This document shows, one piece after another, positions 1 through 38,422 of a DNA stretch of 38,422 nt. The notes under the pieces were generated by a model, which worked only from the letters and a program-made list of their open reading frames with translations, had not been told where the DNA came from and made no database searches. Each line of letters opens with the position of its first letter. Within the stretch, counting starts at the first letter, position 1. Made by a program: the position numbers and the translations under genes. This stretch comes from Burkholderiales bacterium (lineage in GTDB: Bacteria; Pseudomonadota; Gammaproteobacteria; Burkholderiales; JAEUOS01), in the NCBI GenBank assembly GCA_947473125.1, contig CANJDH010000040.1, positions 1-38,422 of the forward strand, in the 5' to 3' direction.

Positions 1-644
1 CGCAGGCCGTAGGGTAGGCTTGGGTGAAGGAGGTGTTCGCAGCTGCGCCAGAATTCGATGCGGTGCAGGTGCTTGACGCCGCTGTTTACTTGGGTAGCCG
101 TAGTGGGCCGGGGCGATGAGGCGCAGCGGGGCGCCGTGTTCCTCAGTTTGCTTCGGGCAGAGGTTGGCCGTCGAGGTGGTCGGCGAGGAGGGAGTCGCCG
201 CTGAAGGTCTTCGAGCGGCAGGCTGGTGCGGGCGCCATCCTGGGCGCGCAGCACGACGAAGCGCGCCGCAGCGGGGTCTGTGGCCGCTTGTCCGCTGGCG
301 GGGCCGGGCCGGCATAGCGGCACGACGATCTGTTCGTAGAAGTCGCCGTAGTACTCAATGCGGCGCACGCCGCCCCACTGCAGGCCGCGGCGGGTCCAGG
401 TGGTGACGCAGTGAAAGTCCGAGGTTTGCTCTACGCGCGGGAGTTGCGCGAGCGGGTTGCGTACATCGGTGCCGACGTTGGTCGGGGAAGCTGTCGAAGG
501 CGTGGCGGCGTCGTTGCTGTCGGGAAAGCTGACGTGCAGGTCGATGCGCTCGGTCTGGCTGGGGAAGCGTGTCGCGAACGGGGTGAGGCCGAAGCGCGGG
601 AAGTCAGGGCGTTCGCGTTGGCCGGGGGGTAGGGCGCTACGCAT
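1..644 (-). pseudogene. Decayed sulfite-oxidase-like molybdopterin oxidoreductase (frameshifted, runs off the window)
   Basis: Reading the minus strand from the ATG at 642-644 gives a start typical of bacterial sulfite-oxidase-like proteins (RPDFPRFGL). It continues to the molybdenum-site motif SDFHCVTTW, whose Cys would be the Mo ligand, then WGGVRR and FVVLRAQDG...LPLED. Near 205-212 the reading shifts to a second frame (SGDSLLADHLDGQPLPEAN), which stops at TGA 143-145. Homology resumes in a third frame (EEHGAPLRLIAPAHYGY). It shifts again near 84-99 to VKHLHRIEFW. At least three frame breaks make it a pseudogene unless the sequence has errors. The family (oxidoreductase molybdopterin-binding domain) oxidises small substrates using Mo-cofactor. 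The N-terminus looks nearly complete; the C-terminus lies outside the window. The family call is from recognised motif order, not a search. Confidence 0.8.
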
Positions 645-671
645 CACAGACTGGGGTCGCAGCTCGGTCGA

Positions 672-1046
672 TCAGGCGGCAAGCCCTCCTTCTGTCGGCC
701 GGATGAGACTTTCCGCCGGAATCCCGAGATTCTTGTGCAGGCGCCAGATCATCTTGAGCGAGAGAGGCCGCTTGCGGTTGAGCACCTCGTAGATGCGATT
801 GGGGGCGCCGATCATCGGCACCAGGTCTTTGACAGAGAGGCCGCGCTGCTCCATCGCGAATTTGATCGCTTCTACGGGATCAGGCAAGTCGATGGCGTAG
901 TGTTTGCGCTCATAGGCTTCGACCAGCGTGACCAGCACATCGAGCCGCTCGCCTTCCGGCGAGTTGAGCTTGGCCATCATCAAGGCTTCGATTTCCTTGA
1001 GGGCAGCACGATGGTCGGCTTTCGTCTTGATGGGTTTGATATTCAT
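672..1046 (-). CDS. higA: HigA-type antitoxin, helix-turn-helix regulator
   Basis: 124 aa. The C-terminal half (about residues 58-112) is a predicted XRE/HigA-like helix-turn-helix region with the segment GLSVKDLVPMIG followed by NRIYEVLNRKRPLSL, as in HigA antitoxins. The N-terminal half is predicted helical. It starts 12 bp downstream of the HigB-like toxin stop, in the toxin-first order typical of higBA. A GAGGT ribosome-binding site lies just upstream of the ATG at 1044-1046. The expected role is to bind and neutralise the toxin and to repress the operon with it. The type of system follows from both partners being recognisable; activity is not shown by sequence. Confidence 0.88.
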   Translation of the reverse strand: MNIKPIKTKADHRAALKEIEALMMAKLNSPEGERLDVLVTLVEAYERKHYAIDLPDPVEAIKFAMEQRGLSVKDLVPMIGAPNRIYEVLNRKRPLSLKMIWRLHKNLGIPAESLIRPTEGGLAA

Positions 1047-1058
1047 GGCTTACCTCGT

Positions 1059-1361
1059 TCAAATCGTTTGCGCGTAGATGTCGTCATACTCGGCGTGGCT
1101 GCCGATGAAGCGGATGTACACCACGCGATACGGGTAGTTGATCCAAACCACCAGGCGGTAATGATTGCCAGCAATGTTGAACACCACCCGGTTATCTTTG
1201 AGAATGCTGGCGTTGCCAAAATCCGCCTTCACACTTGCCGGAGACGCCCAGTCGGCCTTGAGCGCGTGACGGTACCAGGCTAGTGCCGCTTCCTTCGCGC
1301 CCGCGCCTGCCGGGTTATTTGTCCAATAAGCCTTTAAGGTCGAGAGGGAAATGACGCGCAT
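1059..1361 (-). CDS. higB: HigB-type toxin, mRNA interferase
   Basis: 100 aa, the usual size for the HigB_toxin family (RelE-like fold). The protein opens MRVISLSTLKAYW and carries the conserved blocks NRVVFNIAGNHYRL (about 57-70) and VYIRFIGSHAEYD (about 81-93). Members cleave ribosome-bound mRNA. A longer ATG reading from 1412 exists but adds 17 non-family residues across a palindrome that looks like the operator, so the start at 1361 is preferred. It is followed by higA after 12 bp. No strong Shine-Dalgarno is visible before the ATG. Confidence 0.88.
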   Translation of the reverse strand: MRVISLSTLKAYWTNNPAGAGAKEAALAWYRHALKADWASPASVKADFGNASILKDNRVVFNIAGNHYRLVVWINYPYRVVYIRFIGSHAEYDDIYAQTI

Positions 1362-1376
1362 AGTGTGAAAGGATAG

Positions 1377-1389
1377 TCCCAAATTGGGA
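1377..1389. promoter_or_regulatory. Palindrome upstream of higB, candidate HigA operator
   Basis: TCCCAAATTGGGA is a perfect 6-bp inverted repeat around one central base. It lies 15 bp upstream of the higB start. Toxin-antitoxin operons are usually autorepressed at such dyads, so this is the natural HigA binding candidate. Binding itself is inferred. Confidence 0.5.
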
Positions 1390-1459
1390 TATGGGCAAGT
1401 CAAATTCGCCAAATGTAGTCAGGTCTAATCCGGTTCAATCAGGTCATTATTCGGGTGTC

Positions 1460-1660
1460 ATGAAAACCGAGACCATCCAAATCACGCCAGAATTGCTCAT
1501 GTTGTTGAGCGAGGTGGACGAGTTCAAGGGCGCTTGGCACGCCTTGGACACGCTGGCACTTGAGCGTTTGAATTTGCTGCGGCGCGTGGCCACGATCGAG
1601 AGAATCGGCTCATCACTCGCATCGAAGGCAGCAAGCTCTCCGCTCGGAACGCCGCAGCCT
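1460..1660 (+). pseudogene. 5' remnant of a Fic-family protein gene, frameshifted and truncated
   Basis: From ATG 1460 the frame reads MKTETIQITPELL, then EVDEFKGAWHALDTLALERL and RRVATIERIGSS, which resembles the N-terminal region of Fic/DOC-family AMP-transferase proteins. Right after IGSS, near 1611-1614, one base appears to be missing. The expected continuation TRIEGSKLSARN is readable in the next frame. It then stops abruptly where the opposite-strand MFS gene ends at 1660. The catalytic Fic motif (HPFxxGNGR) is absent. The gene is therefore both frameshifted and cut off. The original reading frame runs on to 1729, but that tail is just antisense to the transporter. Confidence 0.7.
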
Positions 1661-2943
1661 CAGGCAGTGCGTTGCTCGTGCTGCAGGTTCGGCAGCAGCC
1701 AGGCCGCCAGGCCGATCACCGGCAGGTAGGAGCAGAGCTGGTAGGCGAACACGATGCCGCGCGCGTCGGCGACGGCGCCGACCATCGCTGCGCCCAGCCC
1801 GCCCATGCCGAAGGCGGCGCCGAAGAACGCACCGGACACCAGGCCGACACGGCCCGGCAGTAGTTCGTAGGCGTAGACCAGGATCGCCGGAAACGCCGAG
1901 GCCATGAGCAGGCCGATGATGATGATCAGCACCGAGGTCCAGAACAGGTTTGCGTAGGGCAGGGCGAGCGTGAAGGGCAGCGTGCCGAGGATGGAAATCC
2001 AGATCATCGGCAGCCGGCCTACGCGGTCGGTGAGGGTGCCGCCGACCATGGTGCCGACCGCGATCGCCGCCATGAAGATGAACAACTGCACCTGCGCGGC
2101 CTGCACCGACAGTTGAAACCGGTCGATCAGGTAGAAGGCGAAAAACGAGGTCAGGGACGAGCTGTAGACGTGCTTGGAAAACACCAGCAGCATGAGCACG
2201 CAGACCAGGAAGATCGCGCGCCCGCGCGGCACACCTTGCGCGGCGGCGCTTGCACGCGCCGCACCCTGCGCGCGCTGCAGTCGTGCCGAGTACCAGGTGC
2301 CTACCCTGGTCAGCAAGATGATGGCCAGCAGCGCGATCACCGAAACCCAGGCAATTGCGCCCTGGCCGCGCGGCAGCACAAGGAATGCCGCCAACAGCGG
2401 CCCGGCCGCGCTGCCGACGTTGCCGCCGACCTGGAACAGGGCCTGCGAGAACCCGTAGCGCTGGCCTGCTGCGAGGCGCGCGACCCTCGATGCTTCAGGA
2501 TGGAACACCGCTGATCCGATGCCGATCAACGCCGCCGCGAGCAGCACCGTCGCGTACTGGACGGCCATCGAGAGCAGGATGAGGCCGATCAGCGTCGATC
2601 CCATGCCGAAGGCCAGCGAGTACGGCTGCGGCTTGCGGTCGGTCCACATGCCGATCGTCGGTTGCAACAGCGACGCGGTGAGCTGGGTGGCCAGCGTGAT
2701 CAGGCCGAGCTGCGTGAAGTCGAGGTGCAGATCCTGTTTCAGCAAGGGATACAGCGCCGGGATCAGCGACTGCATGAGGTCGTTGAGCAGGTGGCAAAAG
2801 CTGAGCGTGATCAGGATCGGGAACACCACGGCCTGGGTCGACACCGGCGCGGCCGTCCCTGCGGAACTCGGGCCTGACATGGCGGCATCGGCGGTTGCGG
2901 TCTTGTGCATCGGCTGCGCTCGTGTAACGTGAACAGCCGGCAT
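1660..2943 (-). CDS. MFS transporter, Fsr (fosmidomycin resistance)-like
   Basis: 427 aa with about twelve hydrophobic segments, an inner-membrane major facilitator. The N-terminal segment HLLNDLMQSLIPALYPLLK and the loop GMWTDRKPQPYSLAFG resemble the Fsr drug-efflux subfamily. The loop DRVGRLP near mid-protein is the second-half MFS signature. The start at 2943 gives a hydrophilic leader of about 35 residues; ATG at 2910 is an alternative, and neither has a strong ribosome-binding site. It is transcribed divergently from the Bug receptor and ends against the Fic remnant. The substrate cannot be told from sequence. Confidence 0.85.
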   Translation of the reverse strand: MPAVHVTRAQPMHKTATADAAMSGPSSAGTAAPVSTQAVVFPILITLSFCHLLNDLMQSLIPALYPLLKQDLHLDFTQLGLITLATQLTASLLQPTIGMWTDRKPQPYSLAFGMGSTLIGLILLSMAVQYATVLLAAALIGIGSAVFHPEASRVARLAAGQRYGFSQALFQVGGNVGSAAGPLLAAFLVLPRGQGAIAWVSVIALLAIILLTRVGTWYSARLQRAQGAARASAAAQGVPRGRAIFLVCVLMLLVFSKHVYSSSLTSFFAFYLIDRFQLSVQAAQVQLFIFMAAIAVGTMVGGTLTDRVGRLPMIWISILGTLPFTLALPYANLFWTSVLIIIIGLLMASAFPAILVYAYELLPGRVGLVSGAFFGAAFGMGGLGAAMVGAVADARGIVFAYQLCSYLPVIGLAAWLLPNLQHEQRTA

Positions 2944-2966
2944 TATCCGGCAATCCCGTTGATCAT

Positions 2967-2997
2967 TGATGGGTCATGCGGTCACTGAGGCCCATCA
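2967..2997. promoter_or_regulatory. Inverted repeat in the divergent MFS / Bug intergenic region
   Basis: TGATGGG at 2967-2973 and CCCATCA at 2991-2997 form a perfect 7-bp inverted repeat separated by 17 bp. It lies between two divergent genes and just upstream of a TATGAT hexamer (3005-3010) that could be a -10 element for the Bug gene. It may be an operator, but no regulator gene is adjacent. Confidence 0.3.
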
Positions 2998-3051
2998 TTT
3001 GGCCTATGATGCGATTCCCTTTATCCCATCCCCTCTTGCCCGGGATTCAAC

Positions 3052-4065
3052 ATGCGCAACTTTGCGGCAACCAAACTCACCGCGCCGAGCCTGCGTCGCC
3101 GCAAGGCCCTCGCGCTTCTGGGCGGCCTGCTGTGCGTGCCGGGCAGCGTGCGTGCCCAGGCGTTTCCGACGCGTCCGGTGCGCATCATCGTGCCGTTCGT
3201 GGCCGGCGGTTCGTCCGACGTGGTCGCGCGCGCGTTCGCGCCGCGGCTCTCGACCATTCTCGGCCAGCCGGTCGTGATCGAAAATCTTCCCGGTGCAGCC
3301 GGCAATATCGCCGTGGATGTGACTGCCCGCGCCGCGCCGGATGGGCACACCATGCTGCTCGGCTCGCCGGGTGGTGTCATCGTCAATCCGCTGCTCTACC
3401 GGCAGCTCAAGACCATTCCGCTGCGTGACCTGACGCCGGTGTCAATGGTCGGCCATCTGGAACATGCGATCACCGTCACGCGCAACTTCCCGGCAACCAC
3501 TCTTTCCGGCTTTATCGAATACGCACGTGCCAACCCAGGGCGGGTGAGCTACGGCTCGGCCGGCACCGGCACCACCACACACCTGGCGGGCGCCCTGTTC
3601 GCCCTGCGCGCCGGCATCAGCCTGCAGCACGTCGGCTACCGCGGCTCGGCGCAGGCGATGACCGACCTCATCTCCGGAACCATCCAGGCGATGTTCGACC
3701 TGCTGCCGTCGTCGATCAGCCAGATTCGCGGTGGCCTGATTCGGACGCTGGCGACCACCGGCACTGCGCGGTCCGCGCAATTGTCCGACGTGCCGACCGT
3801 GATCGAGGCCGGCCTGCCGGGGTTTTCGACCACCTCGTGGCATGTGCTGATGGCGCCTGCGGGTACGCCTGCGCCCATCGTCGAGGCGCTCAGCGCGGCG
3901 ATTGGTCAGGCGCTGCGCGATGCAGATGTGATCAGCCGCCTGCTCGCGATGGGCGAGACGTCGACGCCCACCACGCCGGACGCCACCGCGCAGTTCCTCA
4001 AGAGCGAGGCGGTGCGCTGGACCGAGGTGATACGTGCCGGCAACATCACCCTTGACAATTCCTAG
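3052..4065 (+). CDS. Bug-family tripartite tricarboxylate transporter substrate-binding protein
   Basis: 337 aa. The N-terminus has an arginine-rich stretch (SLRRRKALALLGG) and a hydrophobic core ending in VRAQAFPTRP, a signal peptide that looks Tat-like because of the paired arginines. The mature protein has the Bug signatures FPTRPVRIIVPF, GGSSDVVAR, GQPVVIENLPGAAG and the later GYRGSAQAMTDLISG and GLPGF blocks. Bug proteins are periplasmic receptors for carboxylates and other small metabolites, often without adjacent membrane subunits, as here. A 2OG-oxygenase-like gene follows after 45 bp, probably co-transcribed. The ligand is unknown. Confidence 0.93.
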   Translation: MRNFAATKLTAPSLRRRKALALLGGLLCVPGSVRAQAFPTRPVRIIVPFVAGGSSDVVARAFAPRLSTILGQPVVIENLPGAAGNIAVDVTARAAPDGHTMLLGSPGGVIVNPLLYRQLKTIPLRDLTPVSMVGHLEHAITVTRNFPATTLSGFIEYARANPGRVSYGSAGTGTTTHLAGALFALRAGISLQHVGYRGSAQAMTDLISGTIQAMFDLLPSSISQIRGGLIRTLATTGTARSAQLSDVPTVIEAGLPGFSTTSWHVLMAPAGTPAPIVEALSAAIGQALRDADVISRLLAMGETSTPTTPDATAQFLKSEAVRWTEVIRAGNITLDNS

Positions 4066-4110
4066 CGTGTCCTTGAGAGGACGCTTGCCACGCCACCGGA
4101 GGATGCACCG

Positions 4111-5157
4111 ATGACACAGCCGGCCCCATCGCTTGCTCCCACGCTGCCGCCGATCATTGCGGGGGCCCGCGACGAGATTCCCGTGCTCGATCTGGCCCCC
4201 TTGCGGCGCGCCGCGCCGGGTGCACGCGAAGCTCTGGCTGCCGAGCTGCGCCATGTGTTCGAGAACGTCGGCTTTTACTTCATCACCAACCACGGCGTGC
4301 CGCAAGACCTGGTCGATCGCATGTTCGAGGAAGTCAAGCGCTTTCACGCCCAGCCGGTCGAAGCCAAGCTCAAGCTCAAGATCAACCAGCATAACGTCGG
4401 CTACATGCCGATGCGCGGCGCGACCACGCGCCACAGCCAGCTGAGCCTGCGCAACAAGCCGAACCTGAACGAGGCCTTCTTCGCCAAGCGCGATTTGCCG
4501 CCCGACCATCCCGACGTGATCGCCGGCAAACCGTTCCGTCCGGCCAACCAATGGCCGGATGATCTGCCCGGCTTTCGCGAAACCGTGGTGGCCTACCAGA
4601 ACGCGCTCGAGGGCGTCGCCACGTCGTTGCTGCCGGCCTACGCGCTCGCACTCGACCTGCCCGCCAACGCCTTCGACGAAGCCTTTCGCGAGCCGACCTA
4701 CACGTTGCGCATGACCCACTACCCGCAACAGGAGGTGGAAGAAGAGGGCGAGTTTGGCCTCGCACCGCACACCGACACCTCGTTCATGACCTTGCTTGCG
4801 CAGAACCGCATTCCGGGTCTGGCGATTCGCCTGCCGTCGGGCAAGTGGATCGACGCACCGGCAATCGACGGTGCATTCCTGGTCAACGGTGGCGATCTGC
4901 TGCGGCGCTGGACCAACGACCGGTTCCTGGCAACGCCGCACCGCGTGGCCAATCGCAGCGGCCAGCCGCGCTATGCGATCCCGCTGTTCTTCGACTGCGG
5001 CACCGAATACGTGATGAAGCCCTTCGCGAGCTGCATCGGGCCGGACAATCCGTGCCACTACGATCCGATTACCTACGTCGAGTACATCACCTGGTACCGC
5101 AACCAGAACTTTGACCACGCGCGCGGCAAGGATGGCGTGGCGCTGGCGGCTTCGTAA
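4111..5157 (+). CDS. Isopenicillin N synthase-family non-haem Fe(II) oxygenase
   Basis: 348 aa, the normal length for the IPNS / 2-oxoglutarate Fe(II) oxygenase superfamily. The N-terminal DIOX_N region reads IPVLDLAPL...NVGFYFITNHGVP. The iron facial triad is visible: H220 and D222 in HTDTSFMTLL, and H277 in TPHRV. The segment that binds the 2OG carboxylate in this family is usually RxS; here it is R287-Y-A289. GGDLLRRWTNDRF precedes the second His. A GGAGG ribosome-binding site sits 8 bp before the ATG. It follows the Bug receptor by 45 bp, suggesting uptake and oxidation of the same compound. The substrate is unknown; these enzymes hydroxylate, desaturate or cyclise. Confidence 0.9.
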   Translation: MTQPAPSLAPTLPPIIAGARDEIPVLDLAPLRRAAPGAREALAAELRHVFENVGFYFITNHGVPQDLVDRMFEEVKRFHAQPVEAKLKLKINQHNVGYMPMRGATTRHSQLSLRNKPNLNEAFFAKRDLPPDHPDVIAGKPFRPANQWPDDLPGFRETVVAYQNALEGVATSLLPAYALALDLPANAFDEAFREPTYTLRMTHYPQQEVEEEGEFGLAPHTDTSFMTLLAQNRIPGLAIRLPSGKWIDAPAIDGAFLVNGGDLLRRWTNDRFLATPHRVANRSGQPRYAIPLFFDCGTEYVMKPFASCIGPDNPCHYDPITYVEYITWYRNQNFDHARGKDGVALAAS

Positions 5158-5165
5158 CCGACTTC

Positions 5166-5212
5166 CGAGGCGGACACGGCGTGCCTGTTGCACCCGCGTA
5201 GCGCCGTCCTCG
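5166..5212. other. Imperfect hairpin between convergent genes
   Basis: CGAGG (5166-5170) with ACGGCG (5176-5181) can pair with CGCCGT (5202-5207) and CCTCG (5208-5212), leaving a 5-base bulge and a 20-base loop. It lies between two convergent genes, where a terminator would be expected, but no T-run follows on either strand. Confidence 0.3.
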
Positions 5213-5253
5213 CACGATCACATCAGGGACATCAGGGCACCACGATTGCGCTG

Positions 5254-6519
5254 CTACTTGGCAGGCGCGTTTGACTGAGGAGCTTCGAGGACGCGCGTCG
5301 CCACCAGCCCGAACACCAGCCCCCAGAACGCGGCGCCGATGCCAAAGATCGGCACGTCCGCCACGGTAACCAGAAAGCACACCAGCGCCCCCAGCGTGTA
5401 TTGGTCGCGGAAGGAAGACACAAACGCGGTTTGCAGCACGCGCAGCATGGCCAGACCCGCCAGCGTGGCGATGAAGGCCGGCGGCATCGCCAGCATGAGG
5501 CGCGTGAAGAAGGGCGCGAACAGCCCGAAGCCCAGGCCGAGAATGGCGACGAGGATCGCCGAGGTGTACTGCCGCTCCTTCTCGCCGCTGGACGAGATGA
5601 GCGCGTTCACCGGGCCGGTAAGGCAGGTCGAGACCGTGCCGACCAGGCCCGAGACAAACGCGCCCACACCGCAGGCGATGGTAATGGCGTTGATCGGCGG
5701 GTTGTGGCCATTGGCGCGCAAAATCGCGATGCCCTGGCCGTTCTGCACCACCAGCACGGTGATGGCGAGCGGTACCACCAGTTCGAACATCGCCGTCCAG
5801 CTGAACTGCGGCGTGTAAAGGTTGGGTTGCACCATGCCGAAGAGCGCGCCGGCTGGCGGCTTGTAGGCGCCGAGCAGCCACACCGCAACGGCACCCACCA
5901 CCAGTGCACCGACCAGCGGCGGGAACACGCGCGCCACGCGCGGCCACACTGTGAGGCCGACGAACACCAGCGTCATTGGCAGCGCCACCCAGAGCTGCTC
6001 GTGAAAGGCGCGCACCAGGTCAAGGCCGAAACGCAGGAACACGCCAGCCACCATCGCCATCACGATCGGCATCGGCACGGCGTCCATGGCGCGCTTGACC
6101 CAGCCCGAAAGGCCGAGCACCAGCATCAGCACACCGGTGGCGAGGAAAGCGCCGATCACCTCGGGAAAGGTGAGGTGCGTGAGTGCCGGGCCGACCAGCA
6201 CCGCGCCGGGGATGCTCCAGAACAGCACCAGCGGCTGGCGGTAATAGAGCGAGAGCGCAATGGTGAAAAAGCCGTTCAGAAAGAACGCGCCGAAAATCCA
6301 CGACGAAATGTCGGATTCGGACAAGCCGCCGCGCGCGCCGGTGGTGAGGATGATCGCTACCGGGCCGGTGCAGGCGAACAGGAAGCCGACCACGGCGTTG
6401 AGCGCATAGACGCCGCCGAAATCGGCGAAGAAGCCGCCCGCAGCAGCAGAGTTTGTGGCCGATGAGGTGGCCGATGCGGCGGCCGGCGGCCGTGCCGGCG
6501 CTTCGAACGGGTTGCGCAT
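5254..6519 (-). CDS. benE: BenE-type benzoate/H+ symporter family transporter
   Basis: 421 aa with about twelve hydrophobic segments, an inner-membrane protein. Family-like blocks include GFLFACTGPVAIILT, FWSIPGAVLVGPAL and GQGIAILRANGHNPPINAIT. There is also GLVGTVSTCLTGPVNAL and near the end FRDQYTLGALVCFLVTVADV. The family is known for aromatic acid uptake. A GTG codon three bases upstream (6520-6522) is an alternative start. It is convergent with the oxygenase at 4111. No ben catabolic genes lie beside it, so benzoate as substrate is only a family-level guess. The small cyclic-nucleotide-binding gene starts upstream on the same strand, 58 bp before it. Confidence 0.88.
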   Translation of the reverse strand: MRNPFEAPARPPAAASATSSATNSAAAGGFFADFGGVYALNAVVGFLFACTGPVAIILTTGARGGLSESDISSWIFGAFFLNGFFTIALSLYYRQPLVLFWSIPGAVLVGPALTHLTFPEVIGAFLATGVLMLVLGLSGWVKRAMDAVPMPIVMAMVAGVFLRFGLDLVRAFHEQLWVALPMTLVFVGLTVWPRVARVFPPLVGALVVGAVAVWLLGAYKPPAGALFGMVQPNLYTPQFSWTAMFELVVPLAITVLVVQNGQGIAILRANGHNPPINAITIACGVGAFVSGLVGTVSTCLTGPVNALISSSGEKERQYTSAILVAILGLGFGLFAPFFTRLMLAMPPAFIATLAGLAMLRVLQTAFVSSFRDQYTLGALVCFLVTVADVPIFGIGAAFWGLVFGLVATRVLEAPQSNAPAK

Positions 6520-6577
6520 CACCGGGCCCGCATGCTGCCGTGGGGATTAGGCAGTGGCCGAGTGACGCGCGGCGACA

Positions 6578-7048
6578 TCAGGCGCCGATCTGGTGGTGCT
6601 TGGACATCATGTCCTGCATGTTGATGTTGGCCATCACCAGGCGCTCGGCGAGGATCGCCGAAAGATTCGACATCGTGTAGTAACCGATGCGCGGTACATC
6701 GCGCATCAACTGCTTGAGCGGCGCGCAGGGGATGGCGAGGATGGTGACATCTTCAAGCGCGCGTACCCGGGCGCTGCGGCGATGGCCGAACAAGGCCAGC
6801 TCGCCGAACACGTCTCCCTGCATGACTTCGTAGGCGCGCTGGCGATAGGTGTTCTCGCCGATGCGAACGTCGATCCCCACCATGCCGTGCGGCAGGATGA
6901 AGAGCTCGTCGCCGGTGCTGCCTTCTTCCATGATCACGCTGTCTTTTTTGAAGGCTTTTTCCGTGCACAGCGCGACGATCTTGTTGATGTCCTCGTCGGA
7001 AACATTGCGGAACAGCTCGGTTGCCTTGACGATGTCGAATTGATTCAT
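6578..7048 (-). CDS. Single-domain cyclic nucleotide-binding protein
   Basis: 156 aa made up almost wholly of one CNMP-binding domain. The phosphate-binding cassette reads GDVFGELALFGHRRSARVRA, close to the canonical FGE(L/I)AL...R-A pattern with its Glu and Arg. No helix-turn-helix follows; instead there is a helical tail with NLSAILAERL and a Met-rich end. It therefore looks like a signalling or regulatory module rather than a CRP-type transcription factor. The start at 7048 has AGGA about 9 bases upstream. A longer frame to 7144 adds low-complexity residues before the family start. Ligand and partner are unknown. It lies upstream of the BenE gene on the same strand. Confidence 0.85.
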   Translation of the reverse strand: MNQFDIVKATELFRNVSDEDINKIVALCTEKAFKKDSVIMEEGSTGDELFILPHGMVGIDVRIGENTYRQRAYEVMQGDVFGELALFGHRRSARVRALEDVTILAIPCAPLKQLMRDVPRIGYYTMSNLSAILAERLVMANINMQDMMSKHHQIGA

Positions 7049-7228
7049 GGGGCGATTTTCCTGGGGTAAGGTGAATTGTGTGTGGGCGAAGGGGCAGCGG
7101 GACGGTGTTTGGTGTGCCTCGTTTGGCAGCGCGCGCACTCTCAATCATACCGTTTGTCAGGGCGAGGAGTGGATGCTTGAGGCACGATGAGTGGCTGCGC
7201 AGGGGGCGGTGTGCCTCCGGGGCCTCCC

Positions 7229-7234
7229 TATAAT
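7229..7234 (+). promoter_or_regulatory. Candidate -10 element (TATAAT) for the FAD monooxygenase gene
   Basis: A perfect TATAAT lies at 7229-7234 in the divergent spacer. Transcription would start near 7241, downstream of the in-frame ATG at 7237 but upstream of TTG 7300. No good -35 hexamer is visible. Confidence 0.45.
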
Positions 7235-7299
7235 CGATGGTTAGCTTCGCCGTTCTGATCTGCCGAACGTCGCCATTCCACCTCCTCTTCAGGACTTTC

Positions 7300-8508
7300 T
7301 TGAAAACTGCCATTGTGATCGGCGGCTCGCTCGCCGGCCTGGCCGCCACCGCCTTGTTGCGCGGCGCCGGCTGGAGCGTTGAGCTGTTTGAAAAAGCCGG
7401 CAGTTCTCTCGAAGGGCGCGGCGCCGGGCTGGTGACGCATGCCGAGTTGCATCGCGGGCTGGCGCGTGCCGGCTGCGTGATCGAAGACCTCGGCGTGCCG
7501 GTGCCGCAGCGCGTGGTGTACGACCGTGACGGGTCCGTGCTGGAACAGTGGGATCACCTGCAGGTGTTCACGGCGTGGGGCAAGCTCTATGCGGTGCTGC
7601 GTGCGCAGGTGCCACCCGAGGTGATTCGTGGCGGCGTGGCCTTTGCCGGCTTTGCCGAGCCGCCGGCGGCCGGGCGCCGGGTAGTGGCGAACTTTTCGGA
7701 CGGCAGGCAGCGCAGCGCAGATCTTCTGGTGGCGGCCGACGGCCTGCGCTCCACCGTGCGCGCGGCGCTTGCCCCCGAGGTGCAGCCCGAATACGCCGGC
7801 TACGTGGCTTGGCGCGGCGTGGTTGAAGAATCGCTGTTGTCGCCGCGCACGCGCGCCGTGCTGATGGACAAGTTTGCCTTCTGCATCCCGCCACACGAGC
7901 AAATGCTCGGCTACCCGGTGGCCGGGCCGCAAGGCGAGGTGCACGAGGGCCGGCGCCGTTACAACTTTGTCTGGTATCGCCCGGCGGATACCGCATCGGA
8001 ATTGCCGCGCCTGATGACGGGTACCGACGGCAAGGTGTATCTGGACGGCATTGCTCCGCACCTGCTAGACCCCAAGATCATTGCCGAGATGCGCGCTGAC
8101 GCGGTGCGTTTGCTCACCACCGAGTTTGCCGAGATCACCACGGCCACGCCGCAACCGTTGATCCAGCCGATATTCGACCTCACCTCGCCGCGTATGGCGT
8201 TTGGCCCGGTGGCTTTGATGGGCGATGCCTCGTTTGTGGCGCGGCCGCACTGCGGCATGGGTGTCACCAAGGCGGTGAGCGATGCCTGCACGCTGGTCGA
8301 CAGCCTGGCAGCGCATGCCGACATCAGCACCGCGCTGGAACACTACTCACGCCAGCGTGTTGCTGCCGGCGACAAGGTGGTGGACTACGCACGGCAACTG
8401 GGCGCCTACATGCAGGCGCAGGTGCAAAGCGAAGCGGAGCGGGCGCGCGCCGAGCAATTCCGCACACCGCATGCGGTGATCCGCCATACGGCGATTGCGA
8501 TGCATTGA
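7300..8508 (+). CDS. FAD-dependent monooxygenase, dihydroxypyridine-hydroxylase-like
   Basis: 402 aa from a TTG start with AGGA five bases upstream (7291-7294). The in-frame ATG at 7237 would add 21 residues ahead of the FAD fold and overlaps the likely promoter, so TTG is preferred. The Rossmann motif AIVIGGSLAGL is at the very N-terminus, followed by LFEKAG and RGAGLVTH. Then come the DG-type block DLLVAADGLRSTVRAAL and the C-terminal FAD motif GPVALMGDASFVARPHCGMG. YAGYVAWRGVV is reminiscent of 2,6-dihydroxypyridine 3-hydroxylases. Group A flavin hydroxylases hydroxylate aromatic rings with NAD(P)H and O2. Substrate assignment beyond an aromatic or heteroaromatic compound is inference. Confidence 0.87.
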   Translation: MKTAIVIGGSLAGLAATALLRGAGWSVELFEKAGSSLEGRGAGLVTHAELHRGLARAGCVIEDLGVPVPQRVVYDRDGSVLEQWDHLQVFTAWGKLYAVLRAQVPPEVIRGGVAFAGFAEPPAAGRRVVANFSDGRQRSADLLVAADGLRSTVRAALAPEVQPEYAGYVAWRGVVEESLLSPRTRAVLMDKFAFCIPPHEQMLGYPVAGPQGEVHEGRRRYNFVWYRPADTASELPRLMTGTDGKVYLDGIAPHLLDPKIIAEMRADAVRLLTTEFAEITTATPQPLIQPIFDLTSPRMAFGPVALMGDASFVARPHCGMGVTKAVSDACTLVDSLAAHADISTALEHYSRQRVAAGDKVVDYARQLGAYMQAQVQSEAERARAEQFRTPHAVIRHTAIAMH

Positions 8509-8571
8509 GCGCACTGGGCGCCCCGATTCAGATATGGTTCAGGCGCGGGCGGCCGCCAACGCTCCCAACGC

Positions 8572-9573
8572 TCAATTGTCGGCTTTGATACCGAGCTCTT
8601 GCGTCAGGGTTTTCCAGCGCACCAGGTCTTCGCGGATGAAGCGGCCAAAAGCATCCGGCCCCAGGCCGGTGGGCTCCAGGCCCTGGCCACGCAGGGCCTC
8701 AGCAATCTCCGGCAGGGCCAGCACGGCAGCGGTGTCGGCGCCGATCTTCTCGACAATTGCGCGCGGCGTGCCCGCCGGTGCAAACATGCCGAACCAGCCG
8801 CTGGTGTCGAGCTTGGGCACGCCGGCCTCAGCAAAGGTCGGCACCTCGGGCATCACCTTGGAGCGCACCGCGCCGACCAGTGCGAGGGCGCGCACGCGGC
8901 CGCTTTTCAAATGCGGCATCGCCGTGCCGATCGAATTGAACGAGCTCACCACCTGCCCGCCGATCAGATCGACGATGGAGGCCGATTCGCCCTTGTAGGG
9001 GATGTGCGTCAAGTCGATGCCGGCGCCGCGCTTGAGCGCTTCGCCATAGATGTGGAATGACGAGGCGTTGCCGAACGAGGCGTAGTTGAGCGGCGCGCCG
9101 GCGGCCTTGGCCGCTTTGGCAGCAGCAATGAATTCGGGCAGCGTCTTGTACGGGGCATCGGTTCGCACCAGCAGCACCACTTCTGAACGAATGAACTGCA
9201 CGATCGGCACAAAATCGCGCTCCGGATCCCAGGGCACCTTGGCCATCAGCGCGGGCGCCTGCACGAACGAAGTGAAGGTCGAGAGCAGGGTGTAGCCGTC
9301 GGCCGGGGAGCGTGCCGCGACTTCGGTGCCGATCACGGTGGTGGCGCCGGGCTTGTAGTCGATCACCACCGGCTGGCCCCAGCGCACCGCAAGCTTGTCG
9401 GCGACCATGCGCGTCACGCGGTCCGGGCTGCCGGCGGGCAGGCTCGGCATGATGATCTTGACCGGCTTGGTGGGCCAGGCCTGCGCCTGCACTGCTGCCG
9501 CATAAAAGCCCAATAGCACGCCTGATACGGCGATGCTCAACACGCCAAGAATGGCTCTGGGAAAGGGTTTCAT
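8572..9573 (-). CDS. Bug-family tripartite tricarboxylate transporter substrate-binding protein
   Basis: 333 aa. The ATG at 9571-9573 is preceded by GAGGA at a suitable distance; an upstream TTG at 9585 is possible but lies over that site. The signal peptide ends AAAVQAQAWPTKP. The mature protein shows Bug hallmarks: WPTKPVKIIMPSLPAGSPD, GQPVVIDYKPGA, TEVAARSPADGYTLL and IPYKGESASIVDLIGG. It is a periplasmic receptor with unknown ligand. It begins 8 bp after the luciferase-like oxidoreductase gene, so the two are probably one transcript and may handle the same substrate. It is convergent with the FAD monooxygenase. Confidence 0.92.
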   Translation of the reverse strand: MKPFPRAILGVLSIAVSGVLLGFYAAAVQAQAWPTKPVKIIMPSLPAGSPDRVTRMVADKLAVRWGQPVVIDYKPGATTVIGTEVAARSPADGYTLLSTFTSFVQAPALMAKVPWDPERDFVPIVQFIRSEVVLLVRTDAPYKTLPEFIAAAKAAKAAGAPLNYASFGNASSFHIYGEALKRGAGIDLTHIPYKGESASIVDLIGGQVVSSFNSIGTAMPHLKSGRVRALALVGAVRSKVMPEVPTFAEAGVPKLDTSGWFGMFAPAGTPRAIVEKIGADTAAVLALPEIAEALRGQGLEPTGLGPDAFGRFIREDLVRWKTLTQELGIKADN

Positions 9574-9581
9574 GGGTTTCC

Positions 9582-10628
9582 TCAAGCGGCTAGACGGGTG
9601 GCCAGGCGATCCTGGATGTAGGGCATGACATCAGTGGCGAAGAGCTCGACCGAGCGCAGCGAATCCTCGTAAGCCAGGGTGCCGAAGGCGAAACGCGTGA
9701 GGATGAAGTTCACGCCAGAACGCTCGATCTGTTCCGCCAGCTGCTCGCGCACCATCTCAGGCGTGCCGGAGAGCGCGCGGCCCGCCTCAACCAATTCATC
9801 CCATGTCGAGGGAAAGTAGGCGCCCGGCTTGGTGCCGTTTTTCACCCACAGGTGCATGAAACTCTGGTACCAGCGCGCGTAGGCGCTGCGCGCGAGGTCT
9901 GCCGCTTCGCGTTCGGTCGGCGCGATCACCATGTGGCGGGTGGTGCCCATCAGGGGCAGTGCGCCGGCGGGATGACCGGCTTCGAGCCACTCGCGGCGAT
10001 AGCGGTCGGTCATGGTGCGCACGCCATCGAGCGGCGCGTTGCTCACGACGTTGCAGCGATTGGCCACGCACCAGGGCACGCTATCCGGATTGCCGATGCC
10101 GTACCAGAGCGGCGGGTGCGGCAACTGCTTCGGCGCCATGGTGAGCGGCACCTGGTTGAACTGGTAATGCTGGCCGGTGAAGCTCAATTCGCGCGGCTCG
10201 CGCTGCGCGTTGGCCAGCGCCTGCATCACGACCTCATAGGATTCGAGGTAGCGCGCCTGCGCTTCGGCTGGGTCGACGCCGTAGTACCCAAGCTCGAAAG
10301 GCGAGATGCCGCGCCCGACACCAAGCTGGAAGCGCCCGCCGCTCATGTGGTCGAGCATGCAGATTTCTTCGGCCAGGCGCAGCGGGTGGTACAGCGCCAG
10401 GGTGTAGACCAGCGGCCCGAACAGGATGCGTTTGGTGCGTTGGGCAATCGCCGAGTGAAGCACGGAAGGCGAAGGCGACATGCCGAGCGGTGTGGCGTGA
10501 TGCTCGGCCGTGAGATACACATGGATGCCGACGCGTTCGTAGGCTTCGACCAGGCGCAGCCGGTTTTCATAGAACTCGCCGAGCGGCAGGCCGCTGTCGT
10601 CGAGATGGTCGAATACACCGAATTTCAT
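9582..10628 (-). CDS. LLM-class (luciferase-like) flavin-dependent oxidoreductase
   Basis: 348 aa from ATG 10628. The protein opens MKFGVFDHLDDSG, then has YLTAEHHATPLG, RILFGPLVYTLALYHPLRLA and GRFQLGVGRGISPFEL, the typical TIM-barrel blocks of the bacterial luciferase-like family. The late block YGIGNPDSVPW also fits. Such enzymes use FMN or F420; the group with this EHH motif is usually an FMN-dependent monooxygenase. A TTG start at 10658 would extend it by ten residues without family similarity. It leads a two-gene unit with the Bug receptor. The exact substrate is not deducible. Confidence 0.9.
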   Translation of the reverse strand: MKFGVFDHLDDSGLPLGEFYENRLRLVEAYERVGIHVYLTAEHHATPLGMSPSPSVLHSAIAQRTKRILFGPLVYTLALYHPLRLAEEICMLDHMSGGRFQLGVGRGISPFELGYYGVDPAEAQARYLESYEVVMQALANAQREPRELSFTGQHYQFNQVPLTMAPKQLPHPPLWYGIGNPDSVPWCVANRCNVVSNAPLDGVRTMTDRYRREWLEAGHPAGALPLMGTTRHMVIAPTEREAADLARSAYARWYQSFMHLWVKNGTKPGAYFPSTWDELVEAGRALSGTPEMVREQLAEQIERSGVNFILTRFAFGTLAYEDSLRSVELFATDVMPYIQDRLATRLAA

Positions 10629-10703
10629 GGGAGGTCGGGAGCCGGTTGCAAGCCTCAAAGACGCCGAAGCGCCGCGGCATTGTCGCCCGAAAGTGGTCGG
10701 GCC

Positions 10704-11366
10704 TTAATCGGGATAGCCCAAAGCAGGCTGGCTGAAACCCTCAGCCGCACGCCAGCCCGGCAATTTGGTGAAGAGGTTGGAGAACATGCTGCCGACGTCG
10801 TAGCTTGGCCAGGGCTTGCCGCCGTACTTCTTGTCGTACTCGTCGCGAATGTCCTTGGTGTTCTTGTACCAGGGCACCTTGTTCATGTAGCGCGACAGGG
10901 ATTGCCCGCGCCAGCCGGCGTCCTTGATGTCGGGCCAGACCTGGTCGGCGTATTTGATGTTCCAGTCCTTGTCGAGCTTCCAGGCTTCGTGGCCGAGCAC
11001 GTCGCCGAAGATGAACAGGCGCCCTTGGTAAATTTCCCACGAGGTCGGGTCGCTACCCAGTTTCAACGCAAACGCTGCGCCCGACGAGCAGAAGCCGCCG
11101 TACTGCGGTTCGAACCTGGCCGGGTTGGCGTCGAACTGCTGTTTGTTGGCAGCAGAGGAGAAGTAGTAGGTACGGTTCGGCAGCGCCGACGCGATCGCCT
11201 TGTCACCACGCGTCGGTTTGCCGGCGGTGAAATAGGCCACCGGGTCGTAGCCGAGCAGCATGACGTCGTCGCCGCGCGGATTCTGGGTGGTGGCATAAGG
11301 TGTGCCGCAGGCCTGCAGCAGCAGCGTGAGGGAAAGCAGGGCAAGCAGGCGCAATGTCGATCTCAT
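10704..11366 (-). CDS. YHS domain-containing lipoprotein
   Basis: 220 aa. The signal peptide ends in a lipobox (LLLQAC, Cys20), so the protein is probably anchored in the outer or inner membrane facing the periplasm. The mature N-terminal part has a YHS-like pattern: GYDPVAYFTAGKPTRG, TYYFSSAANKQQFDANP and YGGFCSSG. This is the arrangement seen in the YHS proteins of many proteobacteria. The C-terminal third is rich in Trp, Tyr and Lys (GWRGQSLSRYMNKVPWY) and is not assigned. AGGA precedes the ATG by about ten bases. It lies 67 bp after the EgtD-like gene on the same strand. YHS domains often accompany metal handling, but no metal site is proven here. Confidence 0.85.
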   Translation of the reverse strand: MRSTLRLLALLSLTLLLQACGTPYATTQNPRGDDVMLLGYDPVAYFTAGKPTRGDKAIASALPNRTYYFSSAANKQQFDANPARFEPQYGGFCSSGAAFALKLGSDPTSWEIYQGRLFIFGDVLGHEAWKLDKDWNIKYADQVWPDIKDAGWRGQSLSRYMNKVPWYKNTKDIRDEYDKKYGGKPWPSYDVGSMFSNLFTKLPGWRAAEGFSQPALGYPD

Positions 11367-11433
11367 TCTCTCGTTCCTTTGTCAAAACCGTTGGTGGGAG
11401 CCATTCTCCAGTGGTGCCGCGCGTCGCCCCCGG

Positions 11434-12414
11434 CTAGGGGCTGGCAAAGAATACGCCAAACCAGCCTTTCTCGTCGGTCCAGTGTTCCACCTTGCCGAAG
11501 CCGGCGCGGGAGAGCAGCGCGCGGAAGGCATCGGGCGTGTACTTGTAGGAATTTTCGGTGTGAATGCGCTCACCCTTGGCGAAGGCGCGCGTGGTGGCGC
11601 CAAGCGAGACAGTATGGGCCTCGCGGGCTTCGAGGTGCATTTCGATCCGGCTGTGATCCGGGTTGAACAGTCCGATGTGGTCAAACATTCCCGCATCGAA
11701 GTTGGTGCCGGCCAATTTGTTTACATGGTTGAGCACATTCTTGTTGAACGCTGCCGTGACACCGGTGGCATCATCGTAGGCGCGCCGCAGGACTTCATGA
11801 TCCTTGACCAGGTCGACGCCGATCAACAGGCCGCTGCCTGCAGTGGCGCAATAACGGCGGGTTTGTTCCATGAAGTGCACCGCTTCAGCGGGGGTGAAGT
11901 TGCCGATCGACGAGCCGGGGTAGAAGAACGTCACCGGCTCCGGCCCGAATATGCCTTCCAGGTTGAGGGTGCTGGAAAAATCGTCAATCAGCCCGATGAA
12001 ATCGGTGCCAGGCATTTCCGCAGCGAATTCGGCCAGCGCCGATTCGACGATGCCGCGTGCCACATCGACCGCGATGTAGCGGCAAGGGTCGAGCGCAGGA
12101 AACCAGCATGCCGCTTTCTGGCAATCGCCGGCGCCCAGGTCGACCAGCTGGTGCTGCGTACCCGCCGCCTTGGCAATGGCGGTGCGGTGCGCTTCGAATA
12201 CCGCGGCCTCGGTACGCGTGACGTAGTACTCGGGCAGCTCGCAGATCGCCTGAAACAGACGGCAGCCTAGCGCATCATAAAAATATTTAGGCTCGATCGA
12301 GGCGGCCGGCGCCGCGACGCCGGCGATGATTTCGGCAGCGCTATCCGGGCTTGCATGCCCCGCGAGTCGGTCAATGATGCGAAATGCCGGCTTGCCGGCT
12401 TCAGCGTGGTTCAA
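11434..12414 (-). CDS. egtD: L-histidine N-alpha-methyltransferase (EgtD family)
   Basis: 326 aa, matching the EgtD family length. It has the N-terminal block KYFYDALGCRLFQAICELPEYY, the SAM site VDLGAGDCQK (91-100) and FYPGSSIGNF (164-173). The C-terminal HTENSYKY motif (285-292) supplies E287 and S289 at the positions used to hold histidine in EgtD. The enzyme trimethylates histidine to hercynine, the first step of ergothioneine synthesis. No Met is available near the N-terminus; TTG at 12412-12414 with GGAG five bases upstream is the likely start. It follows uvrA on the same strand after 142 bp. No EgtB gene is present in the window, so ergothioneine synthesis depends on a gene elsewhere. 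Confidence 0.9.
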   Translation of the reverse strand: MNHAEAGKPAFRIIDRLAGHASPDSAAEIIAGVAAPAASIEPKYFYDALGCRLFQAICELPEYYVTRTEAAVFEAHRTAIAKAAGTQHQLVDLGAGDCQKAACWFPALDPCRYIAVDVARGIVESALAEFAAEMPGTDFIGLIDDFSSTLNLEGIFGPEPVTFFYPGSSIGNFTPAEAVHFMEQTRRYCATAGSGLLIGVDLVKDHEVLRRAYDDATGVTAAFNKNVLNHVNKLAGTNFDAGMFDHIGLFNPDHSRIEMHLEAREAHTVSLGATTRAFAKGERIHTENSYKYTPDAFRALLSRAGFGKVEHWTDEKGWFGVFFASP

Positions 12415-12470
12415 GGGAACTCCGGGAATGCGACAGTGAACGGCAGCAGTGCTGCAGGGTCAGGCATTTT

Positions 12471-12487
12471 GCGCGGGAACCCCGCGC
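12471..12487. other. Perfect hairpin between uvrA and egtD
   Basis: GCGCGGG (12471-12477), loop AAC, CCCGCGC (12481-12487): a perfect 7-bp stem. In the minus direction it is followed by AAAAT, so it lacks the T-run of a terminator. It may still pause or partly separate uvrA from egtD expression. Confidence 0.4.
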
Positions 12488-12556
12488 TTGTCGAGTTTAT
12501 GGCGGCAGGACGCTCTCGGACGCAGCGGCCCGCGTGGCCTGGCCTGGCCGTGGTGC

Positions 12557-15394
<2,838 letters not shown>

Positions 15395-15553
15395 GCATGT
15401 TTCCGGAAGGAGGGCGGGGTTTCCTGTTCAGGGGTCTGGCAGTCGGCGCTAAGACCGCAGGTGTCAGACCGGGATACGTTGAAAATCAAATGGTTGCGGA
15501 TGCGGGCGTGGCCATTTGCGGGCGCGAACAGGGAATCCCCGGCTGGGGCAACC

Positions 15554-15562
15554 TGCTACTAT
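15554..15562 (+). promoter_or_regulatory. Candidate extended -10 promoter for the MFS-ssb unit
   Basis: TGC-TACTAT fits an extended -10 element (TGn followed by a TATAAT-like hexamer) and lies 66 bp upstream of the MFS start codon. No convincing -35 box accompanies it, which extended -10 promoters tolerate. Confidence 0.4.
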
Positions 15563-15628
15563 AGCGGATTCAGGTTTCACGCCTCGTTTACCCCCTTCGC
15601 CGCCCGGCTGCTCGCCGGGGCCGCACAC

Positions 15629-16855
15629 ATGAATCCCCTGGAATTACGCGCGGCGCTGTCGCTCGCTTCAATTTTTGCGCTGCGCATGTTGGGGCTGTTT
15701 CTCATCCTGCCGGTATTTGCGATCCATGCAAAAACCCTGCCCGGTTATGACATCGCGCTGGTCGGGTGGGTGCTGGGCATTTACGGCCTGACCCAGGGCT
15801 GCCTGCAGATTCCGTTTGGCATGGCGTCGGACCGTTTCGGCCGCAAACCGGTGATCATTTTCGGGCTGGTGCTGTTCGCGATCGGCAGCTTCGTCGCCGC
15901 CATGCCCGGCGACATCTGGACGGCGATGATCGGCCGCGCGATCCAGGGCGCCGGCGCCATCTCGGCGGCGGTGACGGCATTTTTGTCCGACCTCACCCGT
16001 GAGGAGCAGCGCACCAAGGCCATGGCCCTGATCGGCGCGTCGATCGGGCTCACCTTCGCGCTCTCGCTGGTCGGTGCGCCGATCCTGTATGCCGCGATCG
16101 GCATGGACGGCATTTTCAACCTGACCGGCATCCTGGCGCTGGCCGCGATCGGCGTGGTGCTGTGGCTGGTGCCGTCGGCCAGCCAGGCCCTGCACGCGCC
16201 GGCGCCCGGTGTGGTGCGCCCGACGCTTGCCTCGATAGTCAGAAATGTCGAGTTGCTGCGCCTCAACCTGGGTATTTTCTCGCTGCACCTGGTGCAGATG
16301 GCGATGTTCGTGGTGGTGCCCCTGGCGCTGGTCGAGTCGGGCGGCCTCGCGGTCAGCTCGCACTGGAAGGTCTACCTGCCGGTGGTGCTGCTGTCGTTTG
16401 CCGTGATGATGCCGCCGATCGTCTGGGGCGAGAAGCGCGGCCGCATTCGCGTCGTGCTGCTCGGCGCCGTAGGCATGATGGCGCTGGTGCAACTGGCGTT
16501 TGTCGGTGCCGTGCATCACTTCGTGTGGGTCGTGTTTCTGCTGTTCGCCTTCTTCGTAGCCTTCAACGTGCTCGAAGCGATGCTGCCTTCGCTGGTGTCG
16601 CGCGTGGCCCCGCCGGCCGGCAAGGGGGCGGCGCTCGGGGTCTACAACACGACGCAAGCGCTGGGGCTGTCGGCGGGTGGCGTGGTGGGCGGACTACTGG
16701 TAAAATATTCAGGTGTAGAATCGGTATTTGTTTTTGGTGCGGCGATGATGTTCCTCTGGTTCGTCGCCGCTTTTTCGATGCGCGAGCCGCAGAAGCGACA
16801 GCTTCCGGCGAGCGCGAATTCTCATGAAGGAGAACTCAATCATGGCGTCAATTAA
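15629..16855 (+). CDS. MFS transporter (YajR/Bcr-like)
   Basis: 408 aa from ATG 15629. A longer open frame to 15356 overlaps the uvrA 5' end and lacks family features. Twelve hydrophobic segments are evident. The first-half signature [16 protein letters not shown] is a clear MFS A-motif, with [19 protein letters not shown] in helix 4-5. [20 protein letters not shown] lies near the C-terminus. It sits between uvrA (divergent) and ssb, an order common in betaproteobacteria. The last 14 bp overlap the ssb coding region, so the two are translated from one message. The exported substrate is unknown. Confidence 0.92.
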
Positions 16856-17336
16856 CAAAGTCATTCTGATCGGCAACCTCGGCAAGGACCCGGAAACCCG
16901 CTATACCCCCGACGGCGCAGCCATCACCAACATCACGCTTGCCACGACCGACACCTGGAAAGACAAGGCCACCGGTGAGAAAAAGGAAGCCACCGAGTGG
17001 CACCGCGTGTCGTTCTTCGGGCGCCTCGCCGAAATCGCCGGGCAGTACCTCAAGAAAGGGCGCCCGGTATACATCGAAGGGCGCATCCGCACCCGCAAGT
17101 GGCAGGACAAGGAAGGCCAGGACCGCTACACCACCGAGATCATTGCCGACCAGATGCAGATGCTCGGCAGCCGGGAAGGCATGGGCGCACCCGGGGGCGA
17201 CGATGAAGGTAGTAGCGGCGGCGGTAGTTCGCGCCCGCCAGCGAGCAGCAATGCCGGTGGCGCCGGTGCGAAATCGGCGCCGGCCAAGAAGCCGGCAGGC
17301 GGCTTCGACGACATGGACGACGACATTCCGTTCTGA
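16842..17336 (+). CDS. ssb: Single-stranded DNA-binding protein
   Basis: 164 aa. The N-terminal OB fold opens [20 protein letters not shown], with [20 protein letters not shown] and [20 protein letters not shown] following. A Gly/Ser/Ala/Pro-rich linker covers about residues 118-150. The acidic tip ends DDMDDDIPF, the standard partner-docking tail of SSB. AAGGAG lies nine bases before the ATG, inside the preceding MFS gene. A frame from 16824 adds six residues over that ribosome-binding site and is rejected. SSB coats single-stranded DNA in replication and repair. A strong terminator follows 33 bp downstream. Confidence 0.98.
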
Positions 17337-17369
17337 AGCCCGCCGCAGCACCCGAGTAGCGGAACCCCG

Positions 17370-17403
17370 AAAGCCGCGCCCATGTGATGGGGGCGGCTTT
17401 TTT
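17370..17403 (+). terminator. Rho-independent terminator after ssb
   Basis: AAAGCCGCGCCC (17370-17381) pairs with GGGGGCGGCTTT (17389-17400) around a 7-base loop, with one internal mismatch, and runs into a T-tract. This is a classic intrinsic terminator ending the MFS-ssb transcript. Confidence 0.88.
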
Positions 17404-17415
17404 GTTGCTTTGCGC

Positions 17416-17421
17416 TATAAT
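17416..17421 (+). promoter_or_regulatory. Candidate -10 element (TATAAT) for the fmdB-led operon
   Basis: A perfect TATAAT just downstream of the ssb terminator and 50 bp upstream of the fmdB start. A matching -35 would fall in the terminator stem and is not recognisable, so strength is uncertain. Confidence 0.5.
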
Positions 17422-17471
17422 TGCAAGCTTTTGTTTTTGAACCTGTTTTCCGAAATTTGTTGGGGAAATCC

Positions 17472-17906
17472 ATGCCGATTTATGCATACCGTTGCGATGA
17501 CTGCGGGCACGCGCAAGATTTCTTGCAGAAGATGAGTGATCCGCTCATTGCCGAGTGCCCGAAATGCGCGTCGAAAAACTTTGCCAAGCAATTGAGTGCG
17601 CCGCAGTTCCAGCTCAAGGGCGGGGGTTGGTATGTCACGGATTTTCGCGACAACGGCAAAAAAGACGGCAAAGATGCCAAGAAGGGCGACGGCAAGTCGG
17701 CGTCCGGCGATACCGGCAGCAGCAGCGAGGCCGGCTCCGGAGAGGCGAAGGCTGAGGCCAAGTCGGACGGCAAAACCAAAACCGACAGCAAGGCGGATTC
17801 GTCGAGCGCGCCAGCGCCAGCCCCGGCCAGTTCTACCCCGGCTTCAACCTCGTCGTCATCGACTTCGTCGTCATCGACTTCGTCTTCGGACACCAAGACG
17901 ACCTGA
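17472..17906 (+). CDS. FmdB-family zinc ribbon protein with long low-complexity tail
   Basis: 144 aa. The N-terminal zinc ribbon has two CxxC pairs: C8-x2-C11 in YRCDDCGH and C29-x2-C32 in CPKCASK, followed by LSAPQFQLKGGGWYVTDF, the usual FmdB ending. Beyond about residue 60 the protein is Lys/Asp/Gly then Ser/Thr/Ala/Pro-rich, without folded character. The Ser-rich end is encoded by a 15-bp tandem repeat (17850-17879). GGGGAAA lies just before ATG 17472; an upstream frame from 17421 reads through that leader and is rejected. It leads the operon with DUF502 and aspS, an order seen in many betaproteobacteria. Its molecular function is not established; it is often called a putative regulatory protein. 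Confidence 0.92.
   Translation: MPIYAYRCDDCGHAQDFLQKMSDPLIAECPKCASKNFAKQLSAPQFQLKGGGWYVTDFRDNGKKDGKDAKKGDGKSASGDTGSSSEAGSGEAKAEAKSDGKTKTDSKADSSSAPAPAPASSTPASTSSSSTSSSSTSSSDTKTT
17850..17879 (+). repeat. Two tandem copies of a 15-bp unit in the fmdB tail
   Basis: The unit TCGTCGTCATCGACT occurs twice head to tail (17850-17864 and 17865-17879) with a partial third copy. It codes for Ser/Thr repeats. In-frame length variation by slippage is plausible. Confidence 0.8.
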
Positions 17907-17932
17907 TTGGTCCGCATCAGCGACCCCAAATC

Positions 17933-18574
17933 ATGTTCCGCAAATACCTCATCACCGGGCTGCTGATCTGGCTGCCGCTGGCGATCACGCTCTGGGTGAT
18001 CCGCTTCATCGTTACCACGATGGACGGGGTGTTCCCTTCCTGGATGATTCCCGAGGTGGTCGAGCGCCAGCACATCCCGGGCCTGGGCCTGATGATGGCC
18101 GTGCTGCTGGTGTTTGTCACCGGGGTGCTTGCGGCCAATTTCATCGGTGAGCGCCTGGTGGTCTGGTGGGAATTGCTGCTCAACCGCATTCCGATCGTGC
18201 GGTCGATCTACTCCAGCGTCAAGCAGGTATCCGACACGATTCTGTCTCCCAACGGCCAGGCGTTTCGCAAGGCGGTGCTGGTGCAGTATCCGCGCGAAGG
18301 GGCCTGGACCATCGCCTTCCTGACCGGCGTGCCCGGCCCCGGCGTGGTTGAGCATCTGCCCGGCGAACATGTCAGCGTCTACGTGCCGACGACCCCCAAT
18401 CCGACTTCGGGGTTTTTCCTGATGCTGCCCAAGTCAGCCGTCATTGAACTCGACATGAGCGTTGACGCTGCCCTGAAATACATTGTTTCCATGGGCGTGG
18501 TGGCGCCGGGTAGCTCGGGCAACGGCCGCAATGGCCGTGGCGCCGGCGCCAGCGCCAATTACCCCCCGCTTTGA
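17933..18574 (+). CDS. DUF502 family membrane protein
   Basis: 213 aa. Two N-terminal membrane segments are visible, roughly residues 6-28 ([18 protein letters not shown]) and 48-70 ([19 protein letters not shown]). They are followed by the DUF502 core [36 protein letters not shown] and [17 protein letters not shown] Gly/Asn-rich tail ends the protein. The family is widespread beside aspS but its biochemical role is unknown. The stop codon overlaps an alternative TTG start of aspS, so the genes are tightly coupled. Confidence 0.93.
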
Positions 18575-18597
18575 AGTCTTCCTTGTCTGGAACAACC

Positions 18598-20379
18598 ATG
18601 CGTACCGATTACTGTGGCCTGATCAGCGCCAAACACCTAGACCAGACCGTGACCCTGAACGGCTGGGTCAACACCCGGCGTGACCACGGCGGCGTGATCT
18701 TCATCGACCTGCGTGACCGCGAAGGCGTGGTGCAGGTGGTGTGCAACCCGGGCCGTGCGGAGATGTTCGCCAACGCCGAAAAGATCCGCGGCGAGTACGT
18801 GGTCAAGGTGGTGGGCAAGGTGGTGCGGCGCGAGCCCGGCCTGGTCAACCCGAAGATCAGGAGCGGCGAAATCGAGGTGGTCTGCCACGAGCTTGAAGTG
18901 CTGAACGCGGCCATCACGCCGCCGTTCCAGATTGACGACGAGAACATCAACGAGAACGTGCGTTTGGAGCACCGCGTGATCGACCTGCGCCGCCCGCAGA
19001 TGCAGAAGAACCTGATGCTGCGCTACAAGGTGGCGCTGGCGGTACGCAATTATCTTGACCAGCAGGGTTTTGTCGACATCGAAACGCCGATGCTGACCAA
19101 GTCGACGCCGGAAGGTGCGCGCGACTACCTGGTGCCGTCGCGCGTGCATGACGGCATGTTCTTCGCACTGCCGCAGTCGCCGCAATTGTTCAAGCAGATG
19201 CTGATGGTGTCGGGGTTCGACCGCTACTACCAAATCACCAAGTGTTTTCGCGACGAAGACCTGCGCGCCGACCGGCAACCCGAGTTCACCCAGATCGACT
19301 GCGAGACCTCGTTCCTCACCGAAGTCGAGATCCGCGACATTTTCGAAGGCATGATCCGCAGCGTGTTCAAGTCGGCGATCGACGCCGACCTGCCGATGCA
19401 GTTTCCGGTGATGGCCTATTCCGAGGCGATGGCGCTGTACGGTTCCGACAAGCCCGACATGCGCGTCAGCCTGCGTTTTACCGAGCTCACCGACGTGATG
19501 AAGGACGTTGCCTTCAAGGTTTTCAGCGGCCCGGCGAACAGCCCGACCGGACGGGTCGCGGGTATGCTGGTTCCCGGCGGCGCGGCGCTGACGCGCGGCG
19601 AGATCGACGGTTACACCGAGTTCGTCAAGATTTACGGCGCCAAGGGCCTCGCCTACATCAAGGTCAACGATGTGACGCAACTCAACGAGACCGGCCTGCA
19701 GTCGCCGATCGTCAAGAACCTGTCGCCCGAATCGCTCAAGGCGATCATCGAGCGTACCGGCGCTGCAAACGGCGACCTGATCTTCTTCGGCGCCGACAAG
19801 GCCAAGGTGGTCAACGATGCAATCGGCGCGCTGCGCGTCAAGATCGGCCACGAAAAGAAACACCTCACCGGCGACAAGTGGCGCCCGCTGTGGGTGGTCG
19901 ATTTCCCGATGTTCGAGTACGACGACGAGGGCAAGCGCTGGAACGCGATGCATCACCCCTTTACCAGCCCGAAGGACGGCCACGAGGACTACCTCGACAC
20001 CGACCCCGGCAAAGCCACGGCCAAAGCCTACGACCTGGTGTTGAACGGCTGGGAAATGGGCGGCGGCTCGGTGCGGATCCACCGCGAAGCGGTGCAGAGC
20101 AAGGTGTTCCGCGCGCTCAACATCGGCGCCGAAGAAGCACAGTTGAAATTCGGCTTCCTGCTCGATGCGCTGCAATACGGCGCGCCGCCGCACGGCGGCA
20201 TTGCCTTCGGCCTGGACCGCATCGTGACGATGATGACAGGTGCCGAATCGATTCGCGACGTGATCGCTTTCCCGAAGACGCAGCGCGCCCAATGCCTGCT
20301 GACCCAGGCGCCGTCTGAGGTCGACGAGAAGCAGTTGCGCGAGTTGCACATCCGCTTGCGCAATACCAAAGTCGCGTAA
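18598..20379 (+). CDS. aspS: Aspartyl-tRNA synthetase
   Basis: 593 aa, bacterial-type class II AspRS. The N-terminal OB anticodon-binding domain starts [18 protein letters not shown] and contains [20 protein letters not shown]. Motif 2 is [18 protein letters not shown], the bacterial GAD insertion lies in the middle, and motif 3 is [14 protein letters not shown]. It charges tRNA-Asp, and in bacteria lacking AsnRS may also charge tRNA-Asn. The ATG at 18598 matches the family start; TTG 18571 overlapping the DUF502 stop is a possible alternative. A long open frame on the opposite strand is an artefact of GC-rich codon use. Confidence 0.98.
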
Positions 20380-20447
20380 GCTGGTGGTACGAGAGGTGCA
20401 GCGGCCGGCCGCCGGAGCCGAGTGCGCTGCGGTCAACCGAGGGCGAC

Positions 20448-20765
20448 ATGCCGACCTACCTGATTGCCGACATCAGGGTCATCAACCAGCAACGCTACGA
20501 CGAGTATCGCCCGCTGGTGCGTGACGCGGTACAGTGTTTCGGCGGACGCTATGTGGTGCGCACCAGTGATATCGGGGTGGTGGACGGCGGGTGGGCCCCG
20601 CCGCGATTGATCATGATTGAATTCCCGACACGTGCTGCGGCCGCCTTTTACAACTCCCCCGATTATCGCGAGGCACGCGACTTGCGCAGCAACGCCGCGA
20701 TGATGGACATTGTGCCGCTCCAAGAAGTGCCGGTCGATGATGCGCCGAACAGCACGTTTCTCTAG
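20448..20765 (+). CDS. DUF1330 domain-containing protein
   Basis: 105 aa small soluble protein with the ferredoxin-like dimeric alpha-beta barrel pattern of DUF1330. It begins YLIADIRVINQQRYDEY, then GGRYVVR, PPRLIMIEFPTRAAA and FYNSPDYREARDLR. Function in the family is unknown. It lies 68 bp after aspS, and its end overlaps the start of the following lipoprotein gene by 29 bp, so it belongs to the same transcript. Confidence 0.9.
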   Translation: MPTYLIADIRVINQQRYDEYRPLVRDAVQCFGGRYVVRTSDIGVVDGGWAPPRLIMIEFPTRAAAAFYNSPDYREARDLRSNAAMMDIVPLQEVPVDDAPNSTFL

Positions 20766-21015
20766 CGCCGCGCTGCTGTTGGCGGCTTGCTCGTCCGAGG
20801 CGCCGTCGTGGCCGCGCCTGATCGAAACGCGCATCGTCAGCCACTACCCTGCAGCCGAGGTGATGCGCGCGGACGATGCGCTCTCCATCCGCTTGAATGG
20901 GCGGGTGCACCGCGTCGAGTTGGGGCCGATCGTCCTGCAGTGCAACCGCGGCTTGTCCGATTGTGAACACGCCATGACCGAGATGCTCCTGGACCTGGGC
21001 AAGGAGCCGCGTTGA
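20737..21015 (+). CDS. Small hypothetical lipoprotein
   Basis: About 92 aa. Tandem ATG codons (20737 and 20740) start a short signal peptide with lipobox LLLAAC (Cys18). The mature part has the segments PRLIETRIVSHYPAAEVM and HRVELGPIVLQCNRGLSDC, with two Cys residues that could form a disulfide. No known domain is recognised. The start lies inside the DUF1330 gene (29-bp overlap in another frame) and the stop overlaps the nudB TTG start. Both overlaps argue that it is a real, translationally coupled gene. Confidence 0.75.
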   Translation: MMRRTARFSSAALLLAACSSEAPSWPRLIETRIVSHYPAAEVMRADDALSIRLNGRVHRVELGPIVLQCNRGLSDCEHAMTEMLLDLGKEPR

Positions 21016-21461
21016 CGGCCTTCAAGATCCCGGTCTCGGTGCTGGTGGTGATCCACACCGCCGACCTGCAGGTACTGGTACTCGAGCGCATGAGCGCGCC
21101 GGGCTTCTGGCAAAGCGTGACCGGCAGCCTGGACCGTGCCGACGAACCTCTGCGCGAGACCGCGATTCGCGAAGTGCGGGAAGAAACCGGCTTCGACGCC
21201 GCAGCGCCCGGGCATGTCCTGAGCGACTGGGGTTACACCAACCATTTTGAAATCTACAAACGCTGGGTCAGCCGCTACGGACCCGGCGTGACCCACAACA
21301 CCGAGCACGTGTGGGGCCTGCTGATCCCGGAGCCGGCGGTGCCGGTCTTGACCGAACACATCGCCTACGAATGGTTGCCGTGGCGTGATGCCGCCGACAA
21401 GTGTTTTTCCTGGAGCAACGCCGAGGCAATCCGCACATTGCTGGAACGCATCGCGCGGTGA
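21012..21461 (+). CDS. nudB: Dihydroneopterin triphosphate diphosphatase (Nudix)
   Basis: 149 aa. The Nudix box is GSLDRADEPLRETAIREVRE followed by ETGF, with one residue more than the canonical spacing between Gly and the first Glu. The C-terminal part WGLLIPEPAVPVLTEHIAYE and WSNAEAIRTLL fits NudB, which removes pyrophosphate from dihydroneopterin triphosphate in folate synthesis. The start is TTG (21012-21014), overlapping the lipoprotein stop, with AAGGAG five bases upstream, inside the lipoprotein gene. The nudB-near-aspS placement is common in betaproteobacteria. Its end overlaps a possible GTG start of the ydbH-like gene. Confidence 0.9.
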   Translation: MTAFKIPVSVLVVIHTADLQVLVLERMSAPGFWQSVTGSLDRADEPLRETAIREVREETGFDAAAPGHVLSDWGYTNHFEIYKRWVSRYGPGVTHNTEHVWGLLIPEPAVPVLTEHIAYEWLPWRDAADKCFSWSNAEAIRTLLERIAR

Positions 21462-21469
21462 CGGGCCTG

Positions 21470-23500
21470 ATGGCGATGCAGCAATTTGTCGCGCCCGTCA
21501 CGTGGCGCACCAGGTTCGGCCAGCGGCTGGTGCGCGAAGGCATCGCGGCCCTGCTGATTGCGTGCACCTGCGGGGCGCTGGCCCATGCGCAATCCCTGCA
21601 ACTCGAGCTGGAGACTCTGAGCGGCCCCGACTGGAGCGTGCGCAAGCTGCAACTTGCTCTGCAACAAGGTGGTGCGGCACGCCTCGGGCTCCAGGGGCTG
21701 GTGGCGCAGGGGCGCGCATGGGGCGACCTGACCCTTGAGTGCAAGCGCTTCACCATGGACCGCAGCGCGCTCAACTGCGCCGACGGCAATCTGGAGGGCA
21801 AGGAGCGCTGGCCGCTTTCCTTTACCGCCGACCTCGCGCGCAAGACTTTGTCGCTGCGCGTCGCCCCCGAGGCCGGGGAAGAGTGGCGCCTCGACATCAC
21901 CGGCGTGGATTGGCGCATCGCCCTCCAAAACGCTTCGGTCGCGCGGCTCGCACCGTTGCTGTCGGGCGCCATAAAACCCACGGCTGGCCGGGTGAGCGGC
22001 AACCTGCACCTGGGTGCGGGACGCGTCGACGCCGACCTGCGCATCGTTGACGCCGCGTTCGCTGACGCGACCGGCTTGCGTGCCGGCGAAAAACTGCAAG
22101 GGCGCCTGACCTTTGACGCAACGTCACATCCACGCCTCGGCGCGGCCGCAGCACCTGCCGATTGGGCCTGGACTGCGGCGCTGGCGTGGGACAAGGGCGC
22201 CGTGTTCTGGGATCCGCTATATCTGGCACACGAAGGGGCCGAGGCGCCGCATCGCCTCGACGCGCGCGGCCGCGTAACGGCCGGACGGGTGGTTGTCGAG
22301 CAGGCAAACCTCGAATGGCAGACACTGGGCCGGCTCAGCGGCAGCCTGGACTTCGGTCGCGACGCGTTCGACCTGGGAAGCTACACCGTCACCGGGAAGG
22401 GCCTGAACCTTTTCGAGCTGCGCGCACTGCTGCCGCAAACCTGGCTTGACGACAAACGCCTCGGCGATCTGGACCTGAAAGGCACAGCGGACTTGGCCTT
22501 GGTCGGCGGCATACGAGGTGTCGAGCAGTTCGCGCTCGCGCTCTCGGGGGTCAGGCTGCACGCAGCGCAGCGCCACCTGGGCATTGACAATCTGGCGGCA
22601 CGGTTCGACTATCGCTCAAGTGGGCGCGAGCCGTTCTTGTTGAGCATCGACGCCTTGCGTCTTCAGGACTTGCGCATCGGGCCGATCCGCGCCGAAGGGG
22701 AGTTGCGCGACGGGCGCCTTTACATTCCCAACCTGATCGCACCGGTGCTGGACGGCATCCTGGCGCTCGCCGAAATCGAAGTGGACCGCGAGTCGTTTTC
22801 GCTGCAGGGCGCCTTGACGTCCGTGTCGATGGAAAAGCTCACCGCCGCACTAGGCTGGCACCCACTGGGCGGTCAGCTCTCGTTTGTGTTGCCTCACGTC
22901 AGTTACGCCAGGTCAACAATGGCGGTCGATGGCGCGTTACTCTTCAAACTGTTTGACGGAGATGCACAGGTGGATGCGATGCGGCTGGAGAATCCGTTTG
23001 GCCGCACCCCGCGGCTGACCGCCAATCTGCACCTGAAGCGCATGAACCTCGAAGCCATGACCAGTGCAGTCAAGTTCGGCACCATGACTGGCCTGGTCGA
23101 TCTCGATGTCGACGGCCTTGTCATGGAGAACTGGCAGCCGGTGAGCATGGATGCCAGGGTGCTGACCAGCGAAGGCGCCTTCGCCAAGCGGATCAGCCAG
23201 CGCGCTGTGCAAAACATCTCGTCGATCGGCGGCGCCGGCGCCGGCGCCGCCATCCAGCGCAGCTTCCTGGGTTTTTTTGAAACTTTCGGTTACGACAAGA
23301 TCGGCCTGTCCTGCAAGCTGCGCAACGGCATTTGCGAAATGGGCGGGGCGGAGGACACCGCCAGCGGCTTCATGCTCATCAAGGGCGGCGGCCTGCCGTC
23401 GGTCAACGTGGTTGGTTACAATCGATTCGTCGGCTGGCAAGAGTTGCTCGATAGAATCCAGGCGGTGATCGACGGCAATTCCCGTCCCGTGTTCCAGTGA
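21470..23500 (+). CDS. ydbH: YdbH-like AsmA-superfamily intermembrane phospholipid transport protein
   Basis: About 676 aa from ATG 21470; GTG 21458, overlapping the nudB stop as GTGA, is an alternative. An N-terminal hydrophobic anchor (IAALLIACTCGALAHA) is followed by a long series of beta-rich segments without further membrane helices, as expected for a periplasm-spanning groove. YdbH family marks near the C-terminus include GLVDLDVDGLVMENWQPVSM, AVQNISSIGG and NVVGYNRFVGWQ. It is shorter than E. coli YdbH (about 880 aa). The next two genes are ynbE and ydbL, which settles the identification. In E. coli, YdbH joins YnbE to bridge inner and outer membranes and works redundantly with TamB and YhdP. 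Confidence 0.88.
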   Translation: MAMQQFVAPVTWRTRFGQRLVREGIAALLIACTCGALAHAQSLQLELETLSGPDWSVRKLQLALQQGGAARLGLQGLVAQGRAWGDLTLECKRFTMDRSALNCADGNLEGKERWPLSFTADLARKTLSLRVAPEAGEEWRLDITGVDWRIALQNASVARLAPLLSGAIKPTAGRVSGNLHLGAGRVDADLRIVDAAFADATGLRAGEKLQGRLTFDATSHPRLGAAAAPADWAWTAALAWDKGAVFWDPLYLAHEGAEAPHRLDARGRVTAGRVVVEQANLEWQTLGRLSGSLDFGRDAFDLGSYTVTGKGLNLFELRALLPQTWLDDKRLGDLDLKGTADLALVGGIRGVEQFALALSGVRLHAAQRHLGIDNLAARFDYRSSGREPFLLSIDALRLQDLRIGPIRAEGELRDGRLYIPNLIAPVLDGILALAEIEVDRESFSLQGALTSVSMEKLTAALGWHPLGGQLSFVLPHVSYARSTMAVDGALLFKLFDGDAQVDAMRLENPFGRTPRLTANLHLKRMNLEAMTSAVKFGTMTGLVDLDVDGLVMENWQPVSMDARVLTSEGAFAKRISQRAVQNISSIGGAGAGAAIQRSFLGFFETFGYDKIGLSCKLRNGICEMGGAEDTASGFMLIKGGGLPSVNVVGYNRFVGWQELLDRIQAVIDGNSRPVFQ

Positions 23501-23508
23501 GACCTCCC

Positions 23509-23691
23509 ATGCGCGCAACTTCCATCCTTTCAGCCCTCGCCGCGGCAACATTGGCTGCGGCGTGCGTGACGATCAACATTTATTTTCCCGCTGCTGCTGC
23601 AGAGAAGGCGGCGGACCGCATCATCGAAGAGGTGTATCAGTTGCGCAAGGATGCCCCCGCGTCTGCTCCCGTGCCTGCCGACAAGAAATGA
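23509..23691 (+). CDS. ynbE: YnbE-like lipoprotein
   Basis: 60 aa, the usual tiny size. The signal peptide ends at Cys19 (LAAAC). The mature start CVTINIYFPAAAAEKAAD is the YnbE hallmark, followed by RIIEEVYQLRK and an Ala/Pro tail. It is an outer membrane lipoprotein that caps YdbH to complete the transport bridge. It starts 8 bp after the ydbH-like stop and precedes ydbL by 7 bp. The ATG at 23509 is preferred over an upstream frame position because it gives a proper signal peptide. Confidence 0.93.
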   Translation: MRATSILSALAAATLAAACVTINIYFPAAAAEKAADRIIEEVYQLRKDAPASAPVPADKK

Positions 23692-23698
23692 GTTCCAC

Positions 23699-24109
23699 AT
23701 GAAAAAACTGCTGTTCGTCCTGCTGCTTGCATTAAGCCCGCTGGCGGCGCTGGCACAGGCCAATCTTGAAATCAACACGCCCGCCATTAACGGCCTCAAG
23801 CAGGCCATGGCGGGCCGGCACGCGCAACTGGCAGCACACTACGGCAGCGGCGCCATCGGCATCGCGCGTGACGGCAGCGTCAGCCTGCGCGACGCGAATG
23901 CCGTACCGCTGCCGCAACGCGCCGCCGTCAATGGTTTGCTGGGCGCGGAAAATGCCGATCGCGCCGCCCTCTACAAGGAGATCGCCCGCGCCAACGGCAA
24001 GCCCGAGTGGGAAGCCGAGATTCGCAATACCTTTGCGCAACGCTGGGCCGAGAAGGCTTCGCCGGGCTGGTACGTGCAGAACGCGCAAGGCCAGTGGGTC
24101 AAGAAATGA
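23699..24109 (+). CDS. ydbL: YdbL-like DUF1318 periplasmic protein
   Basis: 136 aa. A Lys-rich start and hydrophobic core (MKKLLFVLLLALSPLAALA) give a Sec signal peptide. The DUF1318 region has INTPAINGLKQAM, LPQRAAVNGLLGAENADRA, and ends with FAQRWAEKASPGWYVQNAQG. E. coli YdbL is a periplasmic partner reported to modulate YdbH-YnbE assembly. It begins 7 bp after ynbE, completing the trio in the usual order. An upstream frame from 23651 lies inside ynbE and is rejected. Confidence 0.93.
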   Translation: MKKLLFVLLLALSPLAALAQANLEINTPAINGLKQAMAGRHAQLAAHYGSGAIGIARDGSVSLRDANAVPLPQRAAVNGLLGAENADRAALYKEIARANGKPEWEAEIRNTFAQRWAEKASPGWYVQNAQGQWVKK

Positions 24110-24119
24110 GCGTTGTGGC

Positions 24120-24521
24120 ATGAACCCGGCGCTGACCAGCCTGCCACCCGGTATCACGCCGATCCTGTCGGTGGTGCCGATGCCATCCGACTCGAACCAG
24201 CACGGCGACATTTTCGGCGGCTGGCTGATGAGCCAGGTCGACATCGCCGGCGGCGTGGCGGCGGCACGTCGCGCGCGCGGCCGGGTCGCCACGGTGGCGG
24301 TCAATTCATTCACTTTCAAACAACCGGTGCTGATCGGTGACGTGGTGCTGTTCTATGCGTCGGTGGCCAAGGTCGGCCGCACCTCGATCACGGTCGAGGT
24401 CGAAGTGTATGCGCAGCGCAACCCGGCGATACTCGAGACGGTGAAGATTACCGAGGCTACGCTGACCTACGTGGCGACCGACCAGGAACGCCGGCCGCGC
24501 GCGGTGCCACCCGAGCAATGA
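24120..24521 (+). CDS. YciA-like acyl-CoA thioesterase (hotdog fold)
   Basis: 133 aa. The active-site helix region MPSDSNQHGDIFGGWLMSQV followed by DIAGG is the signature of the YciA/BACH acyl-CoA hydrolases, with the catalytic Asp in HGDIFGG. VAVNSFTFKQPVLIGDVV is the following strand. The enzyme hydrolyses acyl-CoA thioesters in the cytoplasm. It starts 10 bp after ydbL, so it is co-transcribed with the phospholipid transport trio; a link to membrane lipid turnover is inference. Confidence 0.92.
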   Translation: MNPALTSLPPGITPILSVVPMPSDSNQHGDIFGGWLMSQVDIAGGVAAARRARGRVATVAVNSFTFKQPVLIGDVVLFYASVAKVGRTSITVEVEVYAQRNPAILETVKITEATLTYVATDQERRPRAVPPEQ

Positions 24522-24588
24522 AGCGCGGTGCGTGCCGGGTCGATGGCCCAAGAAGCGCTCCCACCAACGGTTTTCAGGTGTCCTTCGG

Positions 24589-25074
24589 ATGACGGACAAG
24601 TCGATTCAGGCACGTTTCATCGCGGAAGTGGTGCCGCGACTGCAAAAGCACTGGAGCGAGGGCACCTGGATCGGCTGCGTGTTTCGTGCCGTGGGCGAAA
24701 CCGACAAGCTGCATGCGCATTACGTGGCTGCAGCGTGGGAACCGCCCGATCGCGGCGCCGCACCGATGATCGCGCGCCTGCCCGACGCTACCTATTTTGC
24801 ACCGCACGAGGCCGAGCGCGCGCTCATTGGCCTGCTCGATGCCTTGCCCGCCGGTACCAGATTGCACCTCGCCGGGCCGCAGCATATCGATCCGGCACTG
24901 GTTACGCAGGTGGTACTTTCCTCAGACCGGAACCTTTCGCCGGGGCTCAAGGAGGCGCTGGCGGCGTTTGTCGGCGCCGAGCAGGCGCGCAACGAGCATT
25001 CGATTCGCCAGAGCTATACCGACCGCGACGAGGCTTTCGAAGCTTTCAAGGGCAAGCTGTTCGGCAAGTCGTAG
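24589..25074 (+). CDS. Hypothetical protein
   Basis: 161 aa from ATG 24589 (an upstream GTG at 24532 is less likely). No family is recognised. It has no signal peptide and no membrane segment, so it is probably cytosolic. Visible features are an N-terminal amphipathic stretch (FIAEVVPRLQKHWSEGTW), a hydrophobic middle (ERALIGLLDALPAGTRLHL) and a charged C-terminal end (SIRQSYTDRDEAFEAFKGKL). It is 67 bp downstream of the thioesterase and looks like the last gene of the run. Confidence 0.7.
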   Translation: MTDKSIQARFIAEVVPRLQKHWSEGTWIGCVFRAVGETDKLHAHYVAAAWEPPDRGAAPMIARLPDATYFAPHEAERALIGLLDALPAGTRLHLAGPQHIDPALVTQVVLSSDRNLSPGLKEALAAFVGAEQARNEHSIRQSYTDRDEAFEAFKGKLFGKS

Positions 25075-25200
25075 CCGACGCGCGGGCATGCCGATTGGCC
25101 GCGGCCTGTCCGCATGGCATTCGCATGCAAGATTTCCTCAAGTTTTGCCGCTGGCGGCCGATAAGCTGCTTGAATCCTTCAATTCGAACAGGAACCCGCC

Positions 25201-25500
25201 ATGAAACGCACCCTGATGGTCAGCCTGATGCTGGCCGCCCCACTTGCCTTTACGATGGCACAAGCCGAAGTTGCCGACACGGCCGTGGCCGGGCAAAAGC
25301 TGGACAGTGACCTGGGCAGCCTGCCGGCTTACGGCGAGTGGCATCGCCACGCGCACCTCAAGCGCCTTGTGGTGTCTGATGTCGGCGTGGCCACCGGCGA
25401 AAAAATCGACAGCGGGCTGGGCGATCTGCCCCCTTACGCAAGCTGGGGCCGGCATCCCGAGTTGCGCCACTTCGCCTCCCCGGCGATGGCCGGCATCTAG
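25201..25500 (+). CDS. Small exported protein with two internal repeats
   Basis: 99 aa. A Sec signal peptide (MKRTLMVSLMLAAPLAFTMA, cleavage probably after AQA) leads a mature protein of about 77 residues. Two copies of a 23-residue unit occur at 31-53 and 66-88, sharing the pattern G-x-K-x-DS-x-LG-x-LP-x-Y-x2-W-x-RH-x2-L (13 identical positions). Codon choice differs between copies, so the duplication is old. No known domain is recognised. AGGAA precedes the ATG. Its TAG overlaps the TAG of the opposite-strand CoA-transferase in the sequence CTAG. Function is unknown. Confidence 0.8.
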   Translation: MKRTLMVSLMLAAPLAFTMAQAEVADTAVAGQKLDSDLGSLPAYGEWHRHAHLKRLVVSDVGVATGEKIDSGLGDLPPYASWGRHPELRHFASPAMAGI

Positions 25501-26696
25501 CCAGACTGCACGCCCACGACACCAGCGGCGCTCAGGTCGCGAATGTCGCCGGGTGAATAACCGATCGACTGCAATACTTCCCGGGTGTGCTCCCCGATTG
25601 ACGGCGGGTCGCTGCGCAGAGGCAAACGCCGGCCGTCCATGGCCAGGGGCAGCAGCGGTGTCCTGGTGGTGCGGCCATCGGGGAGGGCGATGTCGGCCAG
25701 CCCGCCGGTGGCGTTGAGGTGCGGGTCGTCGAACAGCTCTTGCGGGCGCGTAATCGGCGCATACGGCAAGCCCCCGGCTTCGAACCGGGCGCTCAACTCG
25801 GCGGCGCTGTGTGTCGCCATGCGGCGGCGCAACTCCGGCATCATCCACGCGCGCGCACGCACGCGGTCATTGTTGGTGGCCAGACGGGCATCGGCCTTGA
25901 GGTCGGCAAAACCGAACGCCTCGCAGTAGATGGCCCATTGGGTGTCGGAGACCACCGCCAGAAAAATCTGTTCGCCGTCCTTCACCTCGAATACGTCATA
26001 TACCGCCCAGGCAGAAATGCGGCTCGGCATCGGTGCAGCCGGTTTGCCGGTGACGGCGAATTGCATCATGTGCTGTGCCACCAGAAAAATATTGTTCTCG
26101 AACAGGGCAGATTGCACTTCCTGGCCACGCCCGGTCTTGTCGCGCTGGGCCAGGGCCCCCATCGCACCGATCGCGCCGAACATCCCTCCCATGATGTCGT
26201 TGACGCTGGACCCGGCGCGTAGAGGTCGACCCTCGGGGCCGGTCATGTACGCGAGCCCGCCCATCATCTGCACCACCTCGTCAAGCGCGGTGCGATGTTC
26301 ATATGGGCCCGGCAAAAACCCTTTGTGCGACACATACACCAGACGCGGGTTGAGCTTGGATAGGGAGGCATAGTCCAGTCCCAGCTTGGCCATGGCGCCG
26401 CCCTTGAAGTTCTCGCTGAACACATCAGCCCTGGCAGCCAGCTTGAGCACGATCTCGCGCCCGCGCGGATCGCCCGTATCGACCGCGAGGCTTTTTTTGT
26501 TGCGATTGAAAGTGGGGAAGAAACCCGCGCCCGAGCCGAGCAGGTTGCGCGTCGAGTCGCCCTTGATCGGCTCGACCTTGATCACTTCGGCGCCCATGTC
26601 GGCGAGGATCATGCCGCAGGTCGGGCCCATCACCATGTGGGTGAATTCGACAACACCGATGCCAGCCAGCGGCAGGGACTGGGCAGGGCTAGTCAT
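25497..26696 (-). CDS. CaiB/BaiF family (class III) CoA-transferase
   Basis: 399 aa, typical of formyl-CoA:oxalate transferase relatives. Family blocks include GPTCGMILADMGAEVIKVEP, NRNKKSLAVDTGDPRGR and DVFSENFKGGAMAKLGLDY. SSVNDIMGGMFG carries the likely catalytic Asp167. The enzyme moves CoA between carboxylic acids. It is convergent with the repeat protein (overlapping stop codons) and divergent from marC. No partner pathway gene is adjacent, so the acids used are unknown. Confidence 0.92.
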   Translation of the reverse strand: MTSPAQSLPLAGIGVVEFTHMVMGPTCGMILADMGAEVIKVEPIKGDSTRNLLGSGAGFFPTFNRNKKSLAVDTGDPRGREIVLKLAARADVFSENFKGGAMAKLGLDYASLSKLNPRLVYVSHKGFLPGPYEHRTALDEVVQMMGGLAYMTGPEGRPLRAGSSVNDIMGGMFGAIGAMGALAQRDKTGRGQEVQSALFENNIFLVAQHMMQFAVTGKPAAPMPSRISAWAVYDVFEVKDGEQIFLAVVSDTQWAIYCEAFGFADLKADARLATNNDRVRARAWMMPELRRRMATHSAAELSARFEAGGLPYAPITRPQELFDDPHLNATGGLADIALPDGRTTRTPLLPLAMDGRRLPLRSDPPSIGEHTREVLQSIGYSPGDIRDLSAAGVVGVQSG

Positions 26697-26818
26697 GTTT
26701 CGGGAGAGCGGCGAGAGTCATCAGCACACCAGGGCATTGGTCGAGCGCATGTTATTCGATTCGGCAGGGCGGTCCGGCGCCAGCGATAATCGGGGCTGCC
26801 ACCTACCGGGCGTTGCGC

Positions 26819-27502
26819 ATGACTGCCGATACGATCAGTTTCTTCAAATATCTGTTTCTGGTCTTTGCTGCCATCCTGCCGATCATGAACCCGGCGGGGG
26901 CGGCGCCGATGTTTCTCAACCTCACACCCGGCGCCACTCAGGAAACGCGCGCTGCGCTGTCGCGCATGATCGCGACCTTCATTTTCTTCCTGCTGCTGGG
27001 GGCGATGTTCATCGGCTCCTACGTGCTCGAGTTTTTCGGCATCTCGATTCCGGTGGTGCGTGTCGGTGGCGGCCTGCTGGTATGCGCGACCGGCTGGCGA
27101 CTCTTGACCGCGGCTGAATCGCAGGATACGCACGATGCCGTTCAGGCCAGTGCGGTGCGGCGCCCCGGTGAGCTCAAGGCGCGGGCGTTTTACCCGCTGG
27201 CGTTTCCGATTACCTGCGGGCCCGGGTCGATTGCGGTCGCGATCACCCTCGGCGCCAGCCTCAAGGATGGCGGCAAGGAATCGTGGCTGCTGATCGGTGC
27301 GGCGCTGAGCGGGATTTTCCTCCTCGCCCTCTCGGTCTACCTGTGCTTTCGCTTTGCCGACCGCCTGCTCAAACCGCTGGGCGACACCGGCACCACGGTG
27401 TTCCTGCGACTTTCGGCTTTCGTGCTGTTGTGCGTCGGCGTGCAGATTTTCTGGGACGGCGCCTCTGAACTGCTCGCCCCGTGGAAGCCGGCCGTGCCTT
27501 GA
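26819..27502 (+). CDS. MarC family integral membrane protein
   Basis: 227 aa with six hydrophobic segments. Family marks are FAAILPIMNPAGAAPMFLNL near the N-terminus, VGGGLLVCATGWRLL in the middle and AFPITCGPGSIAVAITLGA. The conserved NPxG and PxTxGPG-like motifs identify MarC/UPF0056. Despite the name, a role in antibiotic resistance is not supported for the family. ATG 26819 is used; a TTG two codons upstream is possible. A GATAAT hexamer at 26785-26790 may be its -10 box. It converges on the EamA transporter gene with a 13-bp gap. Confidence 0.92.
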   Translation: MTADTISFFKYLFLVFAAILPIMNPAGAAPMFLNLTPGATQETRAALSRMIATFIFFLLLGAMFIGSYVLEFFGISIPVVRVGGGLLVCATGWRLLTAAESQDTHDAVQASAVRRPGELKARAFYPLAFPITCGPGSIAVAITLGASLKDGGKESWLLIGAALSGIFLLALSVYLCFRFADRLLKPLGDTGTTVFLRLSAFVLLCVGVQIFWDGASELLAPWKPAVP

Positions 27503-27515
27503 TGCGTGTTTGCAA

Positions 27516-28394
27516 TCAGGCGCGGGGCTGCCGTTTGCGGGCGGTGAGCCAGGTGCCGATGACACCGTTGATCGCGATGATGCAGATCCCGATGAGCGTC
27601 CACCGATCTGGTGCGTGGGCAAACACCAGCCAGCCGGCCAGCGTGGCAAAGGCGATCTGGAAATACAGATAGGGCGTCAGGGTTCCCGAGGGTGCGCTGC
27701 TGTAGCCCACGATCAGCAGGTAGTGCCCGAGCGTGGAGAGCGCGCCGATGCCGGCAAGGGCAAGCCACAGGTGCGGCGCCCCAAGGGCCTGCCAGAACAG
27801 CGGCAGCGCAAGTGTCGTGACGGCGAGGCCGACGGCGCCGGTGTAAAAGTGCGTGGTGCTCGCCGCGTCGTGCTTTGACAGCGCGCTGGTGACGAGCAGA
27901 AACCCGGCGTTGGCCAGCACCAGAATCAAGGGCAGCAGCATGGCCCACTCGAAGGCGTCGGTGCCCGGTCGAATCACAATGAGGGCGCCGCCAAAGCCGC
28001 CGAATACGAGCGGCCAGCGTAGTGCCGATACCGGCTCCTTGAGCAGCTTCGCCGAGAGCAGCGTCAGCAGCAGCGGGGTGATCATGACGATTGCGGTGAA
28101 TTCACCGACCGGAATACGCGTCAGGCTCAAAATCCCCAGCGTGCTGCACAGCATCAACAACAGGCCGCGCAGAATCTGGAGGCCGGGCCGTTGCGCCGTC
28201 GCCAGGGCGCGGCCGGTACGAGGCAGCACCACTGCCACGGTGAACACCGCCTGAAACACATAGCGCGCCCACAGGATCATCACCAGCGGTATCGAGGCGC
28301 TGATGAATTTGGTGCTGGTATCAAGCGTAGCGAAGCAGGCCGTCGCAATGACGACGCAGGCGATGCCGCGCAAAGAGCGTTCTGTAGAAGGCAT
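27516..28394 (-). CDS. EamA (DMT superfamily) transporter
   Basis: 292 aa with ten hydrophobic segments arranged as two five-helix EamA repeats. Recognisable parts are GIACVVIATACFATLDTSTK, LSLTRIPVGEFTAIVMITPL and HYLLIVGYSSAPSGTLTPYL. The start ATG at 28394 gives the first helix right away; the open frame to 28481 adds an Arg-rich leader and is not used. Such transporters export small metabolites or drugs. It is divergent from the TetR gene, and the shared 250-bp spacer may carry control sites for both. Confidence 0.9.
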   Translation of the reverse strand: MPSTERSLRGIACVVIATACFATLDTSTKFISASIPLVMILWARYVFQAVFTVAVVLPRTGRALATAQRPGLQILRGLLLMLCSTLGILSLTRIPVGEFTAIVMITPLLLTLLSAKLLKEPVSALRWPLVFGGFGGALIVIRPGTDAFEWAMLLPLILVLANAGFLLVTSALSKHDAASTTHFYTGAVGLAVTTLALPLFWQALGAPHLWLALAGIGALSTLGHYLLIVGYSSAPSGTLTPYLYFQIAFATLAGWLVFAHAPDRWTLIGICIIAINGVIGTWLTARKRQPRA

Positions 28395-28545
28395 TGGCCA
28401 AGGTGAACCAGGGTGCTCATGCGTTCCCGGTCGGTCCGGCGATTGTAATCTGCGGCGATCGCGCTGTCGCCGGCTCATCATTTAGAGGGGCGGCTCCATT
28501 TACCGAAAGGACACACAACTCAATGATTTCATATATTTTTTTATG

Positions 28546-28569
28546 GACGACGGAAAATTTTGTTGCGTC
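28546..28569. promoter_or_regulatory. Dyad in the EamA / tetR spacer, candidate TetR operator
   Basis: GACG-N4-AAAATTTT-N4-CGTC is symmetric about 28557/28558 (16 of 24 bases). It lies in an AT-rich island 78 bp upstream of the tetR start. TetR regulators commonly bind such dyads near their own gene. Assignment is inferred. Confidence 0.4.
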
Positions 28570-28646
28570 GCCACATGAAAACTCCTTGACCCGTTGGCTG
28601 CTTGCTGCGAAAAAGCACGATCGTACTATTTATTTTTTCTCACGCT

Positions 28647-29306
28647 GTGCTCTGCCCCAAACCCTCCAAAGGCGAACAAACCCGCGAGCGCATCCTCGAC
28701 GCGGCGCAGGCCATTGCCAGTCGCGAAGGGCTTGAGGGGTTGACCATCGGCGGTATCGCCGAGCGCCTCAAAATGTCGAAGTCCGGCGTATTCGCGCATT
28801 TCGGCAGCCGTGAGGATTTGCAGATTGCCGTGATCGACGATTACGCGCGCAAGTTTCTCGATGCGGTGTTTTTCCCCGCGCTCAAGCTGCCGCGCGGCCT
28901 GCCGCGCCTTAAGGCGATGTTCGAGAACTGGTTGCATCGCGTGCAGTTTGTCGAGATTCCCAATGGCTGCGTGTTCGTCTCCGGCGCCGTCGAGTTCGAC
29001 GACAAGGAAGGCCCGGTGCGCGACCGCATGGTGGCCGTCAATCGGGCCTGGCAGGGCGAGATGCGCAAGGCCGCCCTGCTGGCCATCGACGTAGGCCATC
29101 TGAACCAAGACAGCGACCCTGATCAGCTCGTATTCGAGCTCTATGGCGTGATGTTGTCGTTGCACCATGACGCCAGGTTGTTGCGCGATCCGCGTGCGGT
29201 GGAGCGCGCGCGGACCAGCTTCGGCCGCACCATCGGTTTCTGCGCCAGTCCACAGGGCGCTGTGCCCGCCGCACCAGCGGCTGCCGCACAGTTGGCCGCA
29301 GCATGA
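28647..29306 (+). CDS. TetR/AcrR family transcriptional regulator
   Basis: 219 aa from GTG 28647; TTG 28602 is possible but adds a hydrophobic, AT-rich-encoded leader unlike TetR proteins. The DNA-binding domain is clear: TRERILDAAQAIASREGLEG then LTIGGIAERLKMSKSGVFAH and FGSREDL. The C-terminal ligand domain includes FEIPNGCVF-like and WLHRVQFVE segments. The tail is Ala/Pro-rich. It sits 48 bp upstream of a beta-oxidation operon on the same strand, so it is likely an acyl-CoA or fatty-acid-responsive repressor of it, comparable in role to other TetR fatty acid regulators; this is inference from position. Confidence 0.9.
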   Translation: MLCPKPSKGEQTRERILDAAQAIASREGLEGLTIGGIAERLKMSKSGVFAHFGSREDLQIAVIDDYARKFLDAVFFPALKLPRGLPRLKAMFENWLHRVQFVEIPNGCVFVSGAVEFDDKEGPVRDRMVAVNRAWQGEMRKAALLAIDVGHLNQDSDPDQLVFELYGVMLSLHHDARLLRDPRAVERARTSFGRTIGFCASPQGAVPAAPAAAAQLAAA

Positions 29307-29329
29307 CCCGGATTTTCCGTTCCCGTTAG

Positions 29330-29340
29330 TGATTCAATCA
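29330..29340. promoter_or_regulatory. Short palindrome between tetR and the acyl-CoA dehydrogenase gene
   Basis: TGATTCAATCA is a perfect 5-bp inverted repeat around one base, 14 bp upstream of the acyl-CoA dehydrogenase start. It could be a second control site of the operon, but it is short enough to occur by chance. Confidence 0.25.
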
Positions 29341-29354
29341 AAAAGGTAGTCGAC

Positions 29355-31145
29355 ATGGCCCAATACACCCCTCCCCTGCGCGACATGCAGTTCGTGATGC
29401 ACGAAATGCTGCACGCAGAATCCACTCTCAAGCAACTGCCGGCAGTGGCCGACAACACCCGCGAACTGATGGACCAGGTGGTTGAAGAGGCCGGAAAATT
29501 CTGCGCCGAAGTACTGTTCCCGCTCAACCAAGTGGGCGACCGCGAAGGCTGCGCCCTGGACCAAACCACCCACGCCGTGAAGACGCCTGCAGGTTTCAAG
29601 GAAGCCTACAAGCAGTTTGTCGAAGCCGGCTGGCCTTCGCTTTCCTGCGACCCCGAATACGGTGGCCAGGGCTTGCCGCATCTGGTGCAGACCGCGTTCC
29701 AGGAAATGATGAACTCCACCAAGCAGGCCTGGAGCATGTATCCGGGCCTCTCGCACGGCGCCTACGGTGCCTTGCATCGCCACGGCACCGGCGTGCAAAA
29801 GTCGGTGGTGCTCAAGAAGCTGGTGTCGGGCGACTGGACTGGCACCATGTGCCTCACCGAATCGCATTGCGGCACCGACCTCGGCCTGTTGCGCAGCAAG
29901 GCCGAACCGGTAGGCGACGGCACCTACAAGATCACCGGCAACAAGATCTTCATTTCCAGCGGTGAACACGACATGGCCGAGAACATTGTCCACCTGGTGC
30001 TGGCGCGCCTGCCGGATGCACCGACGGGGACCAAAGGCATTTCCCTATTTCTGGTGCCCAAATTCAAGTTTTCGGACGATGGTACCCTCGGCGAGCGCAA
30101 CCCGATCTTTTGCGGCGGCCTCGAACACAAGATGGGCATCCACGGCAACGCCACCTGCCAGATGAACCTCGATGGCGCCATCGGCACCATCGTGGGCGAG
30201 CCGAACAAGGGCCTCAACGCCATGTTCGTGATGATGAACGGCGCGCGCCTCGGCGTCGGCATGCAGTCGCTCGGCCTGATGGAAGTGGCGTACCAGTCAT
30301 CGCTCGCGTACGCCAAGGACCGGCTGCAGATGCGTTCGCTCTCTGGCGTGAAGGCGAAGGACAAACCGGCCGATCCGATCATCGTGCACCCTGATGTGCG
30401 GCGCATGCTGCTCACGCAAAAGGCCTATGTCGAAGGCAGCCGTGCCTTTGCGTTCTGGATTGCGCTGCAGGCCGACATTGCGCACTACTCTGACGACGAG
30501 GACGACCGCAAGGATGCCGAAGACCTGATGGCGCTGCTGACGCCGATCATCAAGGCCTTCATCACCGATGCCGGCTACGAATGCACCAACCTCGGCATGC
30601 AGGTGTTCGGCGGCCACGGGTACATCTCCGAGTGGGGCATGGAGCAGTTCGTGCGCGACGCGCGCATCAACCAGATTTATGAAGGCACCAACACCATCCA
30701 GTCGCTCGATTTCCTCGGCCGCAAGGTGCTGGGTGATGGTGGTGCAAAAATGAAGAAATTCGGCGCCATCGTCGAGGCCTTCGGGGTAGAAGCTTCCGCG
30801 ACGCCGGGCATGAAAGAGTTTCTCGAGCCGCTCGAAGAACTGGGCGGCAAGGTAACCGACATTTCCATGTGGGTCGGCATGCAGGGCTTCAAGAACCCTG
30901 ATGAAGTGGGGGCGGCGGCGGTAGACTACCTGCGTCTGGTCGGCCACTTTGTGTACGCCTACTTCTGGGCGCGCATGGCCGAAGCCGCACTCAAGAAAGC
31001 CGAATCGGGCGACAAATTCTACGATTCGAAGCTGGCTACGGCGCGCTTCTACTATCAGCGTCTGCTGCCAGAAACCGAGATGCTGGTAAAGCGCATCAAA
31101 TCCGGTTCCAAGGTACTGCTAGCCCTTGATGCAGACGCATTCTGA
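29355..31145 (+). CDS. Acyl-CoA dehydrogenase (long form with C-terminal extension)
   Basis: 596 aa, the length of the acyl-CoA dehydrogenases that carry an extra C-terminal domain, found in beta-oxidation operons. It has the flavin and substrate motif MCLTESHCGTDLGLLRSKA, and FGGHGYISEWGMEQFVRDAR followed by INQIYEGTNTIQSLD, where E443 in YEGT is the expected catalytic base. The first step of fatty acyl-CoA oxidation is assigned: FAD-linked introduction of the 2,3 double bond. A purine stretch (AAAAAGG) precedes the ATG. It heads the structural genes; the HCDH/ECH gene follows after 14 bp. Confidence 0.95.
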   Translation: MAQYTPPLRDMQFVMHEMLHAESTLKQLPAVADNTRELMDQVVEEAGKFCAEVLFPLNQVGDREGCALDQTTHAVKTPAGFKEAYKQFVEAGWPSLSCDPEYGGQGLPHLVQTAFQEMMNSTKQAWSMYPGLSHGAYGALHRHGTGVQKSVVLKKLVSGDWTGTMCLTESHCGTDLGLLRSKAEPVGDGTYKITGNKIFISSGEHDMAENIVHLVLARLPDAPTGTKGISLFLVPKFKFSDDGTLGERNPIFCGGLEHKMGIHGNATCQMNLDGAIGTIVGEPNKGLNAMFVMMNGARLGVGMQSLGLMEVAYQSSLAYAKDRLQMRSLSGVKAKDKPADPIIVHPDVRRMLLTQKAYVEGSRAFAFWIALQADIAHYSDDEDDRKDAEDLMALLTPIIKAFITDAGYECTNLGMQVFGGHGYISEWGMEQFVRDARINQIYEGTNTIQSLDFLGRKVLGDGGAKMKKFGAIVEAFGVEASATPGMKEFLEPLEELGGKVTDISMWVGMQGFKNPDEVGAAAVDYLRLVGHFVYAYFWARMAEAALKKAESGDKFYDSKLATARFYYQRLLPETEMLVKRIKSGSKVLLALDADAF

Positions 31146-31159
31146 AAACAGGAGACACC

Positions 31160-33556
31160 ATGTCCAACTACATCGTCAAAAAAGTCGCCGTCCTCGGGGC
31201 CGGCGTGATGGGTGCGCAGATTGCCGCGCACCTGACCAACGCCAAGGTGCCCGCCATCCTGTTCGACCTGCCCGCCAAGGAAGGGCCGAAGAGCGGTATC
31301 GCCATGAAGGCGATCGAGGCGCTCAAGAAGCAGAATCCGGCGCCGCTCGGCGTGCCGCAACTGGCCGACCTGATCACCCCGGCCAACTATGAAGAACATC
31401 TTGATCTGCTCAAGGAGTGCGACCTCATCATCGAAGCAATTGCCGAGCGCATCGAGTGGAAACATGATCTCTACAAGAAGATCGGGCCGTTTGTCGCGCC
31501 CGGAGCGACCCTCGCCTCCAACACCTCTGGCATCCCGATTCACAAGCTCGCCGAAGCGTTGCCGGCTGACTTGAAGGCGCGCTTTTGCGGCGTGCACTTC
31601 TTCAACCCGCCGCGTTACATGCATCTGGTGGAGCTGATCCCGATTGCCACCACCGCGCCGGCGATCATCGACAACCTCGAAGGATTCCTCACCTCGGTGT
31701 TGGGCAAGGGCGTGCTGCGTGCGAATGACACACCCAATTTCATCGCCAACCGCGTCGGCACGGCAAGCATGGCGTTCACGCTGCACAACGCCGAGCGCCT
31801 TGGCCTCACCTTTGACGTGGTCGACGACCTTACCGGCGCCAAGATCGGCCGCGCCAAATCCGCCACCTTCGGTACCGCTGATGTGGTCGGTCTCGACACC
31901 ATGGCCAACGTGATCAACACGTTGAAGAACACCCTGCAGGCCGACCCGTGGCACAAGTACTTTGACCACCCGGGCTGGCTCAAAACCTTGCTTGAAAAAG
32001 GCGCGCTGGGCCGCAAGACCAAGGGCGGCGTGTTCAAGAAAGTCGGCAAAGACATTCTGATGTTCGATGCGAAAACGGGCGACTACGTGCTGGGCAAAGG
32101 CAAGGCGGCACCCGAGGTCGACAAAATTCTCAAGAAGAAAGAGCTGGGCGAGCGCTTCAAGCTGCTGCGCGAATCGGCGCATCCGCAGGCGCAGTTCCTG
32201 TGGGGCATGTATCGCGACACCTTCCACTACATCGCCGTGCACCTGGCCGAGATTGCCGACACCGCACGCGACGTGGATTTTGCGATGCGCTGGGGTTACG
32301 CCAACAAGATGGGCCCGTTCGAGTTGTGGCAATCAGCCGGCTGGGAACAGGTGGCCAACTGGATTGCCGAAGACATTAAAGCCGGGAAAACCTTGGTGGA
32401 TGCGCCTCTGCCGGAATGGGTCTTCAAGAATGGCTCTGGCGTTCATTCTCCGGCCGGGTCCTGGTCGGCAAAAGAGGGCAAGTTCAAGCCGCTCTCCAGC
32501 CACCCGGTCTATGCACGGCAGGCGTTCCGCGCCAATGTGCTCGGCAGCAATGGCGTCACGCCGGCCACAGGCGGCACGACGGTGCATGAAGATGACGGGG
32601 CGCGCATCTGGCACATGGGTGATGAGGCACTCATCATCTCGTTCAAGTCGAAGCTGAACGTGCTCGGTCCACTACAGATCGGCAGCCTGCACAAGGCCCT
32701 CGACATCGCTGCGGCCGACTACAAGGCGCTGGTGATCTACCAGAGCGGAGCGGCCGATGGCGGCGCCTTCTCGGCCGGCGCCGACCTGCAGTCGATGCAG
32801 CCGATGATCCAGGAGCATGGCCTCGACATTGTCGAGCCGGAAGTCAAGAAGCTCCAGCATGCATTCATGCGCATGAAGTATTCACCGGTGCCGGTGGTGG
32901 CCGCGGTCGCGGGCCTGGCACTGGGCGGCGGCAACGAATTGCAGTTGCATGCGGCCAAGCGTGTCGCGGCGCTCGAGAGCTATATCGGCCTGGTGGAAGT
33001 CGGTGTCGGCCTGATTCCCGCCGGCGGCGGCCTCAAAGAGGCTGCCATGCAGGGCGCGGCACAGGCGCAGGCGGTGGGCAGTACCAATCTGCTCGACTTC
33101 ATCAAGGGCCGGTTCCAGACCATTGCGACCGCGACGGTGGCGAAGAGCGCCATCGAAGCGCGCGCACTCGGCTTTCTGCAGCCGACCGACACGATCGTGT
33201 TCAACCTCTATGAGCTGCTGCACGTGGCGCGCGTAGAGGCGCTGGCATTGGCCGACGCCGGCTACCGGCCGCCGCTCAGGGCAAAGTTTGCGGTGGCAGG
33301 GCGCGCCGGCATCGCCACCATCAAGGCGTCCCTGGTGGGCATGCGCGATGGCGGCTTCATCAGCGAATACGACATGTTGCTCGGCGAGCGCATCGCCTAC
33401 GCCATGTGCGGTGGCGACATCGAAGCCGGCAGCTTGGTCGATGAAGAGTGGATTCTCAACCTGGAGTGCAAGGGCTTCATGGATTCGCTCAAGGATGAAC
33501 GCACGCAAGAGCGCATCTATTCGATGCTGACCACCGGCAAGCCGCTTCGGAATTGA
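31160..33556 (+). CDS. 3-Hydroxyacyl-CoA dehydrogenase / enoyl-CoA hydratase fusion
   Basis: 798 aa. The order is dehydrogenase first: NAD-binding Rossmann VAVLGAGVMGAQIAAHL at about 9-25, then FCGVHFFNPPRYMHLVELIP and the C-terminal HCDH region. A crotonase domain follows from about 490 to 700, with the oxyanion site GGAFSAGADLQ and both catalytic glutamates intact (GGGNEL and GLVEVGVGLIPAGGG). This order is opposite to E. coli FadB and like FadN-type proteins. It catalyses hydration and oxidation steps of beta-oxidation. AGGAG precedes the ATG; the thiolase gene follows after 13 bp. Confidence 0.95.
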   Translation: MSNYIVKKVAVLGAGVMGAQIAAHLTNAKVPAILFDLPAKEGPKSGIAMKAIEALKKQNPAPLGVPQLADLITPANYEEHLDLLKECDLIIEAIAERIEWKHDLYKKIGPFVAPGATLASNTSGIPIHKLAEALPADLKARFCGVHFFNPPRYMHLVELIPIATTAPAIIDNLEGFLTSVLGKGVLRANDTPNFIANRVGTASMAFTLHNAERLGLTFDVVDDLTGAKIGRAKSATFGTADVVGLDTMANVINTLKNTLQADPWHKYFDHPGWLKTLLEKGALGRKTKGGVFKKVGKDILMFDAKTGDYVLGKGKAAPEVDKILKKKELGERFKLLRESAHPQAQFLWGMYRDTFHYIAVHLAEIADTARDVDFAMRWGYANKMGPFELWQSAGWEQVANWIAEDIKAGKTLVDAPLPEWVFKNGSGVHSPAGSWSAKEGKFKPLSSHPVYARQAFRANVLGSNGVTPATGGTTVHEDDGARIWHMGDEALIISFKSKLNVLGPLQIGSLHKALDIAAADYKALVIYQSGAADGGAFSAGADLQSMQPMIQEHGLDIVEPEVKKLQHAFMRMKYSPVPVVAAVAGLALGGGNELQLHAAKRVAALESYIGLVEVGVGLIPAGGGLKEAAMQGAAQAQAVGSTNLLDFIKGRFQTIATATVAKSAIEARALGFLQPTDTIVFNLYELLHVARVEALALADAGYRPPLRAKFAVAGRAGIATIKASLVGMRDGGFISEYDMLLGERIAYAMCGGDIEAGSLVDEEWILNLECKGFMDSLKDERTQERIYSMLTTGKPLRN

Positions 33557-33569
33557 TTGGAGAAATGAC

Positions 33570-34766
33570 ATGAGCAAACAAGTACAGGATGCCTACATCG
33601 TTGCCGCCGCCCGCACGCCAATCGGCAAGGCCCCGCGCGGCATGTTCAAGAACACCCGTCCAGACGATCTGTTGGTCACTGCGATCCGCGCCGCGCTTGC
33701 GCGTGCGCCTGGGCTCGACCCTGCTGCGATTGAAGACGCCATCATTGGCTGCGCGATTCCCGAAGGGCAGCAAGGTCTTAACGTGGCACGCATTGCCGTG
33801 CTGCTGGCCGGCCTGCCGCAATCGGTAGGCGGTGTCACCGTCAACCGCTTCTGCGCCTCGGGCCTCACCACCATTGCCATGGCTGCCGACCGCATCCGCG
33901 TCGGTGAAGCAGACGTGATGCTCGCCGGCGGCTGCGAGTCGATGAGCATGGTGCCGATGATGGGCAATACGCCGTCGATGAACGACAAGATCTTCACCGA
34001 TGAAAACATCGGCATCGCCTACGGCATGGGCCTCACCGCCGAGAAAGTCGCGCAGCAGTGGAAGATTTCGCGCGAAGCGCAGGACGAGTTCTCGGTGAAG
34101 TCGCATCAGAAGGCGATGGCGGCGATTGCCGCCGGACACTTCAAGGACGAAATTGCCGCGATGACCATCAGCGAGCGCTTTCCCAACCTGGAGAGCGGCG
34201 AGATCATCGCCAAATCGCGTAGCGCCGAAACGGACGAAGGCCCGCGTGCCGATACCTCGATGGAGGGGCTCGCCAAACTACGCGCCGTGTTCGCCGCCAA
34301 GGGTAGCGTGACGGCCGGCAACAGCTCACAGACATCTGATGGAGCCGGTGCGCTGCTGATCGTCTCCGAGAAAGCCTTGAAGCAATACAACCTCACGCCC
34401 TTGGCACGCTTCGTCTCCTTCTCCATCAAGGGCGTGGACCCGAAGATCATGGGCATCGGCCCCAAAGAAGCGATCCCGCTGGCGTTGAAACACGCCGGTC
34501 TGAAACAGGACGACCTGGGCTGGATCGAGCTCAACGAAGCCTTCGCCGCACAGGCACTGGCGGTGATCGGCGACCTGGGACTCAACCCGGCAGTGGTGAA
34601 TCCGAATGGCGGCGCGATTGCACTCGGCCACCCGCTTGGCGCCACCGGGGCGATGCGCGCTGCCACCTGCCTCTATGGCATGCGCCGCACCAAGGCCAGG
34701 TACGGCATGGTGACCATGTGCGTGGGCACCGGGATGGGTGCTGCGGGGATTTTCGAAGCTGTCTGA
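33570..34766 (+). CDS. Acetyl-CoA C-acyltransferase (thiolase)
   Basis: 398 aa, the standard thiolase length. The acyl-accepting Cys95 is in NRFCASGLTTIAMAA, the catalytic His354 in GGAIALGHPLGATGA and the second Cys384 in CVGTGMGAAGIF. The protein opens with DAYIVAAARTPIGKAPRGMF. It performs the last, thiolytic step of beta-oxidation. GGAG lies eight bases before the ATG. The trio dehydrogenase, HCDH/ECH and thiolase forms a complete cycle with this operon. Confidence 0.96.
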   Translation: MSKQVQDAYIVAAARTPIGKAPRGMFKNTRPDDLLVTAIRAALARAPGLDPAAIEDAIIGCAIPEGQQGLNVARIAVLLAGLPQSVGGVTVNRFCASGLTTIAMAADRIRVGEADVMLAGGCESMSMVPMMGNTPSMNDKIFTDENIGIAYGMGLTAEKVAQQWKISREAQDEFSVKSHQKAMAAIAAGHFKDEIAAMTISERFPNLESGEIIAKSRSAETDEGPRADTSMEGLAKLRAVFAAKGSVTAGNSSQTSDGAGALLIVSEKALKQYNLTPLARFVSFSIKGVDPKIMGIGPKEAIPLALKHAGLKQDDLGWIELNEAFAAQALAVIGDLGLNPAVVNPNGGAIALGHPLGATGAMRAATCLYGMRRTKARYGMVTMCVGTGMGAAGIFEAV

Positions 34767-34772
34767 GGCGAT

Positions 34773-34800
34773 GGCGCGGGCCGGCCCATGGGTCGGCGCC
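34773..34800 (+). other. Hairpin inside the beta-oxidation operon
   Basis: GCCGGCCC (34780-34787) can pair with GGGTCGGC (34790-34797), with one G-T wobble, just after the thiolase stop. Flanking GGCGC/GCC can extend it. No T-run follows, so it is more likely an RNA stabiliser or pause than a full terminator. Confidence 0.35.
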
Positions 34801-34825
34801 GTGCCTGCTTGAGAACGGAGGATGG

Positions 34826-35263
34826 ATGCAAGCCCCCAATACTGCCTATCGCCAGGTCATCGAAGCCGGTTTTGCCGGCGCCAACTTCGTGCGCGAGTTG
34901 GGTATCACGCTCAAGGATTGCGGCCCCGGCTGGGTCGAGGCTTCGCTCGTGCTGGAGCCACGCCACCTGCAGCAACACGGCTTCCCCCATGGCGGGCTGA
35001 TAGCCACCATGGCTGATCACTGTGCCGGCGGCGCTGCGATGACTCTGCGTGCTCCCGGCCAATACGTACTGACGCTGGAATTCAAAACCAATTTTCTCAA
35101 GACCACCAAGGCCACCCGACTGCTGTGTCGCGCTGACGTATTGAAGCCCGGCAAGGCGTTCAGCGTGGTCGAAGCCTGCGTCTATGCAGAGGGTGGTGAG
35201 CGCGTGCTGCTGTCCAAGACCACCGCAACGCTTGCGGTGATGAGCCAAACGAAGAAGGAGTGA
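34826..35263 (+). CDS. PaaI-type hotdog thioesterase
   Basis: 145 aa. The hotdog-fold active-site region reads QQHGFPHGGLIATMADHCAG, with the HGG loop and the Asp of MADHCAG, then YVLTLEFKTNFLKTT. It is of the PaaI/YbgC-like group that hydrolyses acyl- or phenylacetyl-CoA esters. GGAG lies immediately upstream of the tandem GATGGATG; the second ATG (34826) gives the best spacing. It lies between thiolase and a second thioesterase gene, 1 bp apart from the latter. Confidence 0.9.
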   Translation: MQAPNTAYRQVIEAGFAGANFVRELGITLKDCGPGWVEASLVLEPRHLQQHGFPHGGLIATMADHCAGGAAMTLRAPGQYVLTLEFKTNFLKTTKATRLLCRADVLKPGKAFSVVEACVYAEGGERVLLSKTTATLAVMSQTKKE

Positions 35264-35264
35264 G

Positions 35265-35696
35265 ATGTCGAAATATCTGCCTGAGCGCGATGTCGCGTAT
35301 TTCAACGACCGTGGCCCCGGCCATTTTCCCGGCCTGTTGGGCATTCGCATTCTGGCAATTGGCCAGGGCTACCTGCGCGCCGATTTGCCGGTACGCAAGG
35401 AACTGTTCGCTCCCAATGGCTTCCTGCACGCCGGCAGCGTGGTCACACTGGCCGACACCAGTTGCGGTTATGGCTGTGTGGCGCACCTGCCCGAAGGTGC
35501 GAGCGGGTTTACGACGGTGGAGCTCAAGAGCAATCATATTGGTACTGCGCGTGACGGCGTGATCGAAGTCGAGGCCAAGGCAGCGCACATGGGCCGCACC
35601 ACACATGTGTGGGATGCGATCGTGACGCACCGCGAGACTGCCAAGACGATTGCGCTGTTTCGCTGCACCCAGATGATCCTTTGGCCGAAGGCGTAG
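35265..35696 (+). CDS. PaaI-type hotdog thioesterase (second copy)
   Basis: 143 aa. The active-site loop is LFAPNGFLHAGSVVTLADTS followed by CGYG; the later part has FTTVELKSNHIGTARDGVIE. It is another PaaI-like hotdog protein, only distantly similar to the preceding one, so it is not a recent duplicate. AAGGAG lies nine bases before ATG 35265, overlapping the end of the previous gene. Its TAG shares a base with the GTG start of the alpha/beta hydrolase. Confidence 0.9.
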   Translation: MSKYLPERDVAYFNDRGPGHFPGLLGIRILAIGQGYLRADLPVRKELFAPNGFLHAGSVVTLADTSCGYGCVAHLPEGASGFTTVELKSNHIGTARDGVIEVEAKAAHMGRTTHVWDAIVTHRETAKTIALFRCTQMILWPKA

Positions 35697-36556
35697 TGGC
35701 TGCCGCCGAACGCGTTGCGCTCACTGCGCATGACGGCCACGCGCTCGCCGGCTATCGCTTTGCGCCGAGCGGCGCTCCCCGGGCGAGTGTGGTGTTCGGG
35801 CCGGCGATGGCTGTGCCGCAGGCGTTCTATGCACCCTTCGCCGCTTTCCTCGCCGCGCAAGGGTATGCCGTCTGGACCTTCGACTACCGCGGTACGGGTG
35901 AATCACTCAAGGGCTCGATGCGCGGCGTCAAGGCGGACCTTTCGGATTGGCTCAAGCTCGATTACGACGCGGTACTGCATGCCGCAGGATCGGAGGGCAT
36001 ACCGGTCTACCTGGTCGGCCATAGTCTGGGCGGGCAGGTGGCACCCTTGCTGCCTTCACGCGACAAGGTAGCCGGCCTCATCAACATCGCGGTGGGCAGC
36101 GGCTCGCTGCGCCACAACGTGCCGAGCCTGCGTCGCAAGGCGCCGCTGATGTGGCACGTGATGGCGCCGATTCTGTGCCCGCTGTTTGGCTATTTTCCCG
36201 GCGCGAAGATCGGCGTGATCGGCGACTTGCCGACCGGTGCGATGTTCCAGTGGCGCCGCTGGTGCCTTACACCCGACTACCTCCTCACCGGCGAGCCCGG
36301 TGCACGCGAAGCCTACGCCAGTGCCGACTACCCGGTTCTGGCCTTGACCTTCGCCGACGACGAACTGCTGCTCGAAGAAGGCTCGCGTATGCTGCATGAT
36401 GCATATCTGAAGGAGGAGGTCGACTATCGCGTTATCGTCGCCGCTGAGCACGGGCACAAGCGCATCGGGCACTTCGGGTTTTTCAAACCGCAAAGCCAAC
36501 CCACCTTGTGGCCGATGGTCAGTGGCTGGCTCGATTCACAACTGCAGATGAGGTAG
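35696..36556 (+). CDS. Alpha/beta hydrolase
   Basis: 286 aa from a GTG that overlaps the upstream stop (TAGTG), with GAAGG just before it. The frame opens further upstream, but that part is out-of-frame thioesterase sequence. The nucleophile elbow GHSLGG gives Ser110. The likely acid is the Asp in LTFADDELLLEEG and the base a His in HGHKRIGHFGFF. FDYRGTGESLKG and YLVGHSLGG resemble serine esterases of the same fold. The substrate is unknown; its place in the operon suggests an acyl ester or thioester. Confidence 0.87.
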   Translation: MAAAERVALTAHDGHALAGYRFAPSGAPRASVVFGPAMAVPQAFYAPFAAFLAAQGYAVWTFDYRGTGESLKGSMRGVKADLSDWLKLDYDAVLHAAGSEGIPVYLVGHSLGGQVAPLLPSRDKVAGLINIAVGSGSLRHNVPSLRRKAPLMWHVMAPILCPLFGYFPGAKIGVIGDLPTGAMFQWRRWCLTPDYLLTGEPGAREAYASADYPVLALTFADDELLLEEGSRMLHDAYLKEEVDYRVIVAAEHGHKRIGHFGFFKPQSQPTLWPMVSGWLDSQLQMR

Positions 36557-36559
36557 GCA

Positions 36560-37327
36560 ATGAGCGACATTGACATCGGTACCGAACAGGGCGTATTGAC
36601 CATGAGATTCAATCGCCCGGCCAAGAAGAACGCCATCACCGCAGCGATGTACCAAGTGATGGCCGACACCCTGAAGGCGGCCGATGCGGATGCGGCGGTG
36701 CGCGTGGTCCTGATCAAGGGCGCCGCCGACATCTTCACCGCCGGCAACGACCTTGAGGATTTCATGAAGAACCCGCCAGCCGGCAGCGACAGTCCGGTAT
36801 TCCAGTTCTTGTACAACATCTCGCATGCGAAGAAGCCGCTGGTTGCTGCTGTCACGGGCGCCGCGGTCGGCATCGGCACCACCATGCTGCTGCATTGCGA
36901 CGTCGTGTACGCCGGCGACAATGCCAAATTCACCCTGCCGTTCGCCGCCCTGGGGTTGTGCCCCGAGGCCGCGTCCAGCCTGCTGCTCCCGGCGATCGCC
37001 GGATACCAGCGCGCCGCCGAGAAGCTGCTGTTTGGCGAGCCGTTCGATGCGCACGAGGCCAGGGAGATGGGTTTTGTCAACCAGGTTTTACCGGCCGCCG
37101 AGGTGGCCGCGTTTGCGCTCGGGCGCGCGCAAAAGCTCGCGCAGTTGCCGGCTTCGTCGGTGCGCACCACCAAGGCGTTGATGCGCAGTGCGCACCTGAA
37201 AGCGGTCGAAGCGCAGATGACAGACGAGGGCGCGCATTTTCGCAAGATGCTCACCTCACCCGAAGCCAAGGAAGCGTTCAGCGCATTCTTTGAGCGCCGC
37301 AAGCCCGACTTCTCTACGTTCGCCTGA
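36560..37327 (+). CDS. Enoyl-CoA hydratase/isomerase family protein
   Basis: 255 aa crotonase-fold protein. The oxyanion motif is FTAGNDLEDFM, and the second is TGAAVGIGTTMLLHCDV. At the usual first catalytic Glu position there is Thr108, while E136 in LGLCPEAASSLLLP is kept in the place used by delta3,delta2-enoyl-CoA isomerases. It is therefore more likely an isomerase for unsaturated acyl chains than a hydratase. It follows the hydrolase by 3 bp and closes the operon. A perfect 9-bp inverted repeat follows at its stop codon. Confidence 0.9.
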   Translation: MSDIDIGTEQGVLTMRFNRPAKKNAITAAMYQVMADTLKAADADAAVRVVLIKGAADIFTAGNDLEDFMKNPPAGSDSPVFQFLYNISHAKKPLVAAVTGAAVGIGTTMLLHCDVVYAGDNAKFTLPFAALGLCPEAASSLLLPAIAGYQRAAEKLLFGEPFDAHEAREMGFVNQVLPAAEVAAFALGRAQKLAQLPASSVRTTKALMRSAHLKAVEAQMTDEGAHFRKMLTSPEAKEAFSAFFERRKPDFSTFA

Positions 37328-37345
37328 GCGCCGGTCACCGGCGCT
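37327..37345 (+). terminator. Perfect 9-bp inverted repeat at the end of the operon
   Basis: AGCGCCGGT (37327-37335), C, ACCGGCGCT (37337-37345): a perfect inverted repeat directly after the stop codon of the crotonase gene. No T-run follows (ACTGTCTT), so it may be a weak terminator or an mRNA 3' end stabiliser. Its position right at the end of the operon supports a role there. Confidence 0.45.
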
Positions 37346-37354
37346 ACTGTCTTG

Positions 37355-38089
37355 ATGCACATTGCCCTTGATGCGGCGGCACTGCCGTTCGTGCCGCTGT
37401 TGCTGGCGCAAGGCCGGCGCGTGCAGCGGGATACGCCGCGCTTGCCTCCTGCAGCCGGGCCAAGCTGCGGCATGGTCGAAGGCCACGGCATGCCGCTGCG
37501 TCTCCTCGCGATCGGCGAGTCCACCGTTGCCGGGGTCGGTGCGGGCCATCATGAGCAAGCGCTGACCGGGCAGTTTGCCCGGGCGCTGCAGGCCCGACAC
37601 GGGCGCCGCGTTGAATGGCACGCATTCGGCTTGTCCGGCGCCACGGTGGCCCATGCGCTGCAGAGTTTTGCGAACCAGTTGCCGCAACAGCCGATGGACC
37701 TGATCGTAATCGCCTTCGGTGTCAACGACACGATTGAGCGCACCTCGCCACGACGTTATGCCGAAGGCCTGAAATCCTTGGTGGGAGCGGCTCGCAGCCG
37801 GGTGGGCGGCGATGTGCCGGTGCTCCTGTGCGCAGCGCCGCCGATGCATTTGTTTCCGGCCTTGCCGCGTCCGTTGCGGTACTACCTGGGGGCGCGCGCG
37901 GCGCTGCTCAATCGCGCGGCGCGAAACGCGCGCATTGCAAACGCCACGCACGTGGCGTTCCAGGGCAAGGCAGAGCGCCATCTGTTTGCCCGCGACGGTT
38001 TTCATCCCTCCGCGGCCGGGTATGCGGTCTGGGGTGTCGAGTTGGCGCGCCTCGCGCTTCAACATCTGTTCGTCCAGGCGCCGACATAA
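37355..38089 (+). CDS. SGNH/GDSL-type hydrolase
   Basis: 244 aa from ATG 37355 (TTG one codon upstream is an alternative). Block I is LLAIGESTVAG, with nucleophile Ser56 in GES rather than GDS; the oxyanion residue N is in GVND (122-125). Block V is DGFHPS, with D214 and H217. All catalytic residues of an SGNH esterase are present. No signal peptide is clear: the N-terminus is mildly hydrophobic (ALPFVPLLLA). It is 27 bp after the crotonase gene, separated by the inverted repeat, and may be a loosely attached last member of the operon. The substrate is unknown. Confidence 0.88.
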   Translation: MHIALDAAALPFVPLLLAQGRRVQRDTPRLPPAAGPSCGMVEGHGMPLRLLAIGESTVAGVGAGHHEQALTGQFARALQARHGRRVEWHAFGLSGATVAHALQSFANQLPQQPMDLIVIAFGVNDTIERTSPRRYAEGLKSLVGAARSRVGGDVPVLLCAAPPMHLFPALPRPLRYYLGARAALLNRAARNARIANATHVAFQGKAERHLFARDGFHPSAAGYAVWGVELARLALQHLFVQAPT

Positions 38090-38298
38090 GATTTGACGGC
38101 AAAGGTCTTTTCGCCGACGACGCGGTAAGCGGGCGGGGCTCGCTATCGGACGGACCGGTCTGTGTTCTCCGGGCTATCGGTCGCTTGGGGCTCCGCTGAT
38201 CATGCCCCTGACATTCGGACCCGCCATCGGCGTGACGAACAGAATCAACAGCTTGCAAAAGCAACTTGGGTATTTTGGACTTGATCAGGGATTCACAG
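38090..38298. other. Intergenic stretch without recognised gene
   Basis: No convincing coding region is visible on either strand; the open frame on the minus strand (to 38339) is antisense to the end of the SGNH gene and lacks family features. A GACGGACCGGTC-type dyad and a TTGC-AAAA-GCAA stem are present but unassigned. Confidence 0.5.
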
Positions 38299-38422
38299 TA
38301 GTGTCCGGTTAAATCAGGGTGTATCGGCCTGAGAGCCAATACAGGAGCGGGTTTCGAAGGATTTAGAGGTGTCCACGATTTGAATTTTTCCAGATGGATT
38401 TGCGATGCTTCCGGGGTTAACG
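38299..38422. mobile_element. Possible left end of an insertion sequence
   Basis: Starting near 38299 the sequence TAGTGTCCGGTTAAATC resembles the terminal sequence of some IS elements (IS4-like ends often begin with GTGTCCGGTTAA). Base composition becomes AT-richer than the flanking genes. No transposase can be read before the window ends, so this is tentative. Confidence 0.3.

Follow-up and report, generated by a model that had tools for sequence, protein, structure and literature searches.

Gene content and organization of the locus

The window (the whole stretch of DNA analysed, 38,422 nucleotides from a Burkholderiales bacterium) holds between positions 20448 and 24521 seven genes, all open and all on one strand, among them the ydbH-like, ynbE-like and ydbL genes that we call the trio. 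The first of the seven lies 68 bp downstream of the end of aspS (20379), and 67 bp separate the last from a gene for a 161-aa protein starting at 24589. The features are the following.

20448..20765, + strand: DUF1330 gene (PF07045, E 2.9e-23), belonging to the aspS-nudB block and not to the trio
20737..21015, + strand: predicted lipoprotein of 92 aa with an LLAAC lipobox (by eye), without known family, aspS-nudB block
21012..21461, + strand: nudB, dihydroneopterin triphosphate diphosphatase (NF006961, 203 bits, cut-off 103)
21458..23500, + strand: YdbH-like (type II), predicted to be an AsmA-like beta-groove protein carrying a cleavable signal peptide
23509..23691, + strand: YnbE-like small lipoprotein, lipobox followed by CVTINIYFPAAAAEKAADRII
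23699..24109, + strand: YdbL (DUF1318; PF07027, E 1.3e-21), with its own signal peptide
24120..24521, + strand: 4HBT hotdog thioesterase (PF03061, E 6.7e-20), neighbour gene
24589..25074, + strand: 161-aa protein, without family, neighbour gene

The original prediction described the seven genes as overlapping or lying within about 10 bp of each other, and the coordinates bear this out. The DUF1330 and lipoprotein genes share 29 bp, the lipoprotein gene and nudB (start codon TTG) share 4 bp, and the ydbH-like gene starts either at GTG 21458, overlapping nudB by 4 bp, or at ATG 21470, after a gap of 8 bp; the following gaps measure 8 bp (ydbH-like to ynbE-like), 7 bp (ynbE-like to ydbL) and 10 bp (ydbL to thioesterase). 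In a consensus scan of positions 18400-25500 no terminator-like site came up, where shuffled sequences gave 6.4 on average, and the single promoter-like site, against a shuffled mean of 1.0, lay on the minus strand, so that separate transcripts are not indicated by the scan, which is weak evidence. The NCBIfam equivalog score listed above confirms the identity of nudB. The gene that had been called a YciA-like thioesterase passes the Pfam 4HBT model, but it reaches 121 bits against the NCBIfam YciA equivalog model, below the cut-off of 162.

Conservation of the trio and of its neighbours

The trio genes are found together in 79 of the 80 named relatives, and they are kept as a unit at 27 of 29 loci from the order, the two exceptions (G073 and G025) carrying ynbE-ydbL elsewhere in the genome. 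The extra genes are not conserved next to the trio, save in one relative. AspS, NudB, DUF1330 and the 92-aa lipoprotein were detected in none of the 80 named relatives within the flanks covered (at least 1.5 kb upstream in 68 and downstream in 77 of the 80), and beside the trio at none of the 29 order loci. The thioesterase and the 161-aa protein accompany it in one of the 80 (L035), which shares contig coordinates with G052, the closest relative found. There aspS, DUF1330, lipoprotein and nudB lie on one contig and the trio with the thioesterase on another, the relative of the 92-aa lipoprotein being located between the DUF1330 gene and nudB; in E. coli, too, the trio lies apart from aspS-nudB. 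Neither the 92-aa nor the 161-aa protein matches a family in Pfam or NCBIfam. The lipoprotein has matches in four of 120 order genomes, two of them marginal (E 0.0015 and 0.0058), and the 161-aa protein in five of the 120, including the window's own, four of the five belonging to its family; two genomes of that family (G002 and G097, 84 and 90% complete) keep the 161-aa gene while the YdbH-like match is absent.

These distributions bear on the original prediction, which had joined the trio to aspS, nudB and the thioesterase and had proposed the lipoprotein at 20737 and the 161-aa protein as candidate new partners of the trio. The close spacing and overlaps along the run, the lack of terminator-like sites in the scan and the thioesterase and 161-aa genes 3' of the trio in L035 would all fit one functional unit, but the upstream genes are missing from every named and order locus, the run falls into two blocks in G052 and the 161-aa gene occurs without a YdbH-like match in two genomes. 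We rejected the aspS-nudB link on the 80 and 29 loci, the G052 blocks and the E. coli arrangement, the 92-aa lipoprotein because it stays with aspS-nudB in G052 and occurs in so few order genomes, and the 161-aa protein because of its distribution over the order genomes. The evidence does not support a functional unit of the seven genes, and one made up of the trio, nudB, the 92-aa lipoprotein, the thioesterase and the 161-aa protein is largely refuted and very improbable. Two blocks meet in the window. The flanking enzymes, like the 92-aa lipoprotein, are neighbours of the trio and not its partners, and the seat of the trio by aspS-nudB looks like a local accident of gene order, so that its claimed wiring to aspS, nudB and acyl-CoA enzymes is unimportant.

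Family assignment of the trio proteins

Of the three proteins, YdbL alone clearly belongs to its family: the window protein scores 77.4 bits against PF07027 (cut-off 27), its signal peptide ends in SPLAALA followed by QANLEINTPAI (by eye), its profile matches E. coli-type YdbL with Prob 98, and the structure predicted for L134, a fused relative, matches E. coli YdbL (28oj) with prob 1.00 and a TM of 0.78 by target length. The YnbE-like protein has 60 aa, the Cys after its lipobox is invariant in 24 aligned members, and its gene lies between the ydbH-like gene and ydbL in the window and in 79 of the 80 named loci. Beyond the lipobox it did not align to E. coli-type YnbE (hhalign: 17 signal-peptide columns, Prob 48), and the Pfam YnbE model matched neither the window protein (E up to 1) nor 27 fused relatives. 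The tight run of YdbH-, YnbE- and YdbL-like genes that had been predicted is present, but the names YdbH and YnbE denote resemblances and not family matches.

The YdbH-like protein measures 676-680 aa, compared with 879 for E. coli YdbH, and the window member has no match to the YdbH models of Pfam and NCBIfam, PF11739 included, at E up to 1; PF11739 had no match elsewhere in the window's own genome either. Weak matches to the AsmA superfamily came each from one of 23 alignment members (PF11739 1.6e-4, T2SSN 2.3e-4, DUF748 2.1e-3). Profile-profile comparison aligned the YdbH-like family with the C-terminal half of YdbH over 260 columns (Prob 88, E 3.1e-6); against E. coli YdbH alone the family profile gave Prob 3. 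Its structural model consists mostly of long strands (pLDDT 84.1, pTM 0.69). The best PDB match in Foldseek was ApoB100 (E 8.4e-4), followed by LptD, both weak, loose beta-sheet matches, and ApoB100 was also best in VIA-align (Z 11.9, rmsd 14.1 over 316 residues); neither YdbH nor TamB was among the matches listed by the two programs, and PDB sequence searches with the YdbH profiles of type II and of the E. coli type gave no match.

Type II is present in 34 of 120 order genomes and in 24 of the 143 genomes sampled from the class, about twice as often as the PF11739 type in the class sample (13/143). Both YdbH types in one genome were found in none of the 143 class and none of the 120 order genomes, and the probability of such a result by chance, phylogeny being ignored, is 0.02 for the pooled samples, 0.08 for the class and 0.5 for the order. 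In the YdbL tree one branch of approximately 4.8 changes per column, with support 100/99, parts the two types. That branch, the missing PF11739 match of the window protein, the equal standing of PF11739 with T2SSN and DUF748 (one member each) and an N-terminus differing from that of E. coli-type YdbH would be expected if another AsmA-superfamily protein had replaced YdbH beside YdbL without being its orthologue. The profile match across the C-terminal half of YdbH, the shared gene order, small lipoprotein and YdbL included, and the mutual exclusion of the types, with the pooled value given above, argue against such a non-orthologous replacement, which we regard as unlikely.

The N-terminus of the YdbH-like protein

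Alignment columns and hydropathy, on which the signal-peptide call rests, predict a cut between GALAHA and QSLQLEL in the window protein. Among 115 YdbH-like N-termini, a set from which only identical strings were dropped and in which some genomes are related and some probably repeated, position -3 is Ala in 70 and position -1 is Ala, Gly or Ser in 101 (the remaining 14 lack these residues), position -2 is variable and the first strand follows directly. The best 19-residue hydropathy was 1.83 for these proteins (n = 115, 40 residues scanned), 1.79 for split YdbL signal peptides (n = 24, 40 residues) and 2.54 for the PF11739 type (n = 8, 70 residues), and a strict AxA follows the hydrophobic peak in 67 of 115, compared with 23 of 24 YdbL controls and one of seven scored PF11739-type proteins. 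The prediction is hence a signal-peptide pattern in place of the membrane anchor of E. coli YdbH. An uncleaved inner-membrane anchor, with the architecture of E. coli YdbH, would agree with the lack of a clean AxA in some members (L006, L008 and L010) and with hydropathies overlapping those of anchors (45 of the 115 at 1.9 or more), but it is a doubtful reading given the strong -3/-1 pattern with variable -2 across the rows and the rarity of strict AxA in the PF11739 type.

Fused YnbE-YdbL proteins

In all 23 class-sample genomes from outside the order, a single polypeptide comprises the lipoprotein and YdbL, with YnbE-like and YdbL sequence as in the window and mostly 3' of a type II YdbH-like gene; the fusion also occurs outside the class, and it had no match in plasmid searches. 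This natural fusion supports the two proteins acting together and offers genomic support for their partnership. At the place where the signal peptide of split YdbL is cut, the fused proteins carry an internal AxA (Ala at -1 in 27/27 and at -3 in 26/27, the other having Val; a variable -2; Pro absent at +1). Ala at -3 and -1 with variable -2 and no Pro at +1 is the signal peptidase I pattern. In many fused proteins we also noted by eye a motif of L, D/E, an aromatic residue, a hydrophobic residue and P that is missing from the split signal peptides. This shared motif makes recent repeated fusion unlikely as the source of the AxA, and independent internal translation of YdbL is likewise improbable, with the stretch ahead of the site having an in-frame ATG in four of the 27 and one of the codons ATG, GTG or TTG in 13. 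The YdbL tree neither excludes nor demonstrates a single origin of the fused form, and a search of the literature on bacterial precursors cleaved at internal signal peptides gave mostly viral or unrelated work.

Tentatively, and with the odds somewhat against it, we propose that type II is a second widespread outer-membrane lipid-bridge lineage lacking an inner-membrane anchor on its groove protein, whose YnbE-like cap and YdbL chaperone would be made outside the order, as in the class sample, as one lipoprotein precursor cut at the AxA, yielding equal numbers of both; in the window's order the gene would have been split and the internal segment turned into the YdbL signal peptide, or the reverse. 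At even odds stands the reading in which the AxA has a structural or binding role and the chain is left whole as a chaperone tethered to the outer membrane. An uncut chain would suit several observations: the hydrophobic stretch inside the fused proteins has a best 9-residue hydropathy of 1.90 (n = 27), below the 2.78 (n = 24) of split YdbL signal peptides, and 18 of 27 carry D or E in it; the topology of an exported lipoprotein does not obviously present the AxA to signal peptidase I; and by eye the motif resembles FPAAAAE in the YnbE-like part. The signal peptidase I-type alanines at the split YdbL cut place, in a linker that varies elsewhere for the most part and has low model confidence, favour cleavage. 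The conserved AxA offers a one-residue test of a lipoprotein precursor cut in two.

Proposed working of the trio

On the strength of gene order and conservation, the signal-peptide pattern, the fold of YdbL in the fused relative and the beta-rich model, all shown by computation, we read the window, with a probability of about 0.7, as holding a divergent YdbH-type lipid bridge (type II) in split form, which stands behind an unrelated aspS-DUF1330-lipoprotein-nudB block, a seat seen only here among the loci examined. Lipid transport, strand pairing and a YdbL chaperone role are known from the E. coli YdbH-YnbE-YdbL system, and by analogy the YdbH-like protein would be exported via a cleavable signal peptide and, once in the periplasm, fold up as an open hydrophobic beta-groove able to carry phospholipids. 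The YnbE-like protein, probably in the outer membrane, would extend the groove at the conserved C-terminal end with its TINIYF strand, and YdbL may act as a periplasmic chaperone that stops this strand from self-assembling. The YdbH-like protein itself presumably lacks an inner-membrane anchor. How lipids would enter the groove without such an anchor is a point against the type II model.

The phospholipid route to the outer membrane is still open, and the work consulted rests on E. coli-type proteins. A second, seemingly unanchored YdbH-like type would ask how far the bridge model depends on the inner-membrane anchor.

Comparison with known systems

Of the four AsmA-like proteins redundantly required for growth of P. 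aeruginosa, one is the YdbH protein PA5307 (855 aa), placed in PF11739 in PMC10900882, and by that placement it is of the E. coli type, unlike the YdbH-like protein of the window. TamB, YhdP, GspN and DUF748 are expected to share the long beta-groove architecture, with weak Pfam matches by single members, but the window YdbH-like protein gave no significant match to them. The fused YnbE-YdbL is one polypeptide with an internal AxA, whereas the window has two genes and two signal peptides. With E. coli ydbH-ynbE-ydbL the window shares the order of three genes, the predicted beta-groove protein coming first and a small lipoprotein in the middle, and the sequence and fold of YdbL. E. coli YdbH differs in length, PF11739 membership and anchor from the shorter window type with its signal-peptide pattern, E. 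coli-type YnbE has a PITINLNVKIEHEI core where the YnbE-like protein lacks it and has CVTINIYFPAAAAEKAADxII, and the window trio adjoins aspS-nudB, which the E. coli trio does not. The trio is a distant, widespread cousin of the known outer-membrane lipid-transport system.

Gene run of the window and conservation of its neighbourhood

The packing of seven co-directional genes (DUF1330, 92-aa lipoprotein, nudB, ydbH-like, ynbE-like, ydbL and thioesterase) was found as predicted: all of them lie on the plus strand, the first four overlapping in turn by 29, 4 and 4 bp and the others following at distances of 8, 7 and 10 bp, the third overlap applying if the ydbH-like gene starts at GTG 21458 (a start at ATG 21470 leaves a gap of 8 bp instead). 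DUF1330, NudB and YdbL (DUF1318) each pass their own family model and the thioesterase is a 4HBT protein scoring under the YciA cut-off, while family model searches assigned no family to the 92-aa lipoprotein or to the 161-aa protein encoded downstream. A consensus scan of 18400-25500 returned no terminator-like site (mean of 6.4 in shuffled sequences) and a single promoter-like site, on the minus strand (mean of 1.0). The features needed below are:

21458-23500, plus strand: YdbH-like protein
24589-25074: 161-aa protein
25201-25500: protein of 99 aa whose start resembles a signal peptide and in which LDSDLGSLPAYGEWHRH and IDSGLGDLPPYASWGRH are similar to each other; by eye, a small secreted repeat protein

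The original prediction had further joined the trio (ydbH-like, ynbE-like and ydbL) to aspS-nudB as one operon unit, with the lipoprotein and the 161-aa protein as candidate partners, and this was not supported. Using the single protein as query, the YdbH-like protein was present in 34 of the 120 genomes sampled from the order. At the 29 order loci examined besides the window (flanks up to 1.5 kb), ynbE and ydbL followed immediately 3' of the YdbH-like gene in 27 and a thioesterase was near it in one, AspS, NudB, DUF1330 and the 92-aa lipoprotein being found at none. Among named genomes, mostly betaproteobacteria by their titles, the best 80 of 440 loci carried both ynbE and ydbL in 79 cases and the same four upstream genes in none; one locus (L035) has both the thioesterase and the 161-aa gene. 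At 68 of these 80 loci the flanks examined extended at least 1.5 kb upstream, at 77 they did so downstream, and at 55 they covered 3 kb to either side; at the remaining loci an absence applies only to the shorter stretch read.

L035 shares its contig coordinates with G052, a genome of the window's family, and we took both as one genome. On contig C85 of G052, aspS (86% identity), DUF1330 (58%, apparently duplicated), the lipoprotein (34%) and nudB (79%) follow one another without interruption, and the 3.3 kb read contains no ydbH match past nudB; the trio and thioesterase lie apart on C83. In E. coli, too, aspS adjoins nudB and the trio is at another place. Since the neighbourhood is absent at the order and named loci and the blocks are apart in G052 and E. 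coli, the joined operon is the junction of two blocks, found at no other examined locus. The window's own genome comprises 4.9 Mb in 209 contigs, the window being bases 1-38422 of its contig C40. The YdbH-like protein occurs in two of five genomes of the window's family, the window's own counted, and the 161-aa protein in all four family genomes drawn, two of which have no YdbH-like match; the 161-aa protein (13571-14062 in L035) is nearly confined to the family, to which 4/5 of the matching order-sample genomes belong. Two side observations were made by eye in G052, the nearest relative: a DUF1330 gene apparently with two tandem DUF1330 domains (L033, 875-1545, from the DNA) and a helicase-like frame of 883 codons 3' of the 161-aa gene of L035.

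Identity of the three proteins

The identification of the trio as YdbH-YnbE-YdbL stood for YdbL, which is secure, but the YdbH-like and YnbE-like proteins are not family matches. The window's YdbL has a Pfam match and scores Prob 98 when compared, profile to profile, with E. coli-type YdbL, and the YdbL domain of fused relatives (see below) matches in sequence and fold the crystal structure of E. coli YdbL (28oj), whose molecule is labelled a probable chaperone-like protein. For the YnbE-like protein, the lipobox was the only part that profile comparison aligned with E. coli-type YnbE.

The window's YdbH-like protein has no match to PF11739, the Pfam model of the E. coli type, and among 23 relatives one reaches 1.6e-4, T2SSN and DUF748 each being matched by one member. 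The YdbH-like profile aligned with the profile of YdbH proteins of the E. coli type, over the C-terminal half of the latter (Prob 88, E 3e-6), and gave no match to the single E. coli YdbH (Prob 3). The predicted model is a long succession of strands (pLDDT 84.1, pTM 0.69), whose best PDB matches, all weak, were the lipid carrier ApoB100 followed by LptD in Foldseek, and ApoB100 followed by porins in VIA-align. Because there is no family match, profile likeness is limited and the structure matches are weak, we name the protein YdbH-like, type II, rather than assigning it to YdbH itself. Cysteines 95, 107, 619 and 626 (window numbering) are invariant in the window protein and its 22 aligned relatives (23/23), and could form two conserved periplasmic disulfides.

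The N-terminus of type II proteins

Eight PF11739-type proteins, E. coli YdbH among them, start with a strong hydrophobic anchor, their best 19-residue hydropathy averaging 2.54 (n = 8, first 70 residues). The mean for type II N-termini is 1.83 (n = 115, 40 residues), close to the 1.79 given by the same measure for split YdbL signal peptides (n = 24, 40 residues). The 115 aligned type II N-termini, which come in part from related and probably from some repeated genomes (identical strings alone were removed), present basic residues, a hydrophobic core and then the first beta-strand immediately past the site. Signal-peptide cleavage sites follow a -3/-1 rule, and the type II site has Ala at -3 in 70/115 and Ala, Gly or Ser at -1 in 101/115, position -2 being variable. 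A script seeking a strict AxA past the hydrophobic peak found it in 67/115 type II proteins, 23/24 YdbL controls and 1/7 PF11739-type proteins. As the N-termini show the signal-peptide pattern, the mature type II protein probably lacks an inner-membrane anchor.

Fusion of YnbE and YdbL

In all 23 type II genomes of the class sample besides the window's own, every one of them outside the window's order, ynbE and ydbL form one open frame, directly 3' of the YdbH-like gene in 21 and elsewhere in the genome in two (G152, G186). Six of 12 more loci, from the phylum sample (L162-L173), also have the fused frame, two within the class and four outside, and the other six have neither domain within the stretch examined. 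No fused frame was found in the order, where the separate genes are adjacent at 27/29 loci and elsewhere in the genome for the other two; at the named loci they are separate in 79/80, the last having neither. The fused loci (L132-L154 except L141 and L145, L162, L163, L165, L167-L169, L186 and L187) carry a conserved AxA within the chain, in front of the YdbL domain.

Across 27 aligned fused proteins (L156 omitted as a repeat of the L152 genome; L186 and L187 not included), the linker is mostly variable, with 13% Ala and Pro at position 64 in 24/26. The last Ala of the internal site is present in 27/27 and the Ala two residues earlier in 26/27 (Val in L168), the residue between them being free and no Pro following; by eye, L186 and L187 have AYA and AVA. 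This AxA coincides with the signal-peptide cut of the order's split YdbL (in the window, SPLAALA before QANLEINTPAI), and in the predicted model the linker has low confidence and the YdbL domain 96-98. Against cutting of the fused protein at this site, the hydrophobic stretch before the AxA is weak (best 9-residue hydropathy 1.90 vs 2.78 in split YdbL signal peptides) and contains Asp or Glu in 18/27 proteins, and the topology after lipoprotein export would be unlike that of a normal signal peptide. We consider it about equally probable that the fused protein is cut there and that it is left whole. A second DUF1318 match in G052 (L190, contig C56) has a lipobox-like stretch in frame and no YnbE-like profile match, and is perhaps a lipoprotein paralogue of YdbL.

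Distribution of the two types and relation to the E. coli system

Type II was found in 24/143 genomes of the class sample and 34/120 of the order sample, and PF11739 in 13/143 (12 above cut-off) and 2/120 (one above cut-off), respectively. No genome of either sample (261 distinct when pooled) has both, the probability of this by chance being 0.02 pooled, 0.08 for the class alone and 0.5 for the order alone when phylogeny is ignored. The phylum sample, where type II alone was sought, has it in 14/249 genomes, nine outside the class. In the YdbL tree, the two types are separated by a single branch with a length of about 4.8 changes per column (support 100/99).

Open-licence literature, at title and abstract level and with subscription papers mostly outside its scope, yielded no description of a YnbE-YdbL fusion or of a YdbH type that lacks the anchor, which is weak evidence that they are new. 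The interest of the locus lies almost wholly in these type II features and the fusion and not in the operon as first described.

A 2024 paper reportedly shows that YnbE stacks by beta-strands, YdbL being its chaperone. By analogy, the window's YdbH-like protein would be a periplasmic lipid groove, the YnbE-like protein its outer-membrane cap and YdbL the chaperone of the cap. Passages of PMC12977461 and PMC11784454 describe YnbE as an outer-membrane lipoprotein interacting with YdbH. E. coli YdbH, according to parts of PMC8593681, is one of three redundant proteins required for outer-membrane lipid homeostasis, and a ydbH-ynbE-ydbL plasmid suppresses the tamB yhdP mutant. PF04357 (TamB) has no match in the window's own genome, though this is 97% complete, and has matches in 6/14 control genomes, distant phyla included; because of this absence, the window's bridge may carry more weight in its own genome than the YdbH system does in E. 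coli.
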